Origin: Thermus oshimai DSM 12092
GTDB taxonomy: Bacteria > Deinococcota > Deinococci > Deinococcales > Thermaceae
Assembly (NCBI RefSeq): GCF_000373145.1
Contig: NZ_KB890622.1
Span: forward strand, 1-64,000
Direction: 5' to 3'
DNA: 64,000 nucleotides
Below, piece by piece: positions 1 through 64,000 of the stretch (its first letter is position 1; the number at the start of each line of letters is the position of its first letter). The position numbers were made by a program, and so were the translations under genes. The notes below the pieces were generated by a model. The model had not been told where the DNA came from and searched no databases. It saw nothing but the letters and a program-made list of their open reading frames with translations.

Positions 1-296
1 GGTCCTCGGGGACCGGGGCTTTCGTTGGGTCCAGGGAGTCAAGACACCACCCTATCGGGTCAGGGGAGGAAGGGTGGTGGAGACGGGGTGGAGAGGGTGG
101 ATGGGAAGGGTACGGAACTGGATAGAGACCCGCTTCAGCGTGATGGTGCGGTCTTTGGGGCTTCATCGGATAGAGGCCCGGTCCTACTGGGGGCTGGTGG
201 CCCGGGTGAACCTCATCCTGCTTGTTCACAACCTCATACGTAGCCGGGTGCTTCTCAGGATGGCCGGGGTGGAGCTATGAGGTAGCACACGAAGGA
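1..296 (+). mobile_element. Right end of an IS982-like insertion sequence, cut by the window edge
   Basis: The stretch holds the 3' end of a transposase gene and the short non-coding end of the element. Its right border must lie between the transposase stop (280) and about 297, where sequence of the interrupted peptidase gene begins on the other strand. I could not define the terminal inverted repeat, because the left end of the element is outside the window. The family call rests on the transposase only. Confidence 0.6.
2..280 (+). CDS. Transposase, IS982-like, C-terminal 92 residues (5' end outside window)
   Basis: The open frame enters from the left edge and reads VLGDRGFRWVQG, then a basic segment, then WIETRFSVMVRSLGLHRIEA and ARSYWGLVARVNLILLVHN before the stop. 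A DRGF block followed by an IE-x-x-FS-x3-R-x-LGLHR helix and a hydrophobic last helix ending in HNL is how IS982-type DDE transposases end. The E of IET would be the last catalytic acidic residue. The frame is intact to its stop, so the element may be functional. IS4 or IS5 families are alternatives. Confidence 0.6.
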   Translation, partial: VLGDRGFRWVQGVKTPPYRVRGGRVVETGWRGWMGRVRNWIETRFSVMVRSLGLHRIEARSYWGLVARVNLILLVHNLIRSRVLLRMAGVEL

Positions 297-779
297 ATAC
301 TCGATCTCCAGGGCCACGTCCCGCTCCCTCACCCCCGGCTTCAGGAGGGTGAGGGCGTGGTGGAAGGCCCGCTCCGCCAGGGCCTGGGCCCTCCTGATGG
401 CCTCCACCTCCTCCGGGGCCTTCTTCAGGCGGAGGGCCTCGATGGCCCCTTCCGTGGGCACCCACTCCACGGGGGCCATCTCGCGGAGGGCCATGAGCCG
501 GGCGTAGGGGAGGTGGGCCGCCTCAAAGCCCACCCGGCCCCGGAGGCCGGAGAGGAGGGCGGCCTTCTCCTCCCGCTTTAGGACCTTGGCCGGGAGGCGG
601 CTTTCCCTTTCCGCTTCCGGGTAGCGGGGGTCGGTGAGGAGGAAGGCCCCTTCCTCCGTGAGGAGGACCTCCGCGTCCTCGGGGTGGGGGAAGCCGGAGA
701 GGTAACGGACGTTTTGGGGCTTGGTGATGTAGAGGGCATCCAGCCCTAGGCGTTCCAGGAGTTCCCTTAGGTCCTGCAC
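297..779 (-). pseudogene. Xaa-Pro aminopeptidase/dipeptidase, N-terminal fragment cut by the IS
   Basis: The protein begins MQDLRELLERLGLDALY and continues with TKPQNVRYLSGF, a typical N-terminal creatinase domain of PepP/PepQ peptidases. It ends in the linker helix (EVEAIRRAQALAERAFHHAL...GVRERDVALEIEY). After that residue the frame runs into IS sequence and stops at 255. The whole metal-binding pita-bread domain is missing, so no activity is expected from this part. The start chosen is GTG 779, which lies 7 nt after a TATAGT hexamer (787-792, minus strand), as in other leaderless genes here. A GTG at 788 overlaps that hexamer and is unlikely. The rest of the gene presumably lies beyond the IS, left of the window. 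Confidence 0.8.
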
Positions 780-871
780 GGGAGGCACTATACCATCCCG
801 GTGGGGCTAGGGGGGCGCGCCTGCACCCTACCGCAGCTTGGGGGGATGCCCTTGGGGCCTTTGCGGGGCGC

Positions 872-3800
872 TTAGGCCCGCTCCAGCCCGAAGGCCACCT
901 TCCCCTCCTCGTCCTCCAACTGGGTGAGGAAGCCCTGGGGCTCCCCCGCCTCAAAGTGGAGGGCCAGGACCTCCTCGGCGATCCGCTCTTTGAAGCGCTC
1001 CAGGGCCTCCCGGTAGGGCCCTTCCGCCCGGTAGGCCACCCGGATGCGGTCGGAGACCTTGAGGCCCATCTCCTTCCGGGCCTGCTGCAGGTGGCGGATG
1101 AGGTCCCGGGCCAGGCCCTCCAGCCGGAGTTCCTCCGTGACCCGGACCTCCAGGGCGGCCACGTACCCCTCCTTCTCCAGGGCCAGGTACCCCTCGGGGG
1201 CCTGGGCCTCGAGGATCACCTCCTCAGGGGCGAGCACCAGGGTTTCCCCCTCCACCTCCAGGGGGATGGGCGCCCCTTTTAGGGCCAAGGCCGCCGCCCT
1301 TTCCGCCTCCTTCTCCAAGGCGGCGCGGATCCCCGGCACCCGCTTCCCGTACTTCTTCCCAAGAAGGGGCAGGTTGGGGAGGACGCGGTGGGTGAGGATC
1401 TCCTCCCCCGGCTCCAGCACCCGCACCTCCTTGACGTTGAGCTCCTCCGCCATCTCGCCGGCGAAGTGCCGTAGGCCCTCCCGCTCCAAGGGGGTGGGGG
1501 CGGTGGCCAGGAGGAGGGGGAGGGGGGTCCTGGTCTTGACCCCGCTTTTGGCCCGCGCCGAGCGGGCCAGGTCCACCACCTTGAGCACCGCCCGCATCTT
1601 GAGGAGAAGCTCCTCGTCCAGAAGCGCGGGGTCCACCTCCGGCCAGTCCGAGAGGTGGACGCTTTCCTTCTCTTCCGGGAAGACGCTCCGCACCAGGTTC
1701 TGCCACAGGACCTCCGCCAGGAAGGGGGTGAAGGGGGCGGTGAGCTTGGAAAGGAGGACCAGGGCCTCCCAAAGCGTGGCGTAGGCCGCCTCCCGGTCCA
1801 GGGCGTCCTCGTTCTTCCAGTGGCGGCGTCGGCCCCGGCGCACGTACCACTGGGAGAGGTCCTCCACCACGAAGTCCCGTAGGGCCCGGGCCGCGGTGGT
1901 GGGGTCGTAGGCCTCGAGGGCCTCCGTGACCTTCCTTACGAGGTCCTGCATGCGGGCGAGGAGCCAGCGGTCCAGCTCGGGGCGCACCTTAGGGTCGGGG
2001 CGCTCCTTTAGGTTCGGGCGGTCCAGGTTGGCGTAGGTGACGAAGAAGCTGTACACGTTCCAAAGGGTCAGGAAGTAGTCCCGCACCGTCTCCCGCACCA
2101 GGTTGGGCCCGAAGCGCCGGTCCGCCTCCGGGGGGGCGGAGATGTAGATATACCACCGGAGCGCGTCCGCCCCGAAGGTGCGGATGATGTCCCAGGGGTC
2201 CACCACGTTCCCCTTGGACTTGGACATCTTCTGCCCCTTCTCGTCCAGGATGAGGCCGTGGCAGATGACGTTCTTGAAGGCGATGGAGCCGAAGAGCATC
2301 ACCCCAAGCTGGTGCAGGGAGTTGAACCAGCCCCGGGTCTGGTCAATCCCCTCGGCGATGAAGTCCGCGGGGAAGGCCTCCCGGAACTCCTCCCCGTTTT
2401 CAAAGGGGTAGTGGATCGAGGCGAAGGGCATGGCCCCGGAGTCGTACCACACGTCAATGACGTAGGGCACCCGGCGCATGGTCCCCCCGCAGGCGCACTC
2501 TAGCTCCACCTCGTCCACATGGGGCCGGTGGGGGTCAAAGGGCTCGGGGAGGGGCCCTTTGGCCCGCGCCCTGAGCTCGGCGAAGCTCCCCATGGCCTCC
2601 TCCTTCCCGCAAGCTCCGCAGACCCAGATGGGCAGGGGGGTGCCCCAGTAGCGGTTCCGGCTTAGGGCCCAGTCCACCAGGTTCCTCAGCCACTCCCCGT
2701 AGCGGCCCTCCTTGATGTGGGGCGGGACCCAGTTGATTTCCTGATTTTTCTTTAGGAGCTCCTCTTTGAAGGCGGTGTTTTTGATGAACCAGGTCTCCGT
2801 GGCGTAGTACATGAGGGGGGTGGAGCACCGCCAGCAGTGGGGGTAGCTGTGGAGGATCTGCTCCTCCTTGAAGAGGAGGCCCCGGGCGCGGAGGTCTTTC
2901 AGGATGGCCCGGTTGGCCTCGCGGAAGAAAAGCCCCTGGAAAGGCTCCACTAAAAGCCTCCCCTCCTCGTCCACCGTCTTCAGGAGGGGAAGACCGTAGG
3001 CCCGGGCCGTCTCCAGGTCCTCCGCCCCGAAGGCCGGGGCCTGGTGGACGATCCCCGTGCCGTCCTCCCGGCTCACGTAGTCCGCCAGGACCACGAGGTA
3101 GCCCTTTTCCAGCCCCTGGGGGTAGGGGGGCTCGTAGGCCAGGCCCTCCAGCTCCTTCCCCAAGAAGGTTTTGAGGACAGGGGTTTCCTCCCCGAGAAGC
3201 GCCCGCCCCAGGCCCTCTTCCAGGATGAGGGCCTCGTCCCCCACCTGGAAGGCGGCGTAGGTGAACTCGGGGTGCACCGCCGCGGCCACGTTGCCGGGCA
3301 GGGTCCAGGGGGTGGTGGTCCAGATGAGGAGGCTCGCCCGCCCAAGCCCCAAGGCCCCGGGGTTCTTAAGGGGAAGGCGCACGTAGACCGAGGGGTCGTG
3401 GATCTCCTTGTAGCCGAGGGCCAGCTCGTGGGAGGAAAGGGGGGTGCCGCAGCGGGGGCAGTAGGGGACCACCTTGTGGTCCCGGTAGAGGAGGCCCCGG
3501 TCAAAGAGGGTCTTTAGGCTCCACCAGATGCTCTCAATGTAGGTGGGGTGCAGGGTGGCGTAGGCCCTTTCCAGATCCACCCAGTAGGCGATGCGTTCCG
3601 TGAAGGCCTCCCACTCCTTCTCGTAGGTGAAGACCGACCTGCGGCACTCCTCGTTGAAGCGGGCGATGCCGTAGGCCTCGATCTCCCGCTTGCTCTTAAG
3701 GCCCAGCTTCTTCTCCACCTCCAGCTCCACGGGGAGGCCGTGGGTGTCCCAGCCCGCCCGGCGGGGCACGTAGTAGCCCCGCATGGTCTTGTAGCGGGGG

Positions 3801-4000
3801 AAGAGGTCCTTGTAGCTCCGCGCCTGGGCGTGGCCCACGTGGGGGAGGCCGTTGGCCGTGGGCGGCCCCTCGTAGACGGTGTAGCGGGGGCGCCCCCTTC
3901 GGGCCTCCACGCTCTTTTGGAAGATCTTTTCCCGCTTCCAGAAGGCCAGGATCTCCTCTTCCAGCTTGGGAAAGTCCGGTTCGCCCACTTCCTTGAACAT
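872..4000 (-). CDS. ileS: Isoleucyl-tRNA synthetase
   Basis: Class I synthetase that charges tRNA-Ile in the cytoplasm and edits valine. It has 1042 residues, the size of the Thermus enzyme. The HIGH-type motif reads HVGH at about 54-57, and KMSKS lies near residue 591. The editing domain contains the [14 protein letters not shown] block. Four Cys pairs for zinc are visible: CPRC (near 181), CWRC (near 390), CGAC (near 461) and CAC (near 503). The start is ATG 4000, preceded by AGGAGG. The gene follows an Ile-specific T-box leader, so its expression should rise when uncharged tRNA-Ile accumulates. It appears monocistronic, with the truncated peptidase gene downstream under its own promoter. 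Confidence 0.98.
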
Positions 4001-4306
4001 ACCCCCTCCTATGAAAACGCCCGCGCCCTAAAGGCGCGGACGAAAGCCCTTACGCTTCCGCGGTACCACCGCGCTTCCTGGGGTGGGCCCCAGGCCCTCG
4101 TTTGGGCGCTATCACGGGCGCACCCGGCGGGCATTACTCGGGGGCAAGCCCCTTTCCTCCCGCGGCTCCGGGGTGATCTTCCCGCCTTCCCTCACCGCCG
4201 GGCTTCCACCCTCCCCGGCTCGCTCTGGGCTTTTGGGAAGGGGTACTCTCCCCATCCTCGCCTTTACACCCTGCCCGCCCTGGGGTAAAATCCCCCGTTG
4301 GCGGCT
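4001..4306 (-). promoter_or_regulatory. T-box riboswitch leader, isoleucine-specific (ATC specifier)
   Basis: The 300-nt space upstream of ileS holds a T-box RNA on the minus strand. The conserved T-box core GGTGGTACCGCG is at about 4059-4075. Upstream is a Stem I with an AGAGCGAGCC element and a GGTGGAAGCC loop-like segment. The specifier context is GAAG-ATC-ACCCCGGAGC, and ATC at 4175-4177 is an Ile codon matching the gene. A GC hairpin with a short U tract follows (4013-4039). The layout therefore reads as transcriptional attenuation relieved by uncharged tRNA-Ile. This fills the longest gene-free stretch of the window. Confidence 0.93.
4013..4039 (-). terminator. Regulated terminator of the ileS T-box
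   Basis: A perfect 7-bp GC stem (4021-4027 with 4033-4039, 5-nt loop) is followed on the minus strand by GCGTTTTC. It lies between the T-box core and the ileS ribosome-binding site, where the competing terminator of a T-box is expected. The U tract is short for a strong terminator. Confidence 0.75.
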
Positions 4307-4312
4307 AAGGCT

Positions 4313-4342
4313 ATGCTAGCAGCCCTTTAGCCTTCTTGACAA
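4313..4342 (-). promoter_or_regulatory. ileS promoter
   Basis: Minus strand: TTGTCA (4337-4342), 18-nt spacer, TAGCAT (4313-4318). Transcription would start near 4306, just before the T-box Stem I. The -35 hexamer overlaps the -35 of the divergent promoter on the plus strand. Confidence 0.65.
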
Positions 4343-4364
4343 CGCCCCCAGGGGGTTCTAGGCT
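4336..4364 (+). promoter_or_regulatory. Promoter of the transaldolase-rho operon
   Basis: Plus strand: consensus TTGACA (4336-4341), 17-nt spacer, TAGGCT (4359-4364). Start would be near 4371, giving a leader of about 35 nt that contains AAGGAGA before the ATG at 4406. Confidence 0.65.
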
Positions 4365-4405
4365 GAGGCTAAGCCGGTCATTTCCCTTTAGACAAGGAGA
4401 AGCGG

Positions 4406-5077
4406 ATGGAGCTTTACCTGGATACGGCTAATCTGGAAGAAATACGGGAGATTGCGGCCTGGGGGGTCCTTTCCGGGGTCACCACCAACCCCACCCTCCT
4501 GGCCAAGGCCTTCCTGGACCGGGGCTTAAGGCCCACGGAGGAGGACCTTAGGGCCCACCTACGGGCCATCTGCGAGGCGGTGGGGGGCCCGGTCTCCGCG
4601 GAGGTCACGGCCCTCGAGGCTCCCCTCATGGTGGAGGAGGGAAGGCGGCTTGCTTCCATCCACCCCCAGATCGTGGTCAAGCTCCCCACCACGGAGGAGG
4701 GCCTCAAGGCCTGCAAGACTCTTTCCTCCGAGGGGATCCGGGTCAACATGACCCTTATCTTCTCCGCCAACCAGGCCCTCCTCGCCGCCCGGGCGGGGGC
4801 GGCCTACGTTTCCCCTTTCCTGGGCCGGGTGGACGACATCTCCTGGGATGGGGGGGAGCTCCTTCGGGAGATCGTGGAGATGATCGCGGTGCAGGACCTA
4901 CCGGTGAAGGTCATCGCCGCCTCCATCCGCCACCCCCGTCACGTGACCGAGGCGGCCCTTATGGGGGCGGACATCGCCACCCTGCCCCACGCGGTGTTCA
5001 AGGCCCTCCTCAAGCACCCCCTGACGGACATCGGCCTTAAGCGGTTCACCGAAGACTGGGAGAAGGTCAAGCCATGA
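4406..5077 (+). CDS. tal: Transaldolase, small TalC/MipB-type
   Basis: Single-domain TIM-barrel aldolase of 223 residues, the short TalC/fructose-6-phosphate-aldolase subfamily rather than the ~320-residue TalB type. It moves dihydroxyacetone units in the non-oxidative pentose phosphate pathway. Visible motifs are MELYLDTANLEEI at the start, GVTTNPTLLAK, HPQIVVKLPTTEEGLKA (with the Schiff-base Lys in VVKLP), NMTLIFSANQALLAARAG and VSPFLGRVDD. The ATG has an AAGGAGA site 8 nt upstream. Its stop overlaps the rho start (ATGA), so the two are translationally coupled. Confidence 0.93.
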   Translation: MELYLDTANLEEIREIAAWGVLSGVTTNPTLLAKAFLDRGLRPTEEDLRAHLRAICEAVGGPVSAEVTALEAPLMVEEGRRLASIHPQIVVKLPTTEEGLKACKTLSSEGIRVNMTLIFSANQALLAARAGAAYVSPFLGRVDDISWDGGELLREIVEMIAVQDLPVKVIAASIRHPRHVTEAALMGADIATLPHAVFKALLKHPLTDIGLKRFTEDWEKVKP

Positions 5078-6354
5078 AGAAGAAGGAAAGCGTGCAGGAA
5101 ACTTCCCTTTCCTACCAGGAGCTTTCGGGCAAGATCCTGCCCGAGCTCCACCTCCTGGCCCAGGAGGCGGGGATTGAAGGCTACAAGCGGATGAAGAAGG
5201 ACCAGCTCATCATGGCCCTCCTAGAAAGGCAGACCCAGGGGGAGGGCCTGAGGCTGGTCAAGGGCTACCTGGAGATCAGCCCGGACGGGTACGGCTTCCT
5301 CACGGAGAACCTCCACAACATGGACGCCCGGGTGGCCATCGTTTCCGCCGGGCTCATCAAGCAGTACGCCCTACGGGCGGGCGACTACCTGGTGGGCCGG
5401 GCCCGCCCCCCACGGGAGAACGAGCGCTACGGCACCCTCCTCAAGGTGGAGGCGGTGAACGACCTGGACCCCGAGGTGGCCAAGAACCGGCCCCGGTTTG
5501 ACGAGCTCATCCCCCAGTTCCCGGACCGGCAGATCCGCCTCGAGACCACCCCCGACGAGCTCTCCACCCGGGTCATTGACCTCCTGGCCCCCATCGGCCG
5601 CGGCCAGCGGGGGCTCATCGTGGCCCCCCCCAAGGCGGGGAAGACCACCCTCCTCAAGAAGATCGCCAACGCCGTCCTCAAGAACGAGCCCGACATCAAG
5701 GTCATCGTGCTCCTCATCGATGAGCGCCCCGAGGAGGTCACGGACTTCCGGGAAAGCGTCCAGGGGGCCGAGGTCATCGCCAGCACCTTTGACGAGCCCC
5801 CGCAGAACCACATCCGCGTGGCGGAGTTCGTGCACGAAAGGGCCAAGCGCATCGTGGAGGAGGGGGGGCACGTGATGATCCTCCTGGACTCCATCACCCG
5901 CCTGGCCCGGGCCAACAACCTGGTGACCCCGCCCACCGGCCGCACCCTTTCGGGGGGCTTGGACTCCGCCGCGCTCTACTTCCCCAAGCGCTTCCTGGGG
6001 GCGGCCCGGAACATCCGGGGTGGGGGGAGCCTCACCATCTTGGCCACCGCCCTGGTGGAGACGGGCAGCCGCATGGACGACGTGATCTTTGAGGAGTTCA
6101 AGGGGACGGGCAACATGGAGCTCCACCTCTCCCGCCGCCTGGAGGAGCGCCGCATCTTCCCGGCCATCGACATCCTGAAGTCCGGCACCCGCCGGGAGGA
6201 GCTCCTTCTGGGCGAGGAGGTGGTGCACAAGATGTGGCTTTTGCGCAAGGTCCTGGCGGACATGGACCCCGCGGAGGCCATGGAGATGCTCCTGGCCCGC
6301 CTGGCCAAGACCAAGAGCAACAAGGAGTTCCTGGCCGCGCTGGCGGCCCGCTAG
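5074..6354 (+). CDS. rho: Transcription termination factor Rho
   Basis: Hexameric RNA helicase that ends factor-dependent transcripts. It has 426 residues. The N-terminal helical segment is followed by a cold-shock-like RNA-binding domain (YLEISPDGYGFL near 65-76). The RecA-type motor has Walker A PPKAGKTTLLKK (near 187) and Walker B VIVLLIDERPEEV (near 210). The Q/R-loop regions GLDSAALYFPKRFLGAARN and GGGSLTILATALVETGSRMD are present, so the motor looks intact. It overlaps the transaldolase stop by 4 nt. A strong intrinsic terminator follows the stop at once. Confidence 0.98.
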   Translation: MKKKESVQETSLSYQELSGKILPELHLLAQEAGIEGYKRMKKDQLIMALLERQTQGEGLRLVKGYLEISPDGYGFLTENLHNMDARVAIVSAGLIKQYALRAGDYLVGRARPPRENERYGTLLKVEAVNDLDPEVAKNRPRFDELIPQFPDRQIRLETTPDELSTRVIDLLAPIGRGQRGLIVAPPKAGKTTLLKKIANAVLKNEPDIKVIVLLIDERPEEVTDFRESVQGAEVIASTFDEPPQNHIRVAEFVHERAKRIVEEGGHVMILLDSITRLARANNLVTPPTGRTLSGGLDSAALYFPKRFLGAARNIRGGGSLTILATALVETGSRMDDVIFEEFKGTGNMELHLSRRLEERRIFPAIDILKSGTRREELLLGEEVVHKMWLLRKVLADMDPAEAMEMLLARLAKTKSNKEFLAALAAR

Positions 6355-6389
6355 GGCAAGGGGCAGGGGCACCTGCCCCTTGCCTTTTT
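6355..6389 (+). terminator. Intrinsic terminator after rho
   Basis: Perfect 13-bp stem (6355-6367 with 6372-6384), 4-nt loop, then TTTTT. It begins directly after the rho stop codon. Confidence 0.93.
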
Positions 6390-6404
6390 CCGGGGGGGGG
6401 TTGG

Positions 6405-6410
6405 TATAAT
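6405..6410 (+). promoter_or_regulatory. -10 hexamer (TATAAT) of the M23 peptidase gene
   Basis: Exact TATAAT in a G-rich stretch, 34 nt before the TTG start. A weak TTGCCT lies 19 nt upstream, inside the rho terminator. The leader carries GGAGGTGA (6433-6440). Confidence 0.65.
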
Positions 6411-6443
6411 CCCCCAGAGTTTTGGGGGTTTTGGAGGTGAACG

Positions 6444-7664
6444 TTGTGGGCCATTAAGGGAATTCCCCTGCTCCTTTTCGCCCTACCCGCGGTTGCCCTG
6501 GAGATCAACCTTAGCCCTAGCGGGCTGCCCAAACCGGTCTTCCCCCTTCCCCTCCCCGAGCGGGCGGTGGAGGTGGCCTCCCCTGTGCGCAAGGGCTGGA
6601 TCCTCTACGAGGTCAAGCCGGGGGACACCCTAAACGCCCTGGCGGCCCGCTACCGGGTGGACCCCAAGCACATTCTCTGGTCCAGCGGCCTCACCTCGGA
6701 CCGCCTTTACCCGGGGCAACGCCTTCTCATCCCCCTCGTGGGGGTGGAGGAGCGCCCCCGCCGGGTGCCCCCCGGGGTGGAGGTCTACCGGGTGCGCCCG
6801 GGGGACACCCTGGACACCTTGAGCAAGCGCTTCGGCCTTACCCCCCTGGAGCTCATCTCCGCCAACCCTTCCCTGGAGAGCCTGGACCGGCTGGTGGCGG
6901 GGATGGAGCTCTACATCCCCAAGGGGGCCAGGGGCCTCCTCCTCACCCTGGGGGAGGGCCAGACCCTGGTGGACCTGGCGGCCCGCTTCGGCCTTTCCCC
7001 GGTGGCGGTGGCCCGGGCCAACGGGGTGGAGGACCCCACGGAGCTCAAGGCGGGGGACCTGGTCCTCCTTCCCGGGATCCAGGCCAGGACCACCTACCAG
7101 AACCTCCTGGCCAAGCAGGAGGCGGAGCGAAGGGCGCGCCTCGAGGCGGAGCGCCGGCGCCAGGAGGAGCTTAGGCGCCTGGCGGAGGAGAGGAGGAGGC
7201 AGCAGGCCTTGGCCCAGCAACGTGCCCGGCAGGTGCAGCAGGCCCAGACCCAGCGGCCCCAGGTGCGCCGGGTGAGTTACCAGGAAGGGGCCATGCGCTG
7301 GCCTCTTTCGGGCTTTCGCATCACCACCTATTTCGGCCAACGGGGAGTCTTTCAGCGCTTCCACACGGGGATTGACCTAGCTGCAGCGTACGGCACCCCC
7401 ATCGTGGCGGCCAAGGCGGGGCAGGTGGAGGTGGCGGGTTGGAGCTCCGTGGGCTATGGCTTCCATGTGGTGTTGGACCACGGGGGCGGGGTGGAAACCC
7501 TTTACGCCCACATGTCGCGCATCGCTGTGCGGGCCGGCCAGTGGGTGGAGGCCGGGCAGGTGATCGGCTACGTGGGCTCCACCGGCTGGTCCACCGGGCC
7601 CCACCTGCACTTTGAGGTGAGGGTGGGTGGGGTGGTCCGTAACCCCTTGGCTTATTTGCCTTGA
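6444..7664 (+). CDS. Secreted murein hydrolase: LysM repeats plus M23 peptidase
   Basis: Exported cell-wall endopeptidase of 406 residues. A signal peptide (GIPLLLFALPAVA) is followed by three LysM modules (about 54-97, 113-157 and 164-209; YEVKPGDTLNALA and YRVRPGDTLDTLS open the first two). A charged coiled coil rich in Glu, Arg and Gln follows (about 218-270), then the lysostaphin-type M23 domain. The zinc ligands are present: H307 and D311 in FHTGIDLAA, and H387/H389 in GPHLHFEV. The enzyme is therefore probably active, unlike divisome EnvC-type relatives that lost their ligands. The start is TTG 6444, chosen from the strong GGAGGTGA just upstream. Confidence 0.93.
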   Translation: MWAIKGIPLLLFALPAVALEINLSPSGLPKPVFPLPLPERAVEVASPVRKGWILYEVKPGDTLNALAARYRVDPKHILWSSGLTSDRLYPGQRLLIPLVGVEERPRRVPPGVEVYRVRPGDTLDTLSKRFGLTPLELISANPSLESLDRLVAGMELYIPKGARGLLLTLGEGQTLVDLAARFGLSPVAVARANGVEDPTELKAGDLVLLPGIQARTTYQNLLAKQEAERRARLEAERRRQEELRRLAEERRRQQALAQQRARQVQQAQTQRPQVRRVSYQEGAMRWPLSGFRITTYFGQRGVFQRFHTGIDLAAAYGTPIVAAKAGQVEVAGWSSVGYGFHVVLDHGGGVETLYAHMSRIAVRAGQWVEAGQVIGYVGSTGWSTGPHLHFEVRVGGVVRNPLAYLP

Positions 7665-7681
7665 GTAAGTTTTAGTGCCCC

Positions 7682-7711
7682 CCGGGGGCCTTTGGGCCCC
7701 CGGCTTCTTTT
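7682..7711 (+). terminator. Intrinsic terminator after the M23 peptidase gene
   Basis: Stem of 9 bp (7682-7690 with 7695-7703), TTTG loop, followed by CTTCTTTT. Confidence 0.8.
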
Positions 7712-7753
7712 GGCTTGACCCGGTGGGCGGTAAGCTGGAGGATGGAGGACGGG

Positions 7754-8635
7754 ATGGAGAAGGGAACCTTTCAGATCAAGACGGGCTTCGCCGAGATGTT
7801 CAAGGGCGGGGTGATCATGGATGTGACCACCCCCGAGCAGGCGGTGATCGCCGAGGAGGCGGGGGCAGTGGCGGTGATGGCCCTGGAGAGGGTCCCCGCC
7901 GACATCCGGGCCCAGGGTGGGGTGGCCCGCATGTCCGACCCCAAGGTCATCAAGGAGATCATGGCCGCGGTTTCCATTCCCGTGATGGCCAAGGTGCGGA
8001 TCGGCCACTTCGTGGAGGCCATGATCCTCGAGGCCCTGGGGGTGGACTTCATCGACGAGTCCGAGGTCCTCACCCCTGCGGATGAGGAGCACCACATCGA
8101 CAAGTGGAAGTTCAAGGTGCCCTTCGTGAACGGGGCCCGGGACCTGGGGGAGGCCTTAAGGCGCATCGCCGAAGGAGCGGCCATGATCCGCACCAAGGGG
8201 GAGGCGGGCACGGGCAACGTGGTGGAGGCGGTGCGCCACGCCCGCACCATGTGGAAGCAGATTCGCTACGTCCAGTCCCTAAGGGAGGACGAGCTCGTGG
8301 CCTACGCCAAGGAGATCGGGGCCCCCTTGGAGCTGGTGAGGTGGGTCCACGACCACGGCCGCCTTCCCGTGGTGAACTTCGCCGCCGGGGGCATCGCCAC
8401 CCCGGCCGATGCCGCCTTGATGATGCACCTGGGGATGGATGGGGTCTTCGTGGGAAGCGGCATCTTCAAGTCCGGTGACCCCAGGAAGCGGGCCAGGGCC
8501 ATCGTGCGGGCGGTGACCCATTACAACGATCCTGAGGTGCTGGCCGAGGTTTCCGAGGACCTGGGCGAGCCCATGGTGGGCATTAACCTGGATCAACTGA
8601 GGGAAGAGGAGCGCCTGGCCAAACGGGGCTGGTGA
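7754..8635 (+). CDS. pdxS: Pyridoxal 5'-phosphate synthase, lyase subunit PdxS
   Basis: PdxS joins ribose 5-phosphate, glyceraldehyde 3-phosphate and ammonia (supplied by PdxT) into PLP. The protein has 293 residues and forms a (beta/alpha)8 barrel dodecamer. It starts [19 protein letters not shown]; the catalytic Lys is in [13 protein letters not shown], and the second Lys is in [21 protein letters not shown] chose ATG 7754, with GGAGGA just upstream; a longer frame from 7715 lacks family similarity. The partner pdxT, normally adjacent, is 2.6 kb away, beyond a metal-resistance cassette. Confidence 0.97.
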
Positions 8636-8636
8636 G

Positions 8637-8999
8637 ATGGTGTCGCGGGCGGTCTGCGGGGTTTACGAGATCCACCCTGAGCGGGTGGAGAAGGCGCGCG
8701 CGGCCTTGCCCGAGGAGGCGGTGCTGGGGGAAGCCGCCCTCCTCCTTAAGGCTTTGGCCGACCCTACCCGGATGCGGCTTCTTTTGGCCTTGAAGGCGGC
8801 GGGGGAGCTTTGCGTGTGCGATCTAGCCCTCCTCGCTGGGGTTTCGGTTTCTGCGGTGAGCCATCAGCTCAGGCTTCTGCGCCAGGCAAGGCTGGTGGCC
8901 TTCCGGAGAGAGGGAAAGCAGGTCTACTACCGCTTGGCGGACGAGCACGTGGAACGGCTTCTTGAGGGGGCTTTGGAGCACGCGGAAGAGAACACTTGA
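8637..8999 (+). CDS. ArsR/SmtB-family metal sensor, CadC-like
   Basis: Winged-helix repressor of 120 residues, predicted to leave DNA when it binds Cd/Pb/Zn. The alpha-3N thiolate site of CadC is present: C7 in the N-terminal arm and C59/C61 in ELCVCDLA. The alpha-5 site residues D102, H104, H115 and E118 (ADEHVERLLEGALEHAEE) are also kept, so both metal sites seem intact. The recognition helix is VSVSAVSHQLRLL and the wing is REGKQVYYRL. The ATG sits 1 nt after the pdxS stop with no separate promoter, so it is probably co-transcribed with pdxS. Its own stop lies inside the -35 of the next gene. More TTG and T-ending codons than the neighbours suggest transfer. Confidence 0.9.
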   Translation: MVSRAVCGVYEIHPERVEKARAALPEEAVLGEAALLLKALADPTRMRLLLALKAAGELCVCDLALLAGVSVSAVSHQLRLLRQARLVAFRREGKQVYYRLADEHVERLLEGALEHAEENT

Positions 9000-9024
9000 C
9001 TAGCTACTCAAATGATGCTACCCT
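8996..9024 (+). promoter_or_regulatory. Promoter and likely operator of the metal ATPase gene
   Basis: TTGACT (8996-9001), exact 17-nt spacer, TACCCT (9019-9024), and ATG 6 nt later, so the transcript should be leaderless. The spacer carries an imperfect dyad (AGC..C......G..GCT, 9002-9019) around ACTCAAATGAT, the kind of site an ArsR/SmtB repressor binds. The stop codon of the repressor gene is part of the -35 hexamer. Confidence 0.7.
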
Positions 9025-9030
9025 GGGAAC

Positions 9031-11085
9031 ATGGATGCTCACAGGGTTCGCGTGTTCCGGGTGGAGGGTTTGGACTGCGCCGACTGCGCCTTAAAGGTGG
9101 AGAAAGCCCTTTCCGAGGTGCCTGGAGTGGTGCAGGCCCAGGTCAGCTTTGCCAGCGGTAAGGCGTATCTGCACCTCGAGGTTCCCGGGGCGGAGAAGGA
9201 GGCGGAAAGGGTGGTTTCCGCCCTGGGCTACCGTTTGAAGCCTGAAGGGGACACGACCAGGGGGGTTTTGGGACCCTGGCGCTGGGCCTTGGCTTCCGGA
9301 GGGCTTCTCCTGGCGGCCTTTTTGGCTTCGCTCTTCCTCCCCGGCCTAGCCCCTTGGGGCTATCGGCTGGCGGCCTTGGTGGGGGTTTTCCCCCTGGCTC
9401 GTCGTGCGGTGGCTGCGTTCCGGCAAAACCCCTTTAGCATGCAGAGTCTGGTCACGCTGGCCACCCTTGGGGCCTTGGCCATCGGGGCGGAGGCCGAGGC
9501 GGCGGTGGTGGTCTTCCTCTTCCTGGTGGGGGAGGTGCTGGAGGCTTATAGCGTGGCCCAGGCCCGCAGGTCCCTTTACGCCCTTTCCGAGCTTCTTCCC
9601 AGGCGGGCCTACCGCCTGAAGGAGGGTGGGGTGGAGGAGGTGCCCCTTAAGGCCTTGAGGGTGGGGGACCTGGTGAGGGTGCCCCCGGGGGAGCGGGTAC
9701 CGGCCGACGGGGTGGTGGTGTCTGGACAGGCTTCCGTGGAGGAGGCCGCCTTCACCGGGGAGCCCTTGCCTAGGCCCAAGGGGATAGGGGACCGGGTTTA
9801 CGGGGGCAGTCTGGTGCAGGAGGGGAGCTTGGTGGTAAAGGTGGAGCGCCTTCCCGAGGAGGGCTTCCTGGCGGAGATGGAACGCCTGGCGGAGGGGGCC
9901 TTGCTTAAGAAGAGCCAGGCGGAGCGGGTGGTGGATGCCTTTAGCCGCCGCTACACCCCGGCGGTCCTGGCCCTGGCAGGCTTCGTGGCCCTGGTCCTTC
10001 CCCTTTTCCGGGGGGATTTCCTGGGGCATGTCTACAAGGCCTTGGGCCTTCTCCTCATCGCCTGTCCCTGCGCTCTGGTGGTGTCGGTGCCTGCGGCCAT
10101 CGCCGCAGGGGTGGCCCGGGGAGCCAGGGCGGGGGTGCTCTTTAAGAGCGGGGCGGCCCTGGAGCGCTTGGCTGGGGTTCGCTACGTGGCTTTGGACAAG
10201 ACGGGAACCCTGACCCTGGGAAAGCCCACGCTGGTGCGGGTGGTTACCTTTGGGGTTTCGGCGGAGGAGGCCTTGGCCCTGGCGAAGGGGGTGGCGGAGG
10301 GTTCCTCCCACCCCTTAGCCCGGGCGGTGCGGGAGGCTTTGGGCCCCAAGGCCTTGCCCTCGGAGGAGCATCGGGCGGTGCCGGGCCTCGGGGCCTTCGC
10401 TCGGGTGGAGGGGAAGGAGGTGGGTTTGGTGCGGCCCGAGGCCTGGGACCTGCCCCCGGAAGTAGAGGCCCAGGTGAAGGCCTTGGCGGAGGAAGGCTTC
10501 AGCCTTTCCCTCTTGGTTAGGGAGGGGGTTCCCTTGGCCCTCTTGGCCTTCCAGGATACCCCCCGCCTCGAGGCCCGGGAAGCCTTGGCCGAACTGCGCC
10601 GACTGGGCCTTAAGCCCCTCCTGCTTACCGGCGACCGGGAGACCTCTGCTTTGGCTTTGGGCACGGCCATAGGGCTTTTTCCTGAGGAAATCCGGGCTGG
10701 CCTTTCTCCCGTGGACAAGCTCCGCCTGGTGGAGGAGATGGAAGGTAGGGGTGGCGTGGCCATGGTGGGGGATGGGGTGAACGACGCCCCAGCCCTGGCC
10801 AAGGCCACGGTAGGGCTTGCCGTGGCCGAGGGCACGGAAGCGGCCCTGCAGAGTGCAGACGTGGGGCTTCTGAGCCTTGCCGCCTTGCCCCGGGCCTTCC
10901 GGCTAAGCCGCCTGACCCTGGGCGTGGTCCGCCAGAACGTGGCCTTGGCGGTGGGGCTCAAGGGGCTTTTCCTCCTCACCACCCTCATGGGTTACACGGG
11001 GCTTTGGACCGCAGTGCTGGCGGACAATGGAGCACTCGTGTTGGTGACGGCCAACAGTCTGCGTCTTTTGTGGCGCCGGGTATAG
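9031..11085 (+). CDS. cadA: Heavy-metal P1B-type ATPase (Cd/Zn/Pb exporter)
   Basis: Membrane pump of 684 residues that exports soft divalent metals with ATP. The N-terminal HMA domain has the metal site GLDCADC (C16, C19). The core has paired helices before the A-domain (TGEP), the CPC transport motif (345-347), phosphorylation motif DKTGT (D389), the HP motif (SSHPLARAV) and the GDGVND hinge (near 580). The CPC form plus a CadC-like regulator next door points to Cd/Zn/Pb rather than Cu; substrate is inference. It has its own leaderless promoter with a candidate operator. Codon choice is richer in TTG Leu than neighbouring genes. Confidence 0.93.
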   Translation: MDAHRVRVFRVEGLDCADCALKVEKALSEVPGVVQAQVSFASGKAYLHLEVPGAEKEAERVVSALGYRLKPEGDTTRGVLGPWRWALASGGLLLAAFLASLFLPGLAPWGYRLAALVGVFPLARRAVAAFRQNPFSMQSLVTLATLGALAIGAEAEAAVVVFLFLVGEVLEAYSVAQARRSLYALSELLPRRAYRLKEGGVEEVPLKALRVGDLVRVPPGERVPADGVVVSGQASVEEAAFTGEPLPRPKGIGDRVYGGSLVQEGSLVVKVERLPEEGFLAEMERLAEGALLKKSQAERVVDAFSRRYTPAVLALAGFVALVLPLFRGDFLGHVYKALGLLLIACPCALVVSVPAAIAAGVARGARAGVLFKSGAALERLAGVRYVALDKTGTLTLGKPTLVRVVTFGVSAEEALALAKGVAEGSSHPLARAVREALGPKALPSEEHRAVPGLGAFARVEGKEVGLVRPEAWDLPPEVEAQVKALAEEGFSLSLLVREGVPLALLAFQDTPRLEAREALAELRRLGLKPLLLTGDRETSALALGTAIGLFPEEIRAGLSPVDKLRLVEEMEGRGGVAMVGDGVNDAPALAKATVGLAVAEGTEAALQSADVGLLSLAALPRAFRLSRLTLGVVRQNVALAVGLKGLFLLTTLMGYTGLWTAVLADNGALVLVTANSLRLLWRRV

Positions 11086-11092
11086 TAATCCC

Positions 11093-11194
11093 ATGCCCAG
11101 GCGCAGGTATCCCAGGCTTCTGGAGCAGTTCCTTGCGAGTGAGGCCAAGGTGGGGGTGCCCTCCGCTTCCCTTCTGGCGGGGGGCTTCCCTTGA
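11093..11194 (+). pseudogene. Remnant of a second nhaA gene (N-terminal 33 codons)
   Basis: A short frame opens at ATG 11093, 6 nt after TATAGT (11081-11086). Residues RYPRLLEQFLASEAKVGV match the N terminus of the intact NhaA encoded at 13837 ([18 protein letters not shown]) at 12 of 18 positions. The similarity then breaks and the frame stops at 11194, where the pdxT leader begins. Both the coding start and the leaderless promoter layout match the intact gene, so a truncated copy is the simplest reading. Confidence 0.72.
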
Positions 11195-11217
11195 CAGGGC
11201 GGGAGCCTAAGTCCAGG

Positions 11218-11796
11218 ATGAGGGGCGTGGTTGGCGTTTTGGCCTTACAGGGGGATTTCCGCGAGCACAAGGAGGCGCTTAAGCGCCTGGGGATAGAGGC
11301 AAAGGAGGTGCGGAAGAAGGAGCACCTGGAGGGGCTCAAGGCCCTCATCGTGCCTGGCGGGGAGTCCACCACCATCGGCAAGCTGGCCCGGGAATACGGA
11401 ATCGAGGACGAGGTGCGCAAGCGGGTGGAAGAGGGTTCCCTGGCCCTCTTCGGCACCTGCGCCGGGGCCATATGGCTGGCCCGGGAGATCCTGGGCTACC
11501 CCGAGCAGCCCCGGCTTGGGGTACTGGACGTGGCCGTGGAGCGGAACGCCTTCGGAAGGCAGGTGGAAAGCTTCCGGGAGGACATCCAGATTAAGAGCTT
11601 CTCGGAACCCTTCCCCGGGGTCTTCATCCGCGCCCCCCTCTTCCGGCGGGTGGGGGAGGGGGTGGAGGTTTTGGCGGAGCTTGGGGGGCTGCCCATCCTG
11701 GTGCGCCAGGGGAAGGTGTTGGCCTCGAGCTTCCACCCCGAGCTCACGGAGGACCTCCGCCTCCACCGCTACTTCCTGGAGATGGCCGGCCTGTAA
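11218..11796 (+). CDS. pdxT: Pyridoxal 5'-phosphate synthase, glutaminase subunit PdxT
   Basis: Class I glutamine amidotransferase of 192 residues that feeds ammonia to PdxS. The oxyanion/glutamine region is LIVPGGESTTIGKLAR, the nucleophile Cys is in FGTCAGAIWLA (near 80), and the catalytic His-Glu pair is in SSFHPELTED. I place the start at ATG 11218 (MRGVVGVLALQGDF); a frame from 11191 adds nine residues that are not family-like. No promoter of its own is obvious after the metal cassette, so expression may depend on read-through from the ATPase gene or on a promoter I cannot recognise. Confidence 0.96.
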   Translation: MRGVVGVLALQGDFREHKEALKRLGIEAKEVRKKEHLEGLKALIVPGGESTTIGKLAREYGIEDEVRKRVEEGSLALFGTCAGAIWLAREILGYPEQPRLGVLDVAVERNAFGRQVESFREDIQIKSFSEPFPGVFIRAPLFRRVGEGVEVLAELGGLPILVRQGKVLASSFHPELTEDLRLHRYFLEMAGL

Positions 11797-11799
11797 GTA

Positions 11800-11827
11800 C
11801 CCCGCCGAGGCGTTCGCTTCGCCGGGG
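11800..11827. repeat. 28-bp palindromic repeat, copy 1
   Basis: GC-rich dyad 3 nt after the pdxT stop. Its reverse complement matches the copy at 32075-32102 at 26 of 28 positions. Both copies begin GTACCCCG on the plus strand and sit directly behind a gene. It can fold as a hairpin, but no U tract follows at once; a T6 run lies at 11875-11880. Confidence 0.65.
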
Positions 11828-11878
11828 ATCCAGGAAGGGCGTCTGGCGCGCTTTTCCTCCGAGCTTCTTGAGGATTTT

Positions 11879-12301
11879 TTATCCCGAGGCGCTTAGTACG
11901 AAGAGCCGAAGGCCGGGGAAGCGCCGGAAGTCTCGGTCAAAGGTCACCAGACGGTGCCCGCCGGCCCGGGCGAAGGCGGCAAGCTACGCGTCCGTCCAGA
12001 GCCTTGGGGGAAGCCCTTCCTGGACCCATTCGCCCAGGACCTCTTCCAGGTTCTCCGGCTCTTCCAGGAGCGGCACCTGGGTTTCCCTTCGGAGGGCCTT
12101 GTAGAGGGTCCAGGCCTCTTCCGCCCTGAGGGGTTTGCCGTCCATGGCTTTGGGGTTGGTGAGGAGCCGGAGCAGCCCCAAGGCGGTGACCCTCACCAGG
12201 GCCGGCTCCTCCGCCTCCTCCCAATACGCCCGCGCCTGGGCGTGGAAGGGATGTTCGGGAACCAGGAGGGCGAACCAGACGTTGAGGTCAGGAAGGTCCA
12301 T
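11879..12301 (-). pseudogene. vapC: VapC-type PIN-domain toxin with in-frame amber codon
   Basis: PIN-domain ribonuclease of a toxin-antitoxin pair. It starts MDLPDLNVWFALL, where D5 is the first catalytic acid, and runs to WTDA (D104), where a TAG stands at 11984-11986. Beyond the stop the same frame continues for 34 codons (LAAFARAGGHRLVTFDRDF and on to LFVLSASG) and ends at 11879. This is a normal PIN C terminus, with the last acidic residue in TFDRDF. Family members usually read TDAYLAAFA, so a TAC (Tyr) codon has probably become TAG. The product would stop at 105 residues without the final helix-strand unit and is likely inactive, unless the stop is suppressed or is a sequencing error. 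Confidence 0.85.
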
Positions 12302-12521
12302 GGTCTTCCAGGAGCGCCCAGAGGTCCGCGTGGCTTAGGGGGGGGATGCGCCGCCCCGCCTCGGGGATCTGGGGGAGGCATTTGGGGGAGGTGGACCTCG
12401 AGCGGGCTAGGCCCTCCTCCAGGTAGCGGATGAGGAGCGCCCGCAGGGTTTTCCCCTCTTTGGCTGCCTGCACCTTCAGGCGCCGGTAGAGGGGGTCCGG
12501 CAGGTCCACGGTGGTTCGCAT
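12288..12521 (-). CDS. vapB: VapB-type ribbon-helix-helix antitoxin
   Basis: Small DNA-binding antitoxin of 77 residues. The N-terminal MRTTVDLPDPLYRRLKVQAA then KEGKTLRALLIRYLEEGL is a ribbon-helix-helix motif. The C-terminal tail (LSHADLWALLEDHGPS) should wrap the toxin. The gene overlaps the toxin start by 14 nt. The start is leaderless: TAATAT (12528-12533, minus) stands 6 nt before the ATG. The antitoxin is intact although the toxin gene carries a nonsense codon, which is the tolerable order of decay for such pairs. Confidence 0.85.
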   Translation of the reverse strand: MRTTVDLPDPLYRRLKVQAAKEGKTLRALLIRYLEEGLARSRSTSPKCLPQIPEAGRRIPPLSHADLWALLEDHGPS

Positions 12522-12586
12522 ACAGCCATATTAGCATAAAAGGATCCCAAGGCACCCCCTTCGGGTAGGGGATAGGGGAACTCGGC

Positions 12587-13837
12587 CTACCCCCCTTTGC
12601 GGGCGCCCAGGTACGTCAGGCCGAGCCCCAGGAGGGCCGCCACCAGGGAGGCGGAGAGCACCCCAAGCTTGGCCTGGTCTAGGAGGGAGGGGCTTGGGAA
12701 GGCTAGGGCGGCGATGAAGAGGGCCATGGTGAAGCCGATGCCCGCCAGGAACCCCACCCCCAGGATGGCCTTCCACCCCACCCCTTCCGGGAGCTGGGCG
12801 AGCCCAGATTTCACCGCCAGGAAGGCGAAGAGGAGGATGCCCAGGGGCTTACCCAGGAGGAGGCCGAAGAAGGCCCCCAGGGCCACGGGGCCCAAGGCCA
12901 CCCCTTCCAGGGCCACCCCCGCGTTGAAGAAGGCGAAGAGGGGCAGGACCAGGTAGGCCACCCAGGGGTGGAGGAGGTGTTCCAGCCGGTGCAGGGGGCT
13001 TTGGGCCCGGGCCAGGCTGGCCTCGAGGCCCTCCAGGGCCCCTTCCAGGGCCTCGGGGTCCTCGTGGGCCATTTCTCTAAGCTCCTGGTGCAGTTCCGGT
13101 AGGGGGAGGGCCCGGGTTAGGGGAACGGCCAGGGCCAGGAGCACCCCGGCTAGGGTGGCGTGGACCCCCGACTTGAGGGTGAAGTACCAGAGGAAAAGCC
13201 CCAGGACCATGTACACGGGAAGGGCCCGCACCCCAAGCCGGTTGGCCAGGAAGGCGAGCCCCAGGAAAAGGGCCGCCCAGCCTAAGGCCCCTAGGTTGAG
13301 GGTTTCGGTGTAGAAGAGGGCGATAACCAGGACCGCCCCCAGGTCGTCCACGATGGCCAAGGCGGTGAGGAAGACCTTGAGGGCTAGGGGCACCCTGGAG
13401 CCCAGGAGGGCCAGCACCCCCAGGGCGAAGGCGATGTCCGTGGCCATGGGCACGCCCCAGCCCCTTAGCCCCTCCCCGCCCCAGTTGAAGGCCAGGTAGA
13501 CCAGGGCCGGGGCCACCATGCCCCCTAGGGCGGCGGCCACGGCCAGCCCCGCCCGCCGGGGGTCTTTGAGCTCCCCCTGGAGGAGCTCCCGCTTGATCTC
13601 CAGCCCCACCAGGAGGAAGAAAAAGGCCATGAGGAGGTCGTTGATCCAGAGGACCAGGGGCTTTTCCAGCTTCCAGTCCCCAACGCCCACCCCTAGGGGG
13701 GTTTCCTTCAGTCCAAAGTAGGCCGGGCTCAAGGGGGAGTTGGCCACGAGGAAAGCGATGAGGGCGGCGAGGAAAAGGAGGACGCCGCCCTTAGACTCGC
13801 TTTCCAGGAACTGGTCCAACAGCTTTGGAAAGCGCAT
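12587..13837 (-). CDS. nhaA: Na+/H+ antiporter NhaA
   Basis: Inner-membrane antiporter of 416 residues that expels Na+ in exchange for protons. The NhaA features are visible: the N-terminal [22 protein letters not shown] helices with [16 protein letters not shown] (Asp of TM IV region), [22 protein letters not shown] (the DD ion-binding pair of TM V), and later [16 protein letters not shown] long hydrophilic stretch (about 235-275, [21 protein letters not shown]) is typical of the cytoplasmic loop. The start is ATG 13837, leaderless: TATAAT (13844-13849, minus) then 6 nt. A decayed copy of this gene's 5' end lies at 11093. Confidence 0.96.
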
Positions 13838-13868
13838 GCCCCCATTATAGGTAGGGGGCCTTTCCCCC

Positions 13869-15185
13869 TCAGGGGCGCATGCGGGTGTACATCCGGGGGA
13901 AGGGGATGGCCTCCCGCACGTGGGCCAGGCCGCAGATCCAGGCCACGGTGCGCTCGAGGCCCAGCCCAAACCCCGAGTGGGGCACGCTCCCGAAGCGCCT
14001 CAGGTCCAGGTACCAGCCGTAGACCTCCTCGGGGAGGCCGAACTCCCGGATCTTCTGCTTAAGGAGCTCGAGGTCGTGGATCCTTTGGCTGCCCCCGATG
14101 ATCTCCCCGTAGCCCTCGGGGGCCAGGAGGTCGTCGTTGAGGACGAGCTCGGGGTCCTCGGGGTCGGGCTCCATGTAGAAGGCCTTCACCTTGGCGGGGT
14201 AGCGCTCCACGAAGACCGGCCGGTCAAACCGCCGGCTTAGGGCGGCCTCCTGGGGGGCGCCGAAGTCCTCCCCGTAGACCATGGGGGGCACCTCGGGGTC
14301 CTCCTCCGCCAGGCGGTTCACCAGGGCCACGGCCTCCTTGTAGGTGAGGCGGGGGTAGTTCCCCTCCGCCGCGGGCTCCAGCGCCTTTGGGTCCCGCTCC
14401 AGCATCTCCAGCTCCCGGGCCCGTCGTTCCAGGACCCGGCCCACCAGGAAGGCCACCAGTTCCTCCTGGAGGGCCATGTTCTCCTCGTGGGTCATGAAGG
14501 CCACCTCGGGCTCCACCATCCAGAACTCCAGGAGGTGCCGCCGGGTCTTGCTCCTTTCCGCGCGGAAGGTGGGGCCGAAGGTGTAGACCTTGCCGAAGGC
14601 CAAAGCGCCGGCCTCCGCGTAGAGCTGGCCCGACTGGGAGAGGTAGGCCTTCTCCCCGTCAAAGAGCTCCACCTCGAAGAGCTCCGTGGTGCCCTCCACC
14701 GCGCTCGGGGTGAGGATGGGGGCGTCAAAGCGGAGGAAGCCCCTCGCCCCGAAGAACTCGTGGATGGCCCGTTCCAGCTCGTCCCGGATGCGCAGCACCG
14801 CGAAGGGCCTGCGGTGGCGGAGCCAGAGGTGGCGGTGGTCCAGGAGGAAGTCTATACCGTGCTCCTTGGGCCCGATGGGGTACTCCTCCTTTGGGCGGCT
14901 CACCACCTCGAGGTCCCGCACGGCCAGCTCGTACCCCCCGGGGGCCCGCTCGTCCTTGCGCACCACGCCCCTTAGGATGAGGGCCGTCTCCTGGGGGAGG
15001 TGGTCCGCCTCCCGGAAGGCCGCCTCCGGCACCTCCCCCTTCACCACCGTGGCCTGGAGGAAGCCGGTGCCGTCCCGGAGGATGAGGAAGTGGATCTTCC
15101 CCTTGCTCCTTTTCCCGTAGAGCCAGCCCCTGAGCTCCACCTCCTGGCCCTCGTGCTGGGCGATGTCCTCTATGAAAACCCGCAT
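13869..15185 (-). CDS. asnS: Asparaginyl-tRNA synthetase
   Basis: Class IIb synthetase of 438 residues that charges tRNA-Asn. An N-terminal OB-fold ([30 protein letters not shown]) binds the anticodon. The catalytic core has motif 2 ([24 protein letters not shown]) and motif 3 ([13 protein letters not shown]). Together with gatA at 57.7 kb, it shows that this organism can make Asn-tRNA directly and probably also by the tRNA-dependent transamidation route, as T. thermophilus does. It is the last gene of the hisS-aspS-phzF-HAD cluster, but TAAAAT (15195-15200, minus) 9 nt before its ATG suggests an extra start. Confidence 0.97.
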
Positions 15186-15187
15186 AC

Positions 15188-16006
15188 CTAGGGGATTTTA
15201 CCCCCTATCCACCTTAGGGCCTCCCTAAGCCCGCAGGCCTCCACCGGGGGAGCCACCCAGCGGGCCGCCTTCTGCACCGATAGGGGCGCGTTCCCCATGG
15301 CCACGCCCAGGCCCACGGCCCGGAGGAGCTCCAGGTCGTTCTCCCCGTCCCCCACCATGGCCGCCTCCTCCAGGGAAACCCCGTAGGCCTGGGCCACCCG
15401 CTCCGCCGCGGTGCGCTTGCTCACCCCCCGCTTGGTGAGGGAGAGGAAGCGCACCCCGGGCATCTTGGGGCTTTCCGCCAGGTGGGGGGCGAGCTCTTCC
15501 GGGAGGGCTTCCAGGAAATCCTCCAGGGGGTCTTCAGGCCTCAGGAGGACCTGGAGCCGGACCAGGCCGGTGAGGGAGAGGAGGTCTTCCTCTTCCGCCT
15601 TCAGGTCCAGAAGGGCTTGGTGGGCATCGAGGATGGGGTCTTCCCCCTCCACGTAGAACCCCCCGTCCGCGGTGTAGGCCTCGAGGAGAAGCCCAAGCCT
15701 CCGCCCAAGCCGCACCGCCTCCTTCGCCGCCCCTTCCGGCAGGGCCTCCACGTGGAAGGGGAGGGCCGGGGGGGTATGGAGGTCTTGGCCCAGGGCCAGG
15801 ACCACCGCCCCGGACTCGAAGATGTGGAGGCCCGTGGGGTCCAGCCTCCGGGCGTAGCGGAGGGCCGCCCCCCGCCCGGGCCGCCCCGTGACCAGGCTGA
15901 AGCGAACCCCCTCGGCCTTGGCCTCCTCTATGGCCTCCCAGGCGCACGCCGGCACCCCCCTGGGCCCCACCAGGGTGCCGTCCACGTCCAGGAAGACGAG
16001 CCTCAA
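15188..16006 (-). CDS. HAD-superfamily hydrolase, Cof/IIB type
   Basis: Cytoplasmic phosphatase-like protein of 272 residues. Motif I is DVDGTLVG (nucleophile D7, acid/base D9), motif II is SLVTGRP, the Lys motif is [14 protein letters not shown], and motif IV is [10 protein letters not shown]. The type IIB cap lies between motifs II and III. The members of this family dephosphorylate sugar phosphates, nucleotides or mannosyl-glycerate phosphate; the substrate cannot be set from sequence. It overlaps the phzF stop by 4 nt and lies 2 nt before asnS, so it belongs to the synthetase operon. Confidence 0.9.
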
Positions 16007-16896
16007 AGCTCCCCCACCTCCACGAGGGCGGCCTCCCCCCCGATCTCCACCCCGTAGGGCTCCCCCGAGGGGCTGTAGGCCACCCGCACCTCCACCGTGC
16101 CCGGGTTCCCCAGCCGGTGCCCCTGGTAGAAGGTGAGGCGGACCTCCCCCTCGCGCCTCGGCACCACCCCCGCCCGGGCCAAAAGGGCCCCTAGGGCGGC
16201 GTTGGCCGAGCCCGTCACCGGGTCCTCGGGGATCCCGAGGAGCGGGGCGAAGCTCCGGGCGTAGAAGCTCCGCGGGCCCATGGGGGCGTAGGCGTGCACC
16301 GTGCCCAGGCCAAGCTTTTGGGAAACCCTCCTGAGGGCGGCCATCTCCGGCTCCAGGGCGTCCACCACCCCGGGGGCCACCAGGGGGACGAAGAGGCTCC
16401 AGATGCCGGTGTAGGCGATGCCGTAGGGAAGCCCCCGGTGGAGGTAGCGCTCGTCCGTGCCCAGGGCCTCCAGGACCTCCTTTAGGGTCTGGTAGGGGGG
16501 GAGGTCGCGGAAGCGGGGCCTGGGCCCCCGCACCCAGGCCTTCTGGGGCGTGCCCGCCTCGTAGGCGATCTCCACGGGGAGGGTTTCCCCCGGGGTTTCC
16601 AGGTAGATCCGCTCCACCCCTTCCGGGGCCAGGCCCAGCCGCACCAGGGTGAGGCCCAGGGCGATGGCCGCGTGGCCGGAGAACTCCACCTCCCCCTCGG
16701 GGGTGAAGAAGCGCACCCCGTACACCACCCCTTCCCGTTCCAGGACGAAGGCCGTCTCCGGGGTGCCCGTCCTTTGGGCAAGGGCCCGGAGGGCCTCCGC
16801 GTCCAGGCCCCGGGCGTCCAGCACCAGGGCCACCCGGTTCCCCGCCCCCGGGGTGGGGGTGAAGGCGTCCACCAAGGCGTAGGGAATCCTAGCCAT
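16003..16896 (-). CDS. PhzF-family isomerase/epimerase
   Basis: PhzF/diaminopimelate-epimerase fold protein of 297 residues. The three PhzF signatures are visible: [13 protein letters not shown] with TPETAFV (catalytic Glu near 48), [14 protein letters not shown], and [16 protein letters not shown]. The known family members catalyse a proton shift (PhzF in phenazine synthesis), but most genomic members have no assigned substrate. No other phenazine gene is present here. It overlaps aspS by 8 nt and the HAD gene by 4 nt, so it is co-transcribed. Confidence 0.92.
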
Positions 16897-18634
16897 GCCG
16901 GATCACCATCAGGCCAAGCTCCCGGAGCTGCTCCTCCGAGACGGGGCTCGGGGCCCCCGTGAGGGGGTCCTTGCCCTCCTTGTTCTTGGGGAAGGCGATG
17001 ACCTCGCGGATGGAGGGGCTTCCCGTCATGAGGGCGAGGAGGCGGTCCAGGCCCCAGGCGATGCCCCCGTGGGGCGGGGCCCCGTAGGTGAGGGCCTCGA
17101 GGAAGAAGCCGAACTTCTCCTTTTGCTCCTCCTCCCCGATGCCGAGGAGGCGGAACATCCGGGCCTGGAGCTCGGGGTCGTGGATGCGGATGGACCCCCC
17201 GCCCACCTCCACCCCGTTCAGCACCAGGTCGTAGGCCAGGGCCCGCACCCGCCCCGGGTCCTCCTCCAGAAGGGGCAGGTCCTCGGGGTGGGGGCTGGTG
17301 AAGGGGTGGTGCATGTAGGTCCAGCCTCCCCGCGCTTCGTCCCACTCCAGGAGGGGGAAGTCCACCACCCAGAGGAAGGCGAAGCCCTCCCGCTTAAGGC
17401 CGAGGAGGTCGGCTAGCTGGAGGCGCACCGCCCCCATGGCCTCCTGCGCCCTTCTCAGGCCCCCCGCGGCGAAGAGGAGGGTGTCCCCCACCCCTGCCCC
17501 CGTGGCCTCCAAGAGGGCCTCCCTTTGGGCTTCCAGGTGCTTGGCCACCCCTCCGGAAAGGCCCCCTTCCTCCACCCGGGCCCAGGCCAGGCCCCCGGCC
17601 CCGTGGCGCTTGGCCACCTCCTCAAGCTCCGCGATCTCCTTGCGGGAGAGGGCCTTGGGGACGGCCAGGGCCTTCACGCTCTCCGCCTCGCGGAAGAGGG
17701 CGAAGGGGCTTTCCCGGAAGAGCCCCCCCACCTCCTGGAGCTCGAGGCCGAAGCGGGTGTCGGGCTTGTCCGAGCCGAAACGCTCCATGGCCTCCCGGTA
17801 GGGGAGGCGGGGAAAGGGGAGGGAAAGCTCCACCCCCAGGGCCTCGCGGAAGACGTGGGCCATGAGGCGCTCGTTCAGGGAGAGGATGTCCTCCACCTCC
17901 ACGAAGCTCATCTCCAGGTCCAGCTGGGTGAAGTCGGGCTGGCGGTCGGCCCTTAGGTCCTCGTCCCGGAAGCAGCGGGCGATCTGGAAGTAGCGGTCCA
18001 GCCCCGCCACCATGAGCATCTGCTTGAAGAGCTGGGGGGACTGGGGGAGGGCGTAGAAGAGGCCGGGCTCATGCCGGTAGGGCACCAGGAAGTCCCGCGC
18101 CCCTTCCGGGGTGCTCTTGGTGAGGAAGGGGGTTTCCACCTGGACGAAGCCCTCCCGGTCCAGAAAGTCCCAGATGGCCTTGATGACCCGGTGGCGGAGG
18201 CGGAGGTTTTCCTGCATGCGCTTCCGCCTGAGGTCCAAATAGCGGTACTTCAGGCGGAGCTCCTCCGAGGCCTCCTTCTCCTCCTCCCCCCGCCAGCCGG
18301 CGTCCACGGGGAAGGGGGGGGTCTTGGCCTGGGCCAGGACGGTGAGCTCGGAAAGCTCCACCTCCAGGCTTCCCGTGGGGAGCTTGGGGTTGGGCTCCGG
18401 GCGGCGGCGCACCACCCCCTTGGCCCGCACCACCCACTCCCCCCGGACCTTTTCCGCCTCCCGGTAGGCCGGGCTTTCGGGGTGGGCCACCAGCTGTACC
18501 AGCCCTTCCCGGTCCCGGAGGTCCAGGAAGATGAGCCCCCCCAGGTCCCGGCGGCGGTTCACCCAGCCCTCCAGGACCACCTCCTTTCCGATATCCTCTT
18601 CCCTTAAAAGCCCGGCGTAGTGGGTACGGCGCAT
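16889..18634 (-). CDS. aspS: Aspartyl-tRNA synthetase, bacterial type
   Basis: Class IIb synthetase of 581 residues, the length of the bacterial-type, tRNA-Asp-specific AspRS with its GAD insertion domain (about 285-415). The N-terminal OB-fold is [19 protein letters not shown]. Motif 2 is [26 protein letters not shown] and motif 3 is [15 protein letters not shown]. thermophilus also has a shorter archaeal-type AspRS that feeds transamidation; that one is not in this window. It starts 13 nt after hisS. Confidence 0.98.
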
Positions 18635-18647
18635 AATCTTCCCAAGA

Positions 18648-19904
18648 TTACCCCAAAGCCCTAAGGAGATGCCCCAGGACCTCCTCTTCCCTCAGGCGCA
18701 CCTGCTCCCCGGTGGCCAGGTGCTTGAGGGTGACCTCCTTAAGCCGTAGCTCCTCCTCCCCCAAAAACCCCACGAAGGCCGCCCTTCGCTTCAGGGCCTC
18801 CTCCAGCCCCTTGGCGGGCTTCTTGGGGCTTAGGCTGAACTCCACCCGCACCCGGGGCCTTAGGCGCTGGGCCAGGTGGAAGGCCGCCTCCACCCCTTCT
18901 TCCACCAGGGGGATGAGGTAGAGGTCGGGGCCCCGCTCCGGGGGGAGGGCCACCCCCTCCGCCTGCAGGGCCAGGGCCACCCGCTCCACCCCGAAGGCGA
19001 AGCCCACCCCCGGCACCCTGGGCCCCCCCAGGAGCTCGGAAAGCCCGTCGTACCGCCCCCCACCCCCTAAGGCGGACTGGGCCCCGATCTCCTGGTGGTG
19101 GACCTCAAAGGCGGTGCGCACGTAGTAGTCCAGGCCCCGTACCAAGGCCGGGTCCAGCTCGTAGGGGATGCCGAGCTTTTCCAAGTGCCTTTCCACCGCC
19201 AAAAGGTGCGCCCGGGCCTCCTCCCCAAGGAAGTCCAGCATGGGCTTCACCCCAAGCTCCCTTAGGAGGGCCTGGTCCTTTTCGCTCTTGGAGTCCAGGA
19301 TGCGCATGGGGTTGAGGAGAAGCCTTTCCTTGGAGTCCTCGGAGAGCTCTTCCCGGTAGGGGCCTAAGACCTCCCTTAGGTAGGCGTTGTAGCGGGCCCG
19401 GTCCTCGGGGTCGCCCACGGAGGAGAGCTTCACCAAAAGGCCCTTAAGCCCGAGCTCCCTCAGGACCATCCAAAGGAGGGCGATGGCCTCCGCGTCCACC
19501 AAAGGGTCCTCCGAGCCCAGGGCCTCGTAGTCCACCTGGTGGAACTGGCGGTAGCGCCCCTTTTGCGGCCGTTCTGCCCGGAACATGGGCCCCGCCATCC
19601 AGAGCCTCACGGGCTTTGGCCAGACCTTCATCCCGTGCTCCAGGTAGGCCCGCACCATGGCCGCCGTGCCCTCGGGGCGGAGGGTGAGGGAGCGTCCCCC
19701 CCGGTCCTGGAAGGTGAACATCTCCTTGCGCACGATGTCCGTGGAGGCCCCCACGCCCTTTTCAAAGACGTGGGTCTCCTCAAAGATGGGGGTGATGAGC
19801 TCTAGGGCCCCCGCCGATTCCAGCACGGCCCGGGCCTGGGCCACGATGCGCTGGTGAAGCCTGAGCTCCTCCCCGAAGAGGTCCTTGGCGCCCTTAACCG
19901 CCAT
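18648..19904 (-). CDS. hisS: Histidyl-tRNA synthetase
   Basis: Class IIa synthetase of 418 residues. Motif 1 lies around [18 protein letters not shown] and motif 2 is [21 protein letters not shown]. The His-binding block [25 protein letters not shown] and motif 3 ([15 protein letters not shown]) follow, then the anticodon-binding C-terminal domain. I chose ATG 19904 ([18 protein letters not shown]), because the 14 residues upstream in a longer frame are not family-like. TAAAGT lies 8 nt before that ATG, with a GGAAGG between. This is the head of the synthetase operon. Confidence 0.97.
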
Positions 19905-19944
19905 ACCCTTCCACTTTACTAGGGGCCTCCCGTATCCTGAAGGC

Positions 19945-20271
19945 ATGCCCTTCTGGGGTAGAGCGCGGGGCCTCCTCCTGGGGCTTTACCTCTTCCTCGC
20001 CCTCCTCGCCTCCACCGGGGTGGCCCTGCAGCTTTACCTCATGCAGGTGCAGAACCCCGCCCTGAGGGGGGATCTCTGCACCGCGGAAAGGCCGGTCCAC
20101 CTCGAGCACAGCCCCCTCTGTGGCCTGCAGGTGGCGGAGGGCCTCCCCCCCGTGGAGCCCCCCCAGGCCCCGGCCCCCCTCTTCGTGGGCCTTGGGCGGG
20201 CCCAGGGCCTCCCGGGCTTTCCCGAGGCCTTCCCCGAGGCCACCCGCCCTCGAGGCCCCCCTTCCCTCTAA
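19945..20271 (+). CDS. Small exported or membrane-anchored protein of unknown function
   Basis: Protein of 108 residues. The N terminus [20 protein letters not shown] with [13 protein letters not shown] is one hydrophobic helix, either a signal anchor or a long signal peptide. The rest is short, Pro-rich and has two Cys in [17 protein letters not shown] that could form a disulphide outside the cell. The start is leaderless: TATCCT (19933-19938) then 6 nt. I do not recognise a family. It is divergent from hisS (40 bp apart). Confidence 0.6.
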
Positions 20272-20323
20272 GCCCCTAACGGCGCCTTTGGGCTTTCGGG
20301 CTTTTAGGGAAGGAGGGAACGCC

Positions 20324-20872
20324 GTGGTGGCGGTGGTGTACACCGAGGATCTGGAGCTTTACGCGGAGCTTTACCGGGTTTTGCGGAACGCGGGCTGGAA
20401 GGTTTCTTGGAAAGAGGGTAAGGGGGTGGCCCTGGCGGACCTCGGCCACCTCCCCTGGGGCCAGGTCTGGGTCTGGCGCACCCCTTTCGGCCTAAGGGCC
20501 TACGAGCCCAAGGCCCTCCGCTTCCTCACCCGCCGGGACGACCCAAAGACCCTTCCCCAGGGCCTCCTGGGGCGGGGAGGGTTTTGCCTTTCCCCCGGGG
20601 AGGCGCGGGCCCTGGCCCACCTGGGGGGGGTGGAGGGGGCTCTGGAAGGGCTCAACAGGGACCAAAGGCGTTTTTTCCTCAAGCGAATCCGCCTCAAGTT
20701 CGGCCTCCCCGAGCCCCTCCTCCAGGCCCTAGCGCGGCATCAGGTGGAGGTAGCGGGGCTTCAGGACCACCTCCAGAGGCTGGCCCGGCTGGAGGCGGAG
20801 CCGTTCCTGCACGTGCCGGGGCAGGAGGATCTCCAAGGTCAGAGGCCCCTGGAAGCGGCCCCGGTGGCCTAG
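20324..20872 (+). CDS. Hypothetical protein with response-regulator-like opening
   Basis: Protein of 182 residues. It opens MVAVVYTEDLELYAELYRVL and then RNAGWKVSWKEG, which resembles the first strand and helix of a receiver or ligand-binding alpha/beta fold. The middle (GLNRDQRRFFLKRIRLKFGLPEPLLQAL) looks like a helical DNA-binding or dimer region. The start is GTG 20324 with AGGAGG 7 nt upstream; longer frames upstream overlap the previous gene and are unlikely. The 3' end overlaps the convergent modC by 144 nt, which is unusual; the native stop may have been lost. I cannot name a family. Confidence 0.55.
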   Translation: MVAVVYTEDLELYAELYRVLRNAGWKVSWKEGKGVALADLGHLPWGQVWVWRTPFGLRAYEPKALRFLTRRDDPKTLPQGLLGRGGFCLSPGEARALAHLGGVEGALEGLNRDQRRFFLKRIRLKFGLPEPLLQALARHQVEVAGLQDHLQRLARLEAEPFLHVPGQEDLQGQRPLEAAPVA

Positions 20873-21727
20873 CCCCTCGGGGTAAAGGGTTTCCAGGGTG
20901 CCCTGGAGGGTGTTCTCCTGGGGCTTGGGCCGGTCGGGGCGGACCACCAGGACCTCCTCCGCCCGCACCGCCAAAAAGGCCCGCGCCCCGGGCCGGGCCC
21001 AGGCGGGGAGGGGGAGGCGGAGGAAGACCCCTCCGGCCCACACCCCCCCTTCCCCCACCTCCACGGGGAAGACGTTGGCGTAGCCCAAAAGCCGGGCCAC
21101 CCGGCTCTCCGCGGGGCGGGCCAGGACCTCGGGGGTGGGGCCTTCCTGGACGATCCGGCCCTCCAGGAGCACCGCCAGCCGGTCGGCGAAGCCCACCAGG
21201 TCGGGGTCGTGGCTCACCGCCAGGGTGGGGAGGCCCTCCTTGCGGATGAGGTCCACCAGTTCCGCCAGCACCTGGGTGCGGGTGAGGGCGTCCAGGTTGG
21301 AGGTGGGCTCGTCCAGGAGGAGGAGCTCTGCCCCCCGGGCCAGGGCCCGGGCCAGGGCCACCCGCTGCCTTTGCCCCCCGGAAAGCTGGTGGGGCCGCTT
21401 CTCGGCGTGCTCCAAAAGCCCCACCCGCTCCAGGAGGAGGAGGGCCTTTCTTCGGGCCTCCCTGGGGGGGTCTTTGAGGGGGAAGGCCACGTTTTCCCAG
21501 GCCCTAAGGTGGGGGAAGAGGGCCAGGTCCTGGGGGAGGTAGCCCACGGGCCGCCGCTCTGGGGGGAGGCCGGAAAACGGCGTCCCCTCCGCGGGTAGGA
21601 GGCCCGCAAGGGCCTTTAAGAGCGTGCTCTTCCCCGCCCCGCTTTCCCCGAGGAGGACGGTGAAGCCCTCCACGGTGAGGTGGGCCTCGAGGCGGATGGG
21701 CCTCCTTATCTGGTAGCGGATCTCCAC
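20729..21727 (-). CDS. modC: Molybdate/tungstate ABC transporter, ATPase subunit ModC
   Basis: ATPase of 332 residues that powers oxyanion import. Walker A is GESGAGKSTLLKAL, the signature is LSGGQRQRVALARAL, and Walker B is LLLLDEPTSNLD. The C-terminal ~100 residues contain a MOP/TOBE-like domain (ENTLQGTLETLYPEGLGHRG... and LRLQPGQPLEVVLKPRYLHL), which in ModC binds molybdate or regulates transport. It overlaps modB by 22 nt and is the last gene of the modABC operon. Confidence 0.92.
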   Translation of the reverse strand: MEIRYQIRRPIRLEAHLTVEGFTVLLGESGAGKSTLLKALAGLLPAEGTPFSGLPPERRPVGYLPQDLALFPHLRAWENVAFPLKDPPREARRKALLLLERVGLLEHAEKRPHQLSGGQRQRVALARALARGAELLLLDEPTSNLDALTRTQVLAELVDLIRKEGLPTLAVSHDPDLVGFADRLAVLLEGRIVQEGPTPEVLARPAESRVARLLGYANVFPVEVGEGGVWAGGVFLRLPLPAWARPGARAFLAVRAEEVLVVRPDRPKPQENTLQGTLETLYPEGLGHRGRFQGPLTLEILLPRHVQERLRLQPGQPLEVVLKPRYLHLMPR

Positions 21728-22395
21728 CGGCGCCCCCTTTCCTCCAGGCTCCGGCCCAGGTAAAGGAAGAGGAAGCTCAGGAGGAAGAGCACCCCCGAGG
21801 CCCAGGCGGCCTCCCGGAACCTAAGGGCCTGCACCAGGTCGTAGATGTAGATGCTCACCATCTGGGTCTTGCCGGGGATGGCCCCCCCCACCATGAGGAC
21901 CACCCCAAACTCCCCCAGGGTGTGGGCGAAGGCCAGGAGGCTCCCCGAGAGGAGGCCGGGCCAGGTGAGGGGGAGGATGAGCCTCCCCCAGAGCTTGAAA
22001 GGTCCCGCCCCCAGGGTGCGGGCGGTGTCCAGGAGGCTTCGGTCCAGGGCTAAGAAGGCCTCCCGGTAGGCGGTGAGGGCGAAGGGGAGGCTGAAGAGGA
22101 CGCTGGACACCACCAGGCCCTCAAAGCGAAAGGCCCAGCTCAGCCCCAAAAGGCGGTGGAGGGGCCCCTCGGGCCCCAGGAGGAGGAGGAGGTAGAACCC
22201 CAGGACCGTGGGGGGCAGGACCAGGGGGAGGAGGAAGGGGAGGAGGAAGAGGGTTTCCAGGACCCGCTTTCCCGGAAAGGCCTTGAAGGCCAGGAGCCAG
22301 GCCAAGGGTACCCCGAGGAGGAGGAGGAGGAGGGTGGAGGCCAGGGCCACCCAAAAGGTGAGGTTCAGGGTTTGGAGGAAGGCGGGATCCGGCAC
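21706..22395 (-). CDS. modB: Molybdate/tungstate ABC transporter, permease subunit ModB
   Basis: Membrane subunit of 229 residues with about five to six helices. It begins FLQTLNLTFWVALASTLLLL and LLGVPLAWLLAFKAFPGKRV, typical of ModB. The EAA loop that contacts ModC is DTARTLGAGPFKLWGRLILPLTWPGLLSG. GGAIPGKTQMVSIYIYDLVQ is a block conserved in molybdate permeases. The start is GTG 22395, 3 nt after the modA stop. Confidence 0.93.
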   Translation of the reverse strand: MPDPAFLQTLNLTFWVALASTLLLLLLGVPLAWLLAFKAFPGKRVLETLFLLPFLLPLVLPPTVLGFYLLLLLGPEGPLHRLLGLSWAFRFEGLVVSSVLFSLPFALTAYREAFLALDRSLLDTARTLGAGPFKLWGRLILPLTWPGLLSGSLLAFAHTLGEFGVVLMVGGAIPGKTQMVSIYIYDLVQALRFREAAWASGVLFLLSFLFLYLGRSLEERGRRWRSATR

Positions 22396-22398
22396 CGC

Positions 22399-23283
22399 TT
22401 ACCCCTCCCCGGGCAGGAGGAAGCCGTAGCGGCGGAGGATGCTCCGCCCCTCCGGGCTTCCCACAAAGCGGTAAAAGGCCACCACCTCGGGCCTGTTCAT
22501 GCCCTTGAGGATCACATAGGCCTGCTCCAGGCTAAGGTGCCGGTCCAGGGGGGTCACCCAGTAGCGCCCCTTTTCCTCCAGGGCCGGGCTCTTGGCCACG
22601 GAGAGGGCCAGGAGGCCCACCCCCGTGCCGGTCAGGGCCAGCTGGGCGGCGTGGCTGATGTTCTCCCCGTAGACGAAGCTGAAGTTCCCCTTCCCCTGCC
22701 TTAAGGGGCTCACGTCAAAGTAGGCCTCGAGGCCCCGGTTCATCTCCTCCCAGGGGAGCTCTTTCCAGGAAAGCGCCCTAAATGGGCGCGGCAGGGCCAG
22801 AGGGGGGTTGGGGAGCCGGCGCAGGAGGCCGTAGCTCTCCAGGAGCGTGACCGCGGCCCGGCCGTAGGGGGCGTGGACGGGGTTGGCGAGGGCGATGCGG
22901 GTCACCTTGGGGTCCTTGAGGATCTCCGGCCCCCGGGAGGGGTCCAGCCCCAGGTCCTTCCGCACCCAAAGGACCATCCGCCCCACGGCGTAAAGGGCCC
23001 GGGTGCCGGGTTCCGCAAGCCCCTTTTCCTCCAGGAGCTTGGGGTAGACCTCCTCCGCGGAGAAGTAGAGGTCCGCGGGGAGGCCCTGGAGGAGCTGGGT
23101 GTAGAACTTGCCGGAGGAGCCGAAGCTGAGGGTCACCTTGACCTGGGGGTTGGCCCTTTGGAAGGCCTGGCGCATCTCCTCCAGGGCGTACTGCAGGTCC
23201 GAGGCCGCCACCACCCGCACCTCCTGGGCCAGGATCGGGCTTGGGAAGAGGAGGAGCCAAAGCAGGATGAGGGGGGTTCTCAC
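22399..23283 (-). CDS. modA: Molybdate/tungstate-binding periplasmic protein ModA
   Basis: Secreted solute-binding protein of 294 residues. A signal peptide (VRTPLILLWLLLFPSPILA) is followed by the ModA blocks VVAASDLQYALEEMRQAF, VTLSFGSSGKFYTQLLQGLPADLYFSA, IALANPVHAPYGRAAVTLLE and ENISHAAQLALTGTGVGLLAL. Whether it prefers molybdate or tungstate cannot be told from sequence. I chose GTG 23283, which has AAAGGAGGTGG 5 nt upstream; a longer frame to 23331 runs through the structured leader. That leader resembles a molybdenum-cofactor riboswitch, so the operon is probably controlled by cofactor level. Confidence 0.93.
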   Translation of the reverse strand: MRTPLILLWLLLFPSPILAQEVRVVAASDLQYALEEMRQAFQRANPQVKVTLSFGSSGKFYTQLLQGLPADLYFSAEEVYPKLLEEKGLAEPGTRALYAVGRMVLWVRKDLGLDPSRGPEILKDPKVTRIALANPVHAPYGRAAVTLLESYGLLRRLPNPPLALPRPFRALSWKELPWEEMNRGLEAYFDVSPLRQGKGNFSFVYGENISHAAQLALTGTGVGLLALSVAKSPALEEKGRYWVTPLDRHLSLEQAYVILKGMNRPEVVAFYRFVGSPEGRSILRRYGFLLPGEG

Positions 23284-23296
23284 GTCCACCTCCTTT

Positions 23297-23394
23297 GCGT
23301 CCGCGGCAGGCGGTGGGGTTGCCCCCACCACCCCGGAGCCTGAAGGGCTCGGCCCAGAAGGCCCTGGGGGTCTTCCGGGCTCGGAGGCGGGTTC
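23297..23394 (-). promoter_or_regulatory. Probable molybdenum-cofactor (Moco/Tuco) riboswitch in the modABC leader
   Basis: The leader is a dense set of nested dyads on the minus strand. It has an outer pairing of CCGCCTCCGAGCC with the distal GCCTGCCGCGG, an inner GGGCC-TTCT-GGGCC hairpin, an AGCC..GGCT stem, and a GTGGGG-GCAA-CCCCAC hairpin. CTCCGAGCC, GCCGAGCC and CCACCGCCTGCCG match what I remember of the Moco RNA family. The ribosome-binding site AAAGGAGGTGG follows directly, so translational control is likely. The family call is from memory of conserved blocks, not from a covariance search. Confidence 0.55.
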
Positions 23395-23400
23395 ATTTTA
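23395..23400 (-). promoter_or_regulatory. -10 hexamer (TAAAAT) of the modABC operon
   Basis: Minus-strand TAAAAT directly precedes the structured leader, so transcription would start at the 5' strand of the outer riboswitch stem. No clear -35 is visible in the GC-rich upstream sequence. Confidence 0.55.
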
Positions 23401-23419
23401 CGGCCCCCGGGGTGGGGCC

Positions 23420-24037
23420 CTAGAAGAGGGGTTCCTGGCTCACCGCCCGGATCTGGCGCCGGGGCTTGGGGGGGAGGGCCTCCAGGGCCTTCTTGACCTC
23501 CTGGATGTCCAGCCAGGTGAGGTGCTTGGGGCTCCCCTGGGCCCGGCTAGGGTTCCTTAGGAGGTAGGCGGGGTGGAACATGGGGAAGACCCGGATCCCG
23601 TGCCAGGTGAACCACTGCCCCCGCACCTTGGTGATGGAGACCTTGTCCCCCAGGAAGAACTCCGCCGCCACCGCCCCTAGGGGGACGATGATCTGGGGGG
23701 CCACCAGCTCGATCTGCTTGAGGAGCCACTTGTCCGTGCAGATCTTGGCCTCGTCGGGCAGGGGGGCGCGGTTCCCCGGGGGGCGGCACTTGACGATGTT
23801 GGTGATGTAGACCTCCTCCCGGGGAATCCCTGCGGCCTCGAGGATGCGGTTCAGGAGCTGCCCCGCCTTGCCCACGAAGGGCCGGCCCGTCTTGTCCTCC
23901 TCCTCCCCCGGGCCCTCCCCCACGATCATCAGGTTGGCGTCGGGGTTGCCCTCGCCGAAGACCACCTGGGTGCGGCCCTCGGCCAGGCGGCAGGCGGTGC
24001 AGGCCTTGGCCTGGGCTTCCAGGACGTCCAGGTTCAT
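23420..24037 (-). CDS. Family 4 uracil-DNA glycosylase (iron-sulphur)
   Basis: Thermostable DNA repair enzyme of 205 residues that removes uracil arising from cytosine deamination, a heavy load in thermophiles. The Cys ligands of the 4Fe-4S cluster are visible: C13 and C16 (KACTACRLAEGR), the Cys in VKCRPPGNR and the Cys in AKICTDKW. Active-site motifs are GEGPGEEEDKTGRPFVG and FHPAYLLRNP. The start overlaps the stop of the upstream gene (ATGA). Confidence 0.96.
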   Translation of the reverse strand: MNLDVLEAQAKACTACRLAEGRTQVVFGEGNPDANLMIVGEGPGEEEDKTGRPFVGKAGQLLNRILEAAGIPREEVYITNIVKCRPPGNRAPLPDEAKICTDKWLLKQIELVAPQIIVPLGAVAAEFFLGDKVSITKVRGQWFTWHGIRVFPMFHPAYLLRNPSRAQGSPKHLTWLDIQEVKKALEALPPKPRRQIRAVSQEPLF

Positions 24038-24402
24038 TCTAGGGATTTCCGGGCCTTGCGGGCCTCGCGGCGGGTCTTGGGGTCCAGGCCGATCATGAGG
24101 AAGAAGTTCTCCAGGGCGTTTTCCTGGCCCTTGATCTCGGGGTACTGGTCCTCCGGGGTGCCGCTCACGAAGGGCAGGGACTTGTAGAGTTCTAAAGCGT
24201 ACTGGACCACGGCCTCCGGCCCCTCCCGTTCGGCCACCTCCGCCAGCTTGGCGTACACCTCCCGCCGGGCCTCCGCGTGGCGGCGGAAGACCTCGGGGTT
24301 GGGCGTCTCCGGTGCCCGGAGGACATCCTGCTTGGCGATGCGCCGGTAATGCTTGAGCCCCCTGACGATTTCCTCCGTGGTCAGCGTGATCTTGAACTCC
24401 AT
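24034..24402 (-). CDS. Conserved hypothetical protein, co-operonic with UDG
   Basis: Soluble, mainly helical protein of 122 residues, starting MEFKITLTTEEIVRGLKHYR. It is rich in Arg, Glu and Lys and has no signal peptide or membrane segment. The start is ATG 24402 with AAAGGAG upstream; a longer frame to 24459 lacks a site. It overlaps the uracil-DNA glycosylase start by 4 nt, so translation is coupled, which hints at a DNA-repair or nucleic-acid role but does not prove it. I do not recognise a family. Confidence 0.75.
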   Translation of the reverse strand: MEFKITLTTEEIVRGLKHYRRIAKQDVLRAPETPNPEVFRRHAEARREVYAKLAEVAEREGPEAVVQYALELYKSLPFVSGTPEDQYPEIKGQENALENFFLMIGLDPKTRREARKARKSLE

Positions 24403-24482
24403 CCCCGCTCCTTTCCGGCCGATGGGCCCTTCCTTTGGCAGATTATACGCCGCCCTCATGGGTCGTGCGTATACTTGGGGGG

Positions 24483-25514
24483 ATGGAGGTCTTGGGAACG
24501 CATTGGCTTCGCCGTATTATCGCCCGTATTCCCCCCCTTACCGTGTACGAGGGCCAGGATACCCGCACCGGAACCCCGGTGATGGTCCTAAAGGGGGCGG
24601 AGGGGAGGCCCCTGGAAGGCCCCGCCCTGCTTCCCTTCCTGGAAGCCCTCGAGGACGCCTGGGTGCTGGAGTGGCCCCTGGGGGCGGTGCCCCTTTCCCA
24701 CTACCTGGGGGTGGCGGACCTCGAGCGGCTTGCCGTCTGGGTCCGGGCCATGGCCCAGGCCCTCAAGGACCTGGAGGCCCAAGGGGTGGCCTACGCCCCC
24801 CGGGCCGAGCTCTGCTTGGTGAAGGGCCGGCGGGTGTGGCTGGCGGGGGCGGGGCTTAAGGCGTTGGAGGGGGACGGGCGGCAGGCCCTTCTGGAGCTGG
24901 CCAAGGCCCTGGCGGGGGGGCGCTTTGAGGAGTTTCCCCTAAGGGAGGCCCTGGAGCGGGGGGACCTGGAGGCCCTCCTTGCGCCACAGGAGGCGGCTTC
25001 GGAGGCCCTTCCCCAGGAGCCCCCGCCGGAGGAGCCCAAAAAGCGCCCCCTGCCCGTGGAGGAGGAGGCCCCGCCCGAACCCCCCAAGGCCCTTCCCGAG
25101 GAGCCCCCGCCCCCCTCCCCAAGCCGTCCCAAGGTCATCCGCATAGAGGAGAAGGACGAGCCCCCCTTCCCCGTGGTGGAGCCCAAGAACCCCGGCAGGA
25201 GGCGGATCCTTTGGCTTCTGCCCCTCCTCCTGGTCCTTTTGGGGCTTTTCCTCTTCAGGCCCAGACCCCAGGGGCAGGGGCCCTACGCCGTGGAGTTCCG
25301 CACCGAGCCCCCCTCGGAGAAGGCCGAGGTCTACCTCCTGGAGGCCCCTCCGGGTTCCAGGCTCCAGCCCGGCACCCTTCTCCTCACCGCCCCCGGGCGG
25401 GCGGAGGTGGACGCCCCCGGGGTGTACCGGCTCCGCATCCGGGTGCCCGGCCGCGACCCCGTGGACTACCTCCTGGAGGTCCCGGGCCCTCCCCTCACCA
25501 TCCGGGTACGCTAG
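24483..25514 (+). CDS. Kinase-like membrane protein (degenerate N-lobe, TM helix, outer domain)
   Basis: Protein of 343 residues with three parts. Residues 1-165 follow the layout of a Ser/Thr kinase domain (LTVYEGQDTRTGTPVMVLKG like strands 2-3, then AVWVRAMAQALKDLEAQGVAYA like helix E), but the catalytic HRD and DFG motifs are not recognisable. Residues 180-235 are Pro/Glu-rich. One TM helix follows (ILWLLPLLLVLLGLFLF, near 242-258), then an ~80-residue beta-rich domain resembling PEGA-type modules. A pseudokinase-type signalling or scaffold role is inference. The start is ATG 24483, 7 nt after TATACT (24470-24475); an upstream ATG at 24435 is less likely. It is followed 4 nt later by the next gene. 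Confidence 0.65.
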   Translation: MEVLGTHWLRRIIARIPPLTVYEGQDTRTGTPVMVLKGAEGRPLEGPALLPFLEALEDAWVLEWPLGAVPLSHYLGVADLERLAVWVRAMAQALKDLEAQGVAYAPRAELCLVKGRRVWLAGAGLKALEGDGRQALLELAKALAGGRFEEFPLREALERGDLEALLAPQEAASEALPQEPPPEEPKKRPLPVEEEAPPEPPKALPEEPPPPSPSRPKVIRIEEKDEPPFPVVEPKNPGRRRILWLLPLLLVLLGLFLFRPRPQGQGPYAVEFRTEPPSEKAEVYLLEAPPGSRLQPGTLLLTAPGRAEVDAPGVYRLRIRVPGRDPVDYLLEVPGPPLTIRVR

Positions 25515-25518
25515 ACCC

Positions 25519-26115
25519 ATGCGCGCGCGCAAGGCCGTACACCTTTACCGCTTCTTCCACGCGGGGGAGCCCGCGGGGGAAGGGCGGTTGGAGGTCCTCC
25601 CCGGCAGGGAAGGGGTGAAGGCCACCTTTCAGGCCGAGCTCCTCCTGCCCCTGCCCCGCACCAAGGTCCGCCTCAGCACGGAGACCGACCTCGAGGGGTT
25701 TTCCCGCTACTTTTCGGAAAGGGTGGAGGGCCGGGAGGCCCGGGTCTTCACCGTGGAACGGCTGGAGGGGGAGGGGCTGGTGATGGTGAGCCAGGGCAAG
25801 GAGAGCCTGGCCTACCCCTACCTCGCGCCCTACCACGACGCCCTTTCCCTCCTCCTCGCCTTGCCCCACCTGGACCTCCTTCCCGGGGAGGTGGCCCGCT
25901 TTGCCCTCCCCGGGGGGCGGGCCTACGTGGAGCGCCTGCCGGACCTCGAGGCCGAGGGCCGGCCCCTCCGCCAGTACCGCCTCCGCCCGGGGCTCACCCT
26001 GGTCCAGGTGGAGGGGGACCGGGTGGTGCGGGTGGCCCAGCAGGTGGGCGACCACGTGTTTGAGGCCCTGTGGGAAGGGGAGGAGGAGCCCAGGCGGAGG
26101 CGGCGTTGGGTATAG
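25519..26115 (+). CDS. Conserved hypothetical protein
   Basis: Soluble protein of 198 residues with alternating short strands ([40 protein letters not shown]) and no signal peptide or TM helix. A run of basic residues (RRRRRW) ends it. It starts 4 nt after the kinase-like gene, so the two are one operon. Its stop TAG lies inside the -10 hexamer of hisD. The beta-rich pattern recalls DUF3108-type proteins, but I cannot confirm that. Confidence 0.7.
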
Positions 26116-26122
26116 TGGGGGC

Positions 26123-27361
26123 ATGATCTACCGCGCGGAGGAGGTGCGGGAGCGGTTTGCCCGCCGCGGCCTCGCCTTTGACCCCAAGGTGGAGGGCATC
26201 GTCCGGGGGATCCTGGAGGCGGTGCGCACCCAGGGGGACGAGGCCCTGGACCGCCTGAGCCGGGACCTGGACGGCCACCCCGTGGAGGAGATCCCCAAGA
26301 AGGCCTGGCGGGAGGCCTACGAGGACCTGGACGAGGAGCTAAGGGACGCCCTGGAGACCGCCCGGGAGCGCATCGAGGCCTTTTACCGGGAGGAGGCCCG
26401 GGGGGGCTTCCTAAAGGCCGACGAGAGCGGGGTCCTGGGCCAGCTGGTCCGGCCCTTGGACCGGGTGGGGGTCTACGTGCCGGGGGGAAGTGCCCCCCTC
26501 CTTTCCAGCCTCCTCATGACCGTGGTGCCCGCCAAGGTGGCGGGGGTGGGGGAGGTCATCGTGGCCAGCCCCCCCCGGGTCCACCCCGGGGTCCTGGCCG
26601 CGGCTTGGGTGGCGGGGGCGGACCGGCTTTTTGCCATGGGGGGGGCCCAGGCGGTGGCCGCCCTGGCCTACGGCACGAAAAGGGTCCCCCGGGTGGACAA
26701 GATCGTGGGGCCGGGGAACGCCTACGTGGTGGAGGCCAAGCGCCAGGTCTACGGGGCGGTGGGGATTGACGGCCTGGCGGGCCCCACGGAGACCCTCATC
26801 GTGGCGGACGGCTCCGCCTCCCCTAAGCTCCTCGCCGCGGACCTTTTGGCCCAGGCGGAGCACGGCCCCGACTCTGAGCCCTGGCTCCTTTCCCCCGACC
26901 GGGCCCTTTTGGAAAAGGTGGAGGCGGAGCTTGTCCTTAGGCTTCAGGACCTCCCCCGGGCGGAGATCGCCAAAAAGGCCCTGGAAAAGGGGGGGCTGGT
27001 GCTCACGGAAAGCCTCGAGGAGGCCTTTGAGCTCGCCAACCTCTACGCCCCCGAGCACCTCTGCCTGGCCCTTTCCGATCCCTTGCCCTGGCTTGGGCGG
27101 GTGCGGAACGCCGGGGGGGTCTTCCTGGGGGAGGGGACCCCGGAGGCCCTAGGGGACTACATCGCCGGGCCCAGCCACGTGATGCCCACCTCCGGCACCG
27201 CCCGCTTCCAGGGGGGGCTTGCGGTGCGGGACTTCCTCAAGGTCATCCCCGTGCTGGGCCTGGCGGAAGGGGCGGTGCGGCGGCTTGCCCCCAAGGGGGC
27301 CCTCCTCGCGCGGGCGGAGGGCTTGGAGGGCCACGCCCGCGCCCTGGACCTGCGGAAATGA
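26123..27361 (+). CDS. hisD: Histidinol dehydrogenase
   Basis: Zinc enzyme of 412 residues that oxidises L-histidinol to L-histidine with two NAD+, the last step of histidine synthesis. Family blocks include [43 protein letters not shown], the zinc-site region [27 protein letters not shown] and [17 protein letters not shown] 26123 is 6 nt after TATAGT (26111-26116), so the gene is leaderless; the longer in-frame extension to 25901 overlaps the previous gene in another frame. No other his gene is nearby. Confidence 0.97.
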
Positions 27362-28155
27362 GGGTTTTCCACGAGATCCTGGGGCCTTTGGACCTCCCCG
27401 ATCGCTTTGAGCGCATCGTAAGCCTCGCCCCTAACGTCACGGATGCCCTCTTCGCCCTGGGGGTGGGGGAGAGGGTGGTGGGCCGGAGCGCCTTCTGCCA
27501 CCGCCCCGCGGAGGTCCTTTCCCTCCCCGTCCTCGCCTCCTACACCAAGATCCGCACGGAGCTCCTAAGGAGCCTAAGGCCCGACCTGGTCCTCCTCTCC
27601 ACGGGGGTGCAGCGGGAGCAGGCCCTGAGGCTCAAGGAGGAGGGCTTTCCCGTCTACGCCCTGCCCCTCCCCACCAGCCCCTACGGCATCCTGGAAAACC
27701 TCTCCACTTTAGGCCACCTCCTGGACCTGGAGGAGCGGGCCACAGAGCTCGCCCACACCCTCGCCCAGCGCTACGCCCGCTTAAGGGGCCGCTTCCAGGC
27801 CACGGTCTACTTTGAGATGGACCTGGGGGGGCCCATCACCGTGGGCCGGGGGAGCTACATCGCCCAGGCCCTCCTCCACCTGGGCCTGAGGCCCCTCTTC
27901 CTGGACGTGCCCCAGGCCTACTTCACCCCGGACCTGGAGGAGGTGCGAAGGCGAAGGCCCGACCTCTTCCTCTACGAGCCCAAGCCCTGGGGGAAAAACC
28001 CCTGGGAACGGGCAAGGGCCCTGGCCCAGGAGAGGGGTTGGGACTTTCCCGTGGCCGCCACCGACGGGGACGAACTCGCCCACTACGGCCCCCTGTTCTT
28101 CGCCTTCTTGGAGAAGGTGGCGGAGCGGGTGGCGGAAACCTTAGGGCAAGCTTAA
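27358..28155 (+). CDS. BtuF-like helical-backbone metal receptor protein, cytoplasmic
   Basis: Protein of 265 residues with the fold of vitamin B12/siderophore-binding proteins: [24 protein letters not shown], then [20 protein letters not shown], and [13 protein letters not shown] toward the C-terminal lobe. Unlike transport members it has no signal peptide or lipobox, so it should stay in the cytoplasm. No permease or ATPase gene is adjacent. It overlaps hisD by 4 nt (ATGA) and must be co-expressed with it. Its ligand is unknown. Confidence 0.85.
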
Positions 28156-28188
28156 GAAGGGCCTTTCCCAGGTGGGTATAGTGGGGGC

Positions 28189-29601
28189 ATGAAGCGCCTT
28201 GCCTTCGCCGGCCTTTTCCTGGGGACGGCCCTTCTCCTCACCGCCTGCCCCAATGAGTCTCCTCCGCCGCCCCCTCCCTCCACCAGCTGTACCCCCACCC
28301 CTACGGGGCTTTCCGTCCAAAGCCTGGGCTCCCAGCAGCAGACCCCCCAGGGCCTTGGGGACTTCTCGGCCCCCCATGTTCCGGGGGAGCTTTTGGTCCT
28401 TCCCGGGGGCCTCACCCCGCAGGGCCTGGCCGCCCGAGTGGAGGGGGTGCGGCCCCTTTCCGCCTTGGAAGGGGGGTTCCTGCGGGTGGGGGTGCCCAAG
28501 GGCCAGGAGCGGGCCAAGGCCGAGGCCCTCCTCCGGGCGGGGGCGCGGTTCGTGCAGCCCAACTACCTGTACTTCCCCCTTTACGTTCCGAACGATCCCC
28601 TATACCCTGCATCCCCGGCTGATCCTGCCCGCTTGCAGCCTTACCTCGTCCTCATCCACATGCAAGCAGCTTGGGACCTCGTGCGGGTGGCCTCCTACGG
28701 TTGCACCCCCATCGTGGCCGTCTTGGATACCGCCTTTAACCCCGCCCACGAGGACGCGGGACTCTTCCTTTCGGGCTACAACGCCACAGATGATGGCCTA
28801 GGTGCCAGCAACCTGGACCCATCTCCACCTCCGCCCAACAGCGCGTATGCGAACAGCGACCCCGACCACGGCCAAGGGGTGGCGGGCCTGGTGGCCGCGG
28901 CGGCGGACAACGGCAAGGGGGTGCCGGGCTTGGGCCTGGGCCGGGTGGCGGTCCTGCCGGTAAAGGTCTTCTACTGGGTGAACGGGGGTTACACCACCAC
29001 TAGCACCACTCTCGCCAAGGCCATCCGTTACGCCGCCGACCGTGGGGCGGCCCTCATCAACCTGAGCCTGGGAAGCGCCACGCCCCTGGACGGCGTGGTC
29101 CAGGACGCTCTGAACTACGCCCTCTCCAAGGGAAGCCTCCCCGTGGCCGCCGCAGGCAACAACGGCACGGACGGCCTCATGTACCCCGCTGCCTATCCCG
29201 GGGTTTTGGCCGTGGGTTCGGCCCGTCTGGACGGGGCTCGCTCCGATTTCTCCAACTACTCCTCCACCCCTAAGGACCTGGTTCTAGCCCCTGGGGGGAA
29301 CCGCACCCCAGCGCAGGCGTTTTACGTTCTTGCCCTTGGCCAGGACTACTCTTACTACGAGAGCTCGAGGCCCTACACGACAGGGGCCGGTACCTCCTTC
29401 GCCGCCCCCATGGTGAGCACGGTGGCCGCCCTTTATGTGGCCCACTACCACGCGGTCTACGGCCGGACCCCCACGGTGGGCCAGGTGAAGCAGTGCCTAA
29501 TCCAGACGGCGAGCAACGGGGGTAGCTACAACGCCCAAACCGGGTATGGCCTCCTCCGCGCCGACCGGGTCCTTTCTGACCGCACCTACTGCTTCCCCTA
29601 A
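28189..29601 (+). CDS. Subtilisin-like serine protease, predicted lipoprotein
   Basis: Exported S8 protease of 470 residues. The N terminus MKRLAFAGLFLGTALLLTAC ends in a lipobox (LTAC), then a Pro-rich linker and a propeptide (GELLVLPGG... to FVQPNYLYFPL, about 65-135). The catalytic triad is D180 (VAVLDTAF), H227 (DHGQGVAGLVAA) and S403 (GTSFAAPMVS). The oxyanion Asn is in AAAGNNGTDG. The His motif reads HGQGVAG instead of the usual HGTHVAG. ATG 28189 is 6 nt after TATAGT (28177-28182). A terminator follows, so it is monocistronic. Codon use is slightly less GC-rich than the neighbours. Confidence 0.94.
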   Translation: MKRLAFAGLFLGTALLLTACPNESPPPPPPSTSCTPTPTGLSVQSLGSQQQTPQGLGDFSAPHVPGELLVLPGGLTPQGLAARVEGVRPLSALEGGFLRVGVPKGQERAKAEALLRAGARFVQPNYLYFPLYVPNDPLYPASPADPARLQPYLVLIHMQAAWDLVRVASYGCTPIVAVLDTAFNPAHEDAGLFLSGYNATDDGLGASNLDPSPPPPNSAYANSDPDHGQGVAGLVAAAADNGKGVPGLGLGRVAVLPVKVFYWVNGGYTTTSTTLAKAIRYAADRGAALINLSLGSATPLDGVVQDALNYALSKGSLPVAAAGNNGTDGLMYPAAYPGVLAVGSARLDGARSDFSNYSSTPKDLVLAPGGNRTPAQAFYVLALGQDYSYYESSRPYTTGAGTSFAAPMVSTVAALYVAHYHAVYGRTPTVGQVKQCLIQTASNGGSYNAQTGYGLLRADRVLSDRTYCFP

Positions 29602-29618
29602 AGCCTCCCCCTTTCTTC

Positions 29619-29644
29619 CCCCGCCCTAGAGGGCGGGGGGTTTT
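29619..29644 (+). terminator. Intrinsic terminator after the subtilase gene
   Basis: Stem of 8 bp (29619-29626 with 29631-29638), TAGA loop, GG and TTTT. Confidence 0.85.
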
Positions 29645-29681
29645 CATCTCCCTAAGGGGGGAAGGGCTAGAATGGCTTTCT

Positions 29682-30815
29682 GTGCGCCGCCTTTTCCGTA
29701 TGGCCTTTCTTCTCCTCCTTCTGGCCCTCCTCTACTGGGCCTTCCCCCTTTTAGGCCCCCTCCTCCGGTATGGCCTCCCCGACCCCCGGGGCCTGGACCG
29801 GCCCCTGACCCTCCTCGTCTACGGGGTTTCCCCGGAGTACTCGGGCTATCACCAAAGGGCCCCCGAGCGCTTTAGGGGCCTGGCGGACACCGTCCTCCTG
29901 GTGCGGCTGGACCCCGGGGCGAACCGGGCGGTGGTCCTCTCCATTCCCCGGGACGTGTGGGTGGACCTTCCGGGGTACGGATGGCACAAGATCAACGCCG
30001 CCAACCCCCTGGGGGGCCCCAAGCTCCTGAAGGCGGCCGTGGCCCAGGCCGTGGGGGTGGAGGCGGAGCGCTTTGTGGCGGTGAGCCTAAACGCCCTTTA
30101 CGCCTTCGTGGACGCCCTGGGGGGGGTGAGGGTGTGCGTGGAGAAGCCCCTCCGGTATGAGGACAAGGCGGCGGGGCTTTCCATAGACCTGAAGCCCGGC
30201 TGCCAGGTGCTGGACGGCAAAGGGGCGGAGGGCTTCCTCCGCTTCCGGCACGACGCCCTGGGGGATATCGGGCGCATCCAGCGCCAGCAGGCCTTCTTCC
30301 AGGCCCTAAAGGAGAAGGTCCTAAGCCCCGCTGGCCTCCTCCGCCTACCCCGGGCGGTGGCCCAGGCGGAGGCCCATGTGCGCACGGACCTTTCCCGAGA
30401 GGAGGTGGGGCGGATCCTGGGCTTTGCCCTAAGGCGCCCCGAGCTCGTAAGCCTCCTCCTTCCGGGCCACTTCGGGGGGGGGTGGCAGGTGGACCGGGAA
30501 GCCCTTTTGGAGCTCCGCGCCCTCTACTTTGAGGGGCGGGCTTGGTCCGAGGAGGCCTCCCTAAGGGGGCGCACCGTGGCCCTGGTCTACGGCCCTTCCG
30601 CGGAAGGAAAGGCGGAGGAGGTGGCGGAACGGCTTAGGGCCCTGGGCCTGAAGGTTTGGAAGCGCCCCCTCGAGGCCGACCCCCCCCGCACGGAGGTCCT
30701 GGAAAACGGCCCTGGCCTTTTGGCCCGCGCCCTAGGGGAGGCCCTTGGGGTGCCCCACCGGGTGAGCGGAGAGGCCCTTTTGGGGGCCGACCTCACCCTC
30801 CGCCTCGGGCCATAA
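29682..30815 (+). CDS. LytR-CpsA-Psr (LCP) family wall-polymer transferase
   Basis: Membrane-anchored enzyme of 377 residues that attaches lipid-linked polymers to peptidoglycan. One N-terminal TM helix (MAFLLLLLALLYWAFPLL) precedes the LCP domain: LTLLVYGVSPE, DTVLLVRLDPGANRAVVLSIPRDVWV, KINAANPLGGPKLL and RFRHDALGDIGRIQRQQ. The last ~90 residues form a LytR_C-like domain (GRTVALVYGPSAEGKAEEVAERL). The start is GTG 29682, 8 nt after TAGAAT (29668-29673). With csaB at 61 kb, it fits assembly of pyruvylated secondary wall polymers that hold the outer layer. Confidence 0.93.
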   Translation: MRRLFRMAFLLLLLALLYWAFPLLGPLLRYGLPDPRGLDRPLTLLVYGVSPEYSGYHQRAPERFRGLADTVLLVRLDPGANRAVVLSIPRDVWVDLPGYGWHKINAANPLGGPKLLKAAVAQAVGVEAERFVAVSLNALYAFVDALGGVRVCVEKPLRYEDKAAGLSIDLKPGCQVLDGKGAEGFLRFRHDALGDIGRIQRQQAFFQALKEKVLSPAGLLRLPRAVAQAEAHVRTDLSREEVGRILGFALRRPELVSLLLPGHFGGGWQVDREALLELRALYFEGRAWSEEASLRGRTVALVYGPSAEGKAEEVAERLRALGLKVWKRPLEADPPRTEVLENGPGLLARALGEALGVPHRVSGEALLGADLTLRLGP

Positions 30816-30822
30816 TGGGGGC

Positions 30823-31899
30823 ATGCCGGCGATCAAGGACCTGCGCCTTATCCCGTTTTCCATCCCCCTAAGGGCCCCTTTGCGCTGGGGCAAGGCCTCG
30901 GAGATGGCGGCCCTGGAGCACGCCCTCTTGGAGGTGGAGCTATCGGATGGGAGCCTCGGCCGGGCGGAGGTGGCCATCCGCCCCACCATCTACGGGGAGA
31001 CCCTGGGGAGCGTGCGCTCCGGGCTGGAGTACCTGAGGCCCAAGCTCCTTGGCCTCGAGGCCGAGGACCAGGATGCCATCCGGGCGGTCTTGGAGGCCTT
31101 CCCCTTCAACTACGGCCTAAAGGGGGCCCTGGACACCGCCCTTTGGGAGGCCTGGGCCAGGAGCGAGGGGGAGGAGCTCCACCAGGTCCTGAAGCCCGCC
31201 AAGCACCGGGTGCGGGTGGCCTACATCCTGGGCATGGCCTCGGAGGAGGAGATGCTGGCAGACGCCCAAATGGCCCACGGGGCGGGGGTCCGGGTCTTCA
31301 AGGTGAAGGTGGGCCGGGACCTGGAGGAGGACCGTAAGAAACTCCTCCGCCTAAGGGAGGCGTTCCCCGACGTGGAGCTTTACGCGGACGCCAACGAGAC
31401 CCTAAGCCCCAAGGAGGCCGAGGCCTACCTGAAGGCCTGGCGGGAGATGGGCCTTCTCTACGTGGAAGAGCCCCTCCCCGTTGAGGAGGTCCTGGCCCGC
31501 AAGGCCCTCAAGTCCAAGGGCCTCCTACCCCTCATCGCCGACGACTCCGCCATGACCCCGAGGGACCTCAGGCGGGAGCTTGCGCTGGACACCTTTGACA
31601 TCCTGAACCTCAAGCCCGCCCGCACAGGGATAACCTGGACCCTGGAGATGCTGGCCTTAGCCCGGGAAAAGGGCAAGCGGGCCATGGTGGGCAGCCAAGC
31701 CCAAAGCAGCTTCGGGGCCTACCAGTCGGCCCTCCTCGCCTTCCAGCAGGGGGTGACGGAGCCTTCCGAGCTCGCCTTCCACCTCAAGGCGGAAGGGGGC
31801 TTTCTGGACTTCCCCGCCTTCCGGGAGGGCTGGCTTTACTGGGAGGACCTGGTGGAGGCCCGCTTCCAGGAGGAGGCCTTCCTCCGCTACGCCCGCTAA
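30823..31899 (+). CDS. Enolase-superfamily enzyme (muconate lactonizing enzyme subgroup)
   Basis: Enzyme of 358 residues with capping domain and barrel. Active-site features are FKVKVGRD (KxK base), VELYADANETLS and LYVEEPLP and PLIADDSAMT (three Mg2+ acids), and the opposite Lys in FDILNLKPARTG. This pattern fits dipeptide epimerases, N-succinylamino-acid racemases or o-succinylbenzoate synthases; I cannot pick one, and no menaquinone gene is adjacent. ATG 30823 is 6 nt after CATAAT (30811-30816), which contains the stop of the LCP gene. Confidence 0.88.
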   Translation: MPAIKDLRLIPFSIPLRAPLRWGKASEMAALEHALLEVELSDGSLGRAEVAIRPTIYGETLGSVRSGLEYLRPKLLGLEAEDQDAIRAVLEAFPFNYGLKGALDTALWEAWARSEGEELHQVLKPAKHRVRVAYILGMASEEEMLADAQMAHGAGVRVFKVKVGRDLEEDRKKLLRLREAFPDVELYADANETLSPKEAEAYLKAWREMGLLYVEEPLPVEEVLARKALKSKGLLPLIADDSAMTPRDLRRELALDTFDILNLKPARTGITWTLEMLALAREKGKRAMVGSQAQSSFGAYQSALLAFQQGVTEPSELAFHLKAEGGFLDFPAFREGWLYWEDLVEARFQEEAFLRYAR

Positions 31900-31944
31900 G
31901 CCTTGCCCGTTCCCGGCCCCTTGCCGTAGGATGAGGCCGGTTTC

Positions 31945-32033
31945 GCCGGGGTGGCGGAACGGTAGACGCTGCGGACTTAAAATCCGCTGGGGGAAAATCC
32001 CCCGTACGGGTTCGAGTCCCGTCCCCGGCACCA
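31945..32033 (+). tRNA. tRNA-Leu (anticodon UAA)
   Basis: Class II tRNA with a long variable arm. The acceptor stem is GCCGGGG (31945-31951) with CCCCGGC (32023-32029), A discriminator and encoded CCA (32031-32033). The anticodon loop CTTAAAA lies in the stem GCGGA/TCCGC. The T arm has GTTCGAG. The GGGGGAAAATCCCCC variable arm is clear. UAA reads TTA/TTG codons, which are rare in this genome. Confidence 0.97.
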
Positions 32034-32037
32034 AAAG

Positions 32038-32069
32038 GCCCCCGCCGGGATGCCCGGCGGGGGCTTTTT
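32038..32069. terminator. Bidirectional terminator between tRNA-Leu and acnA
   Basis: Perfect 12-bp GC stem (32038-32049 with 32053-32064) with ATG loop, then TTTTT on the plus strand. Read from the minus strand it is followed by CTTTTGG, so it can also end the aconitase transcript. Confidence 0.88.
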
Positions 32070-32074
32070 AGGTA

Positions 32075-32102
32075 CCCCGCCGAAGCGAAAGCCTCGGCGG
32101 GG
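32075..32102. repeat. 28-bp palindromic repeat, copy 2
   Basis: A 9-bp GC stem closed by a GC-GAAA-GC apex. It matches the reverse complement of copy 1 (11800-11827) at 26 of 28 positions. It lies 13 nt from the acnA stop. Confidence 0.65.
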
Positions 32103-32115
32103 GCCCCAGGGGGGC

Positions 32116-34821
<2,706 letters not shown>

Positions 34822-34926
34822 GGCGCTCCTTTCCCTTCCCCCAAAAAGGGAACGGGGAGGTGGGGTGGATTGTGGGGGAAGTTTGGGCTCCGAGGGGGGG
34901 CGCCCGCCCCGGCTTCCCCCACTATA
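34822..34926 (-). promoter_or_regulatory. acnA leader and promoter region
   Basis: Minus-strand TATAGT (34921-34926) overlaps the stop of the upstream AhpD-like gene. A GC-rich leader with a GGGGCGGGCGCCCCCCC dyad and a CCCCGTTCCCTTTTTGGGGG stem-like segment leads to the acnA ribosome site. I see no recognisable riboswitch. Confidence 0.45.
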
Positions 34927-35272
34927 GCACTTCCAGAAGAGAGGTGGCGTGGCCTAGGACGGCGTTGGCCTGGGCCAGGCGGGCGATCTTCAGGGTTTCC
35001 AGGAGGGCCTCCTTGGGGATGCCGAGCCCCTTGGCCCGGTGGGCCATGGCCCGCACGCAGGGCTCGGAGCCCGTGGCCAGGGCGATGCCCAGGAGGATAA
35101 GGGTCCGGGTCTTCTCGTCCAGGGCCCCCTCTTCGGGCATGGCGAAGCTCCAGCTCCGCCCGTGCTCCAGCAGGAGGCTCGGGGCCTTTTCCAGAAGGAG
35201 GGGGATGGCCTCGGGGAGGCCCTCCCCCAGGTTGGCCTGCATGGCCTGGAAGATGCGTTCCTGGGTGGTCAT
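34922..35272 (-). CDS. Carboxymuconolactone decarboxylase/AhpD-like protein
   Basis: Helical protein of 116 residues. The CMD core is [47 protein letters not shown]. Only one Cys is present ([10 protein letters not shown]), so the CxxC redox pair of AhpD is missing and peroxidase-reductant activity is doubtful; a gamma-CMD-type or structural role is possible. It follows the alpha/beta hydrolase gene by 4 nt at the end of the efflux operon. Confidence 0.85.
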
Positions 35273-35276
35273 GCCC

Positions 35277-36023
35277 TTAGCGTACCGCCTGGGGCGGGGG
35301 CGGGGTGGAGAGGCCGAGGCTTTCCAGGAAGAGGAGGACCTCCTCCCCGATCTCCCGCCAGAGGGCCTCCCGGGGCCTCTTGGGGGGCCTATCCCCCCGC
35401 TGGGGGCCGTAGGCCCCGAAGCCCGCGTGGTTGAGCCCGGGGAGGAAGACCACCCGGGCCCCTTTGGGGAGCCTCTTGGCCTTTTCCCGGGCCTCGGCAG
35501 GGGGCAGGAGGCCGTCCTCCTCCCCGTAGAGGGCCAGGGTGGGGAGGTTTTGGGCGGAGAGGTCCCCCTCCGGGTAGGCGGCGAAGAGGAGGAGGGGGAG
35601 CCCTTCCCGGGCGGCGAGCTCCGCCGCGGCCACCCCCCCTAGGCTGTGCCCCCCCACGATGAGGGGGAGGCCCGGGAAGTCCCGGGCGGCCTCGAGGGCC
35701 CGCTCCTTCCCCAAAAGGGCGATCCCCGAGGGCACCTTGAGGAGGGCCACCGCGTAGCCCTGCGCCTTCAGGGGGGCGAGGACGGGGGCGTAGGCCAGGG
35801 GGTCCACCCGCCCCCCGGGGTAGAAGGCCAGGAGGGCCTTGGGGGCTTTGGGGGCCAGGAGGAAGCCGTAGGGCCTTTCCTCCCCCCCCGCCTTTTGGAA
35901 GGCCTCCCGGGCTAGTGCTTCCGCGGGGTAGGGGCGGAGGAAGTAAAGGCTTAAGGCCACCACCAGCCCCGCCAGGAGGAAGGCCGCGGGGATGAAGTAG
36001 AGGAGAAGCCGCTTGGCGCTCAC
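35277..36023 (-). CDS. Membrane-anchored alpha/beta hydrolase
   Basis: Protein of 248 residues with one N-terminal TM helix (LLLYFIPAAFLLAGLVVALSL). The catalytic domain should face the periplasm. The nucleophile elbow is GGHSLGGVAAAELA, the acid is in LALYGEEDGLLPP and the His in LPGLNHAGFG, so the triad is complete. It resembles the dienelactone-hydrolase/carboxylesterase group. The start is GTG 36023, overlapping the RND stop by 4 nt, so it is co-translated with the pump. It could hydrolyse an ester-containing pump substrate, which is inference. Confidence 0.88.
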   Translation of the reverse strand: MSAKRLLLYFIPAAFLLAGLVVALSLYFLRPYPAEALAREAFQKAGGEERPYGFLLAPKAPKALLAFYPGGRVDPLAYAPVLAPLKAQGYAVALLKVPSGIALLGKERALEAARDFPGLPLIVGGHSLGGVAAAELAAREGLPLLLFAAYPEGDLSAQNLPTLALYGEEDGLLPPAEAREKAKRLPKGARVVFLPGLNHAGFGAYGPQRGDRPPKRPREALWREIGEEVLLFLESLGLSTPPPPQAVR

Positions 36024-39000
36024 GTGAGCACCTCCGCCTTTTCCCGCGCCCTTCCCTCAAAGGCGAAGAAGGCCGCGGGCACCACGAAGAGGGTGAGGAG
36101 GGTGGAGGAGAGGAGCCCCCCCAGGATGATGACCCCTAAAGGCCTCCGGTACTCCGCCCCCTCCCCCGTGCCCAGGAGGAGGGGCAGGCTGATGATGAGC
36201 ACCGTGAGGGTGGTCATGAGGATGGGCCTGAGCCGAAGCCTCGCCGCCTCCACCAGGGCCTCTTTGAGGGGCCTTTCCTCCATGCGGCGCACGGCGAAGT
36301 CCAGGAGGAGGATGGCGTTTTTGGTCACCAGGCCGATGAGCATCACCACCCCCAGGACGCTGATCACGTCCAGGCCCGTGCCCAGGAGGTAGGTGAGCCA
36401 GAAGGCCCCCACCAGGGCTAGGGGCACGGGGAGGAGGAGGTAAAGGGGGTAGCGCCAGGCGTTGAACTGGCTGGCGATGACCAGGTAGTTCAGCACCAGG
36501 GCCAACAGGAAGGCCAGGGGGGCCAGGCGGGCGAGCTCCCCGGTGAAGCTCCCAAGCCCCGCGCTCACCAGGCCGACCCCGTCCCCCAGGAGGCCCTTCG
36601 CCTCAAACTCCGCCTCCAGCTCCCGCTGGATCTGGAAGGTGCCCGGGGCGCCTGGGCGCAGGTTGATGTTGACCCCTGCGGCGTAGGCCTGGTTGCGGCG
36701 GGAGATGAGGGTGGGGCCGGGGCGCTCCTCAAACCGCCCCAGGCTCCCCAAGGGCAGGAAGGCCTGGAGGGCGGGGGCGTAGACGGGAAGGCTTAGGAGG
36801 TCGGTCTCCCCGGAAAGGCGAAGGGGGTCTGCCTGGACGCGCACGGGGAACTCCTCCCCGCCCCGGCGGGCGGTGGCCGCCTGGACCCCTGAGAGGTAGA
36901 GCCTCAAGGTCTGGGCCAGGTCGCTTGGGGTGAGGCCGGTGCCCGCAAGCTTAGAGGGGTCGGGGACGAAGACCCGCTCCCGTTGGGTGGCCTCGAGGGT
37001 GCTCTTGACGTTCAGCACGTAGGGCTTGGAGCGGATGAGCTCCACCATGGCCGCCACCCGCTCCTCCAGGAGGGCCCGGTCGGGGCTCGTCACGAAGAAC
37101 TGTAGGTCCGCGTCCCCCGCCTCGGGGCCCGTCTGGGCCAAAACGCGGAGGTCGGCCCCGGGGAAGCCCTTTAAGACCTCCTTCCCCTCCCGGTTAAAGG
37201 CCTCGGTGAGGGTGAAGATGTCGGGCCGCTCCCCCTTGGGCTTGAGGACCACCTGGAGCTGGATGCGGCTCGGGTCCCCCACCTGGGCCCCGCCGGTGGC
37301 GCTGGCCCCCACGGTGGTCACCACCCGTTCCACCGCGGGGTGGGCCAGGAAGTAGCCCTCCAGCGCCCGGGCCGCCCGGTCGGAAAGGGGCAGGGGGGTG
37401 TCCTTGGGGAGGAGGAGGGTGGCGGTGAGGACCCCGGTGTCGGACTGGGGGGTGAAGTTGAAGGGGATCCGGGGCAGGATGGGGAAGATGGAGAGGAAGG
37501 CCCCTCCCGCCAGGAGGAGGACCAGCCAGGGCCGCCTTAAGGCCCCTTCCAGGCTCCGGGCGTAGCCCTCGGTGAGGCGCCTAAGCCCCCCTTCCACCCC
37601 CTCGTGCAGGAGGCGGGCGAGGGCCCCGGCCAGGTCAAGGAGGAAGCGGGCGAGGTAGCGGAGAAGCCCGAGGAGGGCGGGGTAGAGGGGCAGGAGGAGG
37701 AGGTAGAGGGGGCCTTCCCGAAGGAGGAGGAAGAAGCTCCCCGCGCCCACAAGAAGCCCCAGGGGCCGGTAGAACCCCTGCCGGTAGGCCCAGAGGAGGT
37801 CTTTGGGGAGAAGGCGAAGGGCGCGGAGGGCCTCCCGGAAGGCGGGGGGCTCGGGGTCGGGGAAGTAGGCCAGGCGCACGGTGAGGAAGAGGAGGGCTTC
37901 CAGCCAGCTCACCGCGATGGCCGCGGCCATGCCCAGGCCGAACTGCTGGAAGATCTGCCCGATGAGCCCGGGGAGGAAGCTGATGGGCAGGAAGACGGCG
38001 AGGAGGCTTAGGGTGGCCGCGGCCACGGCCACGCTCACCTCGCTCGCCCCCTTTAGCACCGCCTCCTTCAGGCCGTAGCCCATCTTCCGGTAGCGGTCTA
38101 TGTTCTCCGCCACCACGATGGAGTCGTCCACCACGATGCCCACCGCCACCGTGAGGGCCAGGAGGCTGATGAGGTTGTAGGTGAAGCCCAGAAGCCCGAA
38201 GAGGAGGATGGCCCCCGAAAGGGTGATGGGGATGGCCAGGATCACGGAGAAGACGGAGTTGAGCTTGCCCAGGAAGAGGAGGACCACCAAGGAGACGGCG
38301 AAGGCCGCCAAGAAGGCCTCCCGCACGGTGTCCTCCACCGCGGCCCGGATGAAGCGGGTGGTGTCCAGGGCCACCTCCGCCTGGAAGCCCCTGGGAAGCC
38401 GGATCTCCTTCAGGGCCTCCTTCACCCCGTCGGCCACGGCCACGGCGTTGGCGTCCGGGGTCTTCACCACCGCCAGGAGGACCGCGGGCCGGCCGTTTAA
38501 GCGGTTTAAGGTGGTGGGCTCCTCCGTGGCCTCCACCACCCGGGCCACGTCCCGCACCTTGAGGCCCCGGCTTGGGTCCACCAGGACCTCGGCCACCTCC
38601 TTGGCGGTGGCGGGGGTGTTCCTGAGGGTGTAGACCAGGCGCTTTTCCCCCTCCTCCAGGCTCCCCAAGGGGAGGTTGAGGGCGGAGGCGGAAAGGGCCT
38701 GGACCACCTGCCCCGGGGCCACCCCCAGGGCCTGGAGGCGGTCCGGGTCCAGGTAGACCTGGATGGCGGTCTTGGGGGCCCCGGTGAGGCGGATGTCCGC
38801 CACCCCGGGGACCAGCTGGAGCTTGGGTTTGAGCTCCCGTTCGGCGTAGCGCAGGACCCGGGCCAGGCTCTCCCCGGGGGCCTCGAGGGCCACGTAGAGG
38901 ATGGGGCTGGCGGAGGGGTCAAACTTCTGCACCACGGGGGCCGAGGCGTCCCTGGGAAGGGCGCTTCGCACCGCGGCCACCTTCTGGCTCACCTCCACCG

Positions 39001-39322
39001 CCGCCTGGTCCACGTTCACCCCTTGCTTGAGCTGCACGAAGACCAGGCTGAACCCCTCGGTGGAGGAGCTCCCGATGGTGTCCACCCCGCTTAGGGTGGA
39101 GAGGGCGTCCTCCAGGGGCTTGGAAATCTGCTCCGCCACCTCCTCGGGCCCCGCCCCCGGGTAGGCGGTGGAGACCGCCACCACCGGCACCTGGAAGCGG
39201 GGCAGGAGCTCCACCCCAAGCCCCAGGCCCAAAAGAAGCCCCACCAGGACGAGCCCCACGAAGATGGCCGTGGCGAAGACGAAGCGCTCCACAAAGAAGG
39301 CCACCAGGGGGTTCGTCCTCAC
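36020..39322 (-). CDS. RND-family efflux transporter (HAE/AcrB-like) with extra insert
   Basis: Inner-membrane pump of 1100 residues. The proton relay is intact: VAVGIVVDDSIVVAENIDRY (Asp pair in TM4) and VMLIGLVTKNAILLLDFAVRR (Lys in TM10). The two periplasmic loops are complete. Between TM6 and TM7 there are about 110 residues (PDPEPPAFREALRALRLL through LLHEGVEGGLRRL) with two added hydrophobic stretches (RPLGLLVGAGSFFLLL, LYLLLLPLYPALLGLL), longer than in AcrB. It starts at GTG 39322 behind GGAGGTG and overlaps the adaptor gene by 4 nt. Substrate unknown; drug or solvent export controlled by the upstream MarR is plausible. Confidence 0.95.
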   Translation of the reverse strand: MRTNPLVAFFVERFVFATAIFVGLVLVGLLLGLGLGVELLPRFQVPVVAVSTAYPGAGPEEVAEQISKPLEDALSTLSGVDTIGSSSTEGFSLVFVQLKQGVNVDQAAVEVSQKVAAVRSALPRDASAPVVQKFDPSASPILYVALEAPGESLARVLRYAERELKPKLQLVPGVADIRLTGAPKTAIQVYLDPDRLQALGVAPGQVVQALSASALNLPLGSLEEGEKRLVYTLRNTPATAKEVAEVLVDPSRGLKVRDVARVVEATEEPTTLNRLNGRPAVLLAVVKTPDANAVAVADGVKEALKEIRLPRGFQAEVALDTTRFIRAAVEDTVREAFLAAFAVSLVVLLFLGKLNSVFSVILAIPITLSGAILLFGLLGFTYNLISLLALTVAVGIVVDDSIVVAENIDRYRKMGYGLKEAVLKGASEVSVAVAAATLSLLAVFLPISFLPGLIGQIFQQFGLGMAAAIAVSWLEALLFLTVRLAYFPDPEPPAFREALRALRLLPKDLLWAYRQGFYRPLGLLVGAGSFFLLLREGPLYLLLLPLYPALLGLLRYLARFLLDLAGALARLLHEGVEGGLRRLTEGYARSLEGALRRPWLVLLLAGGAFLSIFPILPRIPFNFTPQSDTGVLTATLLLPKDTPLPLSDRAARALEGYFLAHPAVERVVTTVGASATGGAQVGDPSRIQLQVVLKPKGERPDIFTLTEAFNREGKEVLKGFPGADLRVLAQTGPEAGDADLQFFVTSPDRALLEERVAAMVELIRSKPYVLNVKSTLEATQRERVFVPDPSKLAGTGLTPSDLAQTLRLYLSGVQAATARRGGEEFPVRVQADPLRLSGETDLLSLPVYAPALQAFLPLGSLGRFEERPGPTLISRRNQAYAAGVNINLRPGAPGTFQIQRELEAEFEAKGLLGDGVGLVSAGLGSFTGELARLAPLAFLLALVLNYLVIASQFNAWRYPLYLLLPVPLALVGAFWLTYLLGTGLDVISVLGVVMLIGLVTKNAILLLDFAVRRMEERPLKEALVEAARLRLRPILMTTLTVLIISLPLLLGTGEGAEYRRPLGVIILGGLLSSTLLTLFVVPAAFFAFEGRAREKAEVLT

Positions 39323-40497
39323 GGCACCACCTCCACCGGGTCCCCGTCCTTAAGCCCTTCGGGAACGGGGAAGATCACCCGCTCCTCCCCGCTTAGCCCC
39401 GCCACCGCCGCCCGGTCCCCTTCCTGGGCGAGAAGGCTCACCCTTTTCCTGCGGGCCTGGCCTCCCTCCACCGCGTAGACCACGGCTTCCCCGCCTTCCG
39501 CCCGCACCGCCCCCGCGGGCAGGAGGAGGCCCTCCGCCAGGACCTTCCGGTAAACCGCCTCCGCGGGGCCGGGGAGGAGGGCGCCTTCGGGCTTTAAGAC
39601 CACCTCCACCAGGCGGTTCTGGCCGGGGAGGTCGGTCTTGCGCAGGAGGGTGGCCCCCGCGGTGCGGCCGTTTTGGCGCAGGGTGAAGGGGGTTTCGGGG
39701 CCTAGGCGGGCGGCTTCTTCCGGGGGGAGGTAAACCTTGGCCAGGAGGCGGTCGGTGGTGGCCAGGCGGAAGGCCCGGCTCCCCGCCCCCACGAACTCCC
39801 CTTCCCGCACGTAGACCTCCACCACCTCCCCCGCGAAGGGGGCGCGGATCACGGTTTCCCTTAGGTTCCGCTCGGCCTGCCGCACCTGGAGGCGGGCGGA
39901 CTCCACCTGAAGCCGGAGAAGCTTCAGGTCCTCCCCCCGCTCCAGGCGGTCCAGGGCCTCCTTGGCGTTCTCGTAGGCGCTTTGGGCCTGGCGGTACTGG
40001 GCCTCCAAGGCCTTCAGGTCCAGGGGGGCCAGGGCCCCCGCCTGGAGGAGGGCCTGGCCCTCCTCAAAGCGGCGCCTGGCCGCTTCCAGCTGGGCCTTGG
40101 CCGCCTCCAGCTGGGCCAGAAGGGCGGCGCGGTTGGCCCTAAGCTGGTTCTCGGTTCGTTCCAGGTTGGCCTCCGCCTGGGCCAGGGCCAGCCGGGCGGC
40201 GGAGAGGGCCTCCTGGAAGGGGGCGGGGTCCAGGAAGACCACCCCCTGCCCCGCCTCCACCCGGCTTCCCGGGTTCAGGGTGCGCAGGACCCGGCCCGAG
40301 GCCCCCGCGGCCACAAAGCTTTCCTTCTCCGCCTGGACCGTGGCCGAGGCCCGCACCTCCGCCTCCAGGGCCCCCCGCGTGGGGGGGACGGTTTTCACCT
40401 GGAAGGCCAGGGGCTTGGGGGCCTCCTTAGGGGCCTCGGCCTTTTTGGGGGCGCAGGCGAAGAGGAGAAGGGGGAGGAGGAGAAGGGCGCGCCGCAT
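39319..40497 (-). CDS. RND periplasmic adaptor (membrane fusion protein), lipoprotein
   Basis: HlyD/AcrA-type adaptor of 392 residues linking pump and outer-membrane channel. The N terminus MRRALLLLPLLLFACAP has a lipobox (LFAC). A barrel-lipoyl half (SATVQAEKESFVAAGASGRV) is followed by a long coiled-coil hairpin (about 100-200, rich in Ala, Glu, Leu and Arg), the second lipoyl half (VIRAPFAGEVVEVYVREGEFVGAG) and the C-terminal beta-barrel. I chose ATG 40497, with GAGGTGA upstream, over GTG 40503. Confidence 0.94.
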   Translation of the reverse strand: MRRALLLLPLLLFACAPKKAEAPKEAPKPLAFQVKTVPPTRGALEAEVRASATVQAEKESFVAAGASGRVLRTLNPGSRVEAGQGVVFLDPAPFQEALSAARLALAQAEANLERTENQLRANRAALLAQLEAAKAQLEAARRRFEEGQALLQAGALAPLDLKALEAQYRQAQSAYENAKEALDRLERGEDLKLLRLQVESARLQVRQAERNLRETVIRAPFAGEVVEVYVREGEFVGAGSRAFRLATTDRLLAKVYLPPEEAARLGPETPFTLRQNGRTAGATLLRKTDLPGQNRLVEVVLKPEGALLPGPAEAVYRKVLAEGLLLPAGAVRAEGGEAVVYAVEGGQARRKRVSLLAQEGDRAAVAGLSGEERVIFPVPEGLKDGDPVEVVP

Positions 40498-40499
40498 GG

Positions 40500-41462
40500 T
40501 CACCTCGAGGCCATAAGGCCGTAGTAGGCCTTCAGGTAGGTCCCCCGGGCCTGGGCCAAGGAGAGCTCCGCCTGCAAGAGGCCAAGCTCCTGCTGCAGGA
40601 GGGCGAGCTGGCTGGAAAGCCCCGCCCTAAAGCGCTTTTCCTCCGCGGCGTAGCGCTCTTGGGCGAGCTTTAGGGCTTCTTCTGCGCTCCTCACCGCCTG
40701 GAGGAGGGGGGCAAGCTGGCGGTGGCGGGCGGAAAGCCCCACCCGGAGGCTCCTTTCTAAGTTCTCCAGGTTCTTGGCCACGGTGGAGAGCTGGTCCTCC
40801 AGGGCCTCAATGTCCTTTTTGGGGGTGAAGCTCTCGTCCAGAAGGCCCCGCTGGAAGCGGAGGAGCTCTAGGGTGTTCCGGAGCTGGAGGAGGTCCGCGT
40901 GGGCCTTGAGGAGCTCCTCCACCACCCCTTCCTGGGGAAGCGGGGGGAGGGCCTTAAGGGGCTCCACCTTCCAGTCCCCGAGGAGGTTTTTGAGCTGGGC
41001 TAGGGCGCTTTCCCGGCCCCGCTCGGCGAGCTCCAGGTTCTTCCTGGCCTCCAGGACCCGGTTTTGGGCCTCCAGGAGGTCTATGGCCGTGGCCCCGCCC
41101 CCCCGGAGGCGGATCTCCGTGGCCTTCAGGCCGAGCTCCGCCACCTCCAGGGCCTTTTGGGCCAGGCGCACCTGGGCCTCGGCCTCCAGCACCCCGGTGT
41201 AGGCGGAGGCGATGCTCTCCTCCCCCTGGGCCAGGGCCCGGTTCAGGCGGGCCTCGGCCAGGGCCAGGGCCTGGCGGGCCTGGAGCTCGGCGAGGGGGGT
41301 GCGCAAGGGGTCCTGGAGGGTTCGTTCCAGGTCCTTGGCCCGGGTTTCGTACTCCAGCCGGGCGGTGACCACCGTGGGGAGTTCCGGGGCCTTCTTCAGG
41401 GCCTCGGGCAGGGGTTGGGCCAGGGCTAGGGCCAAAAAGGGCAGGGCCAAAAGCTTTCTCAT
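40500..41462 (-). CDS. TolC-family outer-membrane efflux protein, short
   Basis: Outer-membrane channel-like protein of 320 residues with signal peptide (KLLALPFLALALA). It is almost all long amphipathic helices with heptad patterns (ALALAEARLNRALAQGEESIASAYTGVLEAEAQVRLAQKALEVAE). It is shorter than TolC (about 430-470), mainly in the beta-barrel loops. ATG 41462 has GGAGGT 6 nt upstream and overlaps the previous TolC gene by 4 nt. Having two TolC-type genes in tandem is unusual; they may form a mixed channel. Confidence 0.85.
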   Translation of the reverse strand: MRKLLALPFLALALAQPLPEALKKAPELPTVVTARLEYETRAKDLERTLQDPLRTPLAELQARQALALAEARLNRALAQGEESIASAYTGVLEAEAQVRLAQKALEVAELGLKATEIRLRGGGATAIDLLEAQNRVLEARKNLELAERGRESALAQLKNLLGDWKVEPLKALPPLPQEGVVEELLKAHADLLQLRNTLELLRFQRGLLDESFTPKKDIEALEDQLSTVAKNLENLERSLRVGLSARHRQLAPLLQAVRSAEEALKLAQERYAAEEKRFRAGLSSQLALLQQELGLLQAELSLAQARGTYLKAYYGLMASR

Positions 41463-42727
41463 TCCGTTACCTCCGGTAGGAGTTCCCCATAGAACTGGTA
41501 GAGTTCCAAAAGCCTTTCCTTAACCGCGTACTCCGCTTGGACCAGGGCGAGCTCCGCCTGCAGGAGGCCAAGCTCCGCCTGCAGGACCCCCAAGGGGCTT
41601 TCCAGCCCCAGCTCCAGGCGCTTCCTCGCCTCCTCCAGGGCTTTGGCCGCGGAGGCCTTCTTGAGGCGGGCCAGCTCCAGGGTGGCCTCCGCGCCCTTTA
41701 GGGCGTTCTTAAGGCCCGCCTCCTGCAAGGCGGCCTGGAGCTCCGCCGCCCTTAGGGCCTCTTCTGCCGCCTTTTTTTGGGCCTCGCTGGCCTCGAGGGC
41801 CGCGAGGAGCCCGGGGGAGAGGGTGAGGCTGAGGCTTAGGCGGAGCTCCTCCGCCGTGCGGTAGCTCCCCGCGTTCGGGACCGCCGTGGGGGGGCGGGCG
41901 GGGTCCTGGCGGGTGTAGGAGAGGGTGGGCTGGAGGGTCTTGCTGGAGAGGCTTAGGGCCAGGGTGTCGTTCCCGCTGGGGTAGAGGAGGAGGCTTCCTT
42001 GCAGGGTGGGGAGGAGGGCTCTCCTGGAGGCCTCGAGGGCGATCTCCGCTTCCCGCACCGCAAGCCGGGCCTCCTCCAGGCTTAGGGGGGTGGTTCCCTT
42101 CGGGGGGGGCACCTCGGGGAAGGGGGCCTTCAGGTCCACCAGGCCCTCCGCGGCCCGCTCCGCTAGGGCTAAGGCCCTTTGCGCCTCCTCCAGCCGGTTC
42201 TCCGCCTCCTTCAGGTTAAGCTCCGCTTCCCTCAGCTCCTTGGGGCCTGCCCCCCGCTTCCTGGCCGCCTCCAGGGCCAGGGCGGAAAGCTCCACCCCTT
42301 TCTCCGCCAGCCTCACCCCCAGAAGGGCCTGGCGGTGGCGGCCGTGGGCGGAGGCCGCCTGAAGCTGAAGGGCGGCGAGGGCCCGGCGGTAGCCGAGCTC
42401 CGCCCGCCTCAGGGCCAGCCGGGCCCGTTCCAGGCCGTCCGCCACCTCCCCGAAGGGGAAGGGGGTGAGGACCAGGCTTAAGGTGAGGCTCCCCGCGGTC
42501 TCGGGGAGGCTTTGGCAGAGGGCCAAAGGGGTGCACTCGTAGCCCAGGCGGGCGTAGTTCCCCTGGGCGTTTAGGGCGAGGGGGGCGGCCTGGGCCTCGA
42601 GGGCCTTCCGGGCCGCCAAGAGCCCCGCCTCCGCCTGGCGCTTTAGGGGGTGGTCCTTAAGGGGAAGGAGGGCGCCCGCCAGGGCGGGGGCGAGGAGGAG
42701 CAGGAGCCCCACCCCAAGCCTAGCCAT
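41459..42727 (-). CDS. TolC-family outer-membrane efflux protein, long
   Basis: Channel protein of 422 residues with signal peptide (ARLGVGLLLLLAPALAGA). Two repeats each have a long helical pair and strands (LNAQGNYARLGYECTPLALC, TLSLVLTPFPFGEVADG in the first; LQGSLLLYPSGNDTLALSLS, LRLSLSLTLSPGLLAALEAS in the second), the usual TolC architecture. Two Cys (YECTPLALCQ) in a loop could form a disulphide. It overlaps the marR stop by 8 nt. Confidence 0.9.
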   Translation of the reverse strand: MARLGVGLLLLLAPALAGALLPLKDHPLKRQAEAGLLAARKALEAQAAPLALNAQGNYARLGYECTPLALCQSLPETAGSLTLSLVLTPFPFGEVADGLERARLALRRAELGYRRALAALQLQAASAHGRHRQALLGVRLAEKGVELSALALEAARKRGAGPKELREAELNLKEAENRLEEAQRALALAERAAEGLVDLKAPFPEVPPPKGTTPLSLEEARLAVREAEIALEASRRALLPTLQGSLLLYPSGNDTLALSLSSKTLQPTLSYTRQDPARPPTAVPNAGSYRTAEELRLSLSLTLSPGLLAALEASEAQKKAAEEALRAAELQAALQEAGLKNALKGAEATLELARLKKASAAKALEEARKRLELGLESPLGVLQAELGLLQAELALVQAEYAVKERLLELYQFYGELLPEVTE

Positions 42728-43163
42728 GGGCCACCCCCGTGAGCTTCCTCAGGATCGCCCGGAAGCGGAGGAGGTCCTCTTCCTCCAGCCGGGAGAGGTG
42801 CCGGGCGAAGGCGGAAAGCCAGGCCTCCTCCACCTTCCTGTGCAGCTCCTCCCCCTTGGGCGTAAGGCGTAGGAGGGTTCGCCTGCGGTCCTCGGGGTCG
42901 GGGGCCCTTTCCAAAAGGCCCTCCTCCTCCATGGCCGCAAGGAGGTGGGACACCTGGGAGGGCTGGACCTCCAGGTGCTCCGCCAGGCGGGAGGGGAGGT
43001 TCACGCCCTGGGCCAGGAGGGTGAGGAGGTGGCTTTTCTGGGGGGAGAGGCCGTGCTGGGCGAAGACCTCCTTGGCCTCCTGGAAGAGGAGGCGCATGAG
43101 GGCGTAGCCTAGGTCGGCCAGCTCCTTCACCAGGGCCTTGGGGGGTCCGGAAGAACCCTTCAT
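42720..43163 (-). CDS. MarR-family transcriptional regulator
   Basis: Winged-helix repressor of 147 residues. Recognition helix region SRLAEHLEVQPSQVSHLLAAMEEEGLLERA, wing DPEDRRRTLLRLTPKGEEL, and terminal dimer helices. It is the first gene of a five-to-seven-gene efflux operon and probably represses it until a pump substrate binds. I chose ATG 43163, 8 nt after TATAGT (43172-43177, minus); a TTG at 43172 overlaps that hexamer. Confidence 0.92.
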   Translation of the reverse strand: MKGSSGPPKALVKELADLGYALMRLLFQEAKEVFAQHGLSPQKSHLLTLLAQGVNLPSRLAEHLEVQPSQVSHLLAAMEEEGLLERAPDPEDRRRTLLRLTPKGEELHRKVEEAWLSAFARHLSRLEEEDLLRFRAILRKLTGVAHG

Positions 43164-43238
43164 ACTCCTCAACTATATACCAAAGTCAACTTTCAACCTG
43201 GGCCCCGGCCACAATGGTGTACAATGGCCCAAGGTGAT
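43164..43238. promoter_or_regulatory. Divergent control region: marR efflux operon and CNNM gene
   Basis: Unusually AT-rich for this genome. Minus strand: TATATAGT (43172-43179) for marR. Plus strand: TACAAT (43220-43225), with the CNNM ATG 13 nt later. Three TCAAC units (43169-43173, 43186-43190, 43193-43197) surround the marR -10 and are candidate MarR contacts. Confidence 0.55.
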
Positions 43239-44582
43239 ATGGACAGACCTCCCAGTCGGTGGCTCTTCCTCTTGCCCTTCGGCTCCCTAGCCCTGGCCCA
43301 AACCCCAACCCCAGCCCCAAGCCTCGGGGATGTTTTTCTTTTGGCCCTCCTTCTGGTCCTTTCCGCCTTTTTCTCCGCCAGCGAGACCGCCTTCACCACC
43401 CTCTACCCCTGGAAGGTGCGGGAGCTGGCCGAACGGAAAAATGGCCCCTTCCGCCTCCTCGCACAGGACATCACCCGCTTTCTCACCACCATCCTGGTGG
43501 GGAACAACCTGGTGAACATCGCCGCCACCGCCCTGGTCACGGACCTGGCCACCCGGGCCTTCGGCTCCACGGGGGTGGGGATCGCCACCGGGCTCATGAC
43601 CTTCCTCATCCTCTTCTTCGGGGAGATCACCCCCAAGTCCCTGGCCGTGCACCACGCGGAGGCCCTGGCGCGGGTGGCGGCCTGGCCCATCTACTTCCTC
43701 TCCGTCCTCTTCTACCCCTTGGGGCGCTTTTTTAGCCTGGTTTCGGGGGCCCTCCTCCGGCTTCTGGGCCTCGAGCCCCGGGACACCCCCCTGGTCTCGG
43801 AGGACGAGCTAAGGCTCATCCTGGCGGGGGCGGAGGAGTCGGGCACCATCGAGGCCCAGGAGGAGGAGATGATCCACTCCATCCTGGAGCTGGAGGAAAC
43901 CCCCGTGCGGGAGATCATGACCCCCCGGGTGGAGATGGTGGCCATAGAGGCCGAGGCCACCCTGGAGGACTTCCTCCACCTCTTCCGCGAGCACCGCTAC
44001 AGCCGGGTGCCCGTCTACCGGGAGAGCGTGGACCACATCGTGGGGGTGGCCTACGCCAAGGACCTTTTGGACTTCTACTGCGAGGAGGACCTGAAAGGGC
44101 GCACCGTGGTCTCCATCGCCCACCCCCCCTACTTCGTCCCCGAGAACATGGACGCCTGGAGCCTCCTTAGGGAGATGAAACGGCGGAAGGTGCACATGGC
44201 CATCGTGGTGGACGAGTTCGGCGGCACCGCGGGCCTAGTCACCCTGGAAGACGTCATGGAGGAGATCGTGGGGGAGATCTACGATGAGACGGACGAGCCC
44301 GAGGACGCCGCCATCCGCCGCCTGCCCGACGGGGCCCTTTCCATCCAGGCCCAGACCCCCATAGACGAAGTCTCCGAGGCCCTAGGGGTGGAGCTTCCCG
44401 AGGGGGAGTACGACACCCTCTCCGGCTTCCTCTACGAGCGCTTCGGCCGCATCCCCAGCGTGGGGGAGAGCGTGGAGTGGGCGGGGTTCCGCTTCCTGGT
44501 GGAAAGCGCGGACCAACGGCGCATAGAGCGGGTGCGGGTGGAGAGGCTGGTGGAGCATGGAGAGGATTCGCACACGCCTTAA
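43239..44582 (+). CDS. CNNM/CorC-HlyC-type transporter with CBS domains
   Basis: Membrane protein of 447 residues. A signal-like segment (WLFLLPFGSLALA) precedes the DUF21/CNNM domain with about four helices (VFLLALLLVLSAFFSASETAFTTL..., IATGLMTFLILFFGEITPKSLAVHHA). A CBS pair follows (VREIMTPRVEMVAIEAEATLEDFL, YSRVPVYRESVDHIVGVAYAKDL) and a CorC_HlyC C-terminal domain (VVDEFGGTAGLVTLEDVMEEIVGEIYDE). Relatives export Mg2+ or Co2+. The start is ATG 43239 with AAGGTG just upstream; ATG 43224 lies inside the -10. Confidence 0.93.
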   Translation: MDRPPSRWLFLLPFGSLALAQTPTPAPSLGDVFLLALLLVLSAFFSASETAFTTLYPWKVRELAERKNGPFRLLAQDITRFLTTILVGNNLVNIAATALVTDLATRAFGSTGVGIATGLMTFLILFFGEITPKSLAVHHAEALARVAAWPIYFLSVLFYPLGRFFSLVSGALLRLLGLEPRDTPLVSEDELRLILAGAEESGTIEAQEEEMIHSILELEETPVREIMTPRVEMVAIEAEATLEDFLHLFREHRYSRVPVYRESVDHIVGVAYAKDLLDFYCEEDLKGRTVVSIAHPPYFVPENMDAWSLLREMKRRKVHMAIVVDEFGGTAGLVTLEDVMEEIVGEIYDETDEPEDAAIRRLPDGALSIQAQTPIDEVSEALGVELPEGEYDTLSGFLYERFGRIPSVGESVEWAGFRFLVESADQRRIERVRVERLVEHGEDSHTP

Positions 44583-44934
44583 GGCCCACCTGGAGCGGGC
44601 CTACGCCCCCTACTCCGGCTTTCCCGTGGTGGCCTTAATAGAGGCCGAGGGGGAGGAGTTTTTAGGGGTGAACGTGGAGAACGCCGCCTACCCCCTCTCC
44701 CAGTGCGCGGAGCGGAACGCGGTGGCGGCCATGGTCCTTGCGGGGAAAAGGCGCCTCCAGCGGGTCCACATCTATAGCCCCAAGGGCCCCATCCCCCCGT
44801 GCGGGGGGTGCCGCCAGGTCCTCTATGAGTTCGGGGGGCCGGAGGCGGAGGTGGTCCTCCACGGGCCCGAGGGCTACGAGATCTGGACCCTGGGGGATCT
44901 CCTTCCAAGGGCTTTCGGCCCCAAGGACCTCTAG
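44557..44934 (+). CDS. cdd: Cytidine deaminase
   Basis: Zinc enzyme of 125 residues (tetrameric type) that turns cytidine and deoxycytidine into uridine forms. Motifs: YAPYSGFPVVALIE, VNVENAAYPLSQCAERNAV (zinc Cys and catalytic Glu) and PPCGGCRQVLYEF (two zinc Cys). It overlaps the CNNM gene by 26 nt, more than other pairs here. Its stop shares a CTAG with the convergent next gene. Confidence 0.96.
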   Translation: MERIRTRLKAHLERAYAPYSGFPVVALIEAEGEEFLGVNVENAAYPLSQCAERNAVAAMVLAGKRRLQRVHIYSPKGPIPPCGGCRQVLYEFGGPEAEVVLHGPEGYEIWTLGDLLPRAFGPKDL

Positions 44935-45581
44935 AGGGGAAAGGCGGCCTCCCAGGAGAAGAAGCCGGGGAGGGTGAGCCGGAGCCTGAGCTCCCTTTCC
45001 CCCCCTAGCCCGGGCCGGTAGCCCGAGACCACAAGCCGCCCCTCCCCCCTGGGGGGAAGGGCGAGCCGCACGGCAAGCCGCTGGCCCAGGAAGCGGAGCT
45101 CCCCTTCCGCCTCGAGGGGGAAGGGGTTGGGGTTTTCCACCAGGAGGTTCGCCCCCACCGTGCGTACCTTTAGGGGGGCGATGGGGAGGGCCAGGGTGGT
45201 CTGGTAAAGGGTGAGGCTTTGGCCCAGGACCCGCCCCTCCAGGCGGAAGGGCACCCCTTCGGGGGAGAGGAGGCGGCGGGCGGTGTCCAGGGCCTCCGCG
45301 GGCCTTAGGCGCAGGGTGAAGGTCTGGAGGCTTTCCCCGGGGGGCAGGGTGGCGGAAAGGGGGAGGGTGAGGCCCCCGAGCCGGGCCGCCACCCCGAAGG
45401 CCTCCAGGGGGAGGGGGAAGGGGTTGGGGTTGCGGAAGGCCACCTTGAGGCCCAGGAGGAGGGCCGGGCCCTCGGCCTCGAGGCCCAGGACCTCGGCCCC
45501 CTGGAGGCGGGCCTCGGGGGGAAGGGGCCTGGGGGCGCAGGCGGCGAGGAGGAGGAGAAGGAGGGCCAGGGCGGGCCTCAT
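44931..45581 (-). CDS. LEA type-2-like lipoprotein
   Basis: Exported protein of 216 residues with a lipobox at the N terminus (RPALALLLLLLAACAPRP). It has two Ig-like water-stress/LEA14 modules, each with an NPNPFPL signature (VAFRNPNPFPLPLEAFGVAARLGG and LLVENPNPFPLEAEGELRFLG). Such domains are found in desiccation-related and in envelope proteins; the exact role is unknown. ATG 45581 overlaps the aldolase stop by 4 nt. Confidence 0.85.
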   Translation of the reverse strand: MRPALALLLLLLAACAPRPLPPEARLQGAEVLGLEAEGPALLLGLKVAFRNPNPFPLPLEAFGVAARLGGLTLPLSATLPPGESLQTFTLRLRPAEALDTARRLLSPEGVPFRLEGRVLGQSLTLYQTTLALPIAPLKVRTVGANLLVENPNPFPLEAEGELRFLGQRLAVRLALPPRGEGRLVVSGYRPGLGGERELRLRLTLPGFFSWEAAFPL

Positions 45582-46429
45582 AGGATCCACCCCTCCTCCC
45601 TAAGCCCCTCCAGCACCGGGAGGAAGCGGGGCCACAAGGGGCTTTCCTCCGGGTAGGGGGGCCTGGGGTAGCCCGCGGGGAGGCCCAGGTGCCTTAGGGC
45701 CTGCTTCAGGAGGGGGACCCCGCCCTTGGCCAAGAGATCCCCCAGGGGGAAAAGCTTTTCCTGAAGGGTCCTGGCCTCCGCCATCCGCCCTTCCTGGAAG
45801 GCCTGGAGGAGGGCCTTGTAGCCCTTAGGGGCCAGGTTGGCCGCGGCCAGGATGCCCCCTTCCGCCCCCAGGGCCAGGGCCCCCAGGAAGGTGGGGGCGT
45901 GGCCGGTGTAGGCCCTGAAGCCCTTAAGGGTGGCCCCGTAGAAGGCCATGCGGGCAAGGTCCCCGCTGGAGTCCTTGATGCCGAGGATCTGGGGGTGCGC
46001 CGCAAGCCGGGCCACCGCCTCCAGGGGGAGGTCCACCCGGGTGTTCTGGGGCACGTGGTAGAGGAAAAGGGGCATCCTTTCCGCCAGGGCCTCGTAGTAG
46101 CGGAAAAGCCCCTCCCCCAGGCTTCCGTGGTAGTAGCGGGGCGGGGTGACGAGGAGGGCGAAGGCCCCCCGTTCCTTGGCCTCCTCCAAGGCCCCTTCCG
46201 CCTGGGGCAGGGTCTCCTCCATGAGGCCCACCAGGAAGGGCTTCCTGGGGGCAAGGGCCCTGAGGCCCAAGGCCCTTTCCTGGGGGGTGAGGTGCACGCC
46301 CTCCCCGTTGGAGCCGTAGACCAAAAGCCCGTCCACCAGGGGCTCCAGGGCCTCCGCCAGGGCGCGGAAGGCCCCGGGGTCCAGCCGTCCTTGCCGGTCA
46401 AAGGGAGTGGGGATGGGGGGAAGGATCAT
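45578..46429 (-). CDS. DapA-family (DHDPS/N-acetylneuraminate lyase) aldolase
   Basis: TIM-barrel class I aldolase of 283 residues. The Schiff-base Lys is in LGIKDSSGDLAR, the Tyr in LYHVPQNTRVDL, and the carboxylate-binding loop is YGSNGEGVHLTPQERALG. Thermus makes lysine through alpha-aminoadipate and does not need DapA for it, so a 2-keto-3-deoxy-sugar or 4-hydroxy-2-oxoglutarate aldolase role is more likely. YGSNGEG in place of GTTGE supports a divergent substrate. It overlaps both neighbours by 4 nt. Confidence 0.88.
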   Translation of the reverse strand: MILPPIPTPFDRQGRLDPGAFRALAEALEPLVDGLLVYGSNGEGVHLTPQERALGLRALAPRKPFLVGLMEETLPQAEGALEEAKERGAFALLVTPPRYYHGSLGEGLFRYYEALAERMPLFLYHVPQNTRVDLPLEAVARLAAHPQILGIKDSSGDLARMAFYGATLKGFRAYTGHAPTFLGALALGAEGGILAAANLAPKGYKALLQAFQEGRMAEARTLQEKLFPLGDLLAKGGVPLLKQALRHLGLPAGYPRPPYPEESPLWPRFLPVLEGLREEGWIL

Positions 46430-48351
46430 CCTGGCCTCCTAAGGGAGCCTACCAGGAAGAGGAGGTGCAGGCCATAGGCCAGGAGGAGGAGGCCTGGGCC
46501 TTCCCCCTGGAGGAGGCGGAGAAGCCCGTAGGCGGCGAGGAGGAGCAAAAGAAGCCCCAGCCCCCCCGCAAACCCCAGGCTCCCCGGGAAGAGGAGCCGC
46601 ACCCAAAGGGCCCACCCCCAGGGGGGGGCGTGGGGGCGCCGGGGGAGGAAGAAGGAGAGGAGGTGGTAGAGGAGGAGGAGGAAGAAGGCCAGGAAGAGGG
46701 CCACCCGGCCCCAGCCGGGTAGGTCCAGGGGAAGGCCCAGGGCCAGAAAGCCCCGCAAGGGGTCTTCCAGGAACCGCGTGAGCTCCACCCGGAAAAGGGC
46801 GCGGTATAAGGTGGCCGCGCTGGGCCCGGGCTCCCTGGGCCCCCAGGGGTCCTCCCCTAGGCCAAGGGCGCTCCGGATGGGGCCCGCGTGGGGGGCCTTC
46901 CGGTAGGCCTCTGCCAGGGCCCCCTCCTCCCCCAGGAGGGCCTGGGCGAAGGGGAGGGTGGCCCCCTCCTGAAGGAGGGCCTTGGCCTCCTTGGGGTTTT
47001 CCCCCAACAGGGCGTAGCCCTGGAGGGCCCGCACCTCGGGGAGGGGCGGGAGGTCCATGAGCCAGGCCTGGGCGGCCTCCGTGCGCAGGGTGCCCTGGTC
47101 CAGGGGCGGGGCAAAGAGCTGGGCCCGCACCCGGCCGTCCAGCCCCTGGAGGAGGACCCCTGCCCCCAGGAGGAGGAGGAGGCCCAGGGCCAAAAGCCTT
47201 TCCCCGAAGGAGGCGTAGGCCAGGTGGAGGTGGCGGAGCCTTAGAAGGGGGTGGCGGAGCCAGCCCCCCAGGTACCCCCCAAGGGGCTTCAGGTCCTTAA
47301 GCTGGGCGGGGAGGTGGTAGAGGAAGAGGTAGAGGAAAAGGGCCAGGTAGGCCAGGCCCAGGAGCAAAAGCCCCTCCCGGAGGGGGCTTAGGTCCGGGGG
47401 GAGCCAGGTCCTTAAGACCTTCAGGGCTTCCCGGAAGCGGAGGGCCCCCGCGGGGTGGCCCTGGGCCTCGAGGCCCTCCGCGAAGCGCTCAAAAAACGCT
47501 AGGGAGCCTGGGAAAAGGGGGGTGTGGCGGAGGAGGGCCTCCGCCAGGAGGCGGGCCTTCTCGGGGTCCTTTTCCTGGAGGAGGGAGGCCGCCTCCGCCA
47601 TGCGCAGGACCCCTTCCTGGCCGAAGGGGAGCTCGGGCCGGTGCCCCCTAAGCCGGAGGTCCTCCCCGTAGGCCTTTAGGTCCTCCTCGGTGAGGCTTTC
47701 CGGGGGCAGGGCCCAGTAGGCGAAGTAGGGCCAGGGCCTGGGGGGCTTGAGGGCCTCCAGGAGGGCCCCAAGCTCTTTCAGGTCTTCCTCCTTCCCCGAG
47801 AAGGGGAGGGGGGGAAAGGGGAGGGGGAGGGCCCTTTCCCCCTCCAGGAGGGCCTCGGGGCCGGGCCTTAGGGCCAGCACCCTCCCCGGGGCGAAGTGGA
47901 AGCGGAGGACCTCGGGGCGGTCCTGGGCCACCTCCAGCACCAGAAGCCCCCGGGCCACGTAGACCCGGTCCCCCTGGACCAAAGGGCCCAGCCAGGGCCC
48001 CTCCGGGAGGGGGAGGACCCCGCCGGGGAGGGAAAGCCCCCTTTCCAGGAGCTCGGGGGCCTGGGGGGCCAGGGCCTCGAGGCGGGCCTCCAGGACCCCC
48101 GAGGGCAGGGCCAGGCGGAAGCGGTAGGCCCCCGGGGCCTTAGGGGTGAAGGGGAGGCGGAAGCTTCCCTCCCGCACCTCCACCTCCAGGGCCTCGCTCC
48201 CTTCCGGCCCCTCCAGGGCCAGGGGGAAGCGGCCGTTGGGAAGGTTTTCCCCCCGGATCTCCACCGCCTCCCCCACCCGGGCTTCCGGGGGTGTGAGGAG
48301 GCTTTGGGCCAGGGCCAGGCCCAGGAAGAGAAGGAGGGCCAGGGCGCGCAT
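46426..48351 (-). CDS. Large membrane protein of unknown function
   Basis: Protein of 641 residues. A signal peptide (MRALALLLFLGLALA) is followed by an Ig/TIG-like domain (SLLTPPEARVGEAVEIRGEN to LPSGVLEARLEALAP, about 16-95). A beta-rich part and an alpha-helical, TPR-like part (EKDPEKARLLAEALLRHTPLF) come next. There are two TM helices near 330 and 390, a second Ala-rich helical part, and three TM helices at the C terminus. I do not recognise a family; the BatD-like order (Ig-like domain, then TM helices) is only suggestive. It is leaderless: TAGAAT (48358-48363, minus) then 6 nt. Confidence 0.75.
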   Translation of the reverse strand: MRALALLLFLGLALAQSLLTPPEARVGEAVEIRGENLPNGRFPLALEGPEGSEALEVEVREGSFRLPFTPKAPGAYRFRLALPSGVLEARLEALAPQAPELLERGLSLPGGVLPLPEGPWLGPLVQGDRVYVARGLLVLEVAQDRPEVLRFHFAPGRVLALRPGPEALLEGERALPLPFPPLPFSGKEEDLKELGALLEALKPPRPWPYFAYWALPPESLTEEDLKAYGEDLRLRGHRPELPFGQEGVLRMAEAASLLQEKDPEKARLLAEALLRHTPLFPGSLAFFERFAEGLEAQGHPAGALRFREALKVLRTWLPPDLSPLREGLLLLGLAYLALFLYLFLYHLPAQLKDLKPLGGYLGGWLRHPLLRLRHLHLAYASFGERLLALGLLLLLGAGVLLQGLDGRVRAQLFAPPLDQGTLRTEAAQAWLMDLPPLPEVRALQGYALLGENPKEAKALLQEGATLPFAQALLGEEGALAEAYRKAPHAGPIRSALGLGEDPWGPREPGPSAATLYRALFRVELTRFLEDPLRGFLALGLPLDLPGWGRVALFLAFFLLLLYHLLSFFLPRRPHAPPWGWALWVRLLFPGSLGFAGGLGLLLLLLAAYGLLRLLQGEGPGLLLLAYGLHLLFLVGSLRRPG

Positions 48352-48368
48352 GGGGTTATTCTACCGGT
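48352..48368. promoter_or_regulatory. Symmetric -10 element serving two divergent leaderless genes
   Basis: The 17-nt gap holds TATTCT (48357-48362, plus) 6 nt before the sdaAB ATG, and TAGAAT (48358-48363, minus) 6 nt before the ATG of the unknown membrane protein. The two -10 hexamers overlap by five of six positions on opposite strands, and the start codons are 18 nt apart. Confidence 0.65.
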
Positions 48369-49025
48369 ATGGGACTTTTGGACATGATCGGCCCGGTGAT
48401 GGTGGGGCCCTCCTCCAGCCACACCGCGGGGGCCTGCCGGCTGGCCCTTTTGGCCCGCCACCTCCTAGGGGAGAAGCCCAAGCGGGTGGAGTTTGGCCTC
48501 CACGGCTCCTTCGCCAAGACGGGGGCCGGGCACGGGACCCACCTGGCTTTGGTGGCGGGGGTCTTGGGCCTCAGCCCAGACGACGAGCGGCTTAAGGAAA
48601 GCTTCGCCCTGGCGGAGCGGGAGGGCCTGGAGGTGGCCTTCAAGGAGGTGGAGCTTGGGGATGTCCACCCCAACACCGTGCGCATGGTCCTGGAGGGGGA
48701 GAAGGAGCACCTTACGGTGACGGGAAGCTCCCTGGGCGGGGGGCTGGTGCGCATCTTTGACCTGGAGGGGTTTGAGGTGCGCATCACCGGCCAGGCCCCC
48801 ACCCTGGTGGTGAAGAACGTGGACACCCCGGGGGTGGTGGCCCGGGTGGCCCGCATCCTGGCGGACGACGAGGTGAACATCGCCCACCTCACCGTAAGCC
48901 GGAAGAAGCGGGGCGGGGAGGCCATGATGAGCCTCGAGGTGGACCGGCCCCTCTCGGAGATCCCCCTCCTCTACCTGCAAAGCCTCTCCTACATCCTCTG
49001 GGTGCGCCAGCTTCCCCCCGTATAG
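48369..49025 (+). CDS. sdaAB: L-serine dehydratase, iron-sulphur dependent, beta subunit
   Basis: Protein of 218 residues. The N-terminal SDH beta domain has MIGPVMVGPSSSHTAGACRL. The C-terminal ACT domain (VVKNVDTPGVVARVARILADDEVNIAHLTVSRK) probably senses serine. It needs the alpha subunit, which carries the Fe-S cluster and turns serine into pyruvate and ammonia; that gene is not adjacent. ATG 48369 is leaderless. Confidence 0.92.
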   Translation: MGLLDMIGPVMVGPSSSHTAGACRLALLARHLLGEKPKRVEFGLHGSFAKTGAGHGTHLALVAGVLGLSPDDERLKESFALAEREGLEVAFKEVELGDVHPNTVRMVLEGEKEHLTVTGSSLGGGLVRIFDLEGFEVRITGQAPTLVVKNVDTPGVVARVARILADDEVNIAHLTVSRKKRGGEAMMSLEVDRPLSEIPLLYLQSLSYILWVRQLPPV

Positions 49026-49029
49026 GGGC

Positions 49030-49050
49030 CCCCACCGAAGCGCAAGCTTC
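49030..49050. repeat. Partial, diverged copy of the 28-bp palindromic repeat
   Basis: About 20 nt match the left part of copy 2 (32075 onward) with three mismatches, then similarity stops. It lies between the convergent ends of sdaAB and the histidine kinase gene, again a gene-end position. Confidence 0.45.
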
Positions 49051-50022
49051 TTAGATCCGGTTCCCCGGCCTGAGCTCAAGCCGCAGGGCGGCCCCGCCTA
49101 AGGGGCTTTGGCCGGCGCAAAGCCGCCCCCCGTGGGCCTCGGCCACCCGCCTGGCGGTGTAGAGGCCAAGCCCGCTTCCCCCCCGGTTCCCGGGCCCCTG
49201 CCGGAAGGGCTGGGCCAGGGCCTCCAGGGGGAGGGGAAGGCCCTCCCCGTCGTCCTCCACCACCAAGGCCCCCTCCTCCACCCGCACCCGCACCCGGCCT
49301 TTGGCGTGGCGGAGGGCGTTTTCCAGGAGGTTGGCGAGGGCCCGTTCCAGGAGGACCCGCTCCCCCCGGGCGCTTCCCGCCCCCTCGGCCCAAAGCCTAA
49401 GCCCCCGCTCCTCCGCGGCTTTGCGGTAGCGGAGGAGGAGGTCTTCCGCCAGGGCCCTCAGGTTCAGGGTCTCGGGGGAGAGGGGGCGGGCCTCGAGGCG
49501 GGAGAGGGCGAGGAGGTTCTCCACCAGGCCGTACCCCCGGGCGAGCTCCGCCTTGACCTCCTTCAGGAGGGCCACCCGGGCCTCCTTGCCGATCCCGTCC
49601 GCCTTCTCCAGGTACTCCAGGGCCCTTAGGGCGGAAAGGAGCGGGGTCTTGAGGTCGTGGGCCAGGGCCCCGTAGTAGGCCTCCCGCTCCTCCAAAAGCC
49701 TCCGCACCCCGCCGAGAAGCTCCTCAAACCGCGCCCGGAGGAGGGCGATCTCCGAAGGCGGGGCTTCCTTGGGCGGGGGGAGGCGGAGCTCGTGGAGGGG
49801 GCCTTCCTTAAGGGAAAGGTAGGTCACCGCCCGGGTGAGCTCCGTGAGGGGCCTGAGGAGGCTGTTGGCCAGGAGGTAGCCTATACCTCCGGAGACCAGG
49901 GCCACCAGGAGGAGCCAAAGGAAAAGGCTGGGGGAAGGGTGCCCCAGAAGGAGGGCCAGGACCAGGTTGGGCAGAAAGGCCAAAAGGGCGATGGTGAGGG
50001 CAAGCCGGGCCCTAAGACTCAT
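49051..50022 (-). CDS. Sensor histidine kinase
   Basis: Membrane kinase of 323 residues. Two TM helices ([40 protein letters not shown]) with a very short outer loop are followed by HAMP ([17 protein letters not shown]). HisKA ([18 protein letters not shown] near 141) and HATPase (N-box [12 protein letters not shown]1 [11 protein letters not shown]2 [19 protein letters not shown]) complete it. The short loop suggests it senses the membrane or a partner protein. No response regulator is adjacent. It overlaps lepA by 11 nt. Confidence 0.93.
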
Positions 50023-51829
50023 CCTTCCCCGCGGAGAGCACGGCCAAGAAGGCCTCCTGGGGCACCTCCACCTTGCCGATGGCCTTGAGCCGCTTCTTCC
50101 CCTCCTTCTGCTTTTCCAGGAGCTTCTTCTTCCGGGTCACGTCCCCCCCGTAGCACTTGGCGAGGACGTCCTTGCGGAGGGCCTTCACCGTGGCCCGGGC
50201 GATGATCTTCCCCCCGATGGCCGCCTGGATGGGCACCTCAAAGAGCTGGCGGGGGATGACCTCGGCCAGCTTGTCCACGATGGCCCGGGCCATGGTGTAG
50301 GCCTTGTCCCGGTGGGCGATGAAGGTGAGGGCGTCCACCGGCTCCCCGTGGACCAGGATGTTCACCTTCACCAGGTCCCCGGGCTGGTAGCCGATCTGCT
50401 CGTAGTCCATGGAGGCGTAGCCCCGGGAGAGGCTTTTCAGGCGGTCGTGGAAGTCGTAGAGGATCTCCCCAAAGGGGACCTCGTAGATGAGCTCCACCCG
50501 CTTCTCCGCCCCGGGGAGGTAGTTCATGGCGAGAAGCCTCCCCCGCTTTTCCTGGACCAAGCCCATGATGCCCCCCACGTACGCCTCCGGGGTGAAGATG
50601 GTAAGGCGCACGTAGGGCTCCAGGATCTCCTCGATGCGGGTGGGGTCGGGAAGGTCCGCGGGGTTTAGGACCTCCACCTCCTCCCCGTTTTTGAGCCGCA
50701 CCCGGTAGACCACGCTGGGGGCGGTGGCGATGAGCTCGAGGCCGAACTCCCGCTCCAGCCTTTCCTGGACGATCTCCGCGTGGAGAAGCCCCAGGAAGCC
50801 GCAGCGGAAGCCGAAGCCCAAGGCGGTGGAGGTTTCCGGCTCAAACTGGAGGGCGGCGTCGTTCAGCTTGAGCTTCTCCAAGGCCTCCCGGAGCCGGCCG
50901 TAGTCCCCGGTGTCCACGGGGTAAAGCCCGGCGAAGACCACGGGCTTGGCGGGGCGGAAGCCGGGGTAGGGGGCGTCCGTGGGACGGTGGGCCAGGGTGA
51001 TGGTGTCCCCCACCTGGACGTCGTGGATGTCCCGGATGGCCGCGGTGACCCAGCCCACCTCCCCCACCGAGAGCTCCTCCGTGGGGGTGAGGCCCTGGGG
51101 GGTGAAGACCCCCACCTTGTCCACGATGAACTCCTTCCCCGTGGAGAAGATGCGGATCCGGTCCCCCGGGCGCACCCGGCCCTCAAAGACCCGGAGGTAG
51201 GGGATGACCCCCTGGTAGGCGTCGTAGACCGAGTCAAAGATGAGGGCCTTTAGGGGGGCCTCCGGGTCCCCCTTGGGGGGCGGGATGCGCTGTACGATGG
51301 CCTCCAGGATCTCCTCCACCCCCTCCCCCGTCTTGGCGGAGGCGAAGATGGCCTCGTCCGCCGGCAGGCCCAAGACCTCCTCCAGCTCCAGGGCCACCTC
51401 CAGGGGCCGGGCGTTGGGGAGGTCAATCTTGTTGATCACGGGGATGATGACGTGCCCCTGCTCCAGGGCCATGTAGAACTTGGCCAGGGTTTCCGCCTCC
51501 ACCCCCTGGCTGGCGTCCACCACCAATAAGACCCCCTCCACCGCCGCCAGGGCCCGGGAGACCTCGTAGGTGAAGTCCACGTGCCCGGGGGTGTCGATGA
51601 GGTTCAGGGTATAGGTCTTCCCGTCCTTCGCCCGGTAGAAGACCCGCACCGCGCTGGCCTTGATGGTGATGCCCCGCTCCCTTTCCAGCTCCAGGGAGTC
51701 CAGAAACTGCTCCCGCATCTCCCGCTCGCTCACCGCCTGGGTGGCCTGGAGGATGCGGTCGGCCAGGGTGGACTTCCCGTGGTCCACGTGGGCGATGATG
51801 GAGAAGTTGCGGATCGGGCGGTCTTCCAT
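50012..51829 (-). CDS. lepA: Elongation factor 4 (LepA)
   Basis: Ribosome-bound GTPase of 605 residues that back-translocates or rescues stalled ribosomes. G1 is [12 protein letters not shown], switch [10 protein letters not shown], and G4 NKIDLP. The LepA C-terminal domain is present ([37 protein letters not shown]). The His of DxPGH is present. I prefer ATG 51829 ([18 protein letters not shown]) over TTG 51844. It lies 40 nt after phoH. Confidence 0.97.
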
Positions 51830-51869
51830 CCCTTTAATCCTCAAGGCTTAGAGGGCCAAAGTCAAGGCG

Positions 51870-52853
51870 CTAGCCCTCCCCTTGGTAGCTTTCGTAGGCC
51901 TTGATGATGCGGGCCACCAGGGGGTGGCGGACCACGTCGGACTCCTTGAAGTAGACGAAGGCGATGCCCTCTATGCCCTTCAGGACCTTAAGGGCCTCCA
52001 CCAGCCCCGACTTCTGGTGCTTGGGCAGGTCAATCTGGGTGATGTCCCCGGTGATGACCATCTTGGAGGAGAAGCCCATGCGGGTGAGGAACATCTTCAT
52101 CTGCTCGGGGGTGGTGTTCTGGGCCTCGTCCAGGATGATGAAGGCGTCGTTCAGGGTCCTGCCCCGCATGAAGGCCAGGGGGGCCACCTCGATGATCCCC
52201 GACTGCAGGTACTGCTCAAAGCGCTCCGCGTCGATCATGTCAAAGAGGGCGTCGTAGAGGGGCCTCAGGTAGGGGTCCACCTTGGCCTGGATGTCCCCCG
52301 GCAAAAAGCCCAGCTTCTCCCCCGCCTCCACCGCGGGCCGGGTGAGGACGATGCGCTTCACCCTGCGGGCCTTAAGGTGGCTCACCGCCATGGCCACCGC
52401 CAAATAGGTCTTGCCCGTCCCTGCGGGGCCGATGCCGAAGGTGATGTCGTGCTCGGCGATGGCCTCCACGTACCGCCTCTGGCCCGGGGTCTTGGGGCGG
52501 AGCTTGCCGGGCAGGGCCAGGCCCACCTCCGGGGTGGTGGCCTGGTAAAGCCCCTCCCCAGAGAGGGCCAGGGCCACGGCCTGCTCCAGGGTGGGCTCGT
52601 CCAGCTCGGCCCCCTGGCGGAGGAGGGCCAGGAGGTCCCGCACCGCCTTCTCCGCCACCTCCACCGCCTCCTTGTCCCCTAAGAGCTCCAGGGCCTCCCC
52701 CCGGGCCACCAGCTTGAGCCGATCGCCGAAGGCTTCCTTGAAGAGCCGGCGGAGGGTTTTCAGGTTCCGGTCCGCCTGGCCCAAAAAGGCCAGGGTTTCC
52801 TGGGGCCTTAAGGGGATTACCAGCCTTTGGGCGGTTTCAGGATCTCGTGCCAT
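51870..52853 (-). CDS. PhoH-like ATPase
   Basis: Cytoplasmic protein of 327 residues. An N-terminal KH-like segment (NLKTLRRLFKEAFGDRLKLVARGEALELLGD) precedes the ATPase core. Walker A is GPAGTGKTYLAVAMAV and Walker B is AFIILDEAQNTTPEQMKMFLTRMG. TGDITQIDLP is the sensor block. Such proteins are linked to RNA metabolism; with the YbeY/era genes absent here, its partner is unclear. It overlaps the upstream small gene by 37 nt. Confidence 0.93.
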   Translation of the reverse strand: MARDPETAQRLVIPLRPQETLAFLGQADRNLKTLRRLFKEAFGDRLKLVARGEALELLGDKEAVEVAEKAVRDLLALLRQGAELDEPTLEQAVALALSGEGLYQATTPEVGLALPGKLRPKTPGQRRYVEAIAEHDITFGIGPAGTGKTYLAVAMAVSHLKARRVKRIVLTRPAVEAGEKLGFLPGDIQAKVDPYLRPLYDALFDMIDAERFEQYLQSGIIEVAPLAFMRGRTLNDAFIILDEAQNTTPEQMKMFLTRMGFSSKMVITGDITQIDLPKHQKSGLVEALKVLKGIEGIAFVYFKESDVVRHPLVARIIKAYESYQGEG

Positions 52854-53203
52854 ACCATGCCTTTGAGGATCTCGTTTTTTTCCATGCTTAGAAGGCGCGG
52901 GCGCTTTTTCCTCGGCGTTTCCACCTCTTCTTGGGCTTCCCGGAAGGTGACCTTAAGGGCCTCGCGGGGGGCGGCTTCCAGGGAGCGGAGGGGTTCGGGG
53001 GTGGCCTCGAGGGGCCTTTTGGGGGGTTCCGGGGGCTTGGGGCGCTTTTTGGGGCGGGGTTTTGGAGCCGGGGGCAGGGGCTCGGGTTCGGGGAGGTCCA
53101 GGGGGAAGCCGGGCGGGGGCGCTTTTCGGGAGAGCCCCTGCAGGGCGGGCAGGACGATGAAGAAGAGGAGGAAGAGGAGGCCCAAAAGGTCGTCCAGGCT
53201 CAT
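52817..53203 (-). CDS. Small membrane-anchored, Pro-rich protein
   Basis: Protein of 128 residues. One N-terminal TM helix ([19 protein letters not shown]) is followed by a linker rich in Pro, Lys and Arg ([21 protein letters not shown]). A charged, partly helical tail ends in [20 protein letters not shown], which could be a binding motif. It overlaps the flotillin stop by 4 nt, so it probably works with the flotillin/NfeD pair. No family recognised. Confidence 0.75.
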
Positions 53204-54177
53204 TCTTCACCCTCGGGCTTGGCCGCCCGGCTGATGGACTCCCGCATGTCCGTGTCCGCCTCGATGTTCTTCAGGCGGTAGTAGTCCATCACCCCCAGCT
53301 TTCCTTGCCTCAGGGCCTCCGCCAGGGCCAGGGGCACCTGGGCCTGGGCCTCCACCAGCTTGGCCCGCATGGCCTCCACCAGGGCCCGGTTCTCCTGCTC
53401 CGCGGCCACGGCCATGGCCCGCCGCTCCTCCGCCTTGGCCTGGGCGATCTTCTTGTCCGCCTCCGCCTGGTCTATTTGGAGCTGGGCCCCGATGTTCTTC
53501 CCCACGTCCACGTCGGCGATGTCCACGGAGAGGATCTCAAAGGCCGTGCCCGCGTCCAGGCCCTTGTCCAGCACGGTTTTGGAGATGCGGTCGGGGTTTT
53601 CCAGGACCTCCTTGTGGGAGTTGGCGCTGCCGATGGTGGTCACGATGCCTTCCCCCACCCGGGCGATGATGGTCTCCTCCCCGGCCCCGCCCACCAGCCG
53701 GTCAATGTTGGCCCGCACCGTGACCCGGGCGGTGGCCAATAGCTGGATGCCGTCCTTGGCCACCGCGGCCACCATGGGGGTCTGGATGACCTTGGGGTTC
53801 ACGGAGACCCGCACCGCCTCCAGCACGTCCCGGCCCGCCAGGTCTATGGCCGCGGCCCGGTCAAAGGTGAGCCGGATGCCCGCCTTGTCCGCGGCGATGA
53901 GGGCGTCCACCACCCGGTCCACGTTGCCCCCCGCCAGGTAGTGGGCCTCGAGGCGGTCCAGGCGCACGTCCAGCCCCGCCTTGGTGGCCTTGATGAGGGG
54001 GTAGATGATCTTGGCGGGGGGTACGCGCCGTAGGCGCATGGCCACCAGGGTGATGAGGGGCACCCGCACCCCCGCGGCCCAGGCGGAGATCCAAAGGCCC
54101 ACCGGGATAAAGCTGAAGAAAAGGAAGACCAGGACGAGGACAACAAAGGCCAGAAAGATGAGACCGATTCCTTCCAT
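53200..54177 (-). CDS. floA: Flotillin-like protein FloA (YqfA type)
   Basis: Membrane scaffold protein of 325 residues. An N-terminal membrane hairpin ([31 protein letters not shown]) is followed by the SPFH-like domain ([32 protein letters not shown]) and the Ala/Glu-rich coiled coil ([44 protein letters not shown]). ATG 54177 is 1 nt after the NfeD stop. FloA and NfeD are a standard bacterial pair for membrane microdomains. Confidence 0.93.
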
Positions 54178-54178
54178 G

Positions 54179-55438
54179 CTATTCCTCCACCGCTTCCACC
54201 AGCACCGTGGGCCCCCGCACCTCCACCACCCGGATGGGGGTGCCCTTGGGGATGAACCCACGGTTGGCCACCACGTCCACGCGCTTGGCCCCAAACCGCC
54301 CCACGCCCCCGGGCCTCAGGTCCGTGAGGGCCACGCCAAGGCTACCCACCTCCACCGCCTCCTCTGCGGCGTGCTCGGAGATGGCGCTTTCCAAGACCAG
54401 GGCCTGGGCGGGCCGGGTTCTGGGCAGGTAGCGGAAGACCAGGAGGAGGCCAAGCCCCAGGGCGATCACCGCGATGGCGATGACCCAGAGGGCGTTCTCC
54501 CCGAAGGTGAAGTAGACGGAGGCCAGGATGGCCCCCACCCCCAGGGCCCCCGCCAGGCCGAACCCGGGGAAGAGGAAGGCCTCCGCCAGGAGGAGGGCCA
54601 CCCCCAGGAAGAAGAGGACCAGCTCAAAGGCCCCGGAAAGCCCCGCCAGCCACCCCCCGGCGAAGTAGAGGCCGAGGAGGGCGAGGCCCAAAGCCCCCAT
54701 GACCCCAAACCCCGGGGTGAAGAGCTCCAGGAGGAGGAGGAGAAGCCCCAGGGCGAGAAGCAGCCCCGCCACCGCGGAGCTCGTGAGGAAGCGGGCCACC
54801 TGGACCCGGGGGCCCGGGGTGAGCCGCTCCACCTCCCCCGAAAGGCCCGCCTGCCTCAGGGCTTCCTGCAGGCTTGCCGCCTTGAAGTCCGCCACCTTGA
54901 GCTCCACCGCCTTGTCCGCGGAGAGGGTGAGGGGCTCCCCCTTGGCGGAAAGCCCGGGGACCTCGAGGGCCGGGTCCACCATGGCCTCCGCCAGGTTCAC
55001 CGGCCGCCCCCGGGCCTCGGCCACCGCCCGGAACTTCCCCTTGAGGGCCGAGATCACCTTCTGGTCCGCGGCCTCGGGTTCCTGGAAGGGGAGGGCCACC
55101 ACGGGCAGGGCGGCCCCGATCTCCGAGCCCGGGAGCATGGCGATCTGCTGGCAGGATAGGGCGACGAGCGCCCCCGCGGAGAAGGCGTTCTGCACCACGG
55201 CCAGGGTGGGCAGGGGGGTCTGCAGGATGCGGTCGGAGATGCGGATGGCCGCGTCCACCCGCCCCCCGGGGGTGTCTATGAGGAAGGCCACCCCGCTGGC
55301 CCCCTCCGCTTCCGCCCGGGCCAGGGCCTGCTCCACGAAGACCGCCAGGGCCGGGTCGATCTCCCCCTGGATGGGGATGAGGTAGGTCTTCCCCAGGGCC
55401 AGGGAGAGGAAAAGGGCTAGGGCAAGGAGCCGTTTCAC
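54179..55438 (-). CDS. NfeD protein with ClpP-class protease domain
   Basis: Membrane protease of 419 residues. A signal peptide ([16 protein letters not shown]) is followed by a ClpP/SppA-like domain ([15 protein letters not shown]; the nucleophile Ser in [13 protein letters not shown]; the Lys in [16 protein letters not shown]). About four TM helices lie near 220-330. A C-terminal OB-fold ends it ([32 protein letters not shown]). I place the start at GTG 55438, 7 nt after TAGAAT (55446-55451, minus), because ATG 55447 overlaps that hexamer. Confidence 0.92.
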
Positions 55439-55462
55439 CGCCTCCATTCTATACGCTTCCCC

Positions 55463-55539
55463 TTGCGGGAGGGGGCTTTTCCCTGTAGACTGGACCATGG
55501 TTTTTGCGCACGGCCAAGACCGTGCGGGAGGAGGCGAAC
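55463..55539 (+). promoter_or_regulatory. rpmE promoter and leader hairpin
   Basis: TTGCGG (55463-55468), 17-nt spacer, TAGACT (55486-55491). The ~40-nt leader has a 6-bp GC hairpin (55508-55513 with 55520-55525) directly before the GGGAGGAGG ribosome site, a possible L31-feedback element. Confidence 0.5.
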
Positions 55540-55755
55540 GTGAAGGAAGGCATCCACCCCAAGCTGGTTCCGGCCCGCATCATCTGCGGTTGCGGCAACG
55601 TCATCCACACCTACTCCACCAAGCCCGAGATCCACGTGGAAGTCTGCAGCAAGTGCCACCCCTTCTACACCGGCCAGCAGCGCTTCGTGGACACCGAGGG
55701 GCGCGTGGAGCGCTTCCAGCGCCGCTTCGGGGACTCCTACCGCAAGGGCCGCTAA
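55540..55755 (+). CDS. rpmE: 50S ribosomal protein L31, zinc-binding type
   Basis: Protein of 71 residues, the length of the Thermus L31. The four zinc Cys are present (IICGCGNVI and [11 protein letters not shown]), so this is the C+ zinc form. The start is GTG 55540 ([14 protein letters not shown]), with GGAGGAGG upstream; a longer frame from 55504 includes the leader hairpin. Confidence 0.97.
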
Positions 55756-55769
55756 GGGAAGGCCCCCGT

Positions 55770-55803
55770 CCCCCCGCCTGGGCCCAGGCGGGGGGTTTAA
55801 AAT
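55770..55803 (+). terminator. rpmE terminator whose 3' tail contains the tdk -10 box
   Basis: A perfect 26-bp palindrome (55770-55795) followed by TTTAAAAT. The U tract overlaps TAAAAT (55798-55803), a likely -10 hexamer for tdk, 11 nt before its ATG. Confidence 0.8.
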
Positions 55804-55814
55804 GGCCCTCCGGT

Positions 55815-56393
55815 ATGCCCCCCGTCTTCCACCGCCCCGGCTGGATTGAGGTCATCGTGGGGCCCATGTTCTCCGGGAAGAGCGAGGAGCTCATCCGGCG
55901 GGTGAAGCGGGCCCTCATCGCAAGGCAGAAGGTCCTGGTCTTCAAGCCTCGCCTGGACGACCGCTACCACCTCGAGGCCGTGGTGAGCCACGACGGGGAG
56001 CGCATAGAGGCCATCCCCGTGGGGAGCGCGGAGGAGATGGAGGCCCACCTCTCCCCCCTGCCCGAGGTGGTGGCCGTGGACGAGGTCCAGTTCCTGGACC
56101 GGGGCCTGGTGGGCCTGGCGGAGGCCCTGGCCGGGCGGGGGGTGCGGGTGATCCTGGCCGGCTTGGACCTGGACTTCAGGGGGGAGCCCTTCGGCATCAT
56201 GCCCGAGCTTTTGGCCCGGGCGGAGTTCGTGGAGAAGCTCACCGCCATCTGCCCCCGGTGCGGGGCCCCCGCCACCCGCACCCAGCGCCTGGTGGACGGG
56301 AAGCCCGCCCGCTACTCCGACCCCGTGATCCTGGTGGGGGCCAAGGAGCACTACGAGCCCCGCTGCCGGGGCTGCCACCGGGTCCTGCCCTAG
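55815..56393 (+). CDS. tdk: Thymidine kinase
   Basis: Type II (TK1-like) kinase of 192 residues in the thymidine salvage path. P-loop [18 protein letters not shown], Walker [12 protein letters not shown], lasso region with zinc Cys ([13 protein letters not shown] and CRGCHRVLP). ATG 55815 is near a -10-like TAAAAT (55798-55803). The stop shares a CTAG with the convergent hsp20 gene. Confidence 0.96.
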
Positions 56394-56791
56394 AGGGGGA
56401 GGACCCCTCCCTTCTTCTTCCGGAAGCGCACCTCCAAAACCCCCTGGCGGAGGCTCGCCTGGGCGGTGCCCTCCTCTATGGGCCCGGGCAGGTCCAGGGT
56501 GCGGCGGAAGGTGCCCATGGGCCGTTCCTCCAGGAGGTAGGTGCCGGGGAGGGGGTGGCGCACCCCGGCCAGGGTGACCCGGCTCCCCTCCTCCAAAAGC
56601 TCCAGGTCCTCGGGGCGCACCCCGGGGAGGTCCACCAGGAGGACGTAGTGCTCCTCGTCCTCCAGGAGGTCCACCCGTGGGCTCCAGGCCGCGGGCTCCT
56701 CCCCGGTGAGCTGGTAGGCCAGCTCGGCGATGCGCTCCTGCAGCTCCCGGAGTTTTCTTAGGGTTTCCAGGCGGTCCAGGCGCTCCAGCAT
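56390..56791 (-). CDS. Small heat shock protein, Hsp20 family
   Basis: ATP-independent chaperone of 133 residues. An N-terminal helix region ([26 protein letters not shown]) precedes the alpha-crystallin domain ([45 protein letters not shown]). The C-terminal KKGGVLPL has an IxI-like V-L-P-L. ATG 56791 is leaderless: TATGCT (56798-56803, minus) then 6 nt, divergent from miaA. A longer frame to 57145 covers the miaA gene and is not real. Confidence 0.92.
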
Positions 56792-56809
56792 GCCCTTAGC
56801 ATAAGGGAT
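56792..56809. promoter_or_regulatory. Palindromic -10 element serving hsp20 and miaA divergently
   Basis: The 18-nt gap has CCCTTAGCATAAGGG, nearly a perfect dyad. Plus strand: TAGCAT (56797-56802), 7 nt before the miaA GTG. Minus strand: TATGCT (56798-56803), 6 nt before the hsp20 ATG. Start codons are 19 nt apart. Confidence 0.68.
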
Positions 56810-57718
56810 GTGCAGGCGATTCCCGCCCTTTTGGGTCCCACGGGAAGCGGCAAAACCCTCCTGGCCCTGAGGCTTGGGGAGGAGCTTCCCCTGGAGGTGG
56901 TCTCCGCCGACGCCACCACCGTCTACCGGGGGCTGGACATCGGCACGGATAAGCCCACGCCCGAGGAAAGGGCCCGGGTGCCCCACCACCTGATAGATGT
57001 CCTGGAGCCCAGCGAGGCCATGAGCGTGGCCCGCTTCCGGGAGATGGCGGAAGGGGCCATAGCGGAGGTCCTCGCCCGGGGGCGGGTGCCCCTCGTGGTG
57101 GGGGGGACGGGGTACTACGTCCGCGCCCTCTCCGAAGGGCTCCACGAGCTCCCCCCGCCGGACCCCGTCCTCCAGGAAGCCCTTTGGCGGGAGCTTGGGG
57201 AAAGGGGTCTGGAGCCCCTTCTAGAGGAGCTCCGCTTGGCCAGCCCGGAGGATGCCCGGCGGGTGGGGCAAAACCCCCGGCGCCTGGTGCGGGCCCTGGA
57301 GGTCCTAAGGCGCACCGGGACTCCCCCCGCCCGCTTCCCCAAAAGGCCCCCCCGGTTCCGTTACAAGAAGCTCGTCCTCCTCCCCCCGCGGGCCTGGCTT
57401 TGGCCCAGGCTGGAGGAGCGGGCGAGGCGTCAGTTCGCCCGGGGCCTGGTGGAGGAGGTGCGGGGGCTTCTCGCCCGCTACCCCGAGATCCCCACCGCCC
57501 TCCAGGCCATCGGGTACAAGGAGGTGGTGGGCTATCTGAGGGGGGAGTATTCCCTGGAAGAGGCCCTGGAGCGGGACATCCGGGCGGTGAAGGCCTACGC
57601 CAAGCGCCAGTACACCTGGTTCCGCCACGAGCCTGGGGACGTGACCTACCTCTTGAAGGGGGGCGAGGCGGCCTACGAGGGCCTTCGGGACTGGTTTCGC
57701 CTCCACTTCGGGCTATAG
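56810..57718 (+). CDS. miaA: tRNA dimethylallyltransferase
   Basis: Enzyme of 302 residues that adds an isopentenyl group to A37 of tRNAs reading UNN codons. P-loop [15 protein letters not shown], the catalytic Asp region [44 protein letters not shown] and [11 protein letters not shown] are all present. GTG 56810 is leaderless and divergent from hsp20. Its stop TAG lies inside the -10 of gatA. Confidence 0.96.
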
Positions 57719-57725
57719 TAGGGGC

Positions 57726-59141
57726 ATGCTGGCCCACGAGCTCCGCGCCCAGGTGGCCCGGAAGGCCCTTTCCCCCAAGGAGGTGGCCCAGGCCTACCTG
57801 GAGCGCATCGCCAAGCTGGACCCAGGGATCGGGGCCTACCTCACCCTGAACGAGCGCCTCCTGGAGGAGGCGGAGGCCCTGGACCCCGCCCTGCCCCTTG
57901 CGGGGCTTATGGTGGCGGTGAAGGACAACATCGTCACCAAGGGCCTCCGCACCACCGCGGGAAGCCGCCTTCTCCAGGACTTCATCCCCCCCTACGAGGC
58001 CACCGCGGTGGCCCGGCTCAAGGCGAGGGGGGCTCTGGTCCTCGGCAAGACCAACCTGGACGAGTTCGGCATGGGCTCCAGCACGGAGCACTCCGCCTTC
58101 TTCCCCACCAAAAACCCCTTTGACCCCACCCGGGTCCCCGGGGGGTCCAGCGGGGGGAGCGCGGCGGCGGTGGCCGCGGACCTGGCCCCCCTGGCCCTGG
58201 GCTCGGACACGGGGGGGAGCGTGCGCCAGCCCGCGGCCTTCTCGGGGGTCTACGGCCTCAAGCCCACCTACGGCCGGGTGAGCCGGTTTGGCCTCATCGC
58301 CTACGCCAGCAGCCTGGACCAGATCGGCCCCCTGGCGCGGAGCGTGCGGGACCTCGCCCTTCTCATGGACGCCATGGCGGGGCTAGACTCCCTGGACGCC
58401 ACCAGCCTGGACCTCCCCCCCCGCTTCCAGCAGGCCCTAGAGGAGCCCCTTCCCCCCTTAAGGCTTGGGGTGGTGCGGGAGGGGCTTTCCGGGAACACCC
58501 CTGGGGTGGAGCGGGCCCTGGAGGAGGCCCTAAGGGTCTTTGAGGGGCTTGGGCTTCGGGTGAAGGAGGTCTCCTGGCCCGCCCTGCCCCTGGCCCTCAA
58601 CGCCTACTACATCCTGGCCCCCGCGGAGGCCAGCTCCAACCTGGCCCGCTACGACGGGACCCTGTACGGCGCCCGGGTGGCCTCGGAGGACCTGGAGGAG
58701 ATGGTGGGGCGGACCCGGGCCCTTTTCGGCCTCGAGGTCAAGCGGCGGATCCTCATGGGCACCTTCGTCCTGGCCAGCGGTTACTACGAGGCCTACTACG
58801 CCCGGGCCCAGGCCTTCCGCCGTCGGCTCAAGGCCGAGGCCAAGGCCCTCTTCCAGGAGGCGGACCTCCTCCTCCTCCCCACCGCGCCCCACCCCGCCTT
58901 TCCCTTGGGGAGCCGGCCCGACCCGCTCGCCCTCTACCGGGAGGACCTCTACACCGTGGGGGCCAACCTCACGGGCCTCCCCGCCCTCTCCTTCCCCGCG
59001 GGGTTTGAGGGGGCTCTCCCCGTGGGCCTCCAGCTCCTCGCCCCCTGGGGGGAGGACGAGCGGCTCCTCCAGGTGGCCCACCGCTTTGAGGAGGCCACGG
59101 CCCGGGCCCATCTCAAGACCCCTCTGGGCGAGACCCTCTGA
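57726..59141 (+). CDS. gatA: Aspartyl/glutamyl-tRNA amidotransferase subunit A
   Basis: Amidase of 471 residues that frees ammonia from glutamine for GatB. The Ser-cisSer-Lys triad is visible: Lys in [19 protein letters not shown], Ser residues in [33 protein letters not shown]. With asnS it suggests both direct and transamidation routes for Asn-tRNA; gatB and gatC are elsewhere. ATG 57726 is 6 nt after TATAGT (57714-57719). Confidence 0.97.
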
Positions 59142-59887
59142 TGGAAGGCCCCCTGCGCTACCGCCTGGCCACCCGCCTGGCCCGGAGGCTTCGGGCCGAG
59201 GGAAGGCCCCTGCCCCTGGAGGCCCTGGGGGAGGCCTTGGGCCTAAGGGGGCCGGTGGAAAAGGTCCTCCTTCCCCTCCTGGACGGGCGCTTTTTCCGGG
59301 AGGAGGGGGTGGGGCTTTGGGAGTGGCGCTACCCCTTTCCCAAGGGGGAGGCGGTGGCGGTCCTGGACCTGGAGACCACGGGCCTTGCCCCGGGGGTGAA
59401 CGAGATCATGGAGGTGGCCCTTCTCCGGCTGGAGGAGGGAAGGCGCCTGGCCTACGGGAGCCTGGTGCGCACCAGGAAGCCCCCAAGCCCTTTTGTCCAG
59501 CGCCTCACGGGCATCCACCCCGACGAGCTCCTTTCCGCCCCGCCCCTAGAGGCCGTCTTGGAGGAGGCCTACCCCCTTCTCCAGGGGGCCACCCTGGTGA
59601 TCCACCACGCCCCCTTTGACCTTTCCTTCCTCCGCCCGGCCCTGGAGCGCGTGGGCCTCCCCTTGGAGAACCCCGTGGTGGACTCCCTGCGCCTTGCGCG
59701 GAGGGCCTTCAAGGGGGTGAAGCGCTACGGGCTGGACGCCCTTTCCGAGCTTTTGGAACTCCCCCCAAGAGGGGTACACCGGGCCATGGGGGACGTGGAG
59801 CGCACGGCCCTTGTCCTTCACGAGGCGTACTATATACTGAGCGCAGGAAGGCCTAAGCCCTTGCGGGATCTAGGGAGGTTTTCGTGA
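59141..59887 (+). CDS. DnaQ-like 3'-5' exonuclease
   Basis: DEDDh exonuclease of 248 residues. An N-terminal ~65-residue helical extension (RYRLATRLARRLRAEGRPLPLEALGEAL) precedes the nuclease: AVLDLETTGLAPG (D, E), HHAPFDLSFL (D), and HRAMGDVERTALVL (H, D). All five catalytic residues are present. It resembles pol III epsilon or DinG-associated nucleases. The ATG overlaps the gatA stop by 1 nt. Confidence 0.93.
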   Translation: MEGPLRYRLATRLARRLRAEGRPLPLEALGEALGLRGPVEKVLLPLLDGRFFREEGVGLWEWRYPFPKGEAVAVLDLETTGLAPGVNEIMEVALLRLEEGRRLAYGSLVRTRKPPSPFVQRLTGIHPDELLSAPPLEAVLEEAYPLLQGATLVIHHAPFDLSFLRPALERVGLPLENPVVDSLRLARRAFKGVKRYGLDALSELLELPPRGVHRAMGDVERTALVLHEAYYILSAGRPKPLRDLGRFS

Positions 59888-60936
59888 CCGCACGTTATAT
59901 CCTCACCAGCCTGTGTATCCAAAACGGCACCATGACCCTCACCGCCTCCCTCCGGGCCCACCTCCTGGGCCGGGAGCGGGTCCGTTTCCTGGACGAGGAC
60001 GGGGAGGTCTACGAGGGGGAGGTGGACTGGAAGGCGGGGGTGGTGCGGGGTCTTGGGCCCTACTACGCCAAGCGCCGCCTGGCGGCCAACGAGGCGGTCC
60101 TCCTCCACTTCCGGGGGGAGGCGGTGGAGCTCCAGGCGGCCCCCCGCGCCCCCTTCCGCCCCCCCGAAAGGCCCGAGCCCCCTAAGGAGAAGGCCCCGCC
60201 CCCCGAGCCCAAGGGGCGCCGGGTGCGGGTGGCCCCCTACCCCCGGGAGGTCCTCTTCCCCCACGAGCCCCTAGACCCCCCAGGGGCCACGGAGGACCTG
60301 AAGCGCCTGGGCTTCGCCCTCGAGGGCGGCCCCCCCTGGGTCTACACCGCCCACCTGGGCCGGCGGACGCTCCGCCTCGTCCTCCTGCGCCTGGGGGAAG
60401 GGGAGCCCGACCTCCTGAAGCCCTACCGGGCCCAGGGGGCCTACGCCGCCCTCCTGGCCCCCGAGTCCCAGAAGGGGGAGGTGGAGGCCCGGGGCCTTCC
60501 CTTCATCTCCCCCGAGGCCCTAAGCCGCCTGGTGCGCCTCAAGGCCCGCTTCCCCCTTTCCCCTTTGGACCTGGAGGACCTCCTTAAGGGGGGCCGGGTG
60601 GACCTCGTGGCGGTGGAGGCCCTGGAGGACCGGCTGGTGGCGGAGTTCGCCGAACGGGGGGCCGTGGCGGCCCTTCTCCTTCTCCTCGCCAAAAGGCCTT
60701 TGGGGGAGGTCTTCCTCCTTGCGGACCTCGAGGCCGAGGCCCTGGAGGAGGGCCTCCTGCCGGAGACCGTCCGCCAGGGGGTGGAGCTCTTCTCCGGGCC
60801 CCCCTTCCTCCTCCTCAAGCGCCTGGCCCCTGGGGAGTTCCTCCTGAGGCAGGGGGTGGAGGAGGCCTTGGCCGACCTCGAGGCCTTCGCCCAAGGGGTG
60901 AGGGCCCGGCTCAGCCGCGTCCAGAAGGGCGCTTGA
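59884..60936 (+). CDS. Hypothetical protein co-operonic with the DnaQ-like exonuclease
   Basis: Protein of 350 residues. An N-terminal ~75-residue small beta domain (LRAHLLGRERVRFLDEDGEVYEGEVDW) precedes a Pro-rich linker (about 88-115, PERPEPPKEKAPPPEPKG) and a helical C-terminal part. No signal peptide or TM helix. GTG 59884 overlaps the exonuclease stop (GTGA), so a nucleic-acid role is possible but not shown. The 3' end overlaps csaB by 26 nt (convergent). No family recognised. Confidence 0.75.
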   Translation: MTARYILTSLCIQNGTMTLTASLRAHLLGRERVRFLDEDGEVYEGEVDWKAGVVRGLGPYYAKRRLAANEAVLLHFRGEAVELQAAPRAPFRPPERPEPPKEKAPPPEPKGRRVRVAPYPREVLFPHEPLDPPGATEDLKRLGFALEGGPPWVYTAHLGRRTLRLVLLRLGEGEPDLLKPYRAQGAYAALLAPESQKGEVEARGLPFISPEALSRLVRLKARFPLSPLDLEDLLKGGRVDLVAVEALEDRLVAEFAERGAVAALLLLLAKRPLGEVFLLADLEAEALEEGLLPETVRQGVELFSGPPFLLLKRLAPGEFLLRQGVEEALADLEAFAQGVRARLSRVQKGA

Positions 60937-61890
60937 CGGGGTGGGCCTCCCCTAAGGCCAGGTCAAAGCTCCGCCGGGCCCTCTCCTTCAGGTGGGCCAC
61001 CTTGTCCCAGTCCGGCCCCCGGCCGTACAGGGCGGCCTTGGCCAGGAGGAGGGGGTCCCCCGGGAGCTCCTGGTGGTAGGCCCCCGTTTCCTTGGCGAAG
61101 GCCGCCACCTTGGGGTCGTAGGAGAGGGCGGCGAAGGGGGTGCCCGCGGCCGCGGCCAGGATGAGGCCGTGGAGGCGCATGGAGATCACATACCCCGCCT
61201 GGGCCGCCAGGTAGAGGACCCGCCTGGGGTCCCCCGTGCGCTCAATGCGGTGGTGGAGGAAGACCTCCGCCACCTCGTCGTCGTAGCCGGGCTGCATGAG
61301 GAGGACCAGGACCTGCCGCCCCTCGTGGAGGAGGTGGTTGGCCGCGGCGTAGAGGGTTTTCACCCCCTCCCGGTAGGCCTCCCCCGCCCGGGGGATGACC
61401 AGGACCAGCCCCTCCTCCCGGGCTACTGGGGGCGGGGTGAGGAGGAGGGCCGGGTCGGCCCCCAGTTCCGCCTTCAGGCCCAGCCTTTCCGCGTAGGCCA
61501 GGGAGTCCTGGTCCCGGAGGAGGAGGGGAACCCCCTTTAGGGCCCTCGCCACCTGCCGCTCCCCCCAGGGGGAGAGGGGGCCTAGGGACTGGTTGAAGAC
61601 CACCACCCGCTTCCGGAAAAGCCGGGCCAGGCGGAGAAGGCTTAGGTAGTATTGAAGGCTTAGGCGGCTGGTGAAGTCCTGCAAAAGCCCCCCGCCCCCA
61701 AGAAGCCAAAGCTCCGCCTTGAGGAGGGCCAGGGGGTTCAGGCGGTGGTAGGCGGGGGCCCCGTGTTCCTGCCGGGTGAGGGCGGGGTTGCCCGAGAGGA
61801 CCACCGCTCCATGCCCCCGGGCCCTCAGCTCCCGCAGGATGGCCTCCAGGATGGCCTCGTCCCCCGCGTTTTTAAAGCCGTAGTACCCCG

Positions 61891-61906
<16 letters not shown>
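60911..61906 (-). CDS. csaB: Polysaccharide pyruvyl transferase CsaB
   Basis: Enzyme of 331 residues that adds ketal pyruvate to wall polysaccharide, creating the anchor for SLH-domain envelope proteins. Motifs: VGVAGYYGFKNAGDEAILEAIL, WLLGGGGLLQDFTS, VVFNQSLGPLS and VISMRLHGLILAAAAGTPFAALSYDPK. In T. thermophilus csaB is needed to attach the SlpA outer layer. I prefer ATG 61906 over TTG 61912. It overlaps the DUF5693 gene by 16 nt. Confidence 0.95.

Positions 61907-64000
<2,094 letters not shown>

Follow-up and report, generated by a model that had tools for sequence, protein, structure and literature searches.

Does the leader of the modABC genes in this genome carry a molybdenum-cofactor (Moco) riboswitch, and what would such an RNA control? 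An earlier note, made from the DNA letters alone, had likened this leader to the Moco RNA family and had held that control of uptake rather than of cofactor synthesis would be worth noting. We analyzed the locus within the window (the whole stretch of DNA, 64,000 nucleotides) and compared it with genomes of the same genus, family, and phylum. The target genes are as follows:

22399..23283, minus strand: modA, molybdate-binding protein, with a GTG start at 23283 (TIGR01256, 145 bits, cutoff 62.5)
21706..22395, minus strand: modB, permease (TIGR02141, 211.5 bits, cutoff 182.6)
20729..21727, minus strand: ABC ATPase taken as modC (PF00005, E 1.2e-28)

The N terminus of ModA is signal-peptide-like, which is consistent with its relatives. 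The ATPase scores below the ModC cutoff (130.8 versus 285.05), and its name therefore rests on gene order. Upstream, on the same strand, lies a family-4 uracil-DNA glycosylase gene, whose stop is found about 20 bases before the predicted −10 box of the leader.

Identity and fold of the leader RNA

A cmscan search of the whole window returned two matches above cutoff, one tRNA and RF01055 (Molybdenum/Tungsten riboswitch aptamer). The latter scored 58.9 bits on the minus strand, with a gathering score of 36 and an E value of 1.4e-11, and its alignment covers the full model (1–135). With permissive filters, none of the other 13 Rfam matches in 22900–23800 reached the cutoff of its own family. The elements of the leader, in the order of transcription and preceded by the whole match, are as follows:

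23274..23398, minus strand: Moco riboswitch aptamer (RF01055), whole match (cmscan)
23395..23400, minus strand: predicted −10 box TAAAAT (sequence; TANNNT at the same register in 26/26 leaders)
23383..23388, minus strand: 5′ strand of P1, GCCUCC (fold and Rfam alignment; pairs in the leader alignment)
23352..23380, minus strand: P2 stem-loop with an internal A/C mismatch, without the 11-nt tetraloop receptor (fold, leader alignment, receptor scan)
23336..23350, minus strand: P3 stem-loop, a feature of the Moco-type of the family (fold, Rfam alignment, leader alignment)
23308..23333, minus strand: P4 stem-loop, GCAA tetraloop at 23319–23322 (fold, leader alignment)
23297..23304, minus strand: P5, two pairs (fold, Rfam alignment, leader alignment)
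23288..23293, minus strand: 3′ strand of P1, GGAGGU, which doubles as the core of the ribosome site (fold, Rfam alignment, leader alignment)
23289..23296, minus strand: modA ribosome-binding site AAAGGAGG, 5 bases before the GTG (invariant in aligned leaders; spacing measured)

The match nearly coincides with the stretch 23284–23400 that had been proposed as the riboswitch. The described layout was also recovered: the TAAAAT box is followed by CTCCGAGCC, GCCGAGCC, and CCACCGCCTGCCG in the order given, and the leader ends at AAAGGAGG and the GTG of modA. The nested GC stems that had been read from the sequence correspond to a multi-stem fold, for which RNAfold gave a minimum free energy of −69.4 kcal/mol (23280–23395), compared with −53.69 ± 4.08 kcal/mol for 200 dinucleotide shuffles, none of which was as low (z −3.85). 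The minimum free energy structure from RNAfold alone is the five-stem Moco fold and agrees with the Rfam alignment; both place P1, P2, P4, and P5 around the conserved junction. P3 (GAGCC/GGCUC) assigns the window copy by stem content to the Moco-type, P3-containing subtype. P3-less (Tuco-type) variants belong to the same family and share the junction, but lack this stem.

Among the family's 50 genomes, RF01055 was found in 24, namely in 23 of the 27 genomes of the genus and in one genome of another genus; in the phylum, it was found in 27 of 111 genomes. The 26 family copies that we examined come from these 24 genomes, two of which have a second copy. In 24 of the 26, modA lies directly downstream (tblastn, with N termini compared). 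The glycosylase gene precedes 13 of these 24 copies and is absent from the stretch examined in the other 11, which indicates that the leader has remained linked to the mod genes in different genomic settings.

The leader alignment contains 25 sequences, as the leader of L014 is identical to that of L013, and was scored on the fold of the window leader, with P1 trimmed to the six pairs that Rfam gives it. Pairing was found in 98.8% of its 900 cells, compared with 38–59% in slid registers. This figure is favored by the choice of fold, which came from a member of the alignment, and the count of double-sided changes is the safer measure. Such changes occur in 8 of the 36 pairs (three in P2, two in P3, three in P4, none in P1 or P5) and amount to 17 cells, versus 3.0 ± 1.5 in shuffles, with 0 of 500 shuffles reaching the observed value. 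P1 is nearly invariant and offers too little variation for covariation testing. P3 pairs in all 25 leaders, and the unpaired junction bases are invariant. The two checks that the earlier note had suggested, the Rfam Moco model on the minus strand and covariation across related modA leaders, thus yielded both a covariance match and conserved stems, with P2, P3, and P4 covarying.

These data also bear on the reading that the leader merely folds by chance, as GC-rich sequence in a GC-rich genome would. Shuffled sequences do already average −53.7 kcal/mol, but an E value of this size over the whole window, the covariation in P2–P4, and the presence of RF01055 in nearly half of the family genomes, including copies at an unrelated locus, make this reading scarcely credible; together with the z score of the fold, they led us to rule it out. 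The modABC leader is a genuine, well-conserved member of RF01055.

Leader architecture and the proposed control of modA

Every one of the 26 leaders has a TANNNT box that ends 6–7 bases ahead of P1, against a background of 1.4% per tested place in the upstream DNA of the same loci. Transcription is predicted to start near 23388, the first base of P1. A −35 element with at least 4/6 matches was found in only 10 of the 26 leaders, and the window copy has 2/6 matches, so the start site is a prediction. At the other end, AAAGGAGG lies inside P1, as its 3′ strand, in 26/26 leaders. The distance from P1 to the end of AAAGGAGG is 99–101 bases, and the start codon follows 4–8 bases further. From the −10 register and the position of AAAGGAGG, the mRNA is predicted to begin with the aptamer, and the aptamer to end in the ribosome site. 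The aptamer would thus occupy nearly the whole leader, ribosome site included, with no room predicted for a separate expression platform. Control through a terminator downstream of the aptamer was considered and dismissed, as a terminator scan found none after the aptamer on the minus strand.

We consider it very probable that this RNA is a Moco-type RF01055 riboswitch through which the molybdate transporter encoded downstream is repressed. Transcription would begin on the first base of P1 or beside it, which would place the aptamer at the very 5′ end of the mRNA. When finished cofactor is plentiful, it would bind the junction and hold P1 (GCCUCC/GGAGGU) shut, and the closed P1 would hide the ribosome site of modA, leading to less ModABC. 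When cofactor is scarce, P1 would open, the 30S subunit would bind GGAGG, and molybdate uptake would rise. Repression of ModA translation by cofactor binding is the most likely mode by analogy; ligand and direction of control are taken from the family, and we infer the translational level of control and the transcription start.

The closest precedent is the E. coli moaA riboswitch (Regulski et al. 2008, PMC2408646), in which the same motif, there too with its ribosome site inside P1, brings about repression of moaA upon Moco production. According to that paper, direct binding escaped demonstration because Moco is unstable, and the P3-containing form is tied to Moco. The E. coli and window RNAs have in common the five-stem fold with P3, the conserved junction, the ribosome site inside P1, and a molybdenum-related target (PMC2408646). 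They differ in that the window copy precedes uptake genes (modABC), whereas the E. coli RNA precedes synthesis genes (moaABCDE), and in that the window transcript is predicted to begin at P1. The suggestion that uptake control would be new did not hold: the motif is already known in Deinococcus–Thermus, and upstream of modABC in some bacteria (PMC2408646). Neither the host group nor the modABC target is new, and we make no discovery claim for either, because both appear in PMC2408646. A literature search found no paper on the Thermus modABC copy itself.

Energy modeling counts partly against this scheme. Freeing GGAGG at 65°C was modeled to cost 4.0 kcal/mol in the window copy and a median of 3.1 kcal/mol across the 26 leaders; 15 other GGAGG-start sites in the same loci, which are pattern matches rather than proven starts, had a median of 4.6, and the leaders were not higher. 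These modeled costs would weakly fit a ligand-dependent rather than a constitutive lock. In the model, P1 closes without ligand, less firmly at 65–70°C than at 37°C, and no distinct ON structure emerged.

The copy in the modA leader is the only RF01055 match in its own genome (G000), and the 9 kb surrounding moaA contain none; joint control of the synthesis genes was therefore discarded. No ModE scored over cutoff in the 27 genus genomes. As a separate observation, some 107 bases separate moaA in G000 from a preceding 23S-5S-tRNA-Gly operon (L041:1-1462), and moaA follows 23S-5S-tRNA in 6/7 other genomes examined (L043–L048). Because of this position, moaA may be co-transcribed with rRNA. No Moco RNA was found at moaA in the stretch examined, either in its own genome or in 6/7 others.

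Variation and decay within the genus

The P4 loop sets the copies of this bacterial family apart from most known members. According to PMC2408646, only five of 176 RNAs depart from GAAA in this loop, which goes with a receptor in P2; none of the four GCAA copies has the receptor, and they were counted as members. Instead of this usual pair, the window copy has a GCAA loop and no GAAA receptor was seen. Among the 26 family leaders, the loop is GCAA in 22, GUAA in two, GUGA in one, and GCGA in one. Scanning these 26 for both halves of a GAAA-type receptor gave no match; isolated half-matches (in four and two leaders) lie by eye in other loops. The three more distant copies of the phylum (L027–L029) have GAAA and CCUA. 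That the GNRA loops here differ from GAAA and come without its customary receptor is, in our view, a lesser new point.

Four of the 27 genus genomes (G035, G036, G040, and G041) have no RF01055 match. G035 and G040 contain modA, and the aptamer was not found in its leader. In G036, which is without the riboswitch, the one ModA found is a distant one (42% identity). In G041, the modA leader (L040:1199-1295) has lost P3, its P4 loop is broken, and its junction is changed; it scores 50.6 bits with a clade model, folds with ordinary energy (z −1.04), and matches nothing in Rfam with an E value of 0.1 or below. Judged by its sequence, it is a decayed copy. We rejected the idea that this P3-less leader is a natural Tuco-type switch on the basis of the missing Rfam match, the broken P4, the changed junction, and the z score. 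Decay or absence in these four genomes is a further lesser new point.

Conservation and decay both bear on whether the leader might have lost ligand switching and, while retaining the fold of the family, serve only stability or temperature sensing. In the model, the GC-rich fold does keep P1 closed with no ligand bound, though less firmly at high temperature. A plain hairpin would not need the unpaired junction bases, however, which are invariant in 25 leaders, and the decay in G041 takes the junction and the P4 loop as well. We judged a thermometer or mere stability element very improbable, and the reading as a repressing, ligand-dependent riboswitch is retained.

A motif, TTGCAAACTTATGCAA, lies upstream of some leaders and occurs once per genome in 22 of the 27 genus genomes when one mismatch is allowed (G000:C19:28161-28176). 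It is often, but by no means in every genome, close to the mod riboswitch; as it is often found away from the riboswitch, it was not accepted as part of it. Perhaps it is an operator of a neighboring gene. The neighbor in L037 resembles argF by eye.

Second copies and the question of the ligand

Both second copies of the Moco RNA, in G030 (L025) and G047 (L012), lie beside a gene of the AOR (aldehyde oxidoreductase) family, usually a tungsten enzyme. In G030 (L030:4165-7132), genes for a binding protein (PF01497), a permease (FecCD), and an ATPase come after the copy; the block continues with a methyltransferase-like gene (by eye) and with a gene homologous to the TauE-family gene that G047 has. 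In G047 (L031:9818-9932), the TauE-family gene alone remains behind the second copy. The G030 block sits between pfkB and dehydrogenase genes that are adjacent in G000 and G026, so it looks inserted. Its PF01497 binding protein is present in 1/27 genus genomes. Relatives of the transporter were found at four loci elsewhere, none of which has a Moco RNA; in Bradyrhizobium, the relative has a ModA gene (330.7 bits, cutoff 264) in front of it. Solved relatives of the binding protein include HI_1472 (E 1e-9), which we take to be the molybdate-binding protein MolA. The second copies in these two genomes beside a tungsten-type AOR gene, one of them heading a FecCD transporter, are another lesser new point.

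Elsewhere in the phylum, RF01055 precedes modABC in G095 and a moaA-like gene (by eye) in G085. In G099 (L027:1501-1622), a P3-less RF01055 of 77.1 bits lies before a cluster of Fe-S, NrfD, and molybdopterin-oxidoreductase genes.

AOR-family genes are present in 26 of the 27 genus genomes, so the same RNA could respond to the tungsten cofactor, alone or along with Moco, with ModABC also serving tungsten enzymes. The one genome with no AOR-family gene at the threshold used, G036, likewise lacks the riboswitch and has only the distant ModA, and the second copies adjoin AOR genes. The co-absence in G036 is a single case, however, and PF00384 (molybdopterin-oxidoreductase) matches were found in 27/27 genomes, although some are probably complex I. 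P3, which pairs throughout the leader alignment, marks the form tied to Moco in PMC2408646. We consider a tungsten or dual ligand quite unlikely, and Moco remains the preferred ligand.

A broader reading, which we regard as speculative and on balance doubtful, would combine these features. The clade would have a streamlined Moco riboswitch sub-type, with the start on the first base of the aptamer and the ribosome site as its last strand, and with the P2–P4 contact rebuilt around other GNRA loops in the absence of the GAAA receptor. It would work amid near-universal AOR-type (tungsten) enzymes, and a copy would have been carried to an AOR locus, where it stands before an importer of the FecCD type. 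In that case, P3 might not guarantee strict specificity for Moco, and the FecCD importer could represent a new molybdate/tungstate transporter.

The locus offers a riboswitch whose ligand is hard to prove, in its simplest form, in which the aptamer is predicted to occupy almost the entire leader, and in a lab-tractable thermophile lineage in which no ModE was found. Intact, decayed (G041), and absent (G035 and G040) versions before the same gene form a natural test series, and structural studies may benefit from the thermophile copies. For the P3 rule that separates Moco from Tuco, the copy at the AOR gene would be directly informative.
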